Of a DNA stretch of 64,000 nucleotides, positions 1-64,000 are shown in pieces (within the stretch, counting starts at the first letter, position 1; the number at the start of each line of letters is the position of its first letter). The translations under genes were made by a program, and so were the position numbers. The notes below the pieces were generated by a model that was not told the origin of the DNA, did not search any database, and saw nothing but the letters and a program-made list of their open reading frames with translations. This DNA is from Rhodanobacter humi (GTDB lineage: Bacteria; Pseudomonadota; Gammaproteobacteria; Xanthomonadales; Rhodanobacteraceae): contig NZ_JBGBPY010000001.1 of assembly GCF_041107455.1 (NCBI RefSeq), positions 3,472,001 through 3,536,000 of the forward strand, in the 5' to 3' direction.

Positions 1-3000
1 CCAATCAACCAGACGGCTGGCATCCTGACCGTCTCGAATACCGCCAGCGTGGCAGCCGGCAGCGGTGCCATCACGTTGAACGGACTCAACGCGTTCACCG
101 GCGCGGTGAGCCTCACCGGCGGCACCACGCAGATCACCAACGGCGGTGCGCTGACGCTGGGCTCGTTGAGCACGGGCGCACTGACCGCGACCAGCCTCGG
201 TGGCGGCGTGAACCTCGGGCAGGGCACAGTCGGCGGTGCGCTGGTCGTCACGGCCGCGGGCGACATCACCGAAACCGGTGCGCTGGGTGTGACCGGCGCT
301 TCCGGGTTCACGGTGACCGGTGGCCAGCACGACGTCCTGTTGAACACGGTCGCCACGCCGAACAATTTCGGTGGTCAGACGGTCACGGTGAACGCCAGCG
401 GTGGCGGCAGCATCGGCACTCTCAGCCTGGGCGACAGCAATGCCGCCGCGCTGTTCCCGATCCTCACGGTCGCACCGACCAACCTGGTGTTGAATTACAC
501 CCAGGCGGGCATCGCCGTGACTTCGCCGCTGACGCTGGGCGGTACCCTCGACCTCACCGCCGGCGGCGGCATCGCACTGAATGGCAGTGTGAACACGGGC
601 GGCACGCAGACTTACCACAGCGCGGTGCTGCTGGGTGGCGCCAGCACGCTGACGGCCAGCACCGGCAACGTGAGCTTCGGCGGCACGGTGAATAATGCAG
701 GCGCCACGCCGGAAGCGCTGACCGTGAATGCCGCCAACGGCCTTGTATCGTTCGGTGGTGTCGTGGGCGGCGGCGCCAACGGCGCGCTGGCCAGCCTGAC
801 CACCAACAGCGGCTCCTTCAGCGCGAATGCCCTGAGCGTCGGCGGTGGCGGGCTTTCGGTGACGACCACCGCAGGTGGCATCGCCCAGGGCACCGGCGTG
901 TTCACGGTGACGGGACCGTCGACCTTCAGTGCGGTTGGCCAGTCGATCAGCCTGACCAACAACAACGTCTTCGGCGGTACGGTCACGGCCAGCGGCACCG
1001 GCATCGCGATCACGGCCGCGGGCGATCTGTCGATCGCTTCGCTGACCGATGGCACCAACGGCGCGGTGAGCCTGATCGCCGGCGGCAACCTCATCCTGTC
1101 GGGCGCACCCATCGACACCGGTACGAGCGACTTGACCTTGTCCTCCGGCGGCACGCTGACGACCACCAGCGACATGAAAGGCGCTGACGTCTACCTCACC
1201 GGCACCAACGGGCTGAGCCTGGGCAGCAATGTCACGGCGACGACCACGCTCGGCCTCCACAGCAGCAACGGCTCGATCAACCAGACCGCCGGCGCGCTCA
1301 CGGCGGGCACGCTGGTCGGCAACTCGAACGGCAGCACCACGCTGGGTGACCTCAATGCGATCGCCAGCCTGGGCGCGTTCAGCGCGAACGGCTTCAGCCT
1401 GAGCAATGCGGGCGCGCTGACGGTGGCTGGTGCGGTGGCGGGCGGCACGGGCGCCACCACGATCACGACGGGTGCGGGAAGCAACCTCACGCTGGCCGCG
1501 ACCGGCAGCGTCGGTGGCAGCGGGGTGACACTGAACTCGGGCGGTGCGATAGCCGCGGCGGCGGGCAGCGTCGTCAACAGCAACAACGGTGCGCTGACCC
1601 TGGGCGGCGGCGCGTTCACGCTGGACGGCGCGTTGAACGCCGGCACGGGCACGGCGACGCTGGATGCGACGGGCGCGATCACGCAGGCGGCGGCCACGGG
1701 CGTCATCACGGCGGGCACGTTGACCGGTCATTCGACCGGCGCGAGCACCAGCCTGCTGGGCGTGAACCAGGTGGGCACGCTGGGTGCGTTCAACGCGAAC
1801 GGCTTCAGCCTGAGCAATGCGGGTGCGTTGACGGTGGTTGGTGCGGTGGCGGGCGGCACGGGCGCCACCACGATCACGACGGGTGCTGGAAGCAACCTCA
1901 CGCTGGCCGCGACCGGCAGCGTCGGTGGCAGCGGGGTGACGCTGAACTCGGGCGGTGCGATAGCCGCGGCGGCGGGCAGCAGCGTGAACAGCAACAACGG
2001 CGCGCTGGGCTTGAGTGGCGGTGCGTTTACGCTGGACGGTGCGTTGAACGCGGGCACCGGCACGGCAACGCTGACATCGAGCGGCGCGATCACGCAGGCG
2101 GCAGCCAGTGGTGTGATCACGGCGGGCACACTGACCGGCAGTTCGACCGGCGGCACCAGCCTTCTGGGCGCGAACAAGATCGGCACATTGAGTGCGTTCA
2201 ACGCCACGAACGGTTTCAGCCTGACGAACGCCGCGGCGCTGAACGTGGGCGGCGCCGTCGTGGGCGGCACAGGGTCGACCACGCTCACCACGACTGCAGG
2301 CAGCAACCTCGCGCTGGCGGCCACCGGCAGCGTGGCCGGCACCGGCGTGACGCTGAGCTCGGGCGGCACGCTCGACGCGGCGGCGGGCAGCAGCGTGAAC
2401 AGCAACAACGGCGCGCTGGGCTTGAGTGGCGGTGCGTTTACGCTGGACGGTGCGTTGAACGCGGGCACCGGCACGGCAACGCTGACATCGAGCGGCGCGA
2501 TCACGCAGGCGGCAGCCAGTGGTGTGATCACGGCGGGCACACTGACCGGCAGTTCGACCGGCGGCACCAGCCTTCTGGGCGCGAACAAGATCGGCACATT
2601 GAGTGCGTTCAACGCCACGAACGGTTTCAGCCTGACGAACGCCGCGGCGCTGAACGTGAGCGGCGCCGTCGCGGGCGGCACGGGCGCGACCACACTCACC
2701 ACGACTGCAGGCAACAACCTCGCGCTGGCGGCCACCGGCAGCGTGGCCGGCACCGGCGTGACGCTGAGCTCGGGCGGCACGCTCGACGCGGCGGCGGGCA
2801 GCAACGTGAACAGCAACAACGGCGCGCTGGGCTTGAGTGGCGGTGCGTTTACGCTGGACGGTGCGTTGAACGCGGGCACCGGCACGGCAACGCTGACATC
2901 GAGCGGCGCGATCACGCAGGCGGCAGCCAGTGGTGTGATCACGGCGGGCACACTGACCGGCAGTTCGACCGGCGGCACCAGCCTTCTGGGCGCGAACAAG

Positions 3001-6000
3001 ATCGGCGCGCTGGGCGCATTCACCACCGGCGGCGATTTCGCGTTCAATGACACGCAAAGCCTCACGGTCAACACGGCGCCTTCCGCGAATGGCGGTGCGG
3101 GCAACATCACCCTGGCCACCACCGGTGCCGGCTCCGATCTCGCGCTGGCGAGCGGCGTCACCGGCAACACGGTGACGCTGCAGGCCGGGCGCAACCTCAC
3201 GCAGACCGCCGGTGTCATCAAGGCGAATACGCTGGCGGGCAGTGCGGCCGGAAGCGCCAGCCTGAACGACGCCAACCTGATCGGCACGCTGGGTGCGTTC
3301 AACGCCACGAACGGTTTCAGCCTGACGAACGCCGCGGCGCTGAACGTGAGCGGCGCCGTCGCGGGCGGCACGGGGTCGACCACACTCACCACGACTGCAG
3401 GCAGCAACCTCACGCTGGCGGCCACCGGCAGCGTGGCCGGCACCGGCGTGACGCTGAGCTCGGGCGGCACGCTCGACGCGGCGGCGGGCAGCAGCGTGAA
3501 CAGCAACAACGGCGCGCTGGGCTTGAGTGGCGGTGCGTTTACGCTGGACGGTGCGTTGAACGCGGGCACCGGCACGGCAACGCTGACATCGAGCGGCGCG
3601 ATCACGCAGGCGGCAGCCAGTGGCGCGATCACGGCGGGCACGCTGACCGGTCATTCGACCGGCGCGAGCACCAGCCTGCTGGGCGTGAACCAGGTGGGCA
3701 CGCTGGGTGCGTTCAACGCGAACGGCTTCAGCCTGAGCAATGCGGGTGCGTTGACGGTGGTTGGTGCGGTGGCGGGCGGCACGGGCGCCACCACGATCAC
3801 GACGGGTGCTGGAAGCAACCTCACGCTGGCCGCGACCGGCAGCGTCGGTGGCAGCGGGGTGACGCTGAACTCGGGCGGTGCGATAGCCGCGGCGGCGGGC
3901 AGTGTCGTCAACAGCAACAACGGTGCGCTGACCCTGGGCGGCGGCGCGTTCACGCTGGACGGCGCGTTGAACGCCGGCACGGGCACGGCGACGCTGACAT
4001 CGAGCGGCGCGATCACGCAGGCGGCAGCCAGTGGTGTGATCACGGCGGGCACGTTGACCGGTCACTCGACCGGCGCGAGCACCAGCCTGCTGGGCGCGAA
4101 CCAGGTGGGTACGCTGGGCGCGTTCAGCGCGAACGGTTTCGGCCTGACGGATGCGCGGGCGTTGACGGTGACCGGTGCGGTGGCGGGCGGTACGGGCGCC
4201 ACCGCGATCACGACGACGGGTGCAGGAAGCAACCTCACACTGGCCGCGACCGGCAGCGTCGGTGGCAGCGGGGTGACGCTGAACTCGGGCGGTGCGATAG
4301 CCGCGGCGGCGGGCAGTGTCGTCAACAGCAACAACGGTGCGCTGACCCTGGGCGGCGGCGCATTCACGCTGGACGGCGCGTTGAACGCCGGCACGGGCAC
4401 GGCGACGCTGGATGCGACGGGTGCGATCACGCAGGCGGCGGCCACGGGTGTCATCACGGCGGGCACGCTGACCGGTCACTCGACCGGCGCGAGCACCAGC
4501 CTGCTGGGCGCGAACCAGGTGGGTACGCTGGGCGCGTTCAGCGCGAACGGTTTCGGCCTGACGGATGCGCGGGCGTTGACGGTGGCTGCTGGCGCCACGG
4601 TGGACGGCGGCACGGCCGGCACGACGCTGACGACGACGGGCGCGGGAAACGGCCTGACGATCAACGGTACGCTGGGCAACACCAGGGGCACGACGACGCT
4701 GGCTTCGGCCGGTGCGATCGACGAAGGCGCGAACGGCGTGGTGAAGGCGAGCACGCTGACCGGCAGTGCGACCGACGACGCCACGCTGGGCGGCGCCAAC
4801 CTCATCGGCACGCTGGGCAGCTTCAGCGCCAGGGACATCGCCCTCGTCGACGCGCAGGCGCTGACGGTGGCGGGACCGCTGGCGACGACCGGCGGTACCG
4901 GCAACATCAGCTTGCGCACGACGGGCGGCGGCAACGTGCTGAGCGTGAACACTGCGCTGAGCGGCGGGACCATCACGCTCGATTCGGCCGGCGCGCTGAC
5001 GGTGGGCAACAGCATCACCGGCACGGCGGTGAACCTGGGTGCGGGCGGCAACCTGGCGATCAATGCGGCGGTAAGCAGCGGCACGGGCACGACGACGCTC
5101 ACGCAGACCGGCACCGGCGCGATCACCGAGGGAGCCGGCGGCACGATCACGGCCGGCACGCTGACCGGCAGTTCGACGGGTGCAACGACGCTGGGCAATG
5201 CCAACCTGATCAGCACGCTGGGTGCGTTCGGCGCGAACGGTTTCAGCCTGGCGAATGCGCAGGCGCTGACGGTCGGCGGCGCGGTGAACGGCGGCACGGG
5301 CACGGCGGCCATCCACACCACGACCGGGGCGCTGACGGTGGGCGGCGCCGTCAGCGGCAACGCGGTGACGCTGGACAGCGCCGGCGGACTGGCGATCAAC
5401 GCGGCGGTGAACAGCGGCGGCGGCACCACCACGCTGACTTCCGGCGGCACGATCGGCGAAGGCAGCGGCGGCCTCCTCACGGCAGGCCTGTTGACCGGCA
5501 GCTCCAGTGGCGCGACCACGCTGGGCGGCGCCAATGCGATCGCGAACCTGGGCAACTTCACCGCGAACGGCTTCAGCCTGACGAACGCGCAGGCGCTGAC
5601 GGTGGCCGGCGCGGTGAGCGGCGGCGCGGCGGGCGTCACGCTGGCCACCACGTCCGGCAACCTGACGGTGGATGGCAGCGTGAACAGCGGCAGCGGCACC
5701 ACCATGCTGACTTCGGCCGGGGCCATCGGCGAAGGCAGCAGCGGTGTCATCGCAGCCGGCACGCTGACCGGCAGCGCCGCCGGCGCCACCGCGCTGAACG
5801 GGGCGAACCAGATCGGCACGCTGGGCAGCTTTGGCGCGAACGGCTTCGGCCTGACGAACGCACAGGCGCTGACGGTGGCCGGCACGGTGAACGGCGGCAG
5901 CGGTGCCACCGGCATCGCCACCACTGCGGGGGCGCTCACGGTGTACGGCAGCGTCGCCGGCGCTTCGGTTGCACTCGGCGGGCAGGGCGGTCTCGGCATC

Positions 6001-7617
6001 AACGGCAGCGTGAACAGCGGCGCCGGCAGCACCACGCTGAGTTCCGGCGGTGCGATCAGCGAAGGCAGTGGCGGCGCCATCACCGCCGGCACGCTGATCG
6101 GCAGCGCCAGCGGCGCGGCGGTGCTGGGCGGCGCCAACGCGATCGCGAGCCTGGGCAACTTCACGGCGAACGGCTTCAGCCTCAGCAACACGCAGGCGTT
6201 GACGGTGGGAGGCGCGGTGAGCGGCGGCAGCGGCGCCACCAGCCTCGCCACCACGGCGGGCGCGCTGACCATCAACGGCAGCATCGCCGGTGGCACGGTG
6301 AGCCTGGACGGCGGCAGCGGCCTCGCGATCAACGGCGGCGTGAACAGCGGCAGCGGCACGACCACGCTGGCTTCGGGCGGCGCGATCGGCGAGGGCGGCA
6401 ACGGCGTCATCACGGCGGGCACCTTGATCGGCAACGCCGCGGGCGCGGCCGCGTTGAACGGCGCGAACCAGGTCGGCAGTCTGGGCGGGTTCAGCGCGAA
6501 CGGCTTCAGCCTGAACAATGCGCAGGCGCTGACCGTGGCGGGCGCGGTGAACAGCGGCAACGGCGCGACCAGCCTCGCCACCACGGCGGGCGCGTTGACG
6601 GTCAACGGCAATGTCGCCGGCAGCGCCGTCACCCTCAACGGCGGCAGCGGCCTCGCGATCAACGCGGGCGTGAACAGCGGTGGCGGCACGACCACGCTGC
6701 TCTCGGGCGGCGCGATCAGCGAGGGCAGCAACGGCGTGGTCACCGCGGGCACCCTGACCGGCCAGTCGACCGGCAGCACCACGCTGGATCCGGCGAACAT
6801 GATCGCCACGCTGGGCAATTTCACGGCGAACGGCTTCAACCTGCTGAACGGCGAGGCGCTGACCGTCGCCGGCACCGTCAATGGCGGCAGCGGCATCACG
6901 CTGCAGACCACCAGCGGCGGCGTGACGATAGCCGGCGCCTTGTCCGCCCGGCTTGTCACGCTGCAGTCCGCCGGCACCATCGACGGCGGCGCGGGCGGCA
7001 GCATCACCGCCGCCACGCTGACCGGCAGCGCGGCCGGCCCGACCACACTGGGCACAGCCACGCAGTTCATGGGCAACCATGTCTCCACGCTGGGCGGGTT
7101 CGCCTCGCCGGCCGGCTTCAGCTTCACCAACGCGCAGACGCTGACGCTGGCCTCGGTGGGCGGCAGCGCGTACACGGTGAATGCGGGCACGTCGTCGCTG
7201 TACCTGGGCGTGAGCGGCGGCGACCTGCTGCAGCAAGGCACCAACTGGTTGTACGACGGCGCTGGTACCTGGTCCTCGACCGGCCGCATTGGCACCATCG
7301 GCGCGCCGATCTACGTCACCGGCGTGAGCGACCAGACGGTGGCCCAGGTCGGCGTGCCACCGGCCTACTTCTACGCGGTGGATGCGCAGGGCAACCTGCT
7401 GCCGGTGGTCGGCGCGCCCAGTGTCAACGTGCCGACTTCGGCGCTGACCAGCCGCGCGCAGAACGGCAACCACGGCGATGCCTACATCGACCCCAGCGTG
7501 ATCAACGCCAACTACCGCTCGTTCGGCATCGTGCCGTCCGGCATCCTGCTGCCGGCCGACCAGCAGGCCTGCCAGCCGGGCCAGCCCGCATCGGCCGATT
7601 GTCCGGACAATGACTGA
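1..7617 (+). CDS. Giant repetitive exoprotein, filamentous-haemagglutinin-like, 3' part (5' end outside window)
   Basis: The frame is open from base 1, so only the last 2538 residues are visible and the secretion signal is missing. The protein is almost entirely Gly, Ala, Ser, Thr and Asn, in short beta-strand-forming blocks, as in the beta-helical stalks of FHA-like exoproteins and large adhesins. Two repeat families are visible. From about 1400 to 4600, 137-residue units (411 bp) carry the phrase GALGLSGGAFTLDGALNAGT. From about 4750 to 6950, units of roughly 91-110 residues carry variants of ANGFSLxNAQALTV. The last 150 residues are non-repetitive and end with a short Pro/Cys-containing tail. 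No beta-barrel is present, so it is probably not a classical autotransporter. Two-partner secretion is the likely route, inferred because no partner is in view. The stop overlaps the start of the next gene. Confidence 0.8.
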   Translation, partial: PINQTAGILTVSNTASVAAGSGAITLNGLNAFTGAVSLTGGTTQITNGGALTLGSLSTGALTATSLGGGVNLGQGTVGGALVVTAAGDITETGALGVTGASGFTVTGGQHDVLLNTVATPNNFGGQTVTVNASGGGSIGTLSLGDSNAAALFPILTVAPTNLVLNYTQAGIAVTSPLTLGGTLDLTAGGGIALNGSVNTGGTQTYHSAVLLGGASTLTASTGNVSFGGTVNNAGATPEALTVNAANGLVSFGGVVGGGANGALASLTTNSGSFSANALSVGGGGLSVTTTAGGIAQGTGVFTVTGPSTFSAVGQSISLTNNNVFGGTVTASGTGIAITAAGDLSIASLTDGTNGAVSLIAGGNLILSGAPIDTGTSDLTLSSGGTLTTTSDMKGADVYLTGTNGLSLGSNVTATTTLGLHSSNGSINQTAGALTAGTLVGNSNGSTTLGDLNAIASLGAFSANGFSLSNAGALTVAGAVAGGTGATTITTGAGSNLTLAATGSVGGSGVTLNSGGAIAAAAGSVVNSNNGALTLGGGAFTLDGALNAGTGTATLDATGAITQAAATGVITAGTLTGHSTGASTSLLGVNQVGTLGAFNANGFSLSNAGALTVVGAVAGGTGATTITTGAGSNLTLAATGSVGGSGVTLNSGGAIAAAAGSSVNSNNGALGLSGGAFTLDGALNAGTGTATLTSSGAITQAAASGVITAGTLTGSSTGGTSLLGANKIGTLSAFNATNGFSLTNAAALNVGGAVVGGTGSTTLTTTAGSNLALAATGSVAGTGVTLSSGGTLDAAAGSSVNSNNGALGLSGGAFTLDGALNAGTGTATLTSSGAITQAAASGVITAGTLTGSSTGGTSLLGANKIGTLSAFNATNGFSLTNAAALNVSGAVAGGTGATTLTTTAGNNLALAATGSVAGTGVTLSSGGTLDAAAGSNVNSNNGALGLSGGAFTLDGALNAGTGTATLTSSGAITQAAASGVITAGTLTGSSTGGTSLLGANKIGALGAFTTGGDFAFNDTQSLTVNTAPSANGGAGNITLATTGAGSDLALASGVTGNTVTLQAGRNLTQTAGVIKANTLAGSAAGSASLNDANLIGTLGAFNATNGFSLTNAAALNVSGAVAGGTGSTTLTTTAGSNLTLAATGSVAGTGVTLSSGGTLDAAAGSSVNSNNGALGLSGGAFTLDGALNAGTGTATLTSSGAITQAAASGAITAGTLTGHSTGASTSLLGVNQVGTLGAFNANGFSLSNAGALTVVGAVAGGTGATTITTGAGSNLTLAATGSVGGSGVTLNSGGAIAAAAGSVVNSNNGALTLGGGAFTLDGALNAGTGTATLTSSGAITQAAASGVITAGTLTGHSTGASTSLLGANQVGTLGAFSANGFGLTDARALTVTGAVAGGTGATAITTTGAGSNLTLAATGSVGGSGVTLNSGGAIAAAAGSVVNSNNGALTLGGGAFTLDGALNAGTGTATLDATGAITQAAATGVITAGTLTGHSTGASTSLLGANQVGTLGAFSANGFGLTDARALTVAAGATVDGGTAGTTLTTTGAGNGLTINGTLGNTRGTTTLASAGAIDEGANGVVKASTLTGSATDDATLGGANLIGTLGSFSARDIALVDAQALTVAGPLATTGGTGNISLRTTGGGNVLSVNTALSGGTITLDSAGALTVGNSITGTAVNLGAGGNLAINAAVSSGTGTTTLTQTGTGAITEGAGGTITAGTLTGSSTGATTLGNANLISTLGAFGANGFSLANAQALTVGGAVNGGTGTAAIHTTTGALTVGGAVSGNAVTLDSAGGLAINAAVNSGGGTTTLTSGGTIGEGSGGLLTAGLLTGSSSGATTLGGANAIANLGNFTANGFSLTNAQALTVAGAVSGGAAGVTLATTSGNLTVDGSVNSGSGTTMLTSAGAIGEGSSGVIAAGTLTGSAAGATALNGANQIGTLGSFGANGFGLTNAQALTVAGTVNGGSGATGIATTAGALTVYGSVAGASVALGGQGGLGINGSVNSGAGSTTLSSGGAISEGSGGAITAGTLIGSASGAAVLGGANAIASLGNFTANGFSLSNTQALTVGGAVSGGSGATSLATTAGALTINGSIAGGTVSLDGGSGLAINGGVNSGSGTTTLASGGAIGEGGNGVITAGTLIGNAAGAAALNGANQVGSLGGFSANGFSLNNAQALTVAGAVNSGNGATSLATTAGALTVNGNVAGSAVTLNGGSGLAINAGVNSGGGTTTLLSGGAISEGSNGVVTAGTLTGQSTGSTTLDPANMIATLGNFTANGFNLLNGEALTVAGTVNGGSGITLQTTSGGVTIAGALSARLVTLQSAGTIDGGAGGSITAATLTGSAAGPTTLGTATQFMGNHVSTLGGFASPAGFSFTNAQTLTLASVGGSAYTVNAGTSSLYLGVSGGDLLQQGTNWLYDGAGTWSSTGRIGTIGAPIYVTGVSDQTVAQVGVPPAYFYAVDAQGNLLPVVGAPSVNVPTSALTSRAQNGNHGDAYIDPSVINANYRSFGIVPSGILLPADQQACQPGQPASADCPDND
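1450..4600 (+). repeat. Tandem 411-bp coding repeats within the exoprotein
   Basis: Equivalent points of successive units fall at 1570, 1981, 2392, 2803, 3493, 3904 and 4318. The spacing is 411 bp except for a 690-bp step, where a different unit (about 3000-3290) is inserted, and one 414-bp step. The stretch around GCGCTGGGCTTGAGTGG is nearly base-identical at 2005, 2415, 2825 and 3515. This points to recent duplication or gene conversion rather than only protein-level conservation. Confidence 0.85.
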
Positions 7618-8740
7618 GTCGCGGCGGATGCGGCATGGCCCGCGCCTGCTGCCGGCGCTGGCGGGTTTCGGCCTGCTGCTGGCAGCCGGTGGCTGGGGAG
7701 CGATGGCGCAGGACGCGGCGCGCCCCACCGGCGACTACGTGCTGGCGCAACTCGATGCGGCGCGGCAGGCGTTGGCGCAGCGCGCGACGCAGCAGCCGGA
7801 TCCCGCCCTGGCCGAAGCCGGGCGGCAGCTCGGGCAGATCGGCGATGCCCTGCGCCGGCAACTGGGCGGCGCGACGGCCCAGCCCATCGAGATCCTCGGC
7901 GACAAGACCAAGGCCGCCGCGCTGCGTGCGGATGCCGCCGCCCAGCGCACCCAGGCCTGGCTGAAGGCTTCGTCCGGTTGTCGCGGCAGCGACGCGAAGG
8001 CGCTGGCGGCGGCGCTGGCGTTGGCCGTCGAGCGACTCGCCGCGGCGCCGACCTCCGACAAACCATCGCCGCCGGTGATCGACGCGGTCGAGACGGCGGA
8101 CCAGCAGCCGTTGTTCGTGATCCATCCCGCCGACCAGCCGCTGGCCTTCGCCGTGCTCGGCGCGAACCTGCTGGACGCGCAGTGCGCGAATCCGCAGGTG
8201 AGCCTGACCGACGCGCAGGGCAAGCCGGTCGACGCGCAACCCGTCATCACCGGCATCACGCCGCAGCGCATCGCGCTCAAGCTCGCCAACACGACCGGCC
8301 TGCAGCCGGGCGGCTACGTGTTGCACGTGGTGCCGCAGCGCAAGGCCTTCCTGGTGGGTTGCACGAAGCAACCCGAGGCGGTCGCGGCGTTGCAGGTGGC
8401 GCCGCCGCTGCACGTGGTCATCGACTACACGCTCAGCGCGACTTGCCGCGGACAGGGGCAGCTTACCCTGGGGCACGGCAGCCTGCCGGCCATCGCGAAG
8501 CAGGGCGCCACCGTGTCGCAGCCGATCGATGCGGCGGCTTGCGCGAATCCCGAGAGCTACACGATCAGCGCGACCGCGCATTTCGGCGATGGCGACCAGG
8601 CCACGGTGGGGCCGGTCACGCAGCCGGCCGATGCCGGCATCACCGCCGGCCTGCCGGGCGGCTTGACGCTCAGCTGGAACCCGGCCATCCACAGCCTGTT
8701 CGCGCGTGCCGAGGCGAACCAGTGCCGGGGCAGTGGCTGA
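7610..8740 (+). CDS. Secreted six-cysteine protein of unknown function, coupled to the exoprotein
   Basis: 376 residues. The ATG lies inside the 3' end of the exoprotein gene (8-bp overlap), which suggests translational coupling and a joint role. Residues 8-34 form a signal peptide, with a hydrophobic core around LLPALAGFGLLLAAG and probable cleavage after AMA. Residues 40-145 are Ala/Gln/Arg-rich and probably helical or coiled-coil. Residues 155-265 look like an Ig/IPT-type beta domain, and a second beta region follows. Six cysteines (124, 192, 251, 279, 311, 372) could make three disulfides in the periplasm or outside the cell. I do not recognise a family. A partner, chaperone or anchor for the exoprotein is an inference from the overlap alone. 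Confidence 0.75.
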   Translation: MTESRRMRHGPRLLPALAGFGLLLAAGGWGAMAQDAARPTGDYVLAQLDAARQALAQRATQQPDPALAEAGRQLGQIGDALRRQLGGATAQPIEILGDKTKAAALRADAAAQRTQAWLKASSGCRGSDAKALAAALALAVERLAAAPTSDKPSPPVIDAVETADQQPLFVIHPADQPLAFAVLGANLLDAQCANPQVSLTDAQGKPVDAQPVITGITPQRIALKLANTTGLQPGGYVLHVVPQRKAFLVGCTKQPEAVAALQVAPPLHVVIDYTLSATCRGQGQLTLGHGSLPAIAKQGATVSQPIDAAACANPESYTISATAHFGDGDQATVGPVTQPADAGITAGLPGGLTLSWNPAIHSLFARAEANQCRGSG

Positions 8741-8752
8741 AGGAGCCGGGAC

Positions 8753-9785
8753 TCATTCGTCGCCGCTGGAACCGGAGATGATCTGGAATTCCGACAGGCC
8801 GCCGGGCGCCAGTTCCTTCATCAGGTCGACGAAGTCCATGCCGACCAGCCGCTGCGCGCGGCGCAGCAGGTGCGGGATCGGACTGGAGGGTTCGCGCCGC
8901 GTGTAGTACTCGCAGATCTCGTCCAGCCGACGGATGACGTCCTGCGCCGTTTCGATGCGGCCACTCGCCCCGCTTGCGGGCGCCGCGCCGGGCGCCGCCT
9001 TCCGCGTCGGCCGGGGCGTCCGCGGTGCCGGCCGGCGCGCGCTTGGCGACCTCGACGTCGAGGAATTTCTTGAGCTCGTAAATCTCGCCGAGCAGCGGCT
9101 TGAGATCCGGTCCCGCCGTGCCTATGCGGTCGGTGAAGATCGCATCGATGGCGCGGGCGTGTTCCATGGCCGTCGTTGTCGCCTGGGCGGCGTCGAGCAA
9201 CTGCTCCTCGGGGCAATCCAGGCAGCAGGCTTCGATGTCGGTCATGCTCGGTGACGCGGCATCGCCCTCCGCCGAGGTTTTCAGCGTGCCGTTGGCGATG
9301 CGCAGGTCGCGCAGCGAGAACCGGCCCAGGCGTGGGGACTGCACGAACGGCGCGCCGCGGAAGTAGCCCAGCACGCCTTGCATGTCGACCAGCGGCATCA
9401 CTGCGTTCACGCGCGCGGTGGGGTCGTTGTCGTCCTCGGCGTCCAGTTGCGGGTGCACGCTGTCCCAGAGGTTTTCCAGCAGGCCGCGGATCAGTGCCAG
9501 TCCGTCGGACCAGCCGGCGAGCCCGTGCATGCGCGTCCATGCGGAGGTGAGGTGCACGGCCACGCGCAGGTCGCGGCTGCGGCCCAGCAGGGCTTCGCCC
9601 AGCGACGAAACCTTGTCCCAGTCGGGTTCCTCGGCGGTCTTCACGCTGTCGCCGATCGCGCGCTCGGCCTTCGGCGTGGCCGTGCGTTCCAGGGTCTGGA
9701 AGTCGGCGTCGTATTCCAGGTCGGGGCCGCTCGGGGCCTCGTCGGCAAGCGGTGTCAGCAGCGATTCCAGATCGTGGCGCGCCAT
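8753..9785 (-). pseudogene. tssA: Type VI secretion protein TssA (ImpA family), frameshifted
   Basis: The N-terminal part (MARHDLESLLTPLADEAPSG, followed by an ImpA_N domain with DLRVAVHLTSAWTRMHGLAG) is typical of TssA, which caps and primes the type VI sheath. The start is the ATG at 9785, which has GGGGAAA upstream. After residue about 265 the frame is lost near 8990-9000. The expected C-terminal end (RRLDEICEYYTRREPSSPIP to ISGSSGDE) continues in another frame and stops at 8753. One extra G in a GG pair of the coding strand (8998/8999) explains the shift, and an intact product would be about 343 residues. No other type VI gene is near, so this is an orphan copy. It could be a real pseudogene or a sequencing error. 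Confidence 0.85.
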
Positions 9786-9872
9786 CGGATTTCCCCTTGT
9801 ACCCAAGCCCCGAATGGTACATCAGGCGGGCTGCACAAGGTTCGCCGCAAGTGCCGTTCGATGCGGCAACAC

Positions 9873-9902
9873 GCAAGCGCACGTCCGCGGACGTGCGCTT
9901 GC
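9873..9902. terminator. Perfect 30-bp palindrome after the autotransporter gene
   Basis: A perfect palindrome with left half GCAAGCGCACGTCCG lies 10 bp beyond the stop of the minus-strand autotransporter gene. No T-run follows on that strand. It is a candidate terminator or mRNA-end hairpin, and it also sits just upstream of tssA. Confidence 0.55.
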
Positions 9903-9912
9903 GGTCATGGGC

Positions 9913-12900
9913 TCAGAAACGCCAGTCGAAGCTGCCGCGGAAACCGCTGTCCACCGCGTGGTGAGCGAGCTGGCCCTGCCACGACAGGTCGAACGAGGCG
10001 TGCTTCGCCAACTGCACGGTGAGTCCGGCATCGGCGGCCAGCGCGTTGCGGGCGATCGGCAGGCCCTGCACCGCGAACGACTGGCCGCTGGCGAAGGCCA
10101 TCGACGTGACCGTGACCACGCTGCCGTAGGCGCGACGCCAGCCCAGCATGGCGTGCAGGCTCAGCGTCTGGTCGCCGTGCAGCGCGAAGTTGCTCGCCGC
10201 CCGCGCACCGAGCGTGCTGTAGCTGACCGAACGCGTCTCGCCCATGCCGTCCAGGTCCGCGCCGCCGCCGTGTTCCTGGAAGCCGTCCGTGTGCAGGCGA
10301 ACATGGGCGACCTGGGCGATGGGCTCCAGCGAAGCGCGCTTGAACGCGAAGCGGTAGCCGGCTTCGCCGAACACCTGCGCGGTGCCGGCGTCGTAGCGGC
10401 TCAGCTCGTGTCCGACGAGGCCCGGCACGGCGACGAAACGGGTGCCGTCCAGCGTGTGCCAGCCGTAGGCGGCGCCGGCGCGCAGGCCCAGCGCGCCGAG
10501 CTGGGTGCCGGCGTAGACGCTGAGGTCGAGATCGCGGCTGGACATCGAGGAGGCGCGCGCCGTCGTGTTCACCGCGGTCTGCGTGTAGCCGGCGGCGACG
10601 CCGAGCCGCGCGCTGTCGCCCAGCGCGCGATCGGCACCCACGAGGAAACCGCCGCTGGTGTGCCTGGTCGAAGCGGCGTTGCCGTCGCTGTCGTGATGCC
10701 CCCACGCGCCCACGAACTGGCCCCACCAGGCGAGCCCGCCCTGGCCGTCCTGCACCGCCGGGCCACTGACGCCTCCACCGGCCTGACGCAGGCGGCCGGT
10801 GACGGCATCGCGTACATGGCGGCTGTCTTCCAGCAGCACGCCCTGCGTGGTGGCGTGGATCTCGCCGGAGAGCTGGTCGGCCGCGGCACGCAGCGCTGCA
10901 TCAGTGGGCAGGTTGGCGAGCACGGTGTAGAGCGCGGCGGAAGGCGCGGCACCAGCGGCCGTGGACATCGCCACCGCACGCCAGGCCAGCGGGCGGATGC
11001 CGGCGCCGTTCGCCTGGCCGGTGACGGCGCCGAGGCTGGACAGGCTCTGCACGCCGCCCAGCGTGGCGCGCTGGTTGGGCGTCCGCGCGGCGTCGGTGAA
11101 GGCGCGCGCCTGCACCACGTCGAGGTACGCGTGCTGCGCATCGTAGGCGGGAGCGATGCCCAGCACCGCGCTCAGCATGTCGGCGCCGGCCAGCGTGTAG
11201 GTGCCGCTGAGCCCGTGGCTCGCGTCGAGCACGGTGTAGCGGGCGCCCACCTGGTAGAGCCCGTTGCCGGCGACGGATGCCAGGCCGATCTGCGCACCCT
11301 GGGCGAGGGTGGCGCTGCCGCCCACCGCGATCAGGCTGGACACGCCGGCCTGTGCCGGATCGAGTTGCACAAGGTAGGCCGAGCCGGCGCCTTGGGTGTA
11401 GTTGCCGCCCACGCTGAGCGTCTGGTACTGCCCAAGACCGCTGCCCGGCGCCACGGCGCCGGTCGTCGCCAGGCTGCCGCCGATGCGGCCTTGGCCGATC
11501 AGCAGGCCGCCGTTGGCCACGTTGCCCGCGATGCTGCCGTTGTCGACCAGCAGGCCCAGGTTGACCACGCCGCTGGCCAGCGAGCCTTCCACGTCCAGCG
11601 TCGCGGGCGCGCCGACCCCGGTGGCGCCGGTGTAGGTGTTGGTGCCGGTGAGCGTCTCCTTGCCGCCGGACACGATCAGGCGGCCACCGCTGCCGCCGCC
11701 GATGCCGCCGTCGGCGATCTGGCCGCCGAAGCTTCCGCTGGCGTTCGTGAGGTCCAGCGTGGTGCCGCCCAGCTGCACCAGGCCGCTACCGGAGAGCGAT
11801 TGCACCGTAGTGGCCTGCCAGGTGCGCGAGATGTCGAAGATGCCGTCCACGTGCACGTCGGACGAGGCCGCGATGCTGCCCGGACCGGCCAGCGCCAGCC
11901 AGGCGTTGCCGGCGACGAGGGTGGCGCCGGTGTAGGTGTTGGTGCCGGAAAGATCGGCAATGCCGCCGGCCGCCACCTGGAACGGGCCGCTGCCCGAGAT
12001 CGTGCCGGCGAGGCCCAGCGGACCCATGTCCGGCGTCACGGTGAAGCCGGTGGTGATGTTCGCGGTGGAGATGAAGAACGGCGTGTACGCGGTGGACTGG
12101 TTCGCCAGGTCGTACATCACCGCGTTGTGCATGAAGAACGAGAGGCCGTAGATCGCCGCGTCGGGGAAGCCGCCGTAGGCGCCCAGCGTGACCACGTTGC
12201 TGTAGTCGCCCTGGCTGTCGCTGCCGCTGGCGACCGAGGCCGGCAGGCCGGAGATGACCAGGCCGTTCGCGGTGACGGCGAGGCCGGTGGCGGTCAACGT
12301 GACGCCGGGCACCAGGTTGCCGTTCGCGTTGATGTTGCCGGCCGCCTGCTCGGCATTGGCCAGGCCGAGGTCGCCGTTGTCGATCAGCATGATGTTCGGC
12401 GTGCCGGTGTCGAACAGCGTCATCATCGGTGCGCTCACGCTCTTGCCGCCGCTGGTGAGCGTGTACAGGAAGGCGGTGTCGAACTGGTACGCCGAGGGCG
12501 CGCCCGACAGCGGGAACGGGCTGGTCTGGCCCTGGGTGGGCAGCCACGGCACCACGCTGAGGAACTGCGCGCGCAGCGCGGGCGTGAGGCCCTCGATCAG
12601 GCAGGCCTGGGCGCAGGCGCCCGGCGCCTTGCCGCTGCCGTTCGCCTCCACGATGTAGCCGCTGCCGGTGAGCATGCCGGGCACGCCGTTGCCGAAATCG
12701 CCGGCGCCGAAGGTGCCGTAGAACAGCCCTTCCTCGGGCGGGTTGCCCTGGTCGAGGTTCTGCTGCCAGGTGAGGTCCTGGTACAGCGTGACGCCGCCCT
12801 GGGTGGTGACCGCCGGCCCCAGCGTGTCGCCGCCGGCACTCTGCGGGGTGACCATCCAGTCGATCGCCGTGGCCACGGGCAGACCCTGCGATGTGGCGTA

Positions 12901-13305
12901 GCTGGCGGCCTGCGTGCCGGTGGCGGAGTTGTAGAACTGCACGCTGGCGACGGTGGTGGAGGCCTGCCAGTAGCCGTAGGTGCCGTTGCCGTAGAGATAG
13001 GCGTACGGCGCGCTCTGCGCCACGCCCGGCTGGCTCGGGAACCAGGCCGGCGCGTGGCCGTTGTTGCCCGCGCCCACGTCGATGTTGAAGGAATCCGAGC
13101 CGGTGTCGAACAGGTACTCCTCGGGCGTGGCCCCGTTGACGCCCACGTTGATGCCCAGGCGGTAGCCGTACTGGCCGCCGCCGTAGTTTTCCTGGATCAG
13201 GTCCAGCGGAATGCTGGTGCTGGTGTCGGCGGCGAATGCCGGGTGGAACGGTGCCAGCAGGCACGCCAGTGCCAGCGGCAGCGGCCGCAGATTGAGCTTG
13301 CTCAC
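9913..13305 (-). CDS. Autotransporter with N-terminal pepsin-like aspartic protease passenger
   Basis: 1130 residues from a GTG start at 13305, chosen because GGGGAGAG lies 7 bases upstream and a signal peptide follows directly (residues 1-25, ending PAFA). Residues about 40-410 carry the hallmarks of a two-lobed A1 (pepsin) protease: first catalytic motif FDTGS (D67), a flap-like YGNGTYG (Y105), second motif FDTGT (D299), and a final IYGLSFFMHNAVMYDLAN (385-402) resembling the pepsin C-lobe. Two GTNTYTGAT motifs follow, typical of passenger-associated repeats. From about 860 to the end lies an autotransporter beta-barrel ending in FDWRF, with terminal aromatic. The protease is probably displayed or released at the cell surface. 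An unproteolytic adhesin is possible, but both Asp motifs are intact. Confidence 0.85.
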   Translation of the reverse strand: MSKLNLRPLPLALACLLAPFHPAFAADTSTSIPLDLIQENYGGGQYGYRLGINVGVNGATPEEYLFDTGSDSFNIDVGAGNNGHAPAWFPSQPGVAQSAPYAYLYGNGTYGYWQASTTVASVQFYNSATGTQAASYATSQGLPVATAIDWMVTPQSAGGDTLGPAVTTQGGVTLYQDLTWQQNLDQGNPPEEGLFYGTFGAGDFGNGVPGMLTGSGYIVEANGSGKAPGACAQACLIEGLTPALRAQFLSVVPWLPTQGQTSPFPLSGAPSAYQFDTAFLYTLTSGGKSVSAPMMTLFDTGTPNIMLIDNGDLGLANAEQAAGNINANGNLVPGVTLTATGLAVTANGLVISGLPASVASGSDSQGDYSNVVTLGAYGGFPDAAIYGLSFFMHNAVMYDLANQSTAYTPFFISTANITTGFTVTPDMGPLGLAGTISGSGPFQVAAGGIADLSGTNTYTGATLVAGNAWLALAGPGSIAASSDVHVDGIFDISRTWQATTVQSLSGSGLVQLGGTTLDLTNASGSFGGQIADGGIGGGSGGRLIVSGGKETLTGTNTYTGATGVGAPATLDVEGSLASGVVNLGLLVDNGSIAGNVANGGLLIGQGRIGGSLATTGAVAPGSGLGQYQTLSVGGNYTQGAGSAYLVQLDPAQAGVSSLIAVGGSATLAQGAQIGLASVAGNGLYQVGARYTVLDASHGLSGTYTLAGADMLSAVLGIAPAYDAQHAYLDVVQARAFTDAARTPNQRATLGGVQSLSSLGAVTGQANGAGIRPLAWRAVAMSTAAGAAPSAALYTVLANLPTDAALRAAADQLSGEIHATTQGVLLEDSRHVRDAVTGRLRQAGGGVSGPAVQDGQGGLAWWGQFVGAWGHHDSDGNAASTRHTSGGFLVGADRALGDSARLGVAAGYTQTAVNTTARASSMSSRDLDLSVYAGTQLGALGLRAGAAYGWHTLDGTRFVAVPGLVGHELSRYDAGTAQVFGEAGYRFAFKRASLEPIAQVAHVRLHTDGFQEHGGGADLDGMGETRSVSYSTLGARAASNFALHGDQTLSLHAMLGWRRAYGSVVTVTSMAFASGQSFAVQGLPIARNALAADAGLTVQLAKHASFDLSWQGQLAHHAVDSGFRGSFDWRF

Positions 13306-13518
13306 GTAAATCTCTCCCCGTTTTGAATGTGCAGCGACGGCCATGCCGGATTTCGTGCAATGCATTCGTCCGCGCCCCCTCCGGCCCCCGGGCGGGACTC
13401 TCGTCCATCCGGGTACAGACGTTTGGCGGGAGGAAAATGGAAATGCCGGTTCCGCTGCCGCATGCGGTGACGCGGGGAGGCGCCGAAGGCCTCGGGCAGG
13501 GCGTCTGCTGCGGGCGCC

Positions 13519-13555
13519 AAAAGACGAAGGGCCCGGCGATGCCGGGCCCTTCGTC
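13519..13555 (-). terminator. Rho-independent terminator of tRNA-Val
   Basis: Stem GACGAAGGGCCCGGC pairs with GCCGGGCCCTTCGTC, and on the minus strand it is followed by TTTT. It begins about 10 bases after the tRNA 3' end. Confidence 0.85.
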
Positions 13556-13565
13556 TTCGATTCGG

Positions 13566-13640
13566 TGGTGGGCGGTACAAGGATCGAACTTGTGACACCT
13601 GCCGTGTGAAGGCAGTGCTCTACCGCTGAGCTAACCGCCC
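13566..13640 (-). tRNA. tRNA-Val (anticodon CAC)
   Basis: On the minus strand the 75 bases begin GGGCGGTTAGCTCAGCGG and end ACCGCCCACCA. The acceptor stem pairs fully, and the T-arm GTTCGATCC is present. The anticodon stem CTGCC/GGCAG encloses TTCACAC, giving anticodon CAC (codon GUG). The CCA end is encoded. Confidence 0.95.
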
Positions 13641-13654
13641 GCCGGGAGCGCGCA

Positions 13655-13683
13655 AATATACGGGTTGGCGGCGGCGAGGTCAA
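13655..13683 (-). promoter_or_regulatory. Promoter of tRNA-Val
   Basis: On the minus strand, TTGACC, a 17-base spacer and TATATT lie 14 bases before the mature tRNA 5' end. This is a strong sigma-70-type match. Confidence 0.75.
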
Positions 13684-13739
13684 CCGGGGCGGGGTGCTCG
13701 CGTAGAATGCGTGGCTCCCATGCCGACCGGTTTTGCGCC

Positions 13740-14072
13740 ATGCCCCACGATCTTGCCCACGTCTTCGAGGCCCTGCAGCATTTCGAACTCACGCCATGGA
13801 AGGTGGTGGGTTTTGCGGGCACGCTGATGTTCACCAGCCGCTGGTTCGTGCAGCTGTACTACACGCGCAAGCACAAGCGGGTGGTGATGCCGCTGTCGTT
13901 CTGGTGGCTGTCCGTGGGCGGCAGCGCGCTGCTGCTGCTGTACTTCGTGTTTGGCAAGAACGACTCGGTGGGCATCATCTCCAACTTCTTTCCGGTGTTC
14001 GTGTCGGTCTACAACCTGGTGGTGCACCTGCGCCACCGCAAGAACAGCCTGGGCGACGACGTGGCGGCGTGA
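13740..14072 (+). CDS. Small membrane protein with lipid-A-disaccharide synthase N-terminal (LAB_N) domain
   Basis: 110 residues from the ATG at 13740. The body from WKVVGFAGTLMFTSRWFVQ onward matches the LAB_N domain pattern (Phe-x-x-Arg-Phe/Trp-x-x-Gln, then VVMPLSFWWLS and LLLLYFVFGKND). Three membrane segments fall at about 20-40, 50-72 and 78-95. Standalone LAB_N proteins occur in Xanthomonadales and are thought to act in envelope lipid or glycan modification, but the reaction is unknown. A possible TAGAAT -10 lies at 13702. The gene is divergent from tRNA-Val and is followed by a REP palindrome. Confidence 0.8.
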   Translation: MPHDLAHVFEALQHFELTPWKVVGFAGTLMFTSRWFVQLYYTRKHKRVVMPLSFWWLSVGGSALLLLYFVFGKNDSVGIISNFFPVFVSVYNLVVHLRHRKNSLGDDVAA

Positions 14073-14081
14073 TCGTAAATT

Positions 14082-14153
14082 GTAGGAGCGGCTTCAGCCG
14101 CGATGCTCTTGGCCGCGTGTACAGCAAAGCATCGCGGCTGAAGCCGCTCCTAC
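14082..14153. repeat. REP palindrome, family 1 (copy A)
   Basis: GTAGGAGCGGCTTCAGCC starts one arm and its reverse complement ends the other, enclosing a 28-base loop region. The GTAG head plus hairpin is the classical layout of REPs mobilised by RAYT transposases. It may also help end the upstream transcript. Copies B and F of the same family are at 20592 and 62918. Confidence 0.85.
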
Positions 14154-14165
14154 AAAAGAGGCATC

Positions 14166-14199
14166 GCGCACAGAGCCTGCCCCGGACTCGATCCGGGGG
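14166..14199. repeat. 34-bp palindromic module shared with the REP at 31566
   Basis: The stretch GCGCACAGAGCCTGCC followed by a CCCCGGACTCGATCCGGGG hairpin is the reverse complement of 31577-31610, with one mismatch. It lies just after the metH stop, where it may act as a terminator. Confidence 0.7.
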
Positions 14200-14210
14200 C
14201 TCCTGCCGGG

Positions 14211-16910
<2,700 letters not shown>

Positions 16911-17037
16911 GCTTTTGCTCTTGTTTCCTCTTTCCCGGCTCTAATTCCATTCGGGGGAGAGGACTGCGGTGAGGGGGCAAGGCTTGCGGCGAAATTCGAC
17001 GATGCGGGCGCGAGGCCAGCGTGGCCCCTCACCCCAA

Positions 17038-17060
17038 CCCTCTCCCCACGGGGGAGAGGG
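17038..17060. repeat. CCCTCTCCC-type palindrome (copy 1)
   Basis: CCCTCTCCCC, ACGG, then GGGAGAGGG sits between the two metH genes. The same family occurs at 30601, 36046 and 42171, always between genes. It can form a terminator- or attenuator-like hairpin in the metH mRNA. Confidence 0.75.
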
Positions 17061-17076
17061 AGAAAAGCGTGGTCGC

Positions 17077-18159
17077 TCACGCGGCTTTCAGCGCGGCGTC
17101 GGGCAACTGGCGCGGCGCGCAGTCGCGCACCGCCTCGGCAATCGCCTTGATATGCGCCGGCGTGGTGCCGCAGCAGCCGCCGACGAGGTTCAGCAGGCCG
17201 TCGCGGGCGAAACCGGCGATCACGCCGGCCATGTGCTCGGGCGTCTCGTCGTATTCGCCGAAGGCGTTGGGCAGGCCGGCGTTCGGGTGGGTGCTGACGC
17301 GGCTGTCGGCGATGTCGGCGAGCACCTGGATGTGCGGGCGCAGGTCGTCCGCGCCCAGGGCGCAGTTGAAGCCCACCGACAGCGGCCGTGCGTGGCGCAC
17401 CGAGTAGTAGAACGCCTCGGCGGTCTGCCCCGAGAGCGTGCGGCCGGAACGGTCGGTGATGGTGCCGGAGATCATCACCGGCAGCCGCGCGCCGCGCTCC
17501 ACGAACAGCGTGTCGAGCGCGTACAGCGCGGCCTTCGCGTTCAAGGTGTCGAAGATCGTCTCGACCATCAGGATGTCGGCGCCACCGTCGATCAGGCCGC
17601 TGGCGGATTCGGTGTAGTTGCGCGCCAGCTCCTCGAAGCTGACGTTGCGGAAACCGGGATCGTTGACGTCAGGCGACAGTGAAGCGGTGCGGCTGGTGGG
17701 GCCGAGCACGCCGATCACGAAGCGCGGCTTGTCGGGCGTCAGCGCGGTGAACTTGTCGCAGGCGGCACGGGCCAGCCTGGCGCCTGCCAGGTTCAGTTCG
17801 TGCGCGAGGTGCTCCAGCTTGTAGTCGGCCTGGCTGATGCGGGTGGAGTTGAAGGTGTTCGTCTCGACGAGATCCGCGCCGGCTTCCAGGTAGGCCTCGT
17901 GTACGCCGCGGATGATGTCCGGCTGGGTCAGGGTGAGCAGGTCGTTGTTGCCCTTGAGGTCGCAGCCAGGGTGATCGTGGTGGTGGGCATGCTCGCCGTC
18001 GTGGCCGTGCTCGAAGCGCTCGCCGCGGAAGCCGGCCTCGTCCAGGCGATGGCCTTGCAGCATGGTGCCCATGCCGCCGTCGAGGATCAGGATGCGTTCG
18101 GCGAGCGCGGCCTCGAGCAGGGCGACGCGGTCGGGATGCAGCCAGGGCAGGGTGCTCAT
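17077..18159 (-). CDS. metH: Methionine synthase, homocysteine-binding subunit (MetH N-terminal portion)
   Basis: 360 residues, the S-methyltransferase domain of MetH as a separate protein. Zinc ligands are Cys266 (GFNCALG) and Cys329/Cys330 (GGCCGTTP). The core follows E. coli MetH closely, with [17 protein letters not shown] and [17 protein letters not shown]. An unusual insert at 51-64 holds seven histidines (at 51, 53, 57, 59, 60, 61 and 63) just before CDLKGNN, where E. coli has only a few residues. A metal-binding or metal-storing loop is possible but unproven. The gene starts 10 bases after the regulator gene stops, so the three genes form one operon. Confidence 0.95.
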
Positions 18160-18169
18160 CGGATGTTTC

Positions 18170-19096
18170 TCACTTCTTCTGCGCGAGCAGGCTGATGACT
18201 TCGAAATGCGGCGCCTTGCGCTCGCGGCTGAGCCGGTTGCAGCTGACCACTTGCAGGTCGGCGGCGCCGGCGTAGTCCTGCAGCTCGGTTTCGGTGAAGC
18301 CGAGGTTGCGGTGGTCGAACGGTTCCACTGCGGCGCGGTGGTCGTGCTTGCCCAGCGTCACCGCGAGCAGACGGCCGCCGGGGCGCAGCAGGCGCGCGGC
18401 TTCGGCCACGGCTTGTGCAGGGTGTTCGGCGTAGGTGAGCGCGTGCAGCATCAGCACCAGATCGAAGCGGCGCTCGCCGAGATCCAGCGCGTGCATGTCG
18501 CCCTGGCGCACCTCGACGTTGCGAAAGGCCTGCAGGCGCTTCGCCGCAGCCTCGGCCACGCGCTCGCTGGAATCCACGCAGACGATGGAATGCGCGTGCG
18601 GCGCCAGCAGCTCGGCGGTGATGCCGTCGCCGGAGGCGATGTCCAGCACGTCGCCGGTGCCGAGCAGCTGCAGCAGCGCGCGCGCCAGCGTCTCCCAGGT
18701 GCGGCCGGGCGAGTAGTGGCGCTCCATGTCGCCGGCCACCGTGTCGGCCCAGCCTTCGGCGCGGGCGCGGTTGGCGAGCACGGCGGGAAGGCGCTCGGCG
18801 TCCTCGCGCAGCAGCGCGTCGTCGATGTTCTCGCGCAGCGAGGCGATCAGCGCATGCTGGTGCTCGTCGCCCTCGGCGTTGGCGCGGTAGTAGGCGGAGA
18901 CGCCGGCGCGGCGGTCGCGCACCAGGCCGGCTTCCTTCAGCTTGGCCAGGTGGGTGGACACGCGCGGCTGCGCCAGGTGCAGCACCGCGGCCAGCTCGGC
19001 CACGGTGAGTTCCTCGCCTTCGAGCAGGGCCAGCAGGCGCACGCGGGTGGGGTCGGCCAGCAGGCGCAGCACGCTGGAGGCGGTCGCCAGATCCAT
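18170..19096 (-). CDS. ArsR-family regulator fused to a SAM-dependent methyltransferase domain (SahR-like candidate)
   Basis: 308 residues. The winged helix-turn-helix is at about 1-75 ([13 protein letters not shown], then [16 protein letters not shown]). A class I methyltransferase domain from about 135 has the SAM motif LDIASGDG (151-158) and the motif-IV region [12 protein letters not shown]. It is first in an operon with both metH genes. Together with the methyltransferase fold, this suggests a sensor of S-adenosylmethionine or S-adenosylhomocysteine that controls methionine synthesis, similar to the SahR regulators described in Proteobacteria. The assignment to SahR is inference. It probably regulates its own operon through the palindrome between its -35 and -10. 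Confidence 0.85.
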
Positions 19097-19101
19097 TGGG
19101 T

Positions 19102-19130
19102 ATTCGTCTATCGCGATAAAGAGATGTAAA
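19102..19130 (-). promoter_or_regulatory. Promoter and operator of the arsR-metH operon
   Basis: On the minus strand, TTTACA (19125-19130), 17 bases and ACGAAT (19102-19107) make a plausible promoter. The perfect palindrome TATCGCGATA (19109-19118) fills the spacer, an ideal place for repression. Transcription would start very close to the ATG at 19096. Confidence 0.5.
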
Positions 19131-19304
19131 GGCTAGGCCGCAGGCTGCCGCGCGTCAAGCGCTGCCGTGCCGGGGCTCAGGCTTTCTCTCGCTCCTCACT
19201 CCTCCCCGCTCACTTCTGCTTTTTGCTGCGCCCGCACAAGGCGCGCCGGCTGGCGCAGTTAAAATGGCCGGCTTTCCATCCCCGTTTCGCTACCGGAGTC
19301 CCCC

Positions 19305-20465
<1,161 letters not shown>

Positions 20466-20544
20466 GAGCGGGAAGTGAGTGGGGAGAAGTGAGGAGTGAG
20501 AGAGGGCTCGCGCCTTTCCCCTTGTTCGCCAACGTGAGATGAGC

Positions 20545-20578
20545 GCAAAAGGCCCCGGTGCGAACCGGGGCCTTTTGC
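20545..20578. terminator. Bidirectional terminator after the acyl-CoA dehydrogenase gene
   Basis: GCAAAAGGCCCCGG, a six-base loop and CCGGGGCCTTTTGC. The A- and T-runs sit within the stem, so it can work on both strands. Confidence 0.85.
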
Positions 20579-20591
20579 TTGCGCGAATCCA

Positions 20592-20649
20592 GCAGGAGCG
20601 GCTTCAGCCGCGACCGGCAATGATGGATCGCGGCTGAAGCCGCTCCTAC
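20592..20649. repeat. REP palindrome, family 1 (copy B)
   Basis: One arm is GCAGGAGCGGCTTCAGCC, with a one-base change in the GTAG head. The other arm ends GAAGCCGCTCCTAC. It lies exactly between two near-identical terminators. Confidence 0.85.
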
Positions 20650-20673
20650 GGGTTTGCCGCAAGCATGCGAATA

Positions 20674-20705
20674 CAAAAGGCCCCGGCTTGCGCCGGGGCC
20701 TTTTG
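20674..20705. terminator. Second bidirectional terminator, serving the RND pump operon
   Basis: CAAAAGGCCCCGG, CTTGCG, CCGGGGCCTTTTG: the same stem as the terminator at 20545 with a different loop. It lies 78 bp beyond the stop of the minus-strand RND gene. Confidence 0.8.
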
Positions 20706-20783
20706 CATTGCATTGCTTATGTGGTGAAGAAGCGGGGTGCGAGCTTTATCTCACTTCTCACTTCTCACCACTCACTCCTGCCT

Positions 20784-23700
20784 TCAATGCCCGCGCTGCG
20801 GATCGGAATCGAACGACTGCATGTCCGTGCCCGAGGCCGGATGCGGCTTGCCGTCGCCGTCCAGCTTGTCGCCCAGCAGGCGCCGCACCACCACGTAGAA
20901 CACCGGGATCAGCAGCACGCCGAGGAAGGTGGCGAACAGCATGCCGCCGATCACGCCGGTGCCGATCGCGTGGCGCGAGTTGGCGCCGGCGCCGCTGGAG
21001 ATGAACAGCGGGAACACGCCGAGGATGAAGGCCAGCGAGGTCATCAGGATCGGGCGCAGTCGCAGGCGGGCCGCATCGATGGTGGCCTCGCGCAGGGTGC
21101 GTCCGGCCTGCTGCTCGGCCACCGCGAATTCCACGATCAGGATCGCGTTCTTCGCGGCGAGGCCGATCACCGTGACCAGGCCGATCTTGAAGAAGATGTC
21201 GTTGGGCAGGCCGCGCAGCATGGTGAACACCACCACGCCGAGCAGGCCCAGCGGCACCACCAGCAGCACCGAGACCGGGATCGACCAGCTCTCGTACAGC
21301 GCGGCCAGCGCCAGGAACACGATGAAGATGGACAACACCATCAGCAGGGTGGCGGCATTGCCGGAGAGGATTTCCTGGTAGGACTGGCCGGTCCAGTCGT
21401 AGCCGTAACCCTTGGGCAGGTCGTTGTTGACGATCTTCTGCATCTCGTTCATCGCCTCGCCCGAGGCACGCCCCGGCGCGGGCGAGCCCACGATCTCCAC
21501 GGCGGAATAGCCGTTGTAGCGGGTCAGCGCGGGCGAGCCCATCTCCCACTTCGCGTGCACCACGTTGGAAATCGGGATCATCGCCGGCGTGCCGTCGGCG
21601 TTGGTCTGCGTGGTGCTGGGCGTGTAGAAGTGCTTCAGTGCGTCCGGGCCCATGCGGTAGGGCGCATCGGCCTGCATGATCACGCGCTTCACGCGGCCGC
21701 CGTAGGTGAAGTCGTTCACGTACACCGGCGCCAGCATCAGGCTGATCGCGTTGTAGACGTCGCTGACCGAGAGGCCCATCGACTGCGCCTGCACGCGGTC
21801 CACGTCCAGCTGCAATTGCGGCGAGTCTTCCAGCGCGTTGGGCCGCACGCCGGTGAGCACCGGATCCTGGCTGGCCTTGCCCAGCAGCGTGTTGCGCGCC
21901 TGGGTGAGCGCATCGCGACCGAGGCCGGCACGATCCTGCAGGTACATGTCGAAGCCGCCGAACTGGCCCAGGCCCTGCACGGTGGGAATGTTCGCCACGA
22001 AGATGCGGGCGTCATGGATCTGGTACAGCTCCATGTTCGCGCGCTGGATGAATTGCGCGGCGGTGACGTCACGCTTGGCCCAGTCCTTCAGCTTGATGAA
22101 GGCCATGCCGGCGCTTTCGCTGTTGCCGATGAAGCTGAAGCCGGTCACCTGCAGCACGCCTTCCACCGCCGGATCCTTGTTCAGGATTGCGCGCATCTGC
22201 GCCATCACCTCGCCGGTGCGCTGCTTGGTGGCGCCCGGTGGAAGCTGGATGACGGACAGCGCGTAGCCCTGGTCCTCCTCGGGCAGGAAGCTGCCGGGCA
22301 GGCGGGTGTACAGGAAGCCGGCGAGGATCGCCACCAGCACGAACACGAACATCCAGCGCGGCGCATGCTTCACCGCGCTGCCGACGTGGCCGGTGTAGGT
22401 GTGCGTGGTCCACTCGAAGAACTCGTTGAACTTGCGGAAGACGATGTTCTTCTTCTTGTGGTGCTCCGGCTGCAGGAAGCTGGCGCACAGCGCGGGCGTG
22501 AACGACAGCGCGAGGAAGGCCGAGAAGCCCATCGACACCGCGATGGTCAGCGCGAACTGCTTGTAGATGATGCCCGAGGCGCCCGGCTGCAGCGCCGACG
22601 GCACGAACACCGCCGCCAGCACCACGGTGATCGCCACCACCGCGCCGGTGATCTGGCCCATCGCCTTGCGCGTGGCCTCCTTCGGCGGCAGGTTCTCCTC
22701 GGTCATGATGCGTTCGACGTTCTCGATCACCACGATCGCGTCGTCCACCACGATGCCGATCGCCAGCACCATGCCGAACAGGGTCAGCTGGTTGATCGTG
22801 AAGCCGAGCACCAGCATGCCGAGGAAGGTGCCCAAGAGGGCCACCGGGATCACCAGGGTCGGGATGATGGTGGCGCGGATGTTCTGCAGGAACAGCAGCA
22901 TCACCAGGAACACCAGGATGATCGCCTCGACCAGCGTGTGCACCACTTCGTTGATGGAGATGGTCACGAAGCTGGTGCTGTCGTAGGGACTGAACCAGCT
23001 CACGCCCGGCGGGAAGCTGGGTGCGAGCTCATTCATCTTCGCGCGCACCGCGGTGGCCACGTCCAGCGCGTTGGCGCCGGGCAGCAGCTGGATCGCGAAC
23101 GCGCCGATCGGCTTGCCGTCCCAGGTGGTGTCGAAGCCGTAGCTGCCGGGGCCGAAGCTGATCTTCGCCAAGTCGCCCAGCTTGACCGTGGTGCCGTCGG
23201 GGTTCGCGCGCAGGATGATGTTGGCGAACTGCTCGGGGCTGGTGAAGCGGCCTTCGGTGGACACCGTGGCGGTGAGGCCCTGGCCGGGCACGGCCGGGTC
23301 GGCGCCCAGCGAGCCGGCGGCAAACTGCACGTTCTGCGCGGAGATCGCGGCGAACACCTGCGAAGCCGACAGGTTGTAGCCCTGCAGCTTGTCCGGGTTC
23401 AGCCAGATGCGCATCGCGTATTCGGAACCGAACTGCTGGGTGCTGCCCACGCCGGGTACGCGCGAGATCTGGTCCAGCACCTGCGAGCCGACGATGTCGT
23501 TGAGGCGGTCGCGGTCGATGTTCGGGTTGTCCGACTTGAGCGCCACCACCATCAGGAAGCCGGCGTTGGCCTTGGCCACCACCACGCCCTGCTGGGTCAC
23601 CTGGGAGGGCAGCCGCGGGGTGGCCAGCGCCACCTTGTTCTGCACCTGCACCTGGGCGATGTCCGGATCGGTGCCGGTCTCGAAGGTCAGCGTGATGCTG

Positions 23701-23963
23701 GCACGGCCGCTGGCGCTGGACGAGGAGTTGAAGTACAGCAGGTGGTCGATGCCGGTGAGCTGCTGCTCGATCACCTGGGTGACGGTCTTCTCGGTGGTGT
23801 CCGCGCTGGCGCCGGGGTAGGTGGCGCTGACGGTGACCGACGGCGGTGCGATGTTCGGATACGACTCCACGCCCAGGTTGAGGATCGCCAGGACGCCGCC
23901 CAGCGAGATCAGGATAGCCACCACCCAGGCGAAGATCGGGCGGTCGATGAAGAAACTCGGCAT
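20784..23963 (-). CDS. RND multidrug efflux permease (AcrB/MexB family)
   Basis: 1059 residues, the usual length of HAE1-type inner-membrane pump subunits. It starts MPSFFIDRPIFAWVVAI, the family hallmark. The proton-relay aspartates D407 and D408 lie in GIVVDDAIVVIENVER. Twelve membrane segments surround two large periplasmic loops, and the C-terminal half repeats the fold (GLAAKNAILIVEFA). It expels drugs or other hydrophobic compounds using proton flux. The adaptor gene ends 12 bases before this start, so both share one transcript. No TolC-type channel gene is linked, so the pump probably uses one encoded elsewhere. Confidence 0.95.
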   Translation of the reverse strand: MPSFFIDRPIFAWVVAILISLGGVLAILNLGVESYPNIAPPSVTVSATYPGASADTTEKTVTQVIEQQLTGIDHLLYFNSSSSASGRASITLTFETGTDPDIAQVQVQNKVALATPRLPSQVTQQGVVVAKANAGFLMVVALKSDNPNIDRDRLNDIVGSQVLDQISRVPGVGSTQQFGSEYAMRIWLNPDKLQGYNLSASQVFAAISAQNVQFAAGSLGADPAVPGQGLTATVSTEGRFTSPEQFANIILRANPDGTTVKLGDLAKISFGPGSYGFDTTWDGKPIGAFAIQLLPGANALDVATAVRAKMNELAPSFPPGVSWFSPYDSTSFVTISINEVVHTLVEAIILVFLVMLLFLQNIRATIIPTLVIPVALLGTFLGMLVLGFTINQLTLFGMVLAIGIVVDDAIVVIENVERIMTEENLPPKEATRKAMGQITGAVVAITVVLAAVFVPSALQPGASGIIYKQFALTIAVSMGFSAFLALSFTPALCASFLQPEHHKKKNIVFRKFNEFFEWTTHTYTGHVGSAVKHAPRWMFVFVLVAILAGFLYTRLPGSFLPEEDQGYALSVIQLPPGATKQRTGEVMAQMRAILNKDPAVEGVLQVTGFSFIGNSESAGMAFIKLKDWAKRDVTAAQFIQRANMELYQIHDARIFVANIPTVQGLGQFGGFDMYLQDRAGLGRDALTQARNTLLGKASQDPVLTGVRPNALEDSPQLQLDVDRVQAQSMGLSVSDVYNAISLMLAPVYVNDFTYGGRVKRVIMQADAPYRMGPDALKHFYTPSTTQTNADGTPAMIPISNVVHAKWEMGSPALTRYNGYSAVEIVGSPAPGRASGEAMNEMQKIVNNDLPKGYGYDWTGQSYQEILSGNAATLLMVLSIFIVFLALAALYESWSIPVSVLLVVPLGLLGVVVFTMLRGLPNDIFFKIGLVTVIGLAAKNAILIVEFAVAEQQAGRTLREATIDAARLRLRPILMTSLAFILGVFPLFISSGAGANSRHAIGTGVIGGMLFATFLGVLLIPVFYVVVRRLLGDKLDGDGKPHPASGTDMQSFDSDPQRGH

Positions 23964-23975
23964 GATCGGACTCCG

Positions 23976-25142
23976 TTACTTGCCGCTGGCCGGCTTGCCG
24001 CCCGCAGCGGCTTGCGGCTGCCACGGCGAGGCTTTGGCCGGAGCGTCCTCACGCACGTTCTGCACGCCGGACACCACCACCTGGTCGCCGGCGGCGAGGC
24101 CGCTGGTGATCACCCAGTTGCCGCCGCTCATGCTGGCGGCGACGACGTCGTGGCGCTTGGTCTTGCCGTCGGCACCGACCACGAACACGTAGGCGCCCAC
24201 GGTGTCGCGCAGCACGGCTTGCTGCGGGATCACGAACACCTTGTGCTGTTCGCCCAGCTTCGCCTGCAGCGTCACGTACATGCCGGGCAGCAGGCTGTGC
24301 TTCGGGTTGGGAATCTGCGCGCGCAGGTTCAGCGCGCCGGTGGACGGATCGACCGTGACCGCGGTGAAATCCAGCGTGCCCGGTTCGGCGTAGGCGCTGC
24401 CGTCGGGCAGGGTCACCCGCACGCTGGCCTGGTTCGGCTGGGCGAGGGTGACGCCGCCACTGGTCTGCGCCTGGCGCAGCTGCTCCATGTCGGCCACACT
24501 CATGGTGAAGTTCACGTACAGCGGGTCGATCTGGTCCACCGTGGTGAGCAGGGTGGCGCTGCCGCTGCCCACCAGCGCGCCCTCGGTCACCTGCTGCTGG
24601 CCGGCGCGGCCGTCGATCGGCGAGGTCACGTTCGCGTAGCCGAGGTTGATGCGCGCGCTCTGCACGTTGGCGCGGGCCGCCTGCACCGCGGCCGCGGCGG
24701 TGCGCTCGCTGGCCAGCGCATTGTCGAGGTCGGACTTCGAGATGTAGCCCTTCGGCGCCAGCTCACGCGAACGCTGCGCGTTGACCTTGGCGTTGGTGTA
24801 GGTCGCCTGCGCCTGCGCCAGCGAGGCGTCGGCCGCGGCCAGTGCGGCCTTGAGCGGAGCAGGATCGATCTGGAACAGCGGCTGGCCCTTCTTCACGTCA
24901 CTGCCTTCGACGTAGTCACGCTTCAGCAGCACGCCGGCCACGCGGGCGCGCACGTCGGCGCTGCGGAAAGCCGACAAGCGGCCGACCAGGTCCTTGGTCA
25001 GCGGCTCGTTCTGCGGCTGCGCGGTGATCACGCCCACCTGCGGTGGCGGCATTTGCGGCGGGCCTTGCTCCTTCTTGCCGCAGGCGGTCAGGGCCAGCAG
25101 GCCAAGGCACAACGCGGGTGCGCGCAGGGACGGGGATTTCAT
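23976..25142 (-). CDS. RND efflux periplasmic adaptor lipoprotein (AcrA/MexA family)
   Basis: 388 residues from the ATG at 25142. A lipoprotein signal ends in the lipobox LTAC (Cys21), so it is anchored to the inner membrane. Order of domains: barrel-sandwich hybrid (ADVRARVAGVLLKRDYVEGS), alpha-helical hairpin (about 95-175, Ala-rich), second lipoyl half (SPIDGRAGQQQVTEGALVG), beta-barrel and membrane-proximal domain (GDQVVVSGVQNVRED). It bridges the permease downstream to an outer membrane channel. No local regulator gene is present. A Pro/Lys-rich tail follows the last domain. Confidence 0.93.
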   Translation of the reverse strand: MKSPSLRAPALCLGLLALTACGKKEQGPPQMPPPQVGVITAQPQNEPLTKDLVGRLSAFRSADVRARVAGVLLKRDYVEGSDVKKGQPLFQIDPAPLKAALAAADASLAQAQATYTNAKVNAQRSRELAPKGYISKSDLDNALASERTAAAAVQAARANVQSARINLGYANVTSPIDGRAGQQQVTEGALVGSGSATLLTTVDQIDPLYVNFTMSVADMEQLRQAQTSGGVTLAQPNQASVRVTLPDGSAYAEPGTLDFTAVTVDPSTGALNLRAQIPNPKHSLLPGMYVTLQAKLGEQHKVFVIPQQAVLRDTVGAYVFVVGADGKTKRHDVVAASMSGGNWVITSGLAAGDQVVVSGVQNVREDAPAKASPWQPQAAAGGKPASGK

Positions 25143-25305
25143 GGGGACTCCGAAGCGTGCTGATCGTGATTTGGGGTATCGCGAGGGGAGCGCGTCCAGC
25201 CTGCGCCAGGCGCAGAGCATGACGGCGCCACCGCCTGCATGTCGTGTGTCAAAAGTTGAGCACGTCCCGTGCTCCGTACAGGCGGGCGCGGGCTTGAGGA
25301 GCGCT

Positions 25306-25335
25306 ACTATACCGTACAGTTCACAATTTATTGAA
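25306..25335 (-). promoter_or_regulatory. Probable promoter of the RND pump operon
   Basis: On the minus strand, TTCAAT (25330-25335), 18 bases and TATAGT (25306-25311). The AT-rich patch stands out in the 513-bp divergent gap between the adaptor and gdhB (25143-25655). I see no gene and no clear operator in the rest of that gap. Confidence 0.4.
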
Positions 25336-25655
25336 GGGCTTGCGCGACTTTCTTGCGTGTGCACAGGCCGAGCCGGCGCGCAGATCCGGGCTGCCTCTGC
25401 GCGAACCCGGACGGAGCATGCCAGTGCACATGTCGTGACGACGCATCCGTCGGTTGCCCCCGCGCGCGACTGGCGTGTCCGCCGCGCGTGCTCGCGTCAT
25501 GGTGCTGGCGACGCGCGTGCACGCTACGCACGGGTACGGACAAACCACGTTTCATGACGCTGTGCACAACGGCGGCACGGTGGATTCACCCTGACGCGGA
25601 GCGTATCCTTTTGGGGCTTTATCGCGTCAATTCGTTCCCACTACCAGTAGATGCC

Positions 25656-28600
25656 ATGAATGCCATTCGTGCAGCCCATGAAGTTCCGCTTCAGTCCGCC
25701 GTGTTCGAGGCCCTGAAGCAAGCCGGATACCCCACCCAGCGCCTTGATGAGGCGCAATTTTTTATCGGCGCCTTCTTCGCGCGGGTAACGGAGGGCGACC
25801 GCGGTCTGCACACACCGGCGCAATGGGCCGCCCTGGCCGGCGGCCTGCTGGACTTCATGCAGCAGCGCACGCCCGGTCGCGCGGCGTTGCGCGTGCTGAA
25901 TCCTGAAGTGGGTCATGCCGGCCGCGGCTGGCTGCAGATCGTCACCGACGACATGCCGTTCCTGGTCGACACGGTGAGCATGGTGATCTCGGCGCGGTTG
26001 CAGATCCACGCGGTGATCCATCCGGTGCTGGCGGTGCGGCGCGACGCGGCCGGCAAGCTGCAGAGCTTCGGCGGCGACACGGGCACGGCCGAGTCGGTGA
26101 TGCACTTCGAGATCGACCGCGTGGCCGACGCGGTCGAGCAGGCGCAGCTGATCGCGCAGGTGGAGGCCGCGCTGGAGGACGTGCGCGTGGCCGTCGGCGA
26201 CTGGGCGGCGATGCGCGACAAGGCGCTGGCGATCGCCGACGAGCTGCCGCAGCGCAAGCCCGCGCTGGATGCGACCTCGGCCCGCGAGGCCGGAGAATTC
26301 CTGCGCTGGATCGCCGCCGACAACTTCACCTTCTTCGGCTACCGCGAATACGAGGTGGCCGATGCCGACGGCGAGCGCGTGCTGCGTGCGGTCGACGGCT
26401 CGGGCCTGGGCATCCTGCGCAAGAGCGAGCAGTCGCTGGCGCCGCGTTCGCTGAAGACGCTGGCGGCCAGCGAGTTGCCGCATTCCGGCGCGGTCGACGC
26501 GATCATCCTGACCAAGACCAATGCACGCTCGCGCATGCACCGTCCCGGCTACATGGATTACATCGGCGTGCTCAAGTTCGACGCCGGCGGCCGTGCCGTG
26601 TCGGAGCAGCGTTTCCTCGGCATGTTCACTTCCAGCGCCTACATGGCGCGCCCGCAGGACGTGCCGCTGGTGCGGCACAAGGTGGAGGCGGTGCTGGCGC
26701 GCTCGAGCCTGAAGCGCGACTCGTATTCCGGCAAGTCGCTGCGCCACATCCTGGAAACGCTGCCGCGCGAGGAACTGCTGCAGAGCAGCGAGGACGAGCT
26801 GTTCGCGATCGCCGTCGGCATCCTCGAGCTGCGCCAGCGCGCACACACGCGGCTGTTCATGCGCCGCGACCGCTACGGCCGCTTCTTCACCTGCCAGGTG
26901 TTCGTGCCGCGCGACCGCTTCAACACCTCGGTGCGCGAGCGCATCGAGGCACTGCTGGGCGAGGTGTTGCACGCCGAGCAGGTCGATTCGTCGGTGCTGA
27001 TGGGCGAGGACGCACTGGCGCGCCTGTACATCGTGGTGCGCCCGAAGATCGGCGACCAGCCCGGATACGATCTCGCCGCGCTGGAGCAGGGCGTGGCGGC
27101 CATCGCGCGCAACTGGCACGACGACGTGCGCGACGCGCTGGTGAGGCTGCGCGGCGAACATGAAGGCGTGACGCTGGCGAACCGCTACGCGCGCGTGCTG
27201 CCGCCCGGCTACATCGACGACGTGAGCCCGGCGGTGGCCGCCGAGGACGTGCACCAGCTGTCGCTGCTGGAAGGCGACAACGCGCTGCGCATGTCGTTCT
27301 ACCACCCGCCGAAGGCACCGGAGACGCTGCGTTTCAAGGTCTACCGTTCCGGCGGCGACATCGCGCTGTCCGAGGTGCTGCCGCAACTGGAGAACCTGGG
27401 CCTGCGCGTGCTCACCGAGCACGTCTACGAGATCCCCGGCGACAGCGTGCCGCTGTCGATCCAGGACTTCGAGGTGCAGCCGGTGGGCAAACTCACCTTC
27501 AGCGTGGAGCAGGTCGGCTCGCTGTTCGAGCACGCGTTCGAGCAGATCTGGCGCGGCAACGCCGAGAACGACGGCTTCAACCGGCTGGTGCTGGGCGCCA
27601 AGCTGAGCTGGCGCCAGGTGGCGATGCTGCGCGGCTACTGCAAGTACCTGCTGCAGGCCGGCAGCACGTTCTCGCAGCCGTACATGGAGGACACGCTGAA
27701 CCGCTATCCGGCGATCGCCGGCCTGCTGGTGGAGCTGTTCCTGGCCAAGTTCGACCCGCGCCGCGAGACGCTCTCGACTGACGAGCGCAAGACCGCCGCC
27801 GCGCTGCTGCACGGCGAGATGTCGGCGCTGATCCCCGCGCACGTGCAGGCCGCGAATCCGGCGCTGGTCGACGGCCTCGCCGCCGCGCTGGCGCAGCCGC
27901 GCGCCGAGCAGATCAAGACGATCGAGGGCGCGATCAACGTGCTGCTGGAGAACGTCGCCAGCCTCGACGAGGACCGCATCCTGCGCAGCTTCATTGCGGC
28001 GATCCACGCCACCCTGCGCACCAGCTTCTTCCAGCAGTGGAACGGTGCGTACCGCGACTACATCAGCTACAAGCTCGATTCGCACGCGGTGCCCGAGTTG
28101 CCCAAGCCGGTGCCGTACCGCGAGATCTGGGTGTGCGCGCCGCGCGTGGAAGGCATCCACCTGCGCTTCGGCGCGGTGGCGCGCGGCGGCCTGCGCTGGT
28201 CCGACCGCCGCGAGGACTTCCGCACCGAGGTGCTGGGCCTGGTGAAGGCGCAGATGGTGAAGAACACGGTGATCGTGCCGGTGGGCTCGAAGGGCGGCTT
28301 CTTCGTCAAGAAGCCGCCAGTGGGTGGCGATCGCGACGCGCAGCAGGCCGAGGGCATCGCCTGCTACAAGCTGTTCATCAACGGCCTGCTCGACATCACC
28401 GACAACCTGGTCGAGGGCAAGGTGGTGAATCCGCATGACGTGGTGCGCCACGACGCGGACGATCCGTACCTGGTGGTCGCCGCCGACAAGGGCACCGCCA
28501 CGTTCTCCGATATCGCCAACGGCATCTCGATCGAGCACGGCTACTGGCTGGGCGACGCGTTCGCCTCCGGCGGCTCGAACGGCTACGACCACAAGGGCAT

Positions 28601-30587
28601 GGGCATCACCGCGCGCGGCGCGTGGGAATCGGTGAAGCGCCACTTCCGCGCGCTGGGCCGCGACAGCCAGTCGCAGGACTTCACCTGCGTGGGCATCGGC
28701 GACATGTCCGGCGATGTGTTCGGCAACGGCATGCTGCTGTCGAAGCACATCCGCCTGGTCGCCGCGTTCGACCACCGCCACGTGTTCATCGACCCGAACC
28801 CGGACGCGGCACGTTCCTTCGTCGAGCGCGAGCGCATGTTCAAGGTGCCGCGTTCGAGCTGGGACGACTACGACAGGTCGCTGATCTCCGCCGGTGGCGG
28901 CGTGTGGCCGCGCAGCGCGAAGGCTATCCCGGTCTCGCCGGAGGCGCGCGCGGCGCTGGGCCTCAAGCCCGAAGTCACCCAGATGGCGCCGAACGAACTG
29001 CTCAACGCCATCCTCAAGGCGCCGGTGGACCTGCTCTGGAACGGCGGCATCGGCACCTACGTCAAGGCCGGCAGCGAGACCCACGCCGACGCCCGCGACC
29101 GCGCCAACAACGGCCTGCGCGTGGACGGCGGCGAGCTGCGCTGCAAGATCGTGGGCGAGGGCGGCAACCTCGGCATGACCCAGAAGGGCCGCATCGAGGC
29201 GGCGCAGAAGGGCGTGCTGCTGAACACCGACTTCATCGACAACTCCGCCGGCGTGGACACCTCCGACCACGAGGTGAACATCAAGATCCTGCTCAACGAC
29301 GCGGTGCATCGTGGCGAGCTCAGCGAAGCGGACCGCAACAAGCAGCTGGCCGCGATGACCGACGAGGTCGGCCAGCTGGTGCTGTGGGACAACTATCGCC
29401 AGAACCAGGCGATCACCCTGATGGAGCACCAGTCGGTGAAGCGCATCGGCTCGATGGCGCACTTCATCCGCACGCTGGAGTCCGAGGGCCAGCTCGATCG
29501 CCAGGTGGAGAACCTGCCCAGCGAAGCCGAGCTGACCGAGCGCAAGACGCGCGGCCAGGGGCTGACCCGGCCGGAGCTGGCGGTGCTGCTGTCCTACGAC
29601 AAGATGCGCCTGTTCCAGCAGTTGCTCGACTCCGACGTGCCGGAAGACCCGTACCTGTCCAAGGAACTGGTGCGCTACTTCCCCGCGCCGTTGCACGAGA
29701 AGTATGCCGAGCACATGCAGCGCCATCGCCTGAAGCGCGAGATCATCGCCACCGCGGTGACCAATTCGACGATCAACCGCATGGGCGCCACCTTCATGAT
29801 GCGCATGCAGGAGGACACCGGCAAAGGCCCGGCGGCGATCGCCAAGGCGTACACCGCCGCGCGCGAGATCCTGGAGGCGCGCGAGCTGTGGGCCGAGATC
29901 GAGGCGCTGGACAGCAAGGTGGCCGAAGGCACCCAGGTCGACGCGGTGATGCAGGTGTGGTCGCTGCTGCGCCACATGACCCGCTGGCTGCTCAACCGCC
30001 CGGGCGGCACGCTGGAGATCGCCGCCAACGTCGAGCGCTATCAGGCCGGCGTCAGCGCCCTGCGCAAGGCGTTGCCGGAGGTGCTCACCGCCACCGGCAA
30101 GGGCGACTTCGCCAGCAGCCAGGAGAAGTGGGAAGGCCTGGGCCTGCCCGCCACGCTGGCGGTGCGGCTGGCGCGCGTCTCGGAACTGCGCGCGGCGCTG
30201 GACATGGTCGAGGTGGCGCAGCAGAGCGGCCAACCGATCGAGAAGGTCGCCGGCGTGTTCTACGAACTGGGCGAGGCGCTGGACCTGGAGTGGCTGCGCG
30301 GCCAGATCGAGGCGCTGCCGGTGGAAGGCCACTGGCACGCCCAGGCTCGCGGTTCGCTGCTGGACGAGCTCAACCACCAGCATCGCGCGCTGGCCCAGCA
30401 GGTGCTGACGCTGGCCGGCGGCAGCAAGGGTGCTTCGCCGGTGCAGGTCTGGCTGCAGCGCGACGACGCCACGCTGCAACACACCCGCGGCATGCTGGCC
30501 GAGATCCTCACCCAGAACGCCGACTACCCGATCGCCTCGGTGGCGGTACGTCGGCTGGCGCAGCTGGCGCAGGTGCCGGTGGGTTGA
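25656..30587 (+). CDS. gdhB: NAD-dependent glutamate dehydrogenase, large (GdhB/Gdh2) type
   Basis: About 1643 residues from the ATG at 25656, matching the 170-180 kDa bacterial NAD-GDH class. The catalytic core lies in the second half: GGLRWSDRREDFRTEVLGLV and the lysine of GSKGGFF (877-881). The nucleotide-binding part follows (GIGDMSGDVFGNGMLLS). Long N-terminal regions before it carry regulatory ACT-like segments. It deaminates glutamate to 2-oxoglutarate with NAD and mainly serves catabolism. The start is not certain, because the Shine-Dalgarno is weak and an ATG in another frame lies 5 bases upstream. It is transcribed alone and ends at a terminator near 30670. Confidence 0.93.
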   Translation: MNAIRAAHEVPLQSAVFEALKQAGYPTQRLDEAQFFIGAFFARVTEGDRGLHTPAQWAALAGGLLDFMQQRTPGRAALRVLNPEVGHAGRGWLQIVTDDMPFLVDTVSMVISARLQIHAVIHPVLAVRRDAAGKLQSFGGDTGTAESVMHFEIDRVADAVEQAQLIAQVEAALEDVRVAVGDWAAMRDKALAIADELPQRKPALDATSAREAGEFLRWIAADNFTFFGYREYEVADADGERVLRAVDGSGLGILRKSEQSLAPRSLKTLAASELPHSGAVDAIILTKTNARSRMHRPGYMDYIGVLKFDAGGRAVSEQRFLGMFTSSAYMARPQDVPLVRHKVEAVLARSSLKRDSYSGKSLRHILETLPREELLQSSEDELFAIAVGILELRQRAHTRLFMRRDRYGRFFTCQVFVPRDRFNTSVRERIEALLGEVLHAEQVDSSVLMGEDALARLYIVVRPKIGDQPGYDLAALEQGVAAIARNWHDDVRDALVRLRGEHEGVTLANRYARVLPPGYIDDVSPAVAAEDVHQLSLLEGDNALRMSFYHPPKAPETLRFKVYRSGGDIALSEVLPQLENLGLRVLTEHVYEIPGDSVPLSIQDFEVQPVGKLTFSVEQVGSLFEHAFEQIWRGNAENDGFNRLVLGAKLSWRQVAMLRGYCKYLLQAGSTFSQPYMEDTLNRYPAIAGLLVELFLAKFDPRRETLSTDERKTAAALLHGEMSALIPAHVQAANPALVDGLAAALAQPRAEQIKTIEGAINVLLENVASLDEDRILRSFIAAIHATLRTSFFQQWNGAYRDYISYKLDSHAVPELPKPVPYREIWVCAPRVEGIHLRFGAVARGGLRWSDRREDFRTEVLGLVKAQMVKNTVIVPVGSKGGFFVKKPPVGGDRDAQQAEGIACYKLFINGLLDITDNLVEGKVVNPHDVVRHDADDPYLVVAADKGTATFSDIANGISIEHGYWLGDAFASGGSNGYDHKGMGITARGAWESVKRHFRALGRDSQSQDFTCVGIGDMSGDVFGNGMLLSKHIRLVAAFDHRHVFIDPNPDAARSFVERERMFKVPRSSWDDYDRSLISAGGGVWPRSAKAIPVSPEARAALGLKPEVTQMAPNELLNAILKAPVDLLWNGGIGTYVKAGSETHADARDRANNGLRVDGGELRCKIVGEGGNLGMTQKGRIEAAQKGVLLNTDFIDNSAGVDTSDHEVNIKILLNDAVHRGELSEADRNKQLAAMTDEVGQLVLWDNYRQNQAITLMEHQSVKRIGSMAHFIRTLESEGQLDRQVENLPSEAELTERKTRGQGLTRPELAVLLSYDKMRLFQQLLDSDVPEDPYLSKELVRYFPAPLHEKYAEHMQRHRLKREIIATAVTNSTINRMGATFMMRMQEDTGKGPAAIAKAYTAAREILEARELWAEIEALDSKVAEGTQVDAVMQVWSLLRHMTRWLLNRPGGTLEIAANVERYQAGVSALRKALPEVLTATGKGDFASSQEKWEGLGLPATLAVRLARVSELRAALDMVEVAQQSGQPIEKVAGVFYELGEALDLEWLRGQIEALPVEGHWHAQARGSLLDELNHQHRALAQQVLTLAGGSKGASPVQVWLQRDDATLQHTRGMLAEILTQNADYPIASVAVRRLAQLAQVPVG

Positions 30588-30600
30588 TGTCCTGTTTCCT

Positions 30601-30626
30601 CCCCTCTCCCGCTTGCGGGAGAGGGG
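30601..30626. repeat. CCCTCTCCC-type palindrome (copy 2)
   Basis: CCCCTCTCCCGC, TT, GCGGGAGAGGGG, followed by a GGGGGAGAGGG tail, 13 bases after the gdhB stop. Confidence 0.75.
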
Positions 30627-30669
30627 TTGGGGGAGAGGGCAACCTCGCGAATGACTTTATGCAGTACTT

Positions 30670-30699
30670 GAAGCCCCGGCCCTTCCGGGGCTTCGCTTT
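30670..30699 (+). terminator. Rho-independent terminator of gdhB
   Basis: GAAGCCCCGG pairs with CCGGGGCTTC around a short loop and is followed by GCTTTT. Confidence 0.8.
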
Positions 30700-30761
30700 T
30701 CCGACGTGCCGCCGCGCCCATGCAGTAAGCTCCCGGCATTGCCTTCGGAGCCCGCTCGCCC

Positions 30762-31523
30762 ATGCGCTTCGCCTTCGTCGCCAGTGACACCAGCGTCGCC
30801 CAGCAGGCGCGGCGCAAGCTCGTGGAGCGTTACGGCGACGCACCGGTCGACAAGGCCGAGCTGATCGTGGCGCTGGGTGGCGACGGCTTCATGCTGCGCA
30901 CCCTGCATGCGCACCTCGCGCTGGGCGTGCCGGTGTACGGCATGAAGCTCGGTCGTGTCGGTTTCCTGATGAACAAGCATCGCGTGGACGAACTGTCCGA
31001 GCGGGTGGCGCGCGCGCACGCGGCCGAACTGTTTCCGCTGGAGATGCTGACCACCGATGCCGCAGGCGACACCCGCCGCGCGCTGGCCTTCAACGAAGTC
31101 TCGCTGCTGCGCCAGAGCAACCAGGCCGCGCACATCGAAGTCAAGCTCAACGAGACGGTGAAGCTGCCGAACCTGATCTGCGACGGCGTGATGGTGGCCA
31201 CGCCGGCCGGTTCCACCGCCTACAACCTCTCCGCCCACGGCCCGATCCTGCCGCTGGATGCGAACGTGCTGGCGCTCACCCCGATCAGCCCGTTCCGCCC
31301 GCGCCGCTGGCGCGGCGCGATCCTGCCGCACCGCACCCGGGTCAGCCTGCGCGTGCTCGATCCGGGCAAGCGCCCGGTCAGCGCCACCGCCGACTTCCAC
31401 GAAGTGCGCGACGTGCGCGAGGTGCTGGTGAGCCAGTCGATGGAGCAGGGCGTGCGCCTGCTGTTCGATCCCGAGCACAACCTCGAACAACGCATCCTCG
31501 ACGAGCAGTTTGCTGCCGACTGA
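30762..31523 (+). CDS. nadK: NAD kinase
   Basis: 253 residues. The diagnostic GGDG is at 39-42 within [16 protein letters not shown]. Asn111-Glu112 in FNEVSLL and TPAGSTAY (147-154) complete the ATP/NAD site. It phosphorylates NAD to NADP in the cytoplasm. It is shorter than E. coli NadK (292) because of a compact N-terminus, which is common in Xanthomonadales. It follows the gdhB terminator and so has its own promoter. No other gene is in its transcript before the REP at 31566. Confidence 0.95.
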
Positions 31524-31565
31524 TAGTCAGGGTAAGGGGCTCTTGCACACGGGTCCGGCCGCCCC

Positions 31566-31665
31566 GTAGGAGCGCACCCCCGGATCAAGTCCGGGGCAGG
31601 CTCTGTGCGCGAATGCTTTTGCTCCAGTCAGCGCCAGAGCCTTCGCGCACAAGGTGCGCTCCTAC
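31566..31665. repeat. REP palindrome, family 2 (copy C), with an inserted hairpin
   Basis: The outer arms GTAGGAGCGCACC and GGTGCGCTCCTAC match copy E at 39443. Within the left arm a 34-bp module (31577-31610) carrying a CCCCGG/CCGGGG hairpin interrupts the REP. The same module stands at 14166. Confidence 0.8.
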
Positions 31666-31714
31666 AGCAAAGCCAGTCTCACGCTGTGCGCATCGCTTGC
31701 GCTAGATTGACCCC

Positions 31715-32638
31715 ATGCCCCCATCCACCATCCACGACCCTGCCGCCACCACCGACAACCGCCTCGTCGTGGCGATCTCTTCGCGCGCTCTGTTCGACCT
31801 CGGCAACAGCCACGCGCTGTTCGAGCGCGAAGGACTGGATGCCTACCGCAGCTTCCAAATCGCCCACGAGGACGAGATCCTCAAGCCCGGCGTGGCCTTT
31901 CCGCTGGTGCAGAAGCTGCTCGACCTCAACAAGCTGGCGGGCGACGTGCCACCGGTGGAGGTGATCCTGCTCTCGCGCAATTCCGGCGACACCGGCCTGC
32001 GCATCTTCAACGCGATCCAGCACTACGGCCTGGAGATCAGCCGCGCCGCCTTCACCAGCGGCGCGCCCACCTCCGACTACATCGCGCCGTTCAAGGCCGA
32101 CCTGTTCCTCTCCGCCAACGCCGAAGACGTGGGCCGCGCGCTCAAGGCCGGCGTGGCCGCGGCCACGATCCTGCCCAGCACCGCGCCGCCGCGCATGAGC
32201 GAGCAGCTGCGCATCGCCTTCGACGGCGATGCGGTGATCTTCGGCGACGAGGGTGAGCGCGTCAGCCGCGAGGAAGGCCTGGAAGCGTTCCATCGCAGCG
32301 AGACCGAACACGCGGCCGAACCGCTTTCCGTCGGCCCGTTCCGCGGCTTCCTCACCGCGCTGCACCGGCTGCAGGCCGCGTTTCCCGCGGAGAACTCGCC
32401 GATCCGCACCGCTCTGGTCACCGCGCGCTCCGCGCCCGCGCACAAGCGCGTGATCCTCACCTTGCGCAAGTGGGGCGTGCGCATCGACGAGGCGCTGTTT
32501 CTCGGCGGTCGCGACAAGGGACCCTTCCTCGACGCATTCGGCGCCGACATTTTCTTCGACGACTCGCCGGCGAACGTGGAATCCGCGCGCAAGCATGTGG
32601 CTACGGGGCATGTGCCGCACGGGGTTTCAAACCGCTGA
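31715..32638 (+). CDS. Cytosolic 5'-nucleotidase (cN-I-like family)
   Basis: 307 residues. The pattern LVVAISSRALFDLGNSHALF, then VEVILLSRNSGDTGLRIFN and RAAFTSGAPTSDYI, is the bacterial '5'-nucleotidase' family related to mammalian NT5C1A, a HAD-like fold. The late FFDDSPANVESARKHVATGH supplies the metal-binding acidic pair. It probably dephosphorylates nucleoside monophosphates in the cytoplasm. The gene is single, and a possible -10 (TAGATT) lies at about 31703. A degenerate REP follows its stop. Confidence 0.88.
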   Translation: MPPSTIHDPAATTDNRLVVAISSRALFDLGNSHALFEREGLDAYRSFQIAHEDEILKPGVAFPLVQKLLDLNKLAGDVPPVEVILLSRNSGDTGLRIFNAIQHYGLEISRAAFTSGAPTSDYIAPFKADLFLSANAEDVGRALKAGVAAATILPSTAPPRMSEQLRIAFDGDAVIFGDEGERVSREEGLEAFHRSETEHAAEPLSVGPFRGFLTALHRLQAAFPAENSPIRTALVTARSAPAHKRVILTLRKWGVRIDEALFLGGRDKGPFLDAFGADIFFDDSPANVESARKHVATGHVPHGVSNR

Positions 32639-32653
32639 AGCAAACCCTTCGCT

Positions 32654-32683
32654 GCAGGAGCGCACCCTGTGCGCGATGGCCTT
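32654..32683. repeat. Truncated REP, family 2 (copy D)
   Basis: GCAGGAGCGCACCCTGTGCG matches the left arm of copy E, but the right arm is missing or decayed, so only half an element remains. Confidence 0.65.
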
Positions 32684-32740
32684 GGCGCTACGGTCGGAGC
32701 GAAAGACAATCGCGCGCAGTCCTATCGGTGATCCGTTGGA

Positions 32741-33628
32741 TCACGGCACCGAATGCCCCTTGCTCGCCGTCCAGATCGCGTACCAATCCTCGGCGTCCAG
32801 CGAAACATCCAGTGCGGCGACGGCCTCGTGCAGCCCGGCGACGCGGCCCGTGCCGGTGATCGGGTGCGGGCGCGAGGGGTGGCGCAGCACCCAGGCGTAG
32901 GCCAGCGTGGCGAGGCTGACGCCCAGGCGTTCGGCGATGCTCTGCATCTCGGCGCGCACGCGCACGGCTTGTTCGTCCTCGCCGCTGAACAGGCGACCGC
33001 CGGCCAGCGGCGACCAGATCATCGGCCGTGCGCCGAGTTGCTGGGCCTGGTCCAGCGTGCCGTCGTCCAGCGCGTCCAGTTGCATCGGCGACAGTTCGAC
33101 CTGGTTCGTCGCGAGCGGATGGCGGGCATCGAGCAGGGCGAACTGGCTGGCCGAATGGTTGGACACGCCCCAGTGCGCCACCTTGCCCTCGCGGCTGAGC
33201 GTGGTGAAGGTGTCGGCCAGCGCGGCGGCGTCCATCAGGTAGTCGGGGCGGTGGATCAGCACCAGATCCAGTTGCTCGGTATGCAGTTTGCGCAGCGACT
33301 GTTCCACCTGCGCCCGCACGTAGGCGGCCGAGGTGTCGTAGTAATTGACCCGGTAGGGCCGATTGGCCGAGCGCAGGCGGATACCGCACTTGGTGATGAG
33401 CTGCATGCGTCGTCGCAAGGCGGGTGCGGCCTGCAGCGCTTCGCCGAACAGTACCTCGGCCTGGTAGTCGCCGTAGATGTCCGCGTGGTCGAAGCAGGTG
33501 ATGCCCAGCTCCAGCGCCTGCTCGATCCAGCGCACGCGCCCGGCCACGTCGAGATTCCAGTCCCGGATGCGCCACAGGCCGGCGACGATGGGGGAGAGGG
33601 TGAGGTCGGGACGCGGTGTGGGCTGCAT
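32741..33628 (-). CDS. Aldo/keto reductase
   Basis: 295 residues from the ATG at 33628. The catalytic tetrad is readable: Asp47 and Tyr52 in FDHADIYG, Lys80 in LITKCG, and His126 in LIHRPD. The C-terminal SPLAGGRLFS and PITGTG segments contact NADPH. It most resembles the E. coli YdhF group and reduces carbonyl compounds in the cytoplasm; the substrate cannot be told. It lies 32 bp after a DMT transporter gene on the same strand, so the two are probably co-transcribed. Confidence 0.9.
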   Translation of the reverse strand: MQPTPRPDLTLSPIVAGLWRIRDWNLDVAGRVRWIEQALELGITCFDHADIYGDYQAEVLFGEALQAAPALRRRMQLITKCGIRLRSANRPYRVNYYDTSAAYVRAQVEQSLRKLHTEQLDLVLIHRPDYLMDAAALADTFTTLSREGKVAHWGVSNHSASQFALLDARHPLATNQVELSPMQLDALDDGTLDQAQQLGARPMIWSPLAGGRLFSGEDEQAVRVRAEMQSIAERLGVSLATLAYAWVLRHPSRPHPITGTGRVAGLHEAVAALDVSLDAEDWYAIWTASKGHSVP

Positions 33629-33660
33629 GGTCTTGGCCGAGGAGGGAAGGATGCGGGGTA

Positions 33661-34536
33661 TCAAACGAGCTTGGTGCGCTTCCACCATGAGGTGACCCGC
33701 TCCTCGCGCACCAAAGTGAACAGGCCCGCGCCGAGGATCAGGACGATGCCGACCCCCATCGGCCAGTCGAGCTTGTCGCCGAACAGCCAGTAGCCGAAGG
33801 CGATCGCCCACAGCATCTGGCTGTACTGGGTGGGCGCCACGCGGTTGGCGTGGGCGAGCCGCGTGGCGTACATCAGCAGCACGCTGGCCAGCCCGGCGAG
33901 CAGGCCGTAGCCGGCGAGCAGGCCCCATTGCGCCAGGTTCGGCCAGACGAAGTGCGGCAGCATCAGCACGCCGCCGGCCACCAGCGGGCCGATGATGCCG
34001 GCGCCGTAGAGGCTGATGCGTTTTTCCTCGGCGCCGGCCATGCGCAGCGCCACCACCGAACCCGCCGCGGCGATGCCGCAGGCGATCGCGGCGAAGTGGC
34101 CCAGCCCCAGGTGGCGGAAGCCTGGGCGCAGCACCACCAGCACGCCGGCGAAACCCGTGAACACCGCGGTCCAGCGCCGCCAGCCCACGTGCTCCTTCAG
34201 CAGCAGCACCGAGAGGATGGTCACGAAGATCGGCATCAGGAAGATCATCGAGAACACCTCGGCCATCGGCAGCAGGGTGAACGCGGTGACCGAGGCGATG
34301 TTGCCGACCGCACCGGCCAGCGCGCGCACCCACCACAGTTTCGGGCGGCGCGCGGCGAACACCTCGTGCCAGCGGTCGCCCTTGTCCATCAAGAAGGGCA
34401 GGGCGGCCAGGCCCAGCGCGGCGCCGATGCATACCGACTCGTACGGTGGCACGCTGCCGTGCAAGGCCTTCACGAAGGCGTCGCTGATGGCAAAGGCCGC
34501 GAAGCTGGCAAAGCCCAGCAGCACACCCTTGAGCAT
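33661..34536 (-). CDS. DMT-superfamily (EamA) transporter
   Basis: 291 residues from the ATG at 34536, with GGAAA upstream. Ten hydrophobic segments arranged as two EamA repeats of five are visible, for example FASFAAFAISDAFVKAL and FAAIACGIAAAGSVVALRMAG at the repeat starts. The Pro-containing LLPMAEVFSMIFLMPIF is typical. It is probably a small-molecule exporter in the inner membrane, with substrate unknown. The aldo/keto reductase gene follows in the same direction. Confidence 0.9.
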   Translation of the reverse strand: MLKGVLLGFASFAAFAISDAFVKALHGSVPPYESVCIGAALGLAALPFLMDKGDRWHEVFAARRPKLWWVRALAGAVGNIASVTAFTLLPMAEVFSMIFLMPIFVTILSVLLLKEHVGWRRWTAVFTGFAGVLVVLRPGFRHLGLGHFAAIACGIAAAGSVVALRMAGAEEKRISLYGAGIIGPLVAGGVLMLPHFVWPNLAQWGLLAGYGLLAGLASVLLMYATRLAHANRVAPTQYSQMLWAIAFGYWLFGDKLDWPMGVGIVLILGAGLFTLVREERVTSWWKRTKLV

Positions 34537-34611
34537 GGGTTTTCCGTGGCGGGAAGGGGATTGGCCCGCATGATCGCACGACGCGCCTGCTGCGCAGCCG
34601 GTACTGGAATC

Positions 34612-34772
34612 TCGATTGATCGCCGTCCGGGCGATCAATCGAGTCAGCGAGTCTGGCGCGTGTCCAGACTCGCTTCCGCAGCCGAGCATTTGAATGCTCA
34701 ATTGCGTGCGACACATCCATGTGTCGCGGGCGCTGAGGATTGGCGTTCTTTGCTGCGCCCGGTCATGACCGG
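34612..34772. repeat. Array of five consecutive perfect hairpins or palindromes with unrelated stems
   Basis: In the 289-bp divergent gap there are, in order: TCGATTGATCGCC/GGCGATCAATCGA (34612-34642), AGCGAGTCTGG/CCAGACTCGCT (34646-34674), GAGCATT/AATGCTC (34684-34699), GCGACACAT/ATGTGTCGC (34708-34727), and the 14-bp palindrome CCGGTCATGACCGG (34759-34772). Every stem pairs perfectly and no two stems share sequence. The last overlaps the presumed -35 of gcdH and may be an operator. Confidence 0.85.
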
Positions 34773-34794
34773 CATGGGGTGGGCCGGGTAGAAT
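34765..34794 (+). promoter_or_regulatory. Probable promoter of gcdH
   Basis: ATGACC (34765-34770), 18 bases, TAGAAT (34789-34794). The -35 lies inside the palindrome at 34759-34772, so a dimeric repressor there would block RNA polymerase. Confidence 0.4.
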
Positions 34795-34825
34795 CCGGGG
34801 TTTCCTGTCCTTCAATGGAACGCCC

Positions 34826-35998
34826 ATGGCTGCCGCCCGCCTGAACCCGCTCGACCTGTACGACGTCCGCTCGCTGCTCTCCGACGAGGAGCGCATGGTG
34901 CAGGACACCGTCGGTCGCTTCGTCGACGAGAAGGTTCTGCCGATCATCGGCGACGCCTTCGACCAGGCGCGCTTTCCCACCGAGCTGATCCCGGAAATCG
35001 CCAGCCTCGGCCTGCTCGGCGCGACGATCCCGGAGAAGTACGGTTGCGCCGGCATGAGCGGCGTCAGCTACGGCCTGATCTGCCAGGAGCTGGAGCGCGG
35101 CGATTCCGGCCTGCGCAGCTTCGCCTCGGTGCAGAGCTCGCTGGTGATGTACCCGATCTACGCCTACGGCAGCGAAGAGCAGAAGCTGGAATACCTGCCG
35201 CAGATGGCGGCGGGCGAGATCATCGGCTGCTTCGGCCTCACCGAGCCGCACGGCGGCTCCGACCCGGCCAACATGAAGACCCACGCGAAGAAGGATGGTG
35301 GCGACTGGGTCATCAACGGCGCCAAGATGTGGATCACCAACGGCAACCTCGCGCAGGTCGCCGTGGTGTGGGCGCAGACCGACGACGGCATCCAGGGCTT
35401 CATCGTGCCCACGGCCACGAAGGGCTTCACCGCGCAGCAGATCCACAAGAAGATGAGCCTGCGCGCCTCGGTCACCAGTGCGCTGTTCCTCGACAACGTG
35501 CGCGTGCCCGACGCCAACCGCCTGCCCAACGTGAAGGGCCTGAAGGGCCCGTTGGGCTGCCTGACCCAGGCGCGCTACGGCATCACCTGGGGCCCGATCG
35601 GCGCGGCGCAGGCCTGCCTCAAGGAAGTGCTGGACTACACCGCCGAGCGCATCCTGTTCGATCGACCGTTGGCCGCCAATCAGGCGATCCAGCTCAAGCT
35701 CGCCGACATGGCCCGCCGCATCACCACCGCGCAGTTGCTGTCGCTGCAGTTGGGTCGCCTCAAGGACGCCGGCATGATGCAGCCCACCCAGGTCTCGCTG
35801 GCGAAGTGGAACAACTGCCGCATGGCCATCGACATCGCGCGCCAGTGCCGCGACATCCTCGGCGGCGCCGGCATCACCACCGAGCATGGCGCGATCCGCC
35901 ACGCGCTGAACCTGGAATCGGTCATCACCTATGAAGGCACCGAGACGGTGCACGAGCTGGTGGTCGGGCGTGAGCTGACCGGCATCAACGCGTTCTGA
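34826..35998 (+). CDS. gcdH: Glutaryl-CoA dehydrogenase
   Basis: 390 residues. Within the acyl-CoA dehydrogenase family it carries the GCDH signature: Glu370 in ITYEGTETVHELVVGRELTG, the substrate Arg in QARYGITWG, and the N-terminal DLYDVRSLLSDEERMVQDTV. It converts glutaryl-CoA to crotonyl-CoA and CO2 in lysine and tryptophan breakdown, passing electrons to ETF. It is transcribed alone, divergent from the DMT transporter gene, and ends just before a CCCTCTCCC palindrome. Confidence 0.93.
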   Translation: MAAARLNPLDLYDVRSLLSDEERMVQDTVGRFVDEKVLPIIGDAFDQARFPTELIPEIASLGLLGATIPEKYGCAGMSGVSYGLICQELERGDSGLRSFASVQSSLVMYPIYAYGSEEQKLEYLPQMAAGEIIGCFGLTEPHGGSDPANMKTHAKKDGGDWVINGAKMWITNGNLAQVAVVWAQTDDGIQGFIVPTATKGFTAQQIHKKMSLRASVTSALFLDNVRVPDANRLPNVKGLKGPLGCLTQARYGITWGPIGAAQACLKEVLDYTAERILFDRPLAANQAIQLKLADMARRITTAQLLSLQLGRLKDAGMMQPTQVSLAKWNNCRMAIDIARQCRDILGGAGITTEHGAIRHALNLESVITYEGTETVHELVVGRELTGINAF

Positions 35999-36045
35999 CT
36001 GCCTTCCTCGATTGAAGAGTGGAGCGGGGGGCAGCTCCGTTGACT

Positions 36046-36077
36046 CCCTCTCCCCCGAACAGGTTCGGGGGAGAGGG
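36046..36077. repeat. CCCTCTCCC-type palindrome (copy 3)
   Basis: CCCTCTCCCCCGAAC, AG, GTTCGGGGGAGAGGG: a perfect 15-bp stem 48 bases after gcdH. It is a likely terminator-like element between gcdH and the GNAT gene. Confidence 0.75.
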
Positions 36078-36104
36078 CTCGAACCGTCACGCCGGAAGTG
36101 AACG

Positions 36105-36647
36105 ATGAGCTGGCAAGACATCCGCATCGAAACCGAACGCCTGATCCTGCGCCCGCCGCGGATCGAGGACTTCGACGCGTATGCAGAGAAGATGGCCGAT
36201 GCCGAAGGTGCTCGCTTCATCGGTGGTGCGCAGGCGCGCGCCGTGGCCTGGCGCGGTTTCCTGGCTTCGGCTGGCGCCTGGGTGATCCAGGGTTTCTCCA
36301 TGTTCTCGGTGATCGAGAAGGCCAGCGGACAGTGGATCGGGCGGCTCGGTCCCTGGCAGCCGGAAGGCTGGCCGGGTACCGAGATCGGCTGGGGTCTGGC
36401 GCGCGTGGCCTGGGGCAAGGGTTATGCCTACGAGGGAACCGTGGCGGCCGCCGACTGGGCCTTCGCCCATCTGGGCTGGAGCGAGATGATCCATTCCATC
36501 GACCCCGGCAACCACGCCTCCCAGAAATTGGCGCAGCGTTTGGGTTCGACCCTGCGCGGCCCCGGCAAGCTGCCCGCGCCGTTCGAGGATGCGCCCATCG
36601 AGATCTGGGGCCAGACGCGCGAGCAATGGCAGCGCCGTCGCGCATGA
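36105..36647 (+). CDS. GNAT-family N-acetyltransferase (RimJ/RimL type)
   Basis: 180 residues. It opens IRIETERLILRPPRIEDFDAY, typical of Acetyltransf_3 proteins. The acetyl-CoA loop is in IGWGLARVAWGKGYAYEG, and the late NHASQKLAQRLG is the usual C-terminal motif. It acetylates an amine of a protein N-terminus or small molecule; the target is unknown. Its stop overlaps the next start (ATGA), so translation of the pair is coupled. Confidence 0.9.
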   Translation: MSWQDIRIETERLILRPPRIEDFDAYAEKMADAEGARFIGGAQARAVAWRGFLASAGAWVIQGFSMFSVIEKASGQWIGRLGPWQPEGWPGTEIGWGLARVAWGKGYAYEGTVAAADWAFAHLGWSEMIHSIDPGNHASQKLAQRLGSTLRGPGKLPAPFEDAPIEIWGQTREQWQRRRA

Positions 36648-37120
36648 ACCCGGCGCTGCGCGAAGCGCTGGCAGCGGCCGCGCCGGATCTTGAGCGCCAT
36701 TGCCGCGACCCGTGGACGGTGATCGGCAGCGCCGCTGCCGCGCTGGCCGGCGCCGAGGTCAGCGTGGCCGACCTCGACGTGCTGACCAGCGTGCGCGATG
36801 CCGAGGTGCTGATCGCGCTGTGGCACGACCGGCGCTATGCCGCGTACCTGCCCGTCACCGGCGCGGGTCGCTTCCGCTCGCGCTTCGCGCGTTTCCGCTT
36901 CCCCGGCCTGCCGCTGGAACTGATGGGCGGCCTGGAGCTGCACGGCCCGCAGGGCTGGCAGCCGGTGCGGGTGCGCGCGACGGTGCGGGCGGACTGCGGC
37001 GGCATCGCGGTGCCGATTCCCGCGCCGGCCGAACAGGTGCGCCTCCTGCAAGACTTTGCCCGACCCAAGGATCTGCAGCGCGCCGCCTTGCTGGCGGCCG
37101 TGCACTCGCCCGATCGATAA
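36644..37120 (+). CDS. Small protein with nucleotidyltransferase-like N-terminus
   Basis: 158 residues from an ATG overlapping the GNAT stop by four bases. The segment WTVIGSAAAALAGAEVSVADLDVLTS resembles the Gly-Ser ... Asp-x-Asp core of the pol-beta-type nucleotidyltransferase fold (GS at about 28-29, DLD at about 43-45). The rest is not family-specific. It may be a reduced or non-catalytic member, since no third acidic residue is obvious. Coupling to the acetyltransferase suggests a shared substrate or regulation, which is inference only. Confidence 0.7.
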   Translation: MNPALREALAAAAPDLERHCRDPWTVIGSAAAALAGAEVSVADLDVLTSVRDAEVLIALWHDRRYAAYLPVTGAGRFRSRFARFRFPGLPLELMGGLELHGPQGWQPVRVRATVRADCGGIAVPIPAPAEQVRLLQDFARPKDLQRAALLAAVHSPDR

Positions 37121-37168
37121 TCCTCCTTTCGCCGCACCGCGGCTTCCCGCTACGGAAGACACCCCACC

Positions 37169-39430
37169 ATGTCCGCCACCCCCATCGCCGCCCGCCACAA
37201 GGGTTTCAACCGCGCCGAGATCGTCGACCAGAACTTCACCGAGTTCGTCGGCGAATGGCGGGGCGACGTGCGCGCCGCGCCGCGCGACGATGCGCCGGTG
37301 CTGCCGGGCAGTGCGCTGGATGCGCGGGGTTTCCGCGATCTGCTGGAGTCGCAGCTGATCTCGCGCCACCTGGACCTGATGGCGCGTGTGCTGCGCGTGC
37401 AGAACAAGGTGTTCTACACGATCGGTTCCTCGGGCCACGAGGGCAACGCGATGGTGGCGCGGCTCACGCGGCATACTGATCCGGCGTTCCTGCACTACCG
37501 CTCGGGCGGCTTCATGGCCGAGCGTTTCCGCAAGCTGCCGGGCATGGACCCGGTGATGGATTCGGCGCTGTCCTTCGCCGCCAGCGCGGAAGACCCGGCT
37601 TCGGGCGGCCGCCACAAGGTGTGGGGCAGCAAGCCGCTGTGGGTGCTGCCGCAGACCTCGACCATCGCCTCGCACCTGCCCAAGGCGCTGGGCACCGCCG
37701 TCGCCATCGACCACGCGCGGCGCATCGGCCACACGCTGCCGGTGCCGGAGGATTCCATCGCGATCTGCTCGTTCGGCGATGCGTCAAGCAACCACGCCAC
37801 CGCGCAGACCGCATTCAACGCGGCGGCGTGGACGGCCTACCAGAAGCTGCCCGCGCCGGTCCTGTTCGTGTGCGAGGACAACGGCATCGGCATCTCGGTG
37901 AAGACGCCGACCGGCTGGGTCGCGAGCAATTTCCAGTCGCGTTCCAACCTCGATTATTTCTATGCCGACGGCCTCGATCTCGCCGAAGGCTACGCCCAGG
38001 TGCAGCGAGCGGTGGAGCATTGCCGTGGCACGCGCCGCCCCACCTTCCTGCACCTGCGCACCACCCGCCTGATGGGTCATGCCGGCACGGATTTCGAGAT
38101 CGAGTGGCGCAGCATCGAGGAACTGGTGGCGCTGGAAGCCACCGATCCGCTGCTGCGTTCGGCGGCGATCGCGCTGGAGTCGGGGCTGTACACCAAGGAC
38201 GCGCTGCTGGCGCTCAACGAAGCGACGCGCAAGCGCTGCTTCGCCGCCGCCGAGGACGCGGATCGCCGTCCGCGCATCACCACGCTGGCCGAGGTGATGA
38301 AGCCACTGGCGCCGTACACGCCCGCGAAAGTGAAGGCCGAAGCCGAGCGCAGCGACGATGCGGAGGCGCGCCTCAAGGCCTTCGGCAGTGCGGAAAAACT
38401 GCCGGAAAACCAACCGCCGCGGCATCTGGCCATCCAGATCGGCCAGGCGCTGCACGACGTCATGGCGAAGTACCCCGAGTCGCTGCTGTTCGGCGAGGAC
38501 GTGGCGCAGAAGGGCGGCGTGTACACGGTCACCAAGGGTCTGCACAAGGCGTTCAAGAACACGCGCGTGTTCAATACGCTGCTGGACGAGACCGTCATCC
38601 TCGGCCTCGCCCAAGGCTACGCGAACATGGGCATGCTGCCGATTCCGGAGATCCAGTACCTCGCCTACTTCCACAACGCGGGCGACCAGATCCGCGGCGA
38701 GGCGGCCAGCCTGCAGTTCTTCTCCAACGACCAGTACCGCAATCCGCTGGTGATGCGCGTGGCCAGCCTGGGTTACCAGCGCGGCTTCGGCGGCCACTTC
38801 CACAACGACAACTCGATCACCGCGCTGCGCGACATTCCCGGCTTGGTCGTGGGCTGTCCCTCACGCGGCGACGATGCCGCGACGATGCTGCGCACGCTCA
38901 CCGCGCTGGCCAAGGTGGACGGCCGCGTCTGCGCCTTCCTCGAACCGATCGCGCTGTACATGGCCAAGGATTTGTACGAGGCCGGCGACGGTGCGTGGCA
39001 GTTCGCCTATCCCGCACCGGGCGAGGCGATGGCGCTGGGCGAGGGTCGCGTCTACGACGACAAGGCGAAGGACCTGGTGGTGTTCACCTTCGGCAACGGC
39101 GTGCCGATGGCCTTGCGCGCCGCGCGCACGATCGAAAAAGAGCTGAAGTGGAAGGTGCGCGTGGTCGACCTGCGCTGGCTGGCGCCACTCAACGACGCCT
39201 TCATCGCGGCGCAGGCAAAGAGCGCGAAACGCATCCTCGTGCTGGACGAAGGCCGCAAGAGCGCTGGCGTGGGCGAGGGCGTGATCACCGCCATCGTGGA
39301 AGCTGGCTTGGGCGCCACGCCGCTGGAGCGCGTGGTCGGTGCCGACACCTTCACCCCGCTGGCCGGCGCGGCCTTCCTGGTGCTGCCCGGCGAAGCGGAT
39401 GTGGTGGCCGCGGCACACAAGCTGGCTTGA
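37169..39430 (+). CDS. 2-oxoacid dehydrogenase E1 component, fused alpha and beta subunits
   Basis: 753 residues. Residues about 50-360 form the alpha part, with the E1 core IGSSGHEGNAM, HYRSGGFMAERF and the thiamine diphosphate/Mg motif GDASSNHA ... CEDN (203-238). Residues about 420-753 form the beta part (LLFGEDVAQKGGVYTVTKGL, LRDIPGLVVGCPS). The first motif reads GDA where most E1 proteins have GDG, as in some other fused E1 enzymes. It decarboxylates a 2-oxoacid, perhaps branched-chain or pyruvate-like. No E2 or E3 gene is linked, so its partners must be elsewhere. Confidence 0.88.
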   Translation: MSATPIAARHKGFNRAEIVDQNFTEFVGEWRGDVRAAPRDDAPVLPGSALDARGFRDLLESQLISRHLDLMARVLRVQNKVFYTIGSSGHEGNAMVARLTRHTDPAFLHYRSGGFMAERFRKLPGMDPVMDSALSFAASAEDPASGGRHKVWGSKPLWVLPQTSTIASHLPKALGTAVAIDHARRIGHTLPVPEDSIAICSFGDASSNHATAQTAFNAAAWTAYQKLPAPVLFVCEDNGIGISVKTPTGWVASNFQSRSNLDYFYADGLDLAEGYAQVQRAVEHCRGTRRPTFLHLRTTRLMGHAGTDFEIEWRSIEELVALEATDPLLRSAAIALESGLYTKDALLALNEATRKRCFAAAEDADRRPRITTLAEVMKPLAPYTPAKVKAEAERSDDAEARLKAFGSAEKLPENQPPRHLAIQIGQALHDVMAKYPESLLFGEDVAQKGGVYTVTKGLHKAFKNTRVFNTLLDETVILGLAQGYANMGMLPIPEIQYLAYFHNAGDQIRGEAASLQFFSNDQYRNPLVMRVASLGYQRGFGGHFHNDNSITALRDIPGLVVGCPSRGDDAATMLRTLTALAKVDGRVCAFLEPIALYMAKDLYEAGDGAWQFAYPAPGEAMALGEGRVYDDKAKDLVVFTFGNGVPMALRAARTIEKELKWKVRVVDLRWLAPLNDAFIAAQAKSAKRILVLDEGRKSAGVGEGVITAIVEAGLGATPLERVVGADTFTPLAGAAFLVLPGEADVVAAAHKLA

Positions 39431-39442
39431 CGCTTCGCTGTT

Positions 39443-39520
39443 GTAGGAGCGCACCCTGTGCGCGAATGTCCTGGCGCTTGATCAAAGCCCAAAGCATTCG
39501 CGCACAGGGTGCGCTCCTAC
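39443..39520. repeat. REP palindrome, family 2 (copy E)
   Basis: GTAGGAGCGCACCCTGTGCG begins the left arm; the right arm ends GGGTGCGCTCCTAC. It lies between the convergent E1 and DUF924 genes, where it can also act as a terminator. Confidence 0.85.
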
Positions 39521-39532
39521 CCGGAAGCCTGC

Positions 39533-40075
39533 TCACCCCGCAAACCCGCCCGCATCCAGAAACGCCTGCTCCTCGGCCGTGGTCGCGCGGCCGAGCACGG
39601 CGTTGCGGTGCGGAAAGCGGCCGAAGCGCACGATCACGTCGTGGTGGATGCGCGCGTATTTGGCGTAAGTGTCCAGCCCCTCGCACAGCGCCACCGCGCG
39701 GTCCTGATCGGCCAGTGCCTCGCTGTGCTCGAACGGCAGGTAGAAGAACACGCGTAGCGCCGGTTCCACGGCGCGGTCGTGGCCGCGCACCACGGCCTGC
39801 CGCGCGAAGGCCAGTGCCAGCGGATCGGTGGCGAACATGTGCGCGGTGTCGCGGAAGGCGTTGCGCGGTAGCTGGTCGAGCAGGATCAGCAGCGCCAGCG
39901 CGCCCTCGGCCTCGTCCAGCCAGTGGTCGAGTTCACGCCGCGCGGCGGCCATGTGCGTGTCGAGGAAGCGCGTGGTGAAGGCAAGATCGAACGCCTCGTC
40001 CTTGTCGAACCACTTGTCGGGACCGGCCTCGTGCCAGAAGCGGACGACTTCATGGGGTTGGACAGGTTCGGTCAT
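39533..40075 (-). CDS. DUF924 family protein
   Basis: 180 residues from the ATG at 40075. It has the DUF924 hallmarks: VVRFWHEAGPDKWFDKDEAFD at the start, LALLILLDQLPRNAFRDTAHMFATDPLAL in the middle, and FFYLPFEHSEALADQDRAV. It is predicted all-helical, with a TPR-like fold, and cytoplasmic. No molecular function is established for the family. It is divergent from the M61 peptidase gene. Confidence 0.9.
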   Translation of the reverse strand: MTEPVQPHEVVRFWHEAGPDKWFDKDEAFDLAFTTRFLDTHMAAARRELDHWLDEAEGALALLILLDQLPRNAFRDTAHMFATDPLALAFARQAVVRGHDRAVEPALRVFFYLPFEHSEALADQDRAVALCEGLDTYAKYARIHHDVIVRFGRFPHRNAVLGRATTAEEQAFLDAGGFAG

Positions 40076-40204
40076 CGCGAATGCCTTGCTGGATGGGAGC
40101 AGGGCATGGTCGCACAGTGCCGGCCTGTGCCAGTTGTCACCCTCGCGCAGCGCGCACGGGGTGCTAAGTTGAAGAAATCCCTCGACCCGACCACAGGTGC
40201 CGCC

Positions 40205-42157
40205 ATGCCCATCGCCACGTTCGTGCGTCCGCAACCCGTCCGTAGCCATGTCGTGGCGCGCCTCGCCTTGGCCGTGTCGCTAGCGTTGGCCGGTGGTTCC
40301 GCCTGCGCCCAGGTGTCGCGCAGCACGCAGGTGCCGGTGCCGCAGGACACGCCGTATCCGGGCACCATCGCGATCCATGTCGACGCCAGCGACACGCGGC
40401 AAGGCATCTTCCGCGTGCACGAGACCATTCCGGTCGAGGCCGGCAAGCTGACCCTGCTGTACCCGGAGTGGATTCCCGGCAACCACTCGCCCAGTGGCCC
40501 GGTCGCCATGCTCGCGGGCCTGAAGCTCAGCGCCAACGGCAAGCCGGTCGCATGGAAGCGCGACAAGTACGACGTGTACGCCTTCCACCTCGACGTGCCC
40601 GCGGGCGTCACCAGCCTCGATGCGGATTTCCAGTACCTGTCGCCACGTGACGGTGGTTACGAGATGACCGACCGCATGCTGATGCTGGAATGGGACAAGC
40701 TTTCCCTGTACCCCGCCGGCCACTACAGCCGCGACATCCATGTCACGCCCAGCGTGACGCTGCCGTCGGGCTGGCACTTCGGCAGCGCGCTGGAGACGGC
40801 TGCGCAGTCGGACAGCACCACGACCTTCAAGCCGGTCAGCTACAACAATCTGGTCGACTCACCCATGTACGCGGGCCAGTATTTCAAGCGCGTACAGCTC
40901 AACGACGCCGGTCAGGCGCCGGTGCATCTGGACATCGTGGCCGACGCACCGAAGTACCTGGAGATGACGCCCGAGCAGCTCAAGCAGCATCGCGCGCTGG
41001 TGACCCAGGCGGTGAAGCTGTTCGGCTCGCATCACTACGACCACTACGACTTCCTGTTCTCGCTGTCCGACGAGCTGGCCGGCAACGGCCTGGAGCACCA
41101 CCAGTCCAGCGAGGACGGCATGGGCGCGGACTACTTCACCGCCTGGGCCGACAACGCGCCGAACCGCGATCTGCTGGCGCACGAATACGTGCACTCCTGG
41201 AACGGCAAGTTTCGCCGCCCGGCTGACCTCACGACGCCGAACTTCAACGTGCCGATGGGCGATTCGCTGCTGTGGGTGTACGAGGGCCAGACCCAGTACT
41301 GGGGCTTCGTGCTCACCGCGCGCGCCGGCCTGTGGACGCCGCAGCAGTTCCGCGATGCGCTGGCGATGGTGGCGGCCAACTACGACCGCAACCGCCCCGG
41401 CTTCCAGTGGCGCACGCTGGAGGACACCACCAACGACGCCACCGCCGCGCACCGTTCGGCGCTGCCGTACCGCAGCTGGCAGATGAGCGAGGACTACTAC
41501 TCGGGCGGCCAGATGCTGTGGCTGGCGGTGGACGCCAAGCTGCGCGAACTCACCCACGGCAAGCAATCGCTGGACGATTTCGCGAAGGCCTTCTTCGGCG
41601 TGGACAACGGCAGCTACGTGACGAAGACCTATACCTTCGACGACGTGGTCTCAGCACTGGACGGTGTGGCGAAGTATGACTGGGCCGGTTTCCTCAAAGC
41701 GCGTGCCGATGCGCTGAATCCGCCGCTGCTGGACGGTCTCGCCGCCTCGGGCTGGAAACTGATCTACACCGACACGCCCAGCGCATACGAGAAGCAGTAC
41801 AACAGCCGGCCGGAATCCTCGCGCCACATGTACAACTTCGCCTGGTCGATCGGCCTCACGCTCACCAAGAGCGGCGAGATCAACGACGTGCGCTGGAACG
41901 GCCCCGCGTTCAAGGCCGGCGTCAGCACCGGCGCCACCGTGGTGGCGGTGAACGGGCAGGCGTATTCCAGCGATGCACTGAAGGAGGCGATCACCGCCGC
42001 CAAGACCGGCGCGGCGCCGATCCAGTTGCTGCTGAAATACCAGGGCAACCTGCAGACCGTGCCGGTGGACTACCACGGCGGCCTGCAATACCCGCACCTG
42101 GAACGCATCGCCGGCACGCCGGATTACCTCGACCAGATCATCGCGGCGCGCAAGTAG
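40205..42157 (+). CDS. M61 family glycyl aminopeptidase with PDZ domain
   Basis: 650 residues from the ATG at 40205. Signal peptide at 1-35 (LALAVSLALAGGSACA), so exported. An N-terminal beta domain is followed by a thermolysin-like zinc site HEYVH (326-330) with the third ligand Glu360 in LWVYEGQTQ. A PDZ domain is at about 555-640 (AFKAGVSTGATVVAVNGQ). The family removes N-terminal Gly or Ala from peptides in the periplasm. It stands alone. Its stop is followed within 15 bases by a CCCTCTCCC palindrome. Confidence 0.93.
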   Translation: MPIATFVRPQPVRSHVVARLALAVSLALAGGSACAQVSRSTQVPVPQDTPYPGTIAIHVDASDTRQGIFRVHETIPVEAGKLTLLYPEWIPGNHSPSGPVAMLAGLKLSANGKPVAWKRDKYDVYAFHLDVPAGVTSLDADFQYLSPRDGGYEMTDRMLMLEWDKLSLYPAGHYSRDIHVTPSVTLPSGWHFGSALETAAQSDSTTTFKPVSYNNLVDSPMYAGQYFKRVQLNDAGQAPVHLDIVADAPKYLEMTPEQLKQHRALVTQAVKLFGSHHYDHYDFLFSLSDELAGNGLEHHQSSEDGMGADYFTAWADNAPNRDLLAHEYVHSWNGKFRRPADLTTPNFNVPMGDSLLWVYEGQTQYWGFVLTARAGLWTPQQFRDALAMVAANYDRNRPGFQWRTLEDTTNDATAAHRSALPYRSWQMSEDYYSGGQMLWLAVDAKLRELTHGKQSLDDFAKAFFGVDNGSYVTKTYTFDDVVSALDGVAKYDWAGFLKARADALNPPLLDGLAASGWKLIYTDTPSAYEKQYNSRPESSRHMYNFAWSIGLTLTKSGEINDVRWNGPAFKAGVSTGATVVAVNGQAYSSDALKEAITAAKTGAAPIQLLLKYQGNLQTVPVDYHGGLQYPHLERIAGTPDYLDQIIAARK

Positions 42158-42170
42158 CGCCGTGGCCGCT

Positions 42171-42196
42171 CCCCTCTCCCGCTGGCGGGAGAGGGG
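42171..42196. repeat. CCCTCTCCC-type palindrome (copy 4)
   Basis: CCCCTCTCCCGC, TG, GCGGGAGAGGGG with a GGGGGAGAGGG tail, between the convergent M61 and Xre genes. Almost identical to copy 2. Confidence 0.75.
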
Positions 42197-42211
42197 CTGG
42201 GGGAGAGGGAG

Positions 42212-42457
42212 TCAGCCCGCGTCGCGCTCGACGTCCTCGCGCCCGCCGGGGTTCCAGTGGAACACCTCGTCCAGCCGCTTGCCGAACACGTCGGCAATCC
42301 GGAACGCCACTTCCAGCGAGGGCGAGTAGCGGCCCTGTTCGATCGCGGCGATGGTTTGGCGCGTGAGGCCCACGCGCCGGCCCAGTTCGGCCTGGGTCAT
42401 GTCCTGCGCGAGGAAACGCAGCAGGCGCACTTCGTTGGTGAGCGACTCAGTGGGCAA
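42212..42457 (-). CDS. Xre-family small transcriptional regulator
   Basis: 81 residues, nearly all one helix-turn-helix: MTQAELGRRVGLTRQTIAAIEQGRYSPSLEVAFRIADVFG. Such YgzD/HipB-like miniature regulators commonly pair with a membrane protein of unknown role. Its start overlaps the upstream membrane protein gene by 11 bases, so both are co-translated. It probably represses its own operon. Confidence 0.88.
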   Translation of the reverse strand: MPTESLTNEVRLLRFLAQDMTQAELGRRVGLTRQTIAAIEQGRYSPSLEVAFRIADVFGKRLDEVFHWNPGGREDVERDAG

Positions 42458-42875
42458 GGCGAGGCGTCCCGCGGTAGCCCGCCACGATCAGCGCGTAGCG
42501 CACCGTCTCGGCCAGCACGATCGCGAACAGCGCGGTGTTGGTGAGCTTCCAGCCGCTGTCGCTGAAGGGCATCACCACGCCGACCACGATCATGCCGGTC
42601 AGCATCACGAAGTAGGCGGTGCGGGTGGCGCGTCCGTCGATGGCGCGGTCGCGCTCGTCCAGCAGCAGCGGCTCGCCGCGCTCCTGCCGCTTCATCCACA
42701 GCAGGCCGATCACGTAAGCGATGGCGTGCACGCCGGCGACGACGGCGAGGCAGGCGATGCGCTGCTGGAACGTGGTCAGCCAGTTCGGCCAGACGGCCTG
42801 GACCAGGAAATAGACGAGGTAAGGCGGGCACTGGCTCCACAAGGTCAGCCAGGCGCGTTTTTCCAGTGACGACAT
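42447..42875 (-). CDS. Four-helix integral membrane protein, partner of the Xre regulator
   Basis: 142 residues from the ATG at 42875, with GGGGAAG upstream. Four hydrophobic segments fall at about 15-33, 38-58, 83-102 and 108-130. Between helices 2 and 3 is a charged loop WMKRQERGEPLLLDERDRAIDGRA, typical of the DUF2178-like group found beside Xre regulators. Function is unknown. An AT-rich upstream region with TTGACA on the minus strand (42935-42940) is the likely promoter. Confidence 0.8.
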   Translation of the reverse strand: MSSLEKRAWLTLWSQCPPYLVYFLVQAVWPNWLTTFQQRIACLAVVAGVHAIAYVIGLLWMKRQERGEPLLLDERDRAIDGRATRTAYFVMLTGMIVVGVVMPFSDSGWKLTNTALFAIVLAETVRYALIVAGYRGTPRLAH

Positions 42876-42974
42876 GATGCTTCCCCATTGAGTTCGCTGT
42901 GGCGAACCCAATGTTCGATATTTTTTACATCATGTCAAGATAAATAACCTTTCCAAGCAAGTGATGTGATCGGC

Positions 42975-43628
42975 TCACGCTCGGACGTGACGGGCAAGCG
43001 TCACGTGGGTGGCCGCTGCGGTGGCCACATGCTCGACCACGCGGAAGCCCAGCGCCGGCAAATCCAGTCCCGCGAACAGGGCCTCGCCCCGGCCCAGCAC
43101 CACCGGGGAGATCGCGAAATGCAGCTCGTCCACCAGGCCTGCCTGCAGGTACTGGCGCACCGTGCTCACGCCGCCGCCGATCTTCACGTCTTTGTCGCCG
43201 GCCGCGGCGTGCGCCTGCGCCAGCGCCGCCTCGATGCCTTCGGTGACGAAATGGAAGGTGGTGCCGCCCGCCATCGGGATCGGTTCGCGCGGGTGCCGGG
43301 TGAGCACGAAGGTGGGCGCGTGGTAGGGCGGGTCTTCGCCCCACCAGCCTTTCCAGCCATCGTCCGGCCACGGCCCGCGTTGTGGGCCGAACATGTTGCG
43401 CCCGAGGATGAAGGCGCCGAAGCCTGCCATGGCACGCGCCGCGTAGGCGTCGTCCACGTCCTGCGCGCCACCGGGCTGGCCGGTCATCGCATGGAACGTG
43501 CGGGTGCCGAAGTACCACTGGAACAGCTCCTTGCCGCGCTTGCCCAGCGGGTCGTCCAGGCTCTGCTCGACGCCTGCGCCGAAACCGTCGAGTGACAGCG
43601 AGAAACCGGCGACGCGAACCTTGCTCAT
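42975..43628 (-). CDS. Dihydrofolate reductase-like (RibD C-terminal domain) protein
   Basis: 217 residues from the ATG at 43628. It begins VRVAGFSLSLDGFGAG, like YyaP/YwjB-type RibD_C proteins, and has FGAFILGRNMFG and the nucleotide-binding-like DVKIGGGVSTVRQYLQAGLVDELHFAISPVV pattern in the second half. It is probably an NADPH-dependent reductase of unknown substrate. It is divergent from the YCII gene. Proteins of this type, YCII, SRPBCC and ArsR often cluster in bacteria, as they do here. Confidence 0.88.
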   Translation of the reverse strand: MSKVRVAGFSLSLDGFGAGVEQSLDDPLGKRGKELFQWYFGTRTFHAMTGQPGGAQDVDDAYAARAMAGFGAFILGRNMFGPQRGPWPDDGWKGWWGEDPPYHAPTFVLTRHPREPIPMAGGTTFHFVTEGIEAALAQAHAAAGDKDVKIGGGVSTVRQYLQAGLVDELHFAISPVVLGRGEALFAGLDLPALGFRVVEHVATAAATHVTLARHVRA

Positions 43629-43673
43629 GGGGATACCCGGGGTCGATGGCGTGTGCGCTTTGTATCGCGTACG

Positions 43674-43713
43674 GCCTTCCGAAGGCAAAACGGCGGGTTT
43701 TCGGAGCGCTCCG
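43674..43713. promoter_or_regulatory. Two short palindromes in the DHFR-like/YCII divergent gap
   Basis: GCCTTCCGAAGGC (43674-43686) and CGGAGCGCTCCG (43702-43713) are both perfect. They lie midway between the divergent starts and are candidate operators. No regulator can be assigned. Confidence 0.3.
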
Positions 43714-43797
43714 CGGCTTGTCGATCCGCCATGGCGCCGTTCGTCGTCCAGACGAGCGCCGCATGCCGCGGTGTCGATACCCACAGGAGATGACGCG

Positions 43798-44160
43798 ATG
43801 CGATTCCTTTCGATGGTGCGGATCAACGAACGCGCTGGCCAGAAGCCCAATGCACAATTGATGGAAGACATGGGCAAGCTGATGGCCGAGATGACGGCGG
43901 CCGGTTCGCTGCTGGATACCGCCGGCCTGCAGCCCACGACCGAAGGCAAGCGCATGCGCCTGTCGCGTGGCCGGCAGACGGTGATCGACGGCCCTTTCAC
44001 CGAGGCGAAGGAGGTGGTGGCCGGCTATGCGATGCTGCAGGCCGCTTCGATGGACGAAGCGCTGGAGCTTACCCGTCGCTTCCTTGCCGTGCATGGCGAG
44101 GAATGGGAAATCGAGTGCGAGGTGCGGCAGGTGATGGAGCATTGCGCCGAGGCGGCGTGA
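43798..44160 (+). CDS. YCII-related (DGPF domain) protein
   Basis: 120 residues from an ATG with AGGAG eight bases upstream. The motif TVIDGPFTEAKEVVAGYAMLQ (about 62-82) is the DGPF signature of the YCII-like family, a dimeric ferredoxin-like fold. The biochemical role is unclear. In many genomes these genes sit beside ECF sigma factors or SRPBCC/ArsR pairs. Here the ArsR gene converges on it with a 10-base gap. Confidence 0.88.
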   Translation: MRFLSMVRINERAGQKPNAQLMEDMGKLMAEMTAAGSLLDTAGLQPTTEGKRMRLSRGRQTVIDGPFTEAKEVVAGYAMLQAASMDEALELTRRFLAVHGEEWEIECEVRQVMEHCAEAA

Positions 44161-44170
44161 GTCGCGGCCA

Positions 44171-44500
44171 TCATCGCTCGACGAGGCGTTTCAGGCGCGC
44201 CAGTGCCTGGTCCCACTGCGCCGCGATCGCGTCCAGCGCGCGGCGCGCCTCGGCAAGCCGCGACGGTTCCAGTTCCCAGAGCCGCTCGCGTCCCTGCCAG
44301 TCGTTGCGCACCAGTCCGGCATCCGCCAGCACCTGCAGGTGCTTGGTGACGGCCTGGCGGGTGATCGCGGTGCCGGCGGTGAGCTGCGCGATCGACAGTG
44401 CGCCGCCGGCGCACAGTGCGGCGAGCAGGCGTAGCCGGGTCGGGTCGCCGAGCGCGGCGAACACCGGCGCGCTCTTCTGCCAGGCAGGTTGCTTCGGCAT
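44171..44500 (-). CDS. ArsR-family transcriptional regulator
   Basis: 109 residues, a single winged helix-turn-helix: FAALGDPTRLRLLAALCAGG, then ITRQAVTKHLQVLADAGLVR. No metal-binding Cys/His pair of the SmtB/ArsR sites is present, so the ligand is probably not a metal. It is the second gene after the SRPBCC protein (7-base gap), an arrangement in which the regulator usually represses the pair. It probably binds the twin 16-bp palindromes upstream of the SRPBCC gene. Confidence 0.9.
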   Translation of the reverse strand: MPKQPAWQKSAPVFAALGDPTRLRLLAALCAGGALSIAQLTAGTAITRQAVTKHLQVLADAGLVRNDWQGRERLWELEPSRLAEARRALDAIAAQWDQALARLKRLVER

Positions 44501-44507
44501 GGCGTGC

Positions 44508-44975
44508 TCAGTGCCGGGCCAGGTAGTTCTGGATGTTCCGCATCTGCTCGTCCCAGCCGCCGCTGTTCATGCGATAGGCCTCGGCACGGCGCGCCAGCGG
44601 GACGCGGTCGAAACCGGATTCGACGAGGCGCAGCAGGATGCCGTCGGCATGCTCTTCCAGCGCGAATTCCACCAGCGTGGTCGGCTCCTGCGTGTAGTCG
44701 ACGGCGGGATCGACCGCGTAGGGATGCCAGCGGTACGCGAAGCGCTGCTCGGGTTCGATCCGTTCGATCTGCATCTCGCACACCAGGTGTTCGTAGCCGG
44801 GGTAGGTGATGTGGCCGTGCGTGGTTTCGCCGACGACGAAGCGCTGGCCCTTCAGGTTCACGCCGAACCAGTCGCCGAAGGACTCGGCGTCGACGAGGGC
44901 GTGCCAGACCTTGCCGCGCGGGGCCGCAAGGAGGATCTGGCGTTCGATGCGGTCGCTGTTTGCGCTGGTGCTCAT
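44508..44975 (-). CDS. SRPBCC (AHSA1-like) domain protein
   Basis: 155 residues from the ATG at 44975, with GGAGAA upstream. The helix-grip pattern is clear: IERQILLAAPRGKVWHALVDAESFGDWFG at the start and LVEFALEEHADGILLRLVESGF followed by a long C-terminal helix. Such proteins have a hydrophobic ligand cavity; the ligand here is unknown. It forms an operon with the ArsR gene downstream. Confidence 0.9.
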   Translation of the reverse strand: MSTSANSDRIERQILLAAPRGKVWHALVDAESFGDWFGVNLKGQRFVVGETTHGHITYPGYEHLVCEMQIERIEPEQRFAYRWHPYAVDPAVDYTQEPTTLVEFALEEHADGILLRLVESGFDRVPLARRAEAYRMNSGGWDEQMRNIQNYLARH

Positions 44976-45000
44976 GGGAATTCTCCGTGGCCGGTAAAAG

Positions 45001-45057
45001 GCAACCTTGAGGTTGCATGTTGGAGCGGTTCCTGGAGAAATGCAACTTTCAGGTTGC
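45001..45057 (-). promoter_or_regulatory. Twin operator candidates before the SRPBCC-ArsR operon
   Basis: GCAACCTTGAGGTTGC (45001-45016) and GCAACTTTCAGGTTGC (45042-45057) are near-perfect dyads with the same half-sites. Their starts are 41 bp apart, close to four helical turns. On the minus strand TTGCAT, 17 bases and CAACAT run between them as a possible promoter. Confidence 0.6.
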
Positions 45058-45266
45058 GTGATCGCCAAGGCCGGCGTATGGCGGAATTGGCGCACGGACG
45101 CAGCAATAATCGTCCATTCCTGCGCTCGCGGCACGGGTGTCTTGCATGCGGCGGGTTGATTTCAGAACCCATTGGTTTAATATTGCCAGCCCCAGTGATT
45201 CCGCACGTTGGCGCGCCGTCCGCGGCGCTTTCGGCTCCGTCCCCGCATCTTCATCGAGGTTCTGCC

Positions 45267-46484
45267 ATGACGTCCCGCCTGTTCGGTACGGCGCTGGTGC
45301 TCGGCCTGCTGTCAGCCGTCGGTCCGTTCGCCATCGACATGTACCTGCCTGCACTGCCAGGCATCCAGCGCGGACTGCACACCGACGTGGACGCGGCGCA
45401 GATGAGCCTGATGGCGTTCTTCGCGGCGATCGCGGCGGGCCAGGTGATCTACGGGCCGCTGTCGGACATGCTGGGGCGCAAGCCGCCGATCTACTTCGGC
45501 CTGTGCCTGTTCGCCGTAGCCAGCATCGGCTGCGCGCTGGCGCCGGACATCCACAGCCTGATCGCCTGCCGTTTCGTGCAAGGTCTGGGCGCCTGCGCGG
45601 GCATGGTGATCCCGCGCGCCATCGTGCGTGACATGCACACCGGCACCGAGGCGGCGCGGCTGATGGCGCTCTTGATGCTGGTGTTCAGCGTGTCGCCGAT
45701 CCTGGCGCCGCTGACCGGCAGCCTGGTGATCCGGCTGGCGAGCTGGCGCGGCATCTTCTGGGTGGTGGCGGCTGCGGCGGTGCTGGGCCTCGCGCTGGCG
45801 GTGTTCGTGCTGAAGGAGACGCGCACGAAGACGCAGCGGATGGAAAGCAGCCTGCGCTCGGCGCTGGTTTCCTACCGCACGCTGCTGCGCGACCGGCCGT
45901 TCCTGGGGCTGGTGTTCATCGGCGCGTTCGGCATTTCCAGCTTCTTCACCTACCTCGCCAATTCTTCCTTCGTGCTGATCGAGCACTACGGGCTCACGCC
46001 GACGCAGTACAGCCTGGCGTTCTCGGTGAACGCGGTGTCCTTCATCGGCGCGGCGCAGTTCACCGGCCGGCTGGGCGAGCGTTACGGCCTGCGCCGGGTG
46101 GTACGCAGCGCGGTGACGGGTTATGCCGCCACGATGCTGGCGTTGTTCGGTCTGGTCGCTGCCGGCATGGATCGGCTGGACCTGCTGATGGCGCTGCTGT
46201 TCGTGGGCTACGGCTTCCTCGGCCTGGTGATCCCGACCACCGCAGTGCTGGCGCTGGACCGGCACGGCCCGATCGCGGGTACCGCCTCGGCGCTGATGGG
46301 CACGCTGCAGTTCGTCACCGGCGCATTGGTGATCGCGGTGGTGGGGCGCTTCCTCGACGGCAGCGCCTTGCCGATGGTGGGCGGCATCGCCGGTTGTTCG
46401 GTGGTCGCGTTCCTGCTGGCGCGGGTTACGCTGCGCCGGGACGACGAGCCCACCATGGATGGCGTGGCGGTGGAGCAGGTCTGA
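45267..46484 (+). CDS. Bcr/CflA-family MFS drug efflux transporter
   Basis: 405 residues from the ATG at 45267. Twelve membrane segments. The early [12 protein letters not shown] is the Bcr/CflA hallmark, [12 protein letters not shown] is MFS motif A, and [21 protein letters not shown] is motif B/C of the drug-proton antiporter group. It exports drugs or metabolites across the inner membrane. It is a single gene, with a possible promoter TTGATT, 17 bases, AATATT around 45158-45186. An inverted repeat follows the stop. Confidence 0.92.
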
Positions 46485-46490
46485 TGTGTG

Positions 46491-46520
46491 CCGTCGTCCC
46501 GGCGCAGGCCGGAATGACGG
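46491..46520. repeat. Imperfect CGTC...GACG hairpin repeat
   Basis: CGTCGTCCCGGC, GCA, GGCCGGAATGACG, a near-palindrome of the kind scattered in Xanthomonadales genomes. It lies 7 bases after the MFS stop and may serve as its terminator. Confidence 0.6.
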
Positions 46521-46571
46521 CAAGAAGAACAAGCGGTGATTGTCTTTCACCTGTCGAACGCGGAGGCACGC

Positions 46572-47522
46572 ATGAATGCAGTGGCACAGACGGCGAGCGA
46601 CGACATCCTCGTCGTGCGCGGGCTGGACAAGGTGTACCCCGGCGGCTTCCAGGCGCTGAAACCGATCGACCTCACGATTCGCCGCGGCGAGATCTTCGCG
46701 CTGCTCGGCCCGAACGGCGCGGGCAAGACCACGCTGATCAGCATCATCTGCGGCATCGTCAACCTCGGCGCCGGCAGCATCACGGTGGACGGCCACGACA
46801 TCGTGCGCGACTGGCGCGCCAGCCGCTCGCTGGTCGGCCTGGTGCCGCAGGAGCTGAAGACCGACGCGTTCGAGACGGTGTGGAACACGGTGCGCTTCAG
46901 CCGCGGCCTGTTCGGCAAGGCGCCGGACGACGCCTACATCGAGCGGCTGCTGAAGGAGCTGTCGCTGTGGGACAAGCGCGACAACAAGATGCTGATGCTC
47001 TCCGGCGGCATGAAGCGGCGCGTGATGATCGCCAAGGCGCTGTCGCACGAGCCGCGGCTGCTGTTCCTCGACGAGCCCACCGCGGGCGTGGACGTGGAGC
47101 TGCGCCGCGACATGTGGGCGATGGTGCGGCGGCTGCGCGAGAGCGGCGTCACCATCGTGCTCACCACGCACTACATCGAGGAGGCCGAGGAAATGGCCGA
47201 CCGCGTGGGCGTGATCAACAAGGGCGAGCTGATCGTGGTGGAGGAGAAGGCCGCGCTGATGCACAAGCTCGGCCGCAAGCAGCTGCGCCTGCAATTGCAT
47301 GATCCGCTGGACAAGGTGCCCGACGCGCTGGCGCCGCACCGGCTGGAACTGGCCGCGGGCGGCAACGAGCTGGTCTACAACTACGACACGCAAGGTGAGC
47401 GCACCGGCATCACCGCGCTCTTGGCCGACCTGGCCGCGGCCGGCATCCGCTTCCGCGACCTCAGTACGCGGCAGGACACGCTGGAGCAGATCTTCCTGCA
47501 ACTGGTGAAGGAGGGCGCATGA
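46572..47522 (+). CDS. ABC-2 type exporter, ATPase subunit (YadG-like)
   Basis: 316 residues from the ATG at 46572, chosen for the GGAGG six bases upstream. Walker A GPNGAGKT (46-53), signature LSGGMKRR (143-150), Walker B LLFLDEP (163-169) and the H-loop in [13 protein letters not shown]-terminal regulatory tail of about 80 residues follows. It powers the permease encoded next, whose start overlaps this stop (ATGA). The substrate is unknown; homologous YadGH-type pairs are thought to export polysaccharides or drugs. Confidence 0.93.
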
Positions 47523-48280
47523 ACTGGTACGGCATCCGCGCGATCTACCGCTTCGAAATGGCCCGCACCGGGCGCACCCTGATGCAGAGCATCGCCTCGC
47601 CGGTGGTGTCCACCTCGCTGTATTTCGTGGTGTTCGGCTCGGCGATCGGCTCGCGCATCACCAGCGTGGAAGGGGTCAGCTACGCGGCCTTCATCATCCC
47701 CGGCCTGGTGATGCTGTCGCTGCTGATGCAGAGCGTCTCCAACGCCTCGTTCGGCATCTATTTCCCGAAGTTCGTGGGCACCATCTACGAGGTGCATTCG
47801 GCGCCGCTGTCGTTCCTGGAGATCGTGCTGGGCTACGTGGGCGCGGCCGCCACCAAGGCGGTCATCGTGGGGCTCATCATCCTGGCCACGGCGCGCGTCT
47901 TCGTGGACTACTCGATCGCGCATCCGCTGGTGATGATCGCCTTCCTGCTGCTCACCACGATCACCTTCAGCCTGCTCGGTTTCATCATCGGCATCTGGGC
48001 GGACAACTTCGAGAAACTGCAGGTGGTGCCGCTGATGGTGATCACGCCGCTGACCTTCCTCGGCGGCAGTTTCTACTCCATCCACATGCTGCCGCCGTTC
48101 TGGCAGAAGGTGACGCTGTTCAATCCGGTGGTGTACCTGATCTCGGGTTTCCGCTGGAGCTTCTTCGATCTGGCCGACGTGAGCGTGGGCATCAGCCTTG
48201 CCGCCACCCTGGGCTTCCTCGCGCTGTGCCTGGCCGCGGTATGGTGGATCTTCCGGACCGGCTACAAGTTGAAGGTCTGA
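47519..48280 (+). CDS. ABC-2 type exporter, permease subunit (YadH-like)
   Basis: 253 residues, six hydrophobic segments. The ABC-2 signature near the end is clear: [20 protein letters not shown] followed by [13 protein letters not shown]. The N-terminal amphipathic helix [18 protein letters not shown] is typical. The start overlaps the ATPase stop by four bases. It forms the channel part of the exporter in the inner membrane. Confidence 0.93.
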
Positions 48281-48348
48281 GGCGGCACTGAACGATTCGG
48301 CCGCGCGCGAGTCGAATCCGGATCGGGACGATGGCGTGGAGGTGAAGG

Positions 48349-49194
48349 GTGACGTATCGGCGCAAATCGGGCAGCAGCGGCTGGGTGCCCGCGGTGATCG
48401 TGGTGGCGGTCATCGTGGCGGTGGGTGCCTGGGTGGCATGGCGCGCCACGCAGCCGAATGCAGGCGCCGGGCCGGCATCGGCGTCCACCGCGGCCACTGC
48501 CAGCACGACGGCGCCGCCCCCGGCGGCCGGCATCCAGCACCCGATCGCGCAGGCTTCGGTACCGGCCCCCGCTTCCACCGCACCGCTGCCCGCGCTGGGC
48601 GACAGTGATGCCAGCGTGCGTTCGGCGCTGGTCGCGCTGGGCGGCGACGGGCTGAAGGATCTGCTGCTGCCGCAATCCGTCGTGAACCACATCGTGGCCA
48701 CCGTCGACGCATTGCCGCGGCACGAACTGGGCAGCAGCTTCATCCTGCCGCTGCACACGCCGCGCGGCGCGTTCCGGGTCGGCGAGACCCAGGGCATCCT
48801 CACCGCCGATGCGCGCAACGCCGAGCGCTACGCGCCCTACATGGCCATCGTGCAGCACGCCGACCCGCAGGCGCTGGTGGCGTGGTACGTGCACAGCTAC
48901 CCGCTGTTCCAGCAAGCCTGGCGCGAACTGGGTTATCCCAAGGGCTATTTCAACGACCGGCTGATCGTGGCGATCGACGACATGCTGGCCGCGCCCATGC
49001 CGGCGCAACCGCCCGCGCTGCAGTTGGAGAAGGGGCGTTACGTCTACGTCGATCCCGCGCTGGAATCGCTGTCGGTGGGGCAGAAGCTGATGCTGCGAGT
49101 GGGTCCGGCCAACGAGACCGAACTCAAGGCGAAGCTGCGCACGATCCGTGACCTGCTGACGGCACGGCCGCCATCGACCGCGCCGGCGCATTGA
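48349..49194 (+). CDS. DUF3014 family membrane-anchored protein
   Basis: 281 residues from a GTG at 48349 with GGAGG eight bases upstream. One membrane helix at about 13-31 (VPAVIVVAVIVAVGAWVAW), then a Pro/Ala/Thr linker to about 80, then the DUF3014 domain: SDASVRSALVALGG, RYAPYMAIVQHADPQALVAW, YPKGYFNDRLIVAIDDMLA and ALESLSVGQKLMLRVG. The domain should face the periplasm. The role is unknown. The gene follows the ABC genes after 68 bases and could share their transcript. Confidence 0.88.
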   Translation: MTYRRKSGSSGWVPAVIVVAVIVAVGAWVAWRATQPNAGAGPASASTAATASTTAPPPAAGIQHPIAQASVPAPASTAPLPALGDSDASVRSALVALGGDGLKDLLLPQSVVNHIVATVDALPRHELGSSFILPLHTPRGAFRVGETQGILTADARNAERYAPYMAIVQHADPQALVAWYVHSYPLFQQAWRELGYPKGYFNDRLIVAIDDMLAAPMPAQPPALQLEKGRYVYVDPALESLSVGQKLMLRVGPANETELKAKLRTIRDLLTARPPSTAPAH

Positions 49195-49212
49195 CGAGCC
49201 GGTTCGTCGAAC

Positions 49213-49413
49213 TTAGTCGACCTCGCACAGCTGAGCGCGACGTGCATCCTCGTCGGCGCGGCGCGAGTGCGTTTCCGAAAGCCACGACACCAGCGCGGGC
49301 GCCGTCACGGGCGGACGCTGCGGTGTCGGTACGACGGGAGTCTTTCCGGCGAGCATCCGTGCGACCCTCGATACTCCGCGTTCCACTGCGGAGCGGGTCA
49401 GCGGCATGTGCAT
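49213..49413 (-). CDS. Possible small basic protein of unknown function
   Basis: 66 residues. No family is recognised. The case for a real gene is local: AGGGG lies six bases before the ATG (or the second ATG two codons on), and on the minus strand a promoter-like TTGTGC, 17 bases, TTAAAG stands at 49454-49482. The protein is Arg/Pro-rich and ends in an acidic tail. It could equally be a chance frame in GC-rich DNA, since the 420-bp gap (49195-49614) holds nothing else that I can see. Confidence 0.45.
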   Translation of the reverse strand: MHMPLTRSAVERGVSRVARMLAGKTPVVPTPQRPPVTAPALVSWLSETHSRRADEDARRAQLCEVD

Positions 49414-49614
49414 GCTTCACCCCTCGGCCGCCCCTGTGCGGCCGTCGGGCGCACTTTAATCGCATTCACGTGGCCTGCACAATTGCCGCTAGCCGGCTGT
49501 GCGCGCCATCGCATGCTGCGGTGCATGAGCCAGCGCCGGCCTTCCGGGTGAGCGCAAGCTGTGGAAAGTGCGCTGCGGGCAGGCAGAATCGGCATTCCCG
49601 GTGACGAGCACCCC

Positions 49615-50208
49615 ATGAATCACCCGCACGCATCGCAGCATGACCTGTTCGGCGGCGGGCACGTGCCCGCCCCGACCATCCATCGCCTGTTTCTGGCGTT
49701 GCTGCCGGATGAGCATGTACGTGCCGCGCTGGCGCAGACGGCGGCCAGCTTGCGGGCCCGGCCGGGGGCGGGTGCCGGTTGGGTGGACCCATTGCGCTAC
49801 CACGTCACGGTGCATTTCCTGGGTGACCACGCGTCGCCGCGCCCCGATCTCGTCGCGGCGACGGAACGTGTCGCCGGCTTGGTGCGCGGCGCGGCCTTCG
49901 ACTGGACGCTGGACCGCGTGCGCAGCTTCCACGGCCGGCGTCCGCCGCGGGTGCTGTGCGGCAGCGTGTCACCCGAGCCCTTGCAGGCCTTGTGGGTGCA
50001 CTGGCGCGAAGCCTTGCTGCGCACGGTGCCGGGGCTGCGGCTGGAGAACCGCTTCGTGCCACACGTCACGCTGGCCTATGGCCGCGAGTTGCTGCCGGAG
50101 ACGGAGGTCGAACCCGTGCACTGGCGGGTGAGCGGGATCGCGCTGATCCAGAGCGTGGTGGGGCAGCACGATTACCGCACGCTGGCGAGTTGGCCGCTGC
50201 AGGATTAA
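49615..50208 (+). CDS. thpR: RNA 2',3'-cyclic phosphodiesterase (2'-5' RNA ligase family)
   Basis: 197 residues from the ATG at 49615. The two HxTx motifs of the 2H phosphoesterase fold are present: His63-x-Thr65 in YHVTVHFLG and His150-x-Thr152 in PHVTLAYG. The start RLFLALLPDEHVRAAL is also typical. It opens 2',3'-cyclic phosphates of RNA and can act as a ligase in vitro. An upstream frame extends to 49561, but its residues lack similarity to the family. An inverted-repeat element starts directly after the stop. Confidence 0.92.
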   Translation: MNHPHASQHDLFGGGHVPAPTIHRLFLALLPDEHVRAALAQTAASLRARPGAGAGWVDPLRYHVTVHFLGDHASPRPDLVAATERVAGLVRGAAFDWTLDRVRSFHGRRPPRVLCGSVSPEPLQALWVHWREALLRTVPGLRLENRFVPHVTLAYGRELLPETEVEPVHWRVSGIALIQSVVGQHDYRTLASWPLQD

Positions 50209-50489
50209 GAGCCTGTTCACGGCCTCCACATAGCCCGCGTTGCCTTGCCATGGCCGTCAGGTGGTAGTGCGTGGCGCAGCGCCTGCCTGGCTGGCAGGTC
50301 AAGCCGCGCGCTGCCGCATGGTGGCCATGGCAAGGCAACCCCTGCACCCATCAATTTCGGGGCCGGGCCTGTTTGCCCGCATCCCTGCGTTACCACTCGG
50401 TCGTGGACGGACGTCCACTTCCTCGTTCTTCCTTGGCCTGCGCGCAAACCGCTTCCGGCGCGGGCCATGTGGAGGCCGTGAGCAGGCTC
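50209..50489. mobile_element. Nested inverted-repeat (MITE-like) element
   Basis: Terminal arms of 23 bp, GAGCCTGTTCACGGCCTCC... at 50209-50231 and its reverse complement at 50467-50489, differ at one base and extend weakly inward. Inside, 50239-50255 (GTTGCCTTGCCATGGCC) is exactly inverted at 50323-50339. Further small hairpins follow, including CCTGCC/GGCAGG and GTGGAC/GTCCAC. The element has no coding potential and no clear target duplication. The element begins at the base after the thpR stop. Confidence 0.7.
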
Positions 50490-50567
50490 TGCGCCACAAG
50501 TCATGGCCGCGCCGTGTGCCGATCGGGCGCACAATGTGCCTTCCCCTCGCTGAAAACGGAGTTCGTC

Positions 50568-51335
50568 ATGCGTCCGACCGTTCTTGCCGCGTTGCTCGTG
50601 TTCTCCTTTCCCGCCGTGCCGGCCATGGCCGCGCCGTCCGGCAGCCAGGCCGTGCCTGCCTATGTCACCGCCGCGATCAACGACCCCGCGCGCGCCGCCG
50701 ACCACCATGACGATGCGCGTCGCCAGATCGCCGCAGTGATGACGTTCGCCCAGGTGAAGCCGGGCGACACGGTGGTCGAACTGGTGCCTGCCAGCGGCTA
50801 CTGGACGCGGGTGTTCAGCGCCATCGTGGGTCCCAAGGGCCACGTCTACACCGTGTGGCCGGACGAGATGGCGAAGTACTCGGCCAAGGACTACGCGAAC
50901 TGGCAGCAGCTGATCACCACGCCGCACTACGAGAACGTCAGCCTGCTCAAGCAGGCCGCCGCCCGGTTCAGCGTGCCGGCCAAGGCCGACCTGGTGTTCA
51001 CCGCGCAGAACTACCACGACTACCACGACCCGTTCATGGGGCCGGTGGACATGGCGAAGTTCGACAAGCAGGTCTTTGACGCGCTGAAGCCCGGCGGGGT
51101 GTTCGTGGTGATCGACCACGTGGCGCCGGCCGGCTCCGGGCTGGCCGACACCGACACCTTGCATCGCATCGACCCCGCGGTGGTGAAGAAGGAAGTCGAG
51201 GCCGCCGGCTTCGTGTTCGACGGCGAAAGCCATGCGCTGCGCAATCCGGCCGACCCGCACACCAACAAGGTGTTCGACAAGTCGATACGCGGCCACACCG
51301 ACCAGTTCATCTACCGCTTCCGCAAGCCGAAGTAA
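50568..51335 (+). CDS. Exported class I methyltransferase-like protein (COG4798-type)
   Basis: 255 residues from an ATG with GGAG upstream. Signal peptide at 1-22 (LAALLVFSFPAVPAMA). The rest is a Rossmann-type methyltransferase fold: VKPGDTVVELVPASGYWTRVFSAIVGPKGHVYTV resembles motif I, and LKPGGVFVVIDHVAPAGSG is the usual post-motif strand. The Gly-rich SAM loop is altered (ELVPASGYW rather than DxGxGxG). Since SAM is not expected in the periplasm, it may bind another ligand or have lost catalysis. Palindrome-rich DNA lies on both sides. Confidence 0.85.
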   Translation: MRPTVLAALLVFSFPAVPAMAAPSGSQAVPAYVTAAINDPARAADHHDDARRQIAAVMTFAQVKPGDTVVELVPASGYWTRVFSAIVGPKGHVYTVWPDEMAKYSAKDYANWQQLITTPHYENVSLLKQAAARFSVPAKADLVFTAQNYHDYHDPFMGPVDMAKFDKQVFDALKPGGVFVVIDHVAPAGSGLADTDTLHRIDPAVVKKEVEAAGFVFDGESHALRNPADPHTNKVFDKSIRGHTDQFIYRFRKPK

Positions 51336-51348
51336 CCGGTTGCCGGGC

Positions 51349-51484
51349 GCCTCGAACCGCGAGGCAGCCCGCGGGCCACGGGCCCGCACGCAGGCCGATC
51401 ACGTGGTGATCGGCCTGCGGAGCCCGATCCGGCCGAAGGTCGTATCGGGCGAGTCCTGGAAGTGCAGGACTGCACTTCCAGGAC
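51349..51484. repeat. Array of five consecutive perfect hairpins with unrelated stems
   Basis: In order: GCCTCG/CGAGGC (51349-51365), GCGGGCC/GGCCCGC (51371-51387), CGCAGGCCGATCAC/GTGATCGGCCTGCG (51389-51419), GCCCGAT/ATCGGGC (51422-51450), GTCCTGGAAGTGCA/TGCACTTCCAGGAC (51453-51484). Gaps between hairpins are one to five bases. All pair perfectly but share no stem sequence with one another or with the array at 34612. The array fills most of the gap before selO. Confidence 0.85.
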
Positions 51485-51536
51485 ATCAGGAAACGGGTTT
51501 TGCAGCCTGTTGGATGCCGCGAGCTACCATCGCGTC

Positions 51537-53096
<1,560 letters not shown>

Positions 53097-53133
53097 ACGA
53101 CAAGCGCGGCGCTTCGCGCGCTGCGTGCGTGTT

Positions 53134-53167
53134 TTGACTGCGCGTATCGATACGCATAGGCTATGCG
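53134..53167 (+). promoter_or_regulatory. Promoter and twin operators of ccdAB
   Basis: TTGACT (53134-53139), 17 bases, TAGGCT (53157-53162). Two palindromes cover the spacer and -10: GCGTATCGATACGC (53142-53155) and CGCATAG/G/CTATGCG (53153-53167). This is the usual setting for repression by a CcdA-CcdB complex. Confidence 0.65.
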
Positions 53168-53192
53168 CATCTCATGTTGCGAGGGAGCCGCC

Positions 53193-53438
53193 ATGTCTCC
53201 GGTCTACGACATCGAAGCCTCCAAGCGGGCCGCCAACCTCAGCGTCAACGGGGATTTGCTCGACAAGGCCAGGGAGCATGGCATCAACCTCTCGGCCACG
53301 CTCGAGCAGGCCTTGGTCGAAGCGCTGAATGCAGCGCGGCGCGAACAATGGCTGACGGAAAACCGCAAGGCCATCGGCGCCTACAACGAGCACGTGGAAG
53401 CCATCGGCGTGTTCAGCGACGGCCAGCGGAACTTCTGA
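53193..53438 (+). CDS. ccdA: Antitoxin CcdA
   Basis: 81 residues from the ATG at 53193, with GAGGGAG upstream. The N-terminal region has a ribbon-helix-helix pattern (KRAANLSVNGDLLDKAREHGINLSATLEQAL) that binds DNA. The C-terminal part EQWLTENRKAIGAYNEHVEAIGVFSDGQRNF is the CcdB-binding tail, with the usual GVFSDGxRxF ending. It neutralises CcdB and represses its own promoter. Its stop shares one base with the toxin start. Confidence 0.93.
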   Translation: MSPVYDIEASKRAANLSVNGDLLDKAREHGINLSATLEQALVEALNAARREQWLTENRKAIGAYNEHVEAIGVFSDGQRNF

Positions 53439-53755
53439 TGCCGCAATTCGCCGTGCACCGGAATGCCAACCCGGCCACGCGCGCGGCCGTGCCATTGCTG
53501 CTGGATGTGCAAAGCGACCTGATCGCCGAACTGGGCACGCGGGTAGTGGTGCCGCTCTACACGGAGGCGGCGATGAAGGGAAAAACCATGAAGACACTCA
53601 CCCCGGTGTTCGCGATCGGCGGCAAGTCATATGTCATGGTGACCCCGCAGTTGGCGGGTATCGCCAGCAAGCAGCTCGGTGTGCAGGTCGGCGATCTTTC
53701 CGCACAGCGCGACACCATCCTTGCGGCGCTGGACTTTCTGATTGCCGGTTTCTGA
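53438..53755 (+). CDS. ccdB: Toxin CcdB
   Basis: 105 residues, full length for CcdB. The start MPQFAVHRNANPATRAAVPLL and the middle PLLLDVQSDLIAELGTRVVVPL match the family, and the end TILAALDFLIAGF is the helix that enters DNA gyrase. It poisons GyrA and is held in check by CcdA. TGATG overlap couples the two genes. It ends directly against the convergent methyltransferase gene. The chromosomal copy may be active or domesticated. Confidence 0.93.
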   Translation: MPQFAVHRNANPATRAAVPLLLDVQSDLIAELGTRVVVPLYTEAAMKGKTMKTLTPVFAIGGKSYVMVTPQLAGIASKQLGVQVGDLSAQRDTILAALDFLIAGF

Positions 53756-54532
53756 TCAGCACGTCGGCTTGCTGGCGCGCACGATCCATACCCACGGGAA
53801 CATCAGGAAACTGGGGCCGCGGCGATGCGCGTCGGCCAGGCCTTCGGCGCGCAGCGTGCGTGCATAGGCGGCGGTGCAACGGAAATCGAGCAAGGCCACG
53901 CGGCCGCCGGGTTTCAGCACGCGGGCGATCTCGCGCACGGCCTGCTCGCGGTCGGTTTCGGTGGGCAGATTGTGGATGGCGAGGCTGGCGACGACGACGT
54001 CGAAGCTGGCGTTGGGGTAGGGCAGCTGGCGCATGTCGCCGGTGTCGATATGCACGCGCTCCACGACGCCGGCGAGCTCGGCGTTGCGTTGCGTGACCGC
54101 GGCGGCATTGCCGCTCTGGTCGCGGGTGCTCCACAGGTCGATGCCGGTGGCGCGGCCTTGGGGCAGGTGTTGGGCGACTTCGAGCAACAGCATGCCGCGG
54201 CCGCAGCCCACTTCCAGCACCTGCTCGTCGCCGCGCAGGTTCAGCGAAGCGACCATCCGGCGCAGCAGCAGGCGCTTGCCGACCCGGCTGCTCAACGTCA
54301 TCGCGATGGCTTCCAGGCACATCATCAAGCCGGTGAGCATCATGGCCCCGAGCACCGAGCGTGCCCCGCCGCTGGACGCCGTCGTCGGAAAACCATGGGT
54401 CAACACCATCGCCGCCAGCAACAGCGCCGGGCCGCCGAAGGCAAAACCCAGCACCAGCGTGGGCGCGTCGATGCCGAACCGCGGTTTGGCGTTGGCGTGG
54501 TGGCGTTCGATCTCGCGGGTGTTGCCCTGCAT
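53756..54532 (-). CDS. Membrane-anchored class I SAM-dependent methyltransferase
   Basis: 258 residues. Two N-terminal membrane helices (about 24-45 and 58-80) precede a methyltransferase domain with motif I VLEVGCGRGMLLLEVA, the acidic GIDLWS after the second strand, and VLKPGGRVALLDF. The final basic helix is typical of small-molecule methyltransferases. It acts at the inner membrane on an unknown lipid or quinone-like substrate. It lies downstream of the beta-propeller gene after 97 bases, and a palindrome at 54592 sits in that gap, so it may have its own control. Confidence 0.88.
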   Translation of the reverse strand: MQGNTREIERHHANAKPRFGIDAPTLVLGFAFGGPALLLAAMVLTHGFPTTASSGGARSVLGAMMLTGLMMCLEAIAMTLSSRVGKRLLLRRMVASLNLRGDEQVLEVGCGRGMLLLEVAQHLPQGRATGIDLWSTRDQSGNAAAVTQRNAELAGVVERVHIDTGDMRQLPYPNASFDVVVASLAIHNLPTETDREQAVREIARVLKPGGRVALLDFRCTAAYARTLRAEGLADAHRRGPSFLMFPWVWIVRASKPTC

Positions 54533-54591
54533 GGCGCGTACTCCGTGTGCCCGACCCGGCCATCTTCCCGGCGTGCAGGTACGGCGATCCA

Positions 54592-54605
54592 GTGACAGCT
54601 GTCAC
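54592..54605. promoter_or_regulatory. Palindrome GTGACAGCTGTCAC
   Basis: A perfect 14-bp palindrome 60 bases before the start of the membrane methyltransferase gene. It is a likely dimeric-regulator site; no regulator can be named. Confidence 0.4.
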
Positions 54606-54629
54606 GCCGATGACATGCGGCGGCGCAAA

Positions 54630-55631
54630 TCAGTGCGGAGCGGCCACCAACAAGCTGAAGCCGGTGACGGGCTTGCCGTGGCCGTGCGTGGCGGCGCCGA
54701 CCATGAATACCTGGTGGGTCGACGAATCCAGCGCCAGCGTGCGCGCGCTGCGCATCGTGGGCACGCGCATCGCCTGTGCGTAGTGGTCGGCGTCGATCTG
54801 GTGGACCACGCCCAGCGAGCCTTCGCCGCTGGAAGCGAGCACATTGTGCAAGCCGGCATCGTAGGTCACCGCGTCGGGCGACTTGCCGATCGGCAACCTG
54901 GCCACCTGTTTGCCGTCGTCGGCATTCGTCACGATCATCCAGCCGTTGGCGCAGACCGAGAACAACCGATGGCCGACAGCATCTACTGCGAGGCCCGTCG
55001 GCCCCTTGCACGGCGCCAGCGGCCAGACGTGCTCGACCTTGCGCTCGCGCAGATTGACCTCAGCCAGCTGGCTCGATCCTTCGAGATTGACGTACAGCTT
55101 GCCCTTGCCATCGATAACGGGGAACTCGGGGTTGCTGCCCAACGCGATGGTGGCGACTTCCTTGCCGAGTTTCGTGTCGATGATGCTGATCTCGTTGCTG
55201 TCGCCATCCATCGCGAGCACGTCGCCGCTGGCCTCGTCGTAGATGATGGCATCGGGATCCCTGCCGCTGACGGGGATGGTGTCGACCACTTTCAGCGTCG
55301 CGAGGTCGACCACGCTGACGTCGTTGCCGCGGCCATTGCTCACGTAGGCGCGCTTGAGCGCAGGCGCCAGCGCCACGCCATGCGCATGCTGCATGCCGGG
55401 AATCTCGTCGACCAGCTTGCCGCTGTCGGCATCGACCACCATCACGCGGTTGTCGCGCGCGATGAACAGCCTGTGCGTGGCTTCATCGAGGCTCAGGTAG
55501 TCCCAGCCTCCGGCGCCGCCGAGTGCGACATGCCGCGTGACGGCGTAGCCGGTTCCGGTGGTGGCGGCAACCGAAAGCGAGGGCATGCCCACGACAGTCG
55601 CAAGCAGGAGAGTCCAGGTCGTTTTCTTCAT
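54630..55631 (-). CDS. YncE-like periplasmic beta-propeller protein
   Basis: 333 residues from the ATG at 55631 with GAAGGA upstream. Signal peptide at about 1-22 (LLLATVVGMPSLSVAA). Seven similar blades follow, each like DVSVVDLATLKVVDTIPVSGRDPDAI. The YVTN/NHL-type propeller family includes E. coli YncE. The start is 4 bases after the histidine kinase stop, placing it in the receptor/two-component operon. It probably binds the imported ligand or a DNA/metal ligand in the periplasm; ligand identity is unknown. Confidence 0.9.
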   Translation of the reverse strand: MKKTTWTLLLATVVGMPSLSVAATTGTGYAVTRHVALGGAGGWDYLSLDEATHRLFIARDNRVMVVDADSGKLVDEIPGMQHAHGVALAPALKRAYVSNGRGNDVSVVDLATLKVVDTIPVSGRDPDAIIYDEASGDVLAMDGDSNEISIIDTKLGKEVATIALGSNPEFPVIDGKGKLYVNLEGSSQLAEVNLRERKVEHVWPLAPCKGPTGLAVDAVGHRLFSVCANGWMIVTNADDGKQVARLPIGKSPDAVTYDAGLHNVLASSGEGSLGVVHQIDADHYAQAMRVPTMRSARTLALDSSTHQVFMVGAATHGHGKPVTGFSLLVAAPH

Positions 55632-55635
55632 TGCA

Positions 55636-57075
55636 TCATCCTTCGATGGGATCGACAGCGGGGAATGGCCTCGCTGCCGGAGCGGCAAGGCTGGGTGAAT
55701 TCTGCAGTACGAAATCCAATTGCACGCTTAGGCCGGGCGAGGCGTCGCCGAAGGCGAGTGCGGCGCCATGCAGGTCGGCCACGGCGGCGACCAGCGCCAG
55801 CCCGAGCCCGCTGCCGGGCGTGCTGCGCGCGGCGTCCAGCCGCACGAAGCGGCCGATCACGCGGCTGCGCGCTTCCGCAGGGATGCCGGGGCCGGCGTCG
55901 TCGAGCGTGACGCGGCAGCCGCTGGCTCGCCGCTCCAGCGCGAGCGCGACCGGTGTGCCCGGCGGCGTATGGCGCAAGCTGTTCTCGATCAGGTTGACGA
56001 ACATCTGGGTGAGCAGCGCGTGGTCGCCGTGTATGCGGATGCCCTGGGCCAGTTGCGTGCGCAGCGGACGGCCCTGATCCTCCATCAGCGGCGCGTAGTC
56101 GCCGACGAGGCTGTCGAGCAGGCCGGAAAGATCCACCCGGCAGAATCCCGCGCGGCGCCGGCCGCTTTCGATCTGCGCGATCCGAAGCAGGGCGGCGAAC
56201 GTCGCCAGCACATCGTCCACATCGGCCAGCGCGCGTTCGGCGGCCGATCGGAAGGTGGCCACGTCCGTCGCCGCGCGGGTGGCCGATTCCAGCCGCTGGC
56301 GCAGATGGGCAAGCGGTGTGCGCAAGTCATGCGCAATATCGTTGGAGACCTGGCGCACGCTCTCCATCAGGATCTGGATGCGTTCCAGCATGCCGTTGAG
56401 GGCTTGCGCCAGGCGATCGAACTCGTCGCCGCGGCCGCTGCCCGAGACGCGCACGCCGAGGTCGCCGGCGGCGATGCGTGCGGCGGCCGTGGCGACCGCC
56501 TCGACGCGCCGCAGGTAGCTGCGCGCGGTGAACACGCCGCCCAGCAGCGCCAGGAACACCGACGCGGCACCGGCCCACAGGAAGGCTTCCTGCAGCTCTT
56601 CGTCCAGCCGGTCGGCACTGCGCCGGTCGCGCCCCACCGCCAGGAGCCGCCCGTCATCGAGTCGGGCGGCGTGCACCAGCACGCCCAGGCTGGATGCCTG
56701 CCTGCCGCCGGCGAGCATGTCTTGCGTTTGCGTACTCCAGCCGGGTCGGCTCGGCGCCCGCGACAGGTCGCCCGCGACCCGATGCCCCGCGCCGTCGAAA
56801 AGCCCGTAGTACAGCGGTCCCTGGGGTGCCTGCGCGACCATGCCGGCGATCGCGTCCGCGCGGCTGCCGGCCGGCATCGCCTCGATCTCGCCGAATTCGT
56901 CGGCGATGGCGCGCTGCACCTGCGCCACGACGTAGTTGCGCACCGACCACCACGTGACCGCGAACAGCAGCAGGGCGACCAAGGCGAACAGGCCCGCCTG
57001 CAGCGCGCCCAGCCGGAAGGCCGAACTGCGCAGCAGGCGGGCCCGGATCGTGGTGGGCACGGAACCCGTCATCAA
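55636..57075 (-). CDS. Sensor histidine kinase (two-component system)
   Basis: 479 residues. First membrane helix at about 22-43, a periplasmic sensor region to about 165, second helix at 167-183, HAMP domain, then HisKA with the phospho-acceptor His249 in NDIAHDLRTPLAHL. The ATPase domain has the N-box MFVNLIENSLRHTPP and G-box DAGPGIP with GSGLGLALV. Its start overlaps the response regulator stop by four bases. The periplasmic domain is the presumed sensor of the ligand handled by this operon. Confidence 0.93.
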   Translation of the reverse strand: MMTGSVPTTIRARLLRSSAFRLGALQAGLFALVALLLFAVTWWSVRNYVVAQVQRAIADEFGEIEAMPAGSRADAIAGMVAQAPQGPLYYGLFDGAGHRVAGDLSRAPSRPGWSTQTQDMLAGGRQASSLGVLVHAARLDDGRLLAVGRDRRSADRLDEELQEAFLWAGAASVFLALLGGVFTARSYLRRVEAVATAAARIAAGDLGVRVSGSGRGDEFDRLAQALNGMLERIQILMESVRQVSNDIAHDLRTPLAHLRQRLESATRAATDVATFRSAAERALADVDDVLATFAALLRIAQIESGRRRAGFCRVDLSGLLDSLVGDYAPLMEDQGRPLRTQLAQGIRIHGDHALLTQMFVNLIENSLRHTPPGTPVALALERRASGCRVTLDDAGPGIPAEARSRVIGRFVRLDAARSTPGSGLGLALVAAVADLHGAALAFGDASPGLSVQLDFVLQNSPSLAAPAARPFPAVDPIEG

Positions 57076-57761
57076 GACTCCGCTGTCGTGCGCAGCACAT
57101 AGCCCACGCCGCGCAGCGTGCCGAGCAGTTCACCACCGGCGAAGCCGCGGTCGATCTTGCCGCGCAGGCGGCTGATGTGGGTTTCCACCACGCTGGTCTG
57201 GGGATCGAAATGGTATTCCCACACCTGCTCCAGCAGCATCGTCCGGGTCACCAGTTCGCCGGCATGCCGCATCAGGTATTCGAGCAGATGGAACTCGCGA
57301 GGCTGCAGGTCGATCAGCTTGCCGTCGCGGCGCACCTCGCGCCGGATCAGGTCCATCTCCAGGTCGGCGACGCGCAGGTGGAGCGCGACGGGCGCCGCGA
57401 GGGGCGGGCGCCGCGCCAGCGCGCCGATGCGCGCGACCAGTTCGGCGAACGCGAACGGCTTGGCGAGGTAGTCGTCGGCGCCCGCCTCGATGCCCTCGAC
57501 GCGTGCATCCACCTCGCCGAGCGCCGTCAGCATCAGGACGGGCGTACTGATGTGGACCTCGCGCAGCGCGCGCAGCAGATCGAGGCCGTCCAGGCGCGGC
57601 AGCATGCGGTCGACCACCAGCACCTGATGGTTTCCTTCGCGGGCGCGACGCAGGCCGCCCAGGCCATCCTCGGCCTGGTCGACCACGTGGCCGAGTTCGC
57701 GCAGTCCCATGGCCACGTAGTCGCGGGTCTCGGCATCGTCCTCGATCAGCAGAATGTCCAT
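57072..57761 (-). CDS. OmpR/PhoB-family response regulator
   Basis: 229 residues from the ATG at 57761. Receiver domain: acidic pocket E7/D8/D9, phospho-acceptor Asp51 (LVVDRMLPRLDG), Thr79 and Lys101. The DNA-binding winged helix ends TSVVETHISRLRGKIDRGF ... LRGVGYVL. It pairs with the overlapping kinase gene. It probably controls the receptor gene upstream in the same operon, giving a self-regulated uptake system. Confidence 0.93.
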   Translation of the reverse strand: MDILLIEDDAETRDYVAMGLRELGHVVDQAEDGLGGLRRAREGNHQVLVVDRMLPRLDGLDLLRALREVHISTPVLMLTALGEVDARVEGIEAGADDYLAKPFAFAELVARIGALARRPPLAAPVALHLRVADLEMDLIRREVRRDGKLIDLQPREFHLLEYLMRHAGELVTRTMLLEQVWEYHFDPQTSVVETHISRLRGKIDRGFAGGELLGTLRGVGYVLRTTAES

Positions 57762-57847
57762 CGCGGCTACCTGGTCGCCCTTGCCTGGTCCGGGGCACTT
57801 GCCCAGAAACACGTGTCAATCCAATGACAGCGGCGCGTGCCGCCCGA

Positions 57848-60541
57848 TCAGAAACTGAAGCGGACTCCCGCCAGATAGGTCCGTCCGTAGAACTCGCGCT
57901 GGATGGGGCGGCTCGGGCTGCCCTGGTAGAACGCGTGCGGCGTGTCGAGCAGGTTCTTGGCCTGGACGTAGATGGTCCAGTCCTCCGGAAGCTCGTAGCT
58001 CGCGCTGAAGTCCATCGAGGTGCGCTGCGCGTTGTAGATGTCGCTGGAGCGATCGTTGCCGATGCCGAACAGGTCGGCCGACGCCGAGTAGGCGGCCAGG
58101 GCGAGCTTCAGCCCTGCGCGTTCGTAGAACAGCGTCGCGTTCCAGGTGTTTTTCGATGCCGACGGCAGCATCGAATACTCGCCGGGACGGATTTCGATGC
58201 GCGAGTTGACCCAGGTGTAGTTCAGGCCGGCGCCCAGGCCGCCCAGCCAGCCCGGCAGATTCCGGAACTTCTGCCGCCAGTTCAGTTCCAGGCCGCGGGC
58301 GTAGGAGGAGCCGACGTTCTTGAAGGTGAAGATGCGGAACGGCAGCGCGCCGCCGGGGTACAGGTTGGCGCTGGGCAGCGTCTGCGTGGTCTGGATCGGA
58401 ACGATGTAGTCGGAGATTTCCTTGTCGAAGATGCCCGCCGACAGGATGCCCGCGTCCGGCAGGTACTTCTCGATGCTGAAGTCGAAGCTGTTGGCCGTCG
58501 CCGGCTTGAGGTTCGGGTTGCCGGTGGTGACCAGCCCCGAGCCGACGTCGACCGCGAGTGCGGGATTGGCCTGGTTGAAGCCGGGGCGGGCGATGGTGGA
58601 GGAATACGCGGCGCGCAGGATCAGCTCGGGCGCGAGCTCGTAGCGGAATTGCAGGCTGGGGAAGACATTGTGGTAGCTGTGGCGGGAGCTGATCGGATAG
58701 GCGAACGGATTGCCCGCCGCATCCACGCCGGCCGAGAACGCGTCGCTGTGGTTGCGCGTCTCCTCGAAGCGGACGCCGCCGAGTATCCCGAGCTTGCCGT
58801 AGCTGCCGCTGTACTGGCCGTAGGCGGCATAGATGTCCTCGTGCGAATCGAGGTATTGCTGCTGGCTGCTGGTCACGTCGCCGGGAGCGATCGCGCCGGG
58901 CCCGAAGATGCCTTGCAGCGCGCCGGGGATGATGTCCACGCCGTTCTGGTAGTGGCCGTCGTAATAGGTCTCGTAGCTGCCGCCGGACACCGCCGCGAGC
59001 GGCAGCGGCGGCAAGTTGTCGTACGAGTACGGCTGCGCCGTCGTCCGCTTGTGTCGCTGCTGCATGCTCAAACCGAACTGCAGGTCCTGGTCGGTCAGGC
59101 TGCCCCAGTCGACCGGGGTCTTCGAGTTGACGGCGTACGACATCTCGCGGTCGAAGTTCCGGGCCTTGCCGTTGACGAAGCTGCTCAAGGTGTAGTTGGC
59201 CGGGTCGAGATAGCCCGGCACCCCGGAAACCGTGTACAGCGGAACGTGGCCCGGCCCGGCAGGGCTGTAGGTGATCGTCGGGGCCGAAGCGGGCGTGGAG
59301 GGCGGGTTGTAGGTGAAGCTGGAGTTGTAGTCGTACGGTTTCTTGTAGGTGCCCTCGACGTAGGCCACGTGATAGTCGAGCGTGGTTCCGGCCAGGGCAG
59401 GCAGCGTGTTCTCGCCGCCGAGCATGTAGAACCGTTCGCGCGAGGTTTCCTCCTCGTCGCGCAGCGACCGGGTGATGGCGCCGGGGACGGTCAGCGTGTC
59501 CAGCAGCGTGCCGTTCGCCAGCGCGGTGGTGTTGCCGTCGGCGGTCACGTCCATGAATTGGCGCTTGTAACGCTCGGTGTAGCCGGCGTCGAAAGCGCGG
59601 AAATACCACTGGTCGTTGTCGTCGGGCTGGTAACCGAGTTCGAGCGCGTAGCCGTGGCGGCGGCGATGCAATTCATAGTCACGCTGTTCGATGACGTTCA
59701 CGGCCTGGTACGGGTGCGCGGCATCGTTGAAATAGGCGGGTTCGACGTCGTCGATGCCGCGCGAGTCGACATGGCCCGATGCCGTCAGCACGATCGAGAA
59801 GGGGCCGAACCGGCCGCCACCGGTCAGCGAGAAGTCGGAGAGCGGCTTGCTGCGCAGCGGTTCGTAACCCAGGCCGGCATTGCCCTGGAAGAACCAGCCC
59901 TGCTCGGCCGGGGCGGTTCTCGGCAGCACCTCGATGGTGCCGCCCAGCGCTTCGGCGTCCTGGTTGGGCAGGTTCGACTTGGTCACCCGGACGGCGCCGA
60001 TGAAGCCGGTCGGTATGGAGTCCAGGGCGACGGCGCGGTAGCCGCCGAAGGGCGAGGCGTTGTTGGTCGGCATCAGGCGGACGCCGGCGTAGGTGGTGCT
60101 GTTCAGATCCGAATCGAAGCCGCGGATGTTGACGTAGCGCCCCTCGCCCTCGTCCGTCTCCATCATGATGCCGGGAATGCGGCGGACCGCCTCGGCGGTG
60201 TTGCTGTCCGGCAGCGCCTGGATCTGCGCTTCGGTGCGGATGTCGATCAGGTTGGGCGCATCCTTCTGCGTATCGCGCGCGACTTGTGCCGACGTGCGCG
60301 GGGCCACCACGTGGACGCCCTGCAGGTTCTTGACGGCGCCGTCCACCTCCGCTGCCGGTGCATCGGCAGCGGCGCTCTTGCCGTTTGCCGCGTCCGGCTT
60401 CGCGTCATCGCGAGCGGCACTCGGCTTGCCATCGTGGGCAGCCAGCGCAAAGGCGAAGACGTGCGTGGGCACACCGAAGGCACCGAGGCTCACGAGGGCG
60501 GTGGCGTTGAGTATGGCCTTGCGTAACTTCGCGCTGTGCAT
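57848..60541 (-). CDS. TonB-dependent outer membrane receptor
   Basis: 897 residues. Signal peptide at about 1-30, then a low-complexity Ala/Asp/Lys linker (about 36-68). A plug domain at about 75-220 has a TonB-box-like HVVAPR near 78, DSNTAEAVRRIPGI and VNIRGFDSDLNSTTYAGVRL. The barrel to the end carries many aromatic strands and finishes in GVRFSF, with terminal Phe. It resembles the Xanthomonas/Caulobacter class of large receptors that import carbohydrates, siderophores or other ligands; the substrate is not readable. It is first in an operon with the two-component system and beta-propeller. Confidence 0.93.
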   Translation of the reverse strand: MHSAKLRKAILNATALVSLGAFGVPTHVFAFALAAHDGKPSAARDDAKPDAANGKSAAADAPAAEVDGAVKNLQGVHVVAPRTSAQVARDTQKDAPNLIDIRTEAQIQALPDSNTAEAVRRIPGIMMETDEGEGRYVNIRGFDSDLNSTTYAGVRLMPTNNASPFGGYRAVALDSIPTGFIGAVRVTKSNLPNQDAEALGGTIEVLPRTAPAEQGWFFQGNAGLGYEPLRSKPLSDFSLTGGGRFGPFSIVLTASGHVDSRGIDDVEPAYFNDAAHPYQAVNVIEQRDYELHRRRHGYALELGYQPDDNDQWYFRAFDAGYTERYKRQFMDVTADGNTTALANGTLLDTLTVPGAITRSLRDEEETSRERFYMLGGENTLPALAGTTLDYHVAYVEGTYKKPYDYNSSFTYNPPSTPASAPTITYSPAGPGHVPLYTVSGVPGYLDPANYTLSSFVNGKARNFDREMSYAVNSKTPVDWGSLTDQDLQFGLSMQQRHKRTTAQPYSYDNLPPLPLAAVSGGSYETYYDGHYQNGVDIIPGALQGIFGPGAIAPGDVTSSQQQYLDSHEDIYAAYGQYSGSYGKLGILGGVRFEETRNHSDAFSAGVDAAGNPFAYPISSRHSYHNVFPSLQFRYELAPELILRAAYSSTIARPGFNQANPALAVDVGSGLVTTGNPNLKPATANSFDFSIEKYLPDAGILSAGIFDKEISDYIVPIQTTQTLPSANLYPGGALPFRIFTFKNVGSSYARGLELNWRQKFRNLPGWLGGLGAGLNYTWVNSRIEIRPGEYSMLPSASKNTWNATLFYERAGLKLALAAYSASADLFGIGNDRSSDIYNAQRTSMDFSASYELPEDWTIYVQAKNLLDTPHAFYQGSPSRPIQREFYGRTYLAGVRFSF

Positions 60542-60651
60542 CGACTGGATCCTGGTGGGGGAAGGGCCGCCCGATCCGCCATGCGGCGGATGGGAATGCG
60601 GTTGACTTCACCCACGCTAGGCGCGGGAAATGACGCCTGGATTGCTGCGCA

Positions 60652-60667
60652 CTTACCGATCGGTAAG
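60652..60667. promoter_or_regulatory. TetR-type operator CTTACCGATCGGTAAG
   Basis: A perfect 16-bp palindrome whose ACCGATCGGT core is common in TetR-family operators. TGCGCA arms flank it on both sides. It lies in the 173-bp gap between the receptor start and the mfd stop, so it probably controls the receptor operon. No TetR gene is within the window. Confidence 0.55.
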
Positions 60668-60714
60668 GTTTGCGCAGGCAGGCCTTGCCCCCCGGTGAGG
60701 GGTCTGCCGACGGC

Positions 60715-63700
60715 TCAGGAGGGGCGGCGTGCGCCCAGCAGCACCAGCACTTCCTGCGCGCTGCGGATGCGTTCGCTGGCGCCGGGCAGGTCGAGGGTGA
60801 TGCGCAGCTTGTCCTGGCCGTCCAGCTTGTACACGCGCGGCAGGCTCTGGATCAGCTTGATGATCGCCAGCGGGTCGACCTCGGGCTTGTCGCGAAACAC
60901 GATGCGGCCGCCGTTGGCGCCGAAGTCCAGCTTGCGGATGCCCAGCGGCGTGGCCATCAGCTTCAGGCTGGACAGCGCGAACAAGGTCTTGGTCGGCTCG
61001 GGCAGCAGGCCGAAGCGGTCGATCATCTCCACCTGCAAGTCGCGCAGATGATCCTCGCTGCGTGCGCTGGCGATGCGCTTGTACAGCGTGAGGCGCGCAT
61101 GCACGTCGGGCAGGTAGTCGTCGGGGATCAGCGCGGGCAGGTGCAGCTCGACTTCGGTTTCGTGTTCGCTGCTGAGATCGAAATCCGGCACCTTGCCGGA
61201 TTTCAGTGCGCGCACGGCGCGATCGAGCAGCTCGGTGTAGAGGCCGAAGCCGATCTCCTGGATCTGGCCGGATTGTTCGTCGCCCAGCAGCTCGCCGGCA
61301 CCGCGGATCTCCAGGTCGTGCGTGGCCAGGGTGAAGCCGGCGCCGAGTTCCTCCAGCGAGGCCAGTGCCTCCAGCCGCTTCTCCGCATCGGCGGTGATGG
61401 ATTTCCTGTCCGGCACGATCAGATAGGCGTAGGCGCGGTGGTGCGAGCGGCCCACGCGCCCGCGCAGCTGGTGCAGCTGGGCCAGGCCGAAACGGTCGGC
61501 GCGGTCGATGACGATGGTGTTCGCTGTCGGAATGTCGATGCCGGTTTCGATGATCGTGGTGCACACCAGCACGTTGAATCGCTGGCGGTGGAAATCCGCC
61601 ATCACGCGTTCCAGCTCGCGTTCGGGCATCTGGCCGTGGGCGATGCCGATGCGCGCCTCGGGAATCAGTTCCTCCAGTTCGCGCGCGCTGCGCTCGATGC
61701 TCTCCACCTCGTTGTGCAGGAAGTACACCTGGCCGCCGCGCGCCAGTTCGCGCTGGAACGCCTCGCGGATCGTGGCCGGATCCCAGGTGGAGATGAAGGT
61801 GCGCACGGCCATGCGATGCGCTGGCGGCGTGGTGATGAGTGACAGATCGCGCAGCCCGCTCATCGCCATGTTGAGCGTGCGCGGGATCGGAGTGGCGGTC
61901 ATGGTGAGCAGGTCCACTTCCGCGCGCAGCTTCTTCAGCTGCTCCTTCTGGCGCACGCCGAAGCGCTGTTCCTCGTCCACCACCACGAGTCCCAGGTTCT
62001 TGAACTTGATGTCCGGCTGCAGCAGCTTGTGCGTGCCCACGATCACGTCGATGTGGCCATCGGCGAGCCGCTTCAGCGCCTCGTTCACTTCCTTCGTGGA
62101 CTTGAAGCGCGAGAGTACGTCCACCTTCACCGGCCAGTCGGCGAAGCGATCGGCGAAGTTGCGGTAGTGCTGCTGGGCCAGCAAGGTGGTCGGCACCAGC
62201 ACGGCGACTTGTTTGCCGGCGGTGGCGGCGGCGAAGGCGGCGCGCAGCGCGACCTCGGTCTTGCCGAAGCCCACGTCGCCGCAGATCACGCGGTCCATCG
62301 CGCGCGGCGCGGCGAGGTCGCGCAGCACGGCGTCGATCGCCTGTTCCTGGTCGGGCGTTTCCTCGAACGGGAAGCTGGCGCCGAATTCCTCCACCAGCTG
62401 GCGGTCGATGGACAGCGACTCGCCGCCGCGCGCCTCGCGCTGGGCGTAGATCGCCAGCAGTTCGGCGGCCACGTCGCGCACCTTTTCGGCGGCTTTCTTG
62501 CGCGCGCGTTCCCAGGCGTCGCCGCCCAGCGAGTGCAGTGGCGCCAGCTCCGGCGCGGTGCCGGAATAGCGGCTGACCAGGCCGAGCTGCGCCACCGGCA
62601 CGTAGAGCTTGTCGCCCTTGGCGTACTCGATGACCAGGAACTCGCCCTCCATGCCGCCCAGCTCCATCGACAGCAGGCCCTGGTAGCGCCCCACGCCGTG
62701 GTCCACGTGCACGATGGGCGAACCGATCGACAGCTCGGTGAGGTCGCGGATGATTGCGTCGGGATCGCGCGCCGCGCCGCGGCGCCGGCGCCGTTCGCTG
62801 CGCACGCGCTCGCCGAACAGCTCGCGCTCGGTGAGCACGGTGAGCGCGGGTCTGGTCAGCGCAAAGCCCTGCTCCAGCGGGGCGATGGTGATGGCGAAGC
62901 GTGCCGCCTTTGCCGTTGTAGGAGCGGCTTCAGCCGCGATTCGCTGTTTCTCGGAAGAGGTCGCGGCTGAAGCCGCTCCTACGGGTGAGTTGGCAAGGAA
63001 GCCCTGCCAGCTCGCCACTGGCTCCGGCTTCAAGCCCGCACCCGCCAGCATCTCCAGCAGCGCTTCGCGCCGTCCCGCCGAATCGGCGGCCACCAGCACG
63101 CGGCCCGGATAGCTTTCGAGGAAATGCCGCAGCGAGGTGCCCGGTTCTTCGCCCTTGCGGTTGAGCGGCAGCTCGGGCGCCGGCTGCGTGCCGGCGTCCA
63201 CCGCGTGCGCATGGCCCGGTTCCACCACTTCCACGCGCAGGCGCTTGTTGAGCTGCTCGCGCAGTTGTTCGGGCGACAGGTACAACTCGGCCGGCGGCAG
63301 CACCGGGCGCTCGATGTCGTGGGCGCGCTGGTCGTAGCGTTCGGCGGTCTGCGTCCAGAACGCCTCGCTGGCCTCGCCCGCGCCTTCGCCCAGCACGAAC
63401 AGCGCGTCGCCGGCCAAATAATCAAAAAGTGTGGCCGTACCTGCATGCGGATCCTCCGCAACACCCCGCCCATCCATGTACGGACTCTTCGCAGGGAAGA
63501 ACAGCGGCAGGTAGTACTCGATGCCGCCGGGCGTCACGCCTTCCTTCATGTCCTGGTACAGCGGGCAGCGGCGCACGTCGATCGGAAAGCGTTCGCGCAG
63601 CGCGTTGCGGAAGCCCTTGGCGGCTTCGTCGGTGAGCGGAAATTCGCGCGCGGGCAGCAGTTCCACCTTCTCCACCGTCTGCGCGGAGCGCTGCGTCTCC

Positions 63701-64000
63701 GGGTCGAAGCTGCGGATCGAGTCCACCTCGTCGTCGAACAGCTCGATGCGGTAGGGCTGGTCCGCGCCCATCGGGTAGATGTCGATCAGCGCACCGCGCA
63801 CGGCGAAGTCGCCCGGCTCGGCCACCTGCGGCACGTTGCGGTAGCCGCTGGCTTCCAGCCGGCGTTGCTCGGTGGCGAGGTCGAACTTCTGCCCCTTCGC
63901 CACCATCAGCCCCGCGCCGGTGATGTGCGAGCGCGGCGCGATGCGCTGCATCAGCGTGGCCACCGGCACCACCAAGACGCCGCGCTTCACGCCGGGCAGC
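60715..64000 (-). CDS. mfd: Transcription-repair coupling factor Mfd (5' end outside window)
   Basis: The reading frame is open past base 64000, so about 1094 C-terminal residues are seen. Order: UvrB-like damage-recognition region, RNA polymerase-interaction domain (PIVHVDHGVGRYQGL), the RecG-type translocase with Walker A GDVGFGKTE (near 62252-62280) and DEEQRFG box, the GRVGRSHHRAYAYL motif, and the C-terminal UvrA-binding regulatory domain. It removes stalled RNA polymerase and recruits UvrA. An in-frame REP palindrome at 62918-62982 adds about 22 residues in a linker. The UvrB-like N-terminus is not visible in full. Confidence 0.95.
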   Translation of the reverse strand, partial: LPGVKRGVLVVPVATLMQRIAPRSHITGAGLMVAKGQKFDLATEQRRLEASGYRNVPQVAEPGDFAVRGALIDIYPMGADQPYRIELFDDEVDSIRSFDPETQRSAQTVEKVELLPAREFPLTDEAAKGFRNALRERFPIDVRRCPLYQDMKEGVTPGGIEYYLPLFFPAKSPYMDGRGVAEDPHAGTATLFDYLAGDALFVLGEGAGEASEAFWTQTAERYDQRAHDIERPVLPPAELYLSPEQLREQLNKRLRVEVVEPGHAHAVDAGTQPAPELPLNRKGEEPGTSLRHFLESYPGRVLVAADSAGRREALLEMLAGAGLKPEPVASWQGFLANSPVGAASAATSSEKQRIAAEAAPTTAKAARFAITIAPLEQGFALTRPALTVLTERELFGERVRSERRRRRGAARDPDAIIRDLTELSIGSPIVHVDHGVGRYQGLLSMELGGMEGEFLVIEYAKGDKLYVPVAQLGLVSRYSGTAPELAPLHSLGGDAWERARKKAAEKVRDVAAELLAIYAQREARGGESLSIDRQLVEEFGASFPFEETPDQEQAIDAVLRDLAAPRAMDRVICGDVGFGKTEVALRAAFAAATAGKQVAVLVPTTLLAQQHYRNFADRFADWPVKVDVLSRFKSTKEVNEALKRLADGHIDVIVGTHKLLQPDIKFKNLGLVVVDEEQRFGVRQKEQLKKLRAEVDLLTMTATPIPRTLNMAMSGLRDLSLITTPPAHRMAVRTFISTWDPATIREAFQRELARGGQVYFLHNEVESIERSARELEELIPEARIGIAHGQMPERELERVMADFHRQRFNVLVCTTIIETGIDIPTANTIVIDRADRFGLAQLHQLRGRVGRSHHRAYAYLIVPDRKSITADAEKRLEALASLEELGAGFTLATHDLEIRGAGELLGDEQSGQIQEIGFGLYTELLDRAVRALKSGKVPDFDLSSEHETEVELHLPALIPDDYLPDVHARLTLYKRIASARSEDHLRDLQVEMIDRFGLLPEPTKTLFALSSLKLMATPLGIRKLDFGANGGRIVFRDKPEVDPLAIIKLIQSLPRVYKLDGQDKLRITLDLPGASERIRSAQEVLVLLGARRPS
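62918..62982. repeat. REP palindrome, family 1 (copy F), inside the mfd coding sequence
   Basis: GTAGGAGCGGCTTCAGCC ... CGGCTGAAGCCGCTCCTAC, the same hairpin as copies A and B, lies within the open frame of mfd. On the coding strand it is read as VGAASAATSSEKQRIAAEAA without a stop. Confidence 0.9.

Follow-up and report, generated by a model that had tools for sequence, protein, structure and literature searches.

A predicted pepsin-fold passenger on an autotransporter barrel in Rhodanobacter humi, a probable type V-secreted aspartic protease

Does one gene of Rhodanobacter humi, which we take to be a soil-type bacterium, encode a pepsin-like enzyme together with the apparatus that carries it to the cell surface? 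The question is raised by a long open reading frame in a stretch of 64,000 nucleotides of its genome (hereafter the window), for which a sequence-only reading had proposed a pepsin-like aspartic protease as the passenger of an autotransporter. We put the probability that the gene product is a type V-secreted aspartic protease, with a pepsin-fold passenger carried on an autotransporter barrel, at about 0.8. The features of the gene are collected in Table 1.

Table 1. Positions in the window of the pepsin-fold autotransporter gene, its domains and motifs, and the hairpin that follows it.
Feature	Position in window	Strand	Remarks
Whole gene, encoding an autotransporter whose N-terminal passenger has a predicted pepsin fold	9913..13305	(-)	1130 aa, GTG start
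Signal peptide, residues 1-26 (VSKLNLRPLPLALACLLAPFHPAFAA)	13228..13305	(-)	By inspection: basic n-region, hydrophobic core, A-x-A
Pepsin-fold protease domain (predicted), about residues 27-413	12067..13227	(-)	AF2 model; Foldseek and VIA-align matches
N-lobe catalytic motif D67-T-G-S70	13096..13107	(-)	Invariant in 32 homologues
Flap motif Y105-G-N-G-T-Y-G	12973..12993	(-)	All 32 homologues keep the Tyr and the first Gly
C-lobe catalytic motif D299-T-G-T302	12400..12411	(-)	Asp and Gly invariant; some homologues DSG
C-lobe psi-loop/end motif AAIYGLSFFM, residues 383-392	12130..12159	(-)	Gly invariant; compare pepsin WILGDVFI
Linker (about residues 426-855) with beta-strand repeats of the autotransporter type	10741..12030	(-)	TIGR02601 9e-4
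Beta-barrel of the autotransporter (from residue 860 to the C-terminal Phe1130) and stop codon	9913..10728	(-)	PF03797, TIGR01414
Strong hairpin directly 3' of the stop codon	9866..9912	(-)	-31.1 kcal/mol, z -5.7

The reading frame runs from 13305 to 9913 without an internal stop over 1130 residues, on the minus strand, which the sequence-only reading had left out. Its GTG start is supported by the ribosome-binding site GGGGAGAG just upstream and by the conservation of relatives from that point on. The signal peptide proposed earlier was recovered by inspection and is kept in relatives. In agreement with the earlier description of a complete beta-barrel, PF03797 covers residues 860-1108 (5e-57), TIGR01414 matches at 6e-35 and the chain ends in Phe; this barrel is the sole region of the 1130-residue protein that Pfam recognises. 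Among the NCBIfam models, that of the autotransporter barrel domain and, weakly, that of a beta-strand repeat were matched; the barrel region also fits the model of EprS. The passenger repeats are real though weak in the window (TIGR02601, 9e-4), and relatives give PATR matches. The protein thus combines the marks of a type Va autotransporter, an N-terminal signal peptide (by inspection) and a PF03797 barrel that ends the same chain.

Both DTG motifs were found where they had been described, and the spacing between D67TGS and D299TGT is exactly 232 residues. When the domain was shuffled 100,000 times, two motifs of the type hydrophobic-D-T-G-S/T arose in 8 cases. Conservation was assessed in 32 homologues sharing 28-90% identity with the window protein, and D67, T68, G69, S70, Y105, G106, D299 and G301 were invariant in this set. 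In the C-lobe, homologues have either DTG or DSG, both of which are usual in aspartic proteases, and one of them has DTGA; T302 falls at the position of pepsin Thr218. The flap-like YGNGTYG noticed earlier at Y105 is likewise a conserved element, which reads YG(D/N)G(T/S) with few exceptions. Psi-loop motifs are kept in both lobes, as IYG in the C-lobe and as TFG in the N-lobe of the window protein, where Thr takes the first position and many other homologues have IFG or ILG. The protease domain has the pepsin-like end that had been claimed for it (AIYGLSFFMHNAVMYDLANQSTAYTPF), and this C-lobe motif is in register with pepsin and plasmepsin V. The sequence features of clan AA, that is D-T/S-G-S/T and a psi-loop Gly in each lobe together with the flap Tyr, are accordingly all present. 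Two positions differ from pepsin: Trp39, which adjoins the flap, corresponds to Asn74, and Ser219 to Pro303.

The AF2 model of the protease domain, based on 32 homologues, has a mean pLDDT of 86.9 and a pTM of 0.89. A first model, based on 24 sequences from one bacterial family, had a pLDDT of 66 and was poor between the lobes; addition of second-lineage sequences to the alignment raised this value to 86.9, and the poorer model gave the same pepsin-fold answer. A Foldseek search of the PDB returned 539 chains at E up to 0.001, with values down to 3e-11, and each of the best 50 of these 539 chains has the pepsin fold (50/50, including pepsin, plasmepsin II and cathepsin D). VIA-align gave Z scores of 20.7-21.6 to plasmepsin II, cathepsin D, pepsin, renin and penicillopepsin over 268-292 residues (21.6 for plasmepsin II with pepstatin and 21.0 for human pepsin), and the aligned span, model residues 1-386, comprises both lobes. 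The lowest rmsd among the best 50 fold matches was obtained for the PE_PGRS16 domain of M. tuberculosis (4ehc; rmsd 2.6 over 251 of 280 residues, Z 20.8). The domain is thus shown by prediction to be a two-lobed pepsin fold of clan AA, a point on which the sequence-only reading was to stand or fall. Since the model matches pepsin-inhibitor complexes end to end, D67 and D299 are implied to face each other.

A pepsin fold may also serve a function other than proteolysis, and the passenger could be a binding or adhesion module without catalysis. Plant xylanase inhibitors and basic 7S globulin are non-catalytic modules with a pepsin fold, and the latter (3aup) appears among the structures matched by the protease domain. 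The changes at the Trp39 and Ser219 equivalents point in the same direction and count against a type V-secreted protease, and PE_PGRS16 (4ehc) was inactive when tested, as cited in PMC6819658. We nevertheless consider a non-catalytic passenger unlikely, because a passenger without catalysis would not be expected to keep the two Asp, the two Gly and the flap Tyr unchanged in 32 sequences that go down to 28% identity. In addition, PMC2761423 names non-peptidase homologues, which have lost active-site Asp, and purifying selection acts on both lobes of the domain. Among Rhodanobacter relatives, the protease domain is 89-92% identical, compared with 74-79% for the linker and 74-82% for the barrel, and dN/dS in Rhodanobacter pairs is about 0.21-0.26 in the protease domain versus 0.34-0.47 in linker and barrel. 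Of the three main regions, the protease domain has the smallest dN and dN/dS and is the most constrained, as expected if catalysis is what selection keeps.

The sequence-only reading had placed the domain with A1-type pepsins; the pepsin fold and clan AA part of this claim stands on the model, but membership of A1/PF00026 was not borne out by sequence. PF00026 gave no match on the protein or on the whole host genome, no Pfam aspartic protease model scored above threshold with the domain, and searches of PDB sequences with the single sequence or with family profiles yielded no significant match to it. The best sub-threshold PDB profile match was plasmepsin V (E 0.28), with D-T-G-S and the final psi-loop in register, and hhalign with pepsin gave E 0.024 and a probability of 2%, in an alignment where the Asp motif of the C-lobe and the last psi-loop both fall in register (the porcine pepsin sequence used for the pepsin comparisons was checked against PDB 5pep). 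Matches to MCM8 and Mis16 in the PDB sequence searches were dismissed as chance. As neither Pfam models, PDB sequence searches nor the PF00026 profile detect the domain, it is at sequence level a family of its own in which A1/PF00026 membership is not detectable. This failure of aspartic protease sequence models to recognise the domain also weighs against a type V-secreted protease.

Most eukaryotic A1 members have a prosegment. The window protein leaves no room for one, because D67 lies just 41 residues past the predicted signal cleavage; in pepsin, 31 residues precede D32. These results bear on the possibility that the passenger is a classical family A1 pepsin of recent eukaryotic origin, joined to an autotransporter that was already resident. 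A1 enzymes do have this fold and motif order, and the distribution is patchy, with one copy on a conjugative plasmid. Such a gain is very improbable in our view, as there is no match to PF00026 or to PDB sequences even with family profiles, the hhalign E value to pepsin is only 0.024, a prosegment is absent, and the family is already present in two lineages at 28-35% identity.

PF00026 was detected in 2 of 185 other genomes sampled from the class of the host, from which we conclude that two-lobed bacterial pepsins are rare. Rawlings and Bateman described bacterial A1 homologues without signal peptides (PMC2761423). Two PF00026 proteins, L071 and L072, from two other gammaproteobacterial genomes have signal-peptide-like N-terminal stretches, contrary to the early report of bacterial pepsin homologues that lack them. 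Judging by the start of L071, secreted bacterial A1 proteins may exist too.

The pepsin-fold protein recurs in other bacteria with the same two-domain layout, for which the sequence-only reading had proposed a search: in Rhodanobacter, Dyella, a second lineage and Paracoccus. All 10 loci in titled genome records (Rhodanobacter, Dyella and MAGs) have the barrel in the same frame. Within the family of the host, 29 of 233 species genomes, from 9 of 26 genera, encode the protein, and in a sample of 369 genomes from the host's class it was absent except in the window's own genome. A sample of the phylum revealed the second lineage in genus g392, with three further genera within the family of g392. 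One copy lies on a conjugative plasmid of Paracoccus denitrificans, so that at least this copy is in Alphaproteobacteria. The barrel partner is full in the loci L075 (PF03797 3e-70) and L068 (PF03797 3e-61), and near-universal rather than universal in the family: two second-lineage genomes encode a barrel-less pepsin-fold protein (L073:2838-7262 and L074:2751-6854) with a clean end after the repeat region. These two relatives form a further point against a type V-secreted protease. Matches in genus g299 (L045 and L046; E 0.001-0.006) were short, lacked the catalytic motifs and were discarded.

Some further observations concern individual loci. The genes at the barrel-less loci stand in a conserved order, in which the pepsin-fold gene is preceded by a PDZ-type acidic-tail gene and followed by a DUF4424 gene. 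DUF3011 and SBP_bac_3/Lig_chan glutamate-receptor-like proteins are encoded near second-lineage copies (L068, L074 and L075). Genome G068 contains two adjoining autotransporter copies (contig C28:139107-143938; L061 and L063), with 52% and 48% identity to the window protein.

For a type V-secreted aspartic protease, the layout suggests the following route. The signal peptide would direct export to the periplasm, after which the C-terminal barrel would insert in the outer membrane and the passenger would move out through it; PF03797 barrels deliver the passenger that lies N-terminal to them. Outside the cell, the N-terminal ~390 residues would fold into the two predicted pepsin-like lobes and bring D67 and D299 together beneath the flap with Y105, while the repeat stalk would keep the enzyme away from the membrane. 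Aspartic proteases activate a water molecule with the two Asp of their DTG/DSG motifs, which lie beneath a flap that carries Tyr, and proteolysis here would proceed by water activated between D67 and D299. Because the active site is intact and conserved, the domain is most likely proteolytic, and by these sequence features the passenger is most likely an active, surface-exposed aspartic protease. The enzyme would probably be kept inactive just by staying unfolded until it is outside; unfolded transit may thus replace a prosegment, since the passenger has none and would fold at the surface. Acid habitats are commonly described for Rhodanobacter and Dyella, which together with the Thr kept at the pepsin Thr218 position makes an acidic optimum likely, and the passenger is probably an acid-active protease that works without prosegment. 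Loss of Thr at pepsin position 218 has been linked with neutral activity in renin (PMC2761423). Likely roles of the enzyme would be the cutting of surrounding proteins or the trimming of the cell's own surface proteins.

Among known systems, those that work most nearly in this way are PecA for the enzyme and the subtilisin-type autotransporters for its delivery. PecA is a mycobacterial surface aspartic protease, type VII-secreted, that cleaves itself, acts in trans and trims PE_PGRS proteins (PMC6819658). PecA/PE_PGRS35 and PE_PGRS16 (4ehc) resemble the window protein, as predicted here, in being bacterial, secreted, surface-located and two-lobed, with DTG and DTG/DSG motifs. PecA differs in its type VII export through a PE domain, its C-terminal protease and the absence of a classical signal peptide and of a barrel; the window protein has a signal peptide and a barrel in place of PE domain and type VII secretion, and neither PecA nor PE_PGRS16 matched its protease domain in the PDB sequence searches. 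EprS and SphB1 (subtilisin type) and the SPATEs share the signal peptide, N-terminal protease passenger, linker and PF03797 barrel, but are serine proteases of another fold, whereas the window protein would be aspartic. Shewasin A and D of Shewanella (family A1) are alike in being two-lobed, gammaproteobacterial and free of a prosegment (PMC4814920, PMC2761423). Shewasin D is cytoplasmic (PMC4814920), and the shewasins match pepsin by sequence and have no signal peptide, unlike the window protein with its signal peptide and barrel and without a PF00026 match. Pepsin, cathepsin D, plasmepsin II and rhizopuspepsin share the whole-domain fold, Asp pair, flap Tyr and psi-loops with it; these eukaryotic A1 enzymes are about 15% identical to the protease domain, and differ in an Asp spacing of 183 versus 232 here, reflecting insertions between the lobes, and in the prosegment, Trp39 and Ser219, which the window protein does not have. 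APRc of Rickettsia is also an aspartic protease linked with autotransporters, but it is single-lobed, of the retropepsin type, and is discussed as an autotransporter processor (PMC4140852), not being an autotransporter itself. No autotransporter with an aspartic protease passenger was found in the literature searched, which comprised few subscription journals.

The comparison with PecA also raises a narrower job for the same molecule, in which the protease would not scavenge but would mature proteins at the surface, trimming its own passenger along with others. The nearest parallel in function is PecA, which is located at the surface, cleaves itself and acts in trans (PMC6819658); 4ehc gave the lowest rmsd among the best 50 fold matches, and PMC6070651 assigns such a job, on FHA, to the subtilisin-type autotransporter SphB1. 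Against it, we found no conserved neighbouring substrate gene, the flanks of the gene differing between Rhodanobacter strains and Dyella. We entertain this restricted role tentatively, as a possibility short of an even chance.

The autotransporter gene appears to stand alone. The hairpin directly after its stop codon probably ends the transcript; it lacks a T run, and a scan for a consensus terminator after the gene found none. Upstream lies tRNA-Val (13640-13566) with its own hairpin, a GC-rich one followed by TTTT directly after the tRNA gene (13520-13560, minus strand), which is probably its terminator. A gene for the type VI secretion protein TssA lies downstream in the window, L002 and L003, but tssA was not found beside the gene in L001, L010 or Dyella, and we therefore claim no functional link between the two. 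In the window, tssA (ImpA_N; 8670-9806, minus strand) is frameshifted, its C-terminal part being in another frame, whereas the L002 orthologue occupies one frame; the window copy is either a pseudogene or the result of an assembly error. At a Dyella locus, a TonB receptor gene and a FecR-type gene lie upstream of the autotransporter.

The sequence-only reading is thus supported overall, but its claim that a bacterial surface pepsin would be unusual has to be narrowed. Mycobacteria are already known to have pepsin-fold proteases at their surface (PecA, 4ehc), so that the new element is delivery by the type V route. On balance, though with considerable reserve, we lean towards an undescribed clan AA family with a non-A1 sequence, type V-delivered, prosegment-free through folding outside the cell, acid-active and present in two proteobacterial lineages. 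The pepsin-fold autotransporter family would then consist of two-lobed bacterial aspartic enzymes that lie beyond the reach of current family models and occur in a surface-delivered form. It would add aspartic catalysis to the protease autotransporters and supply a pepsin fold that naturally has no prosegment. As a divergent outgroup from bacteria, it may also bear on the long-standing question of the origin of two-lobed pepsins.
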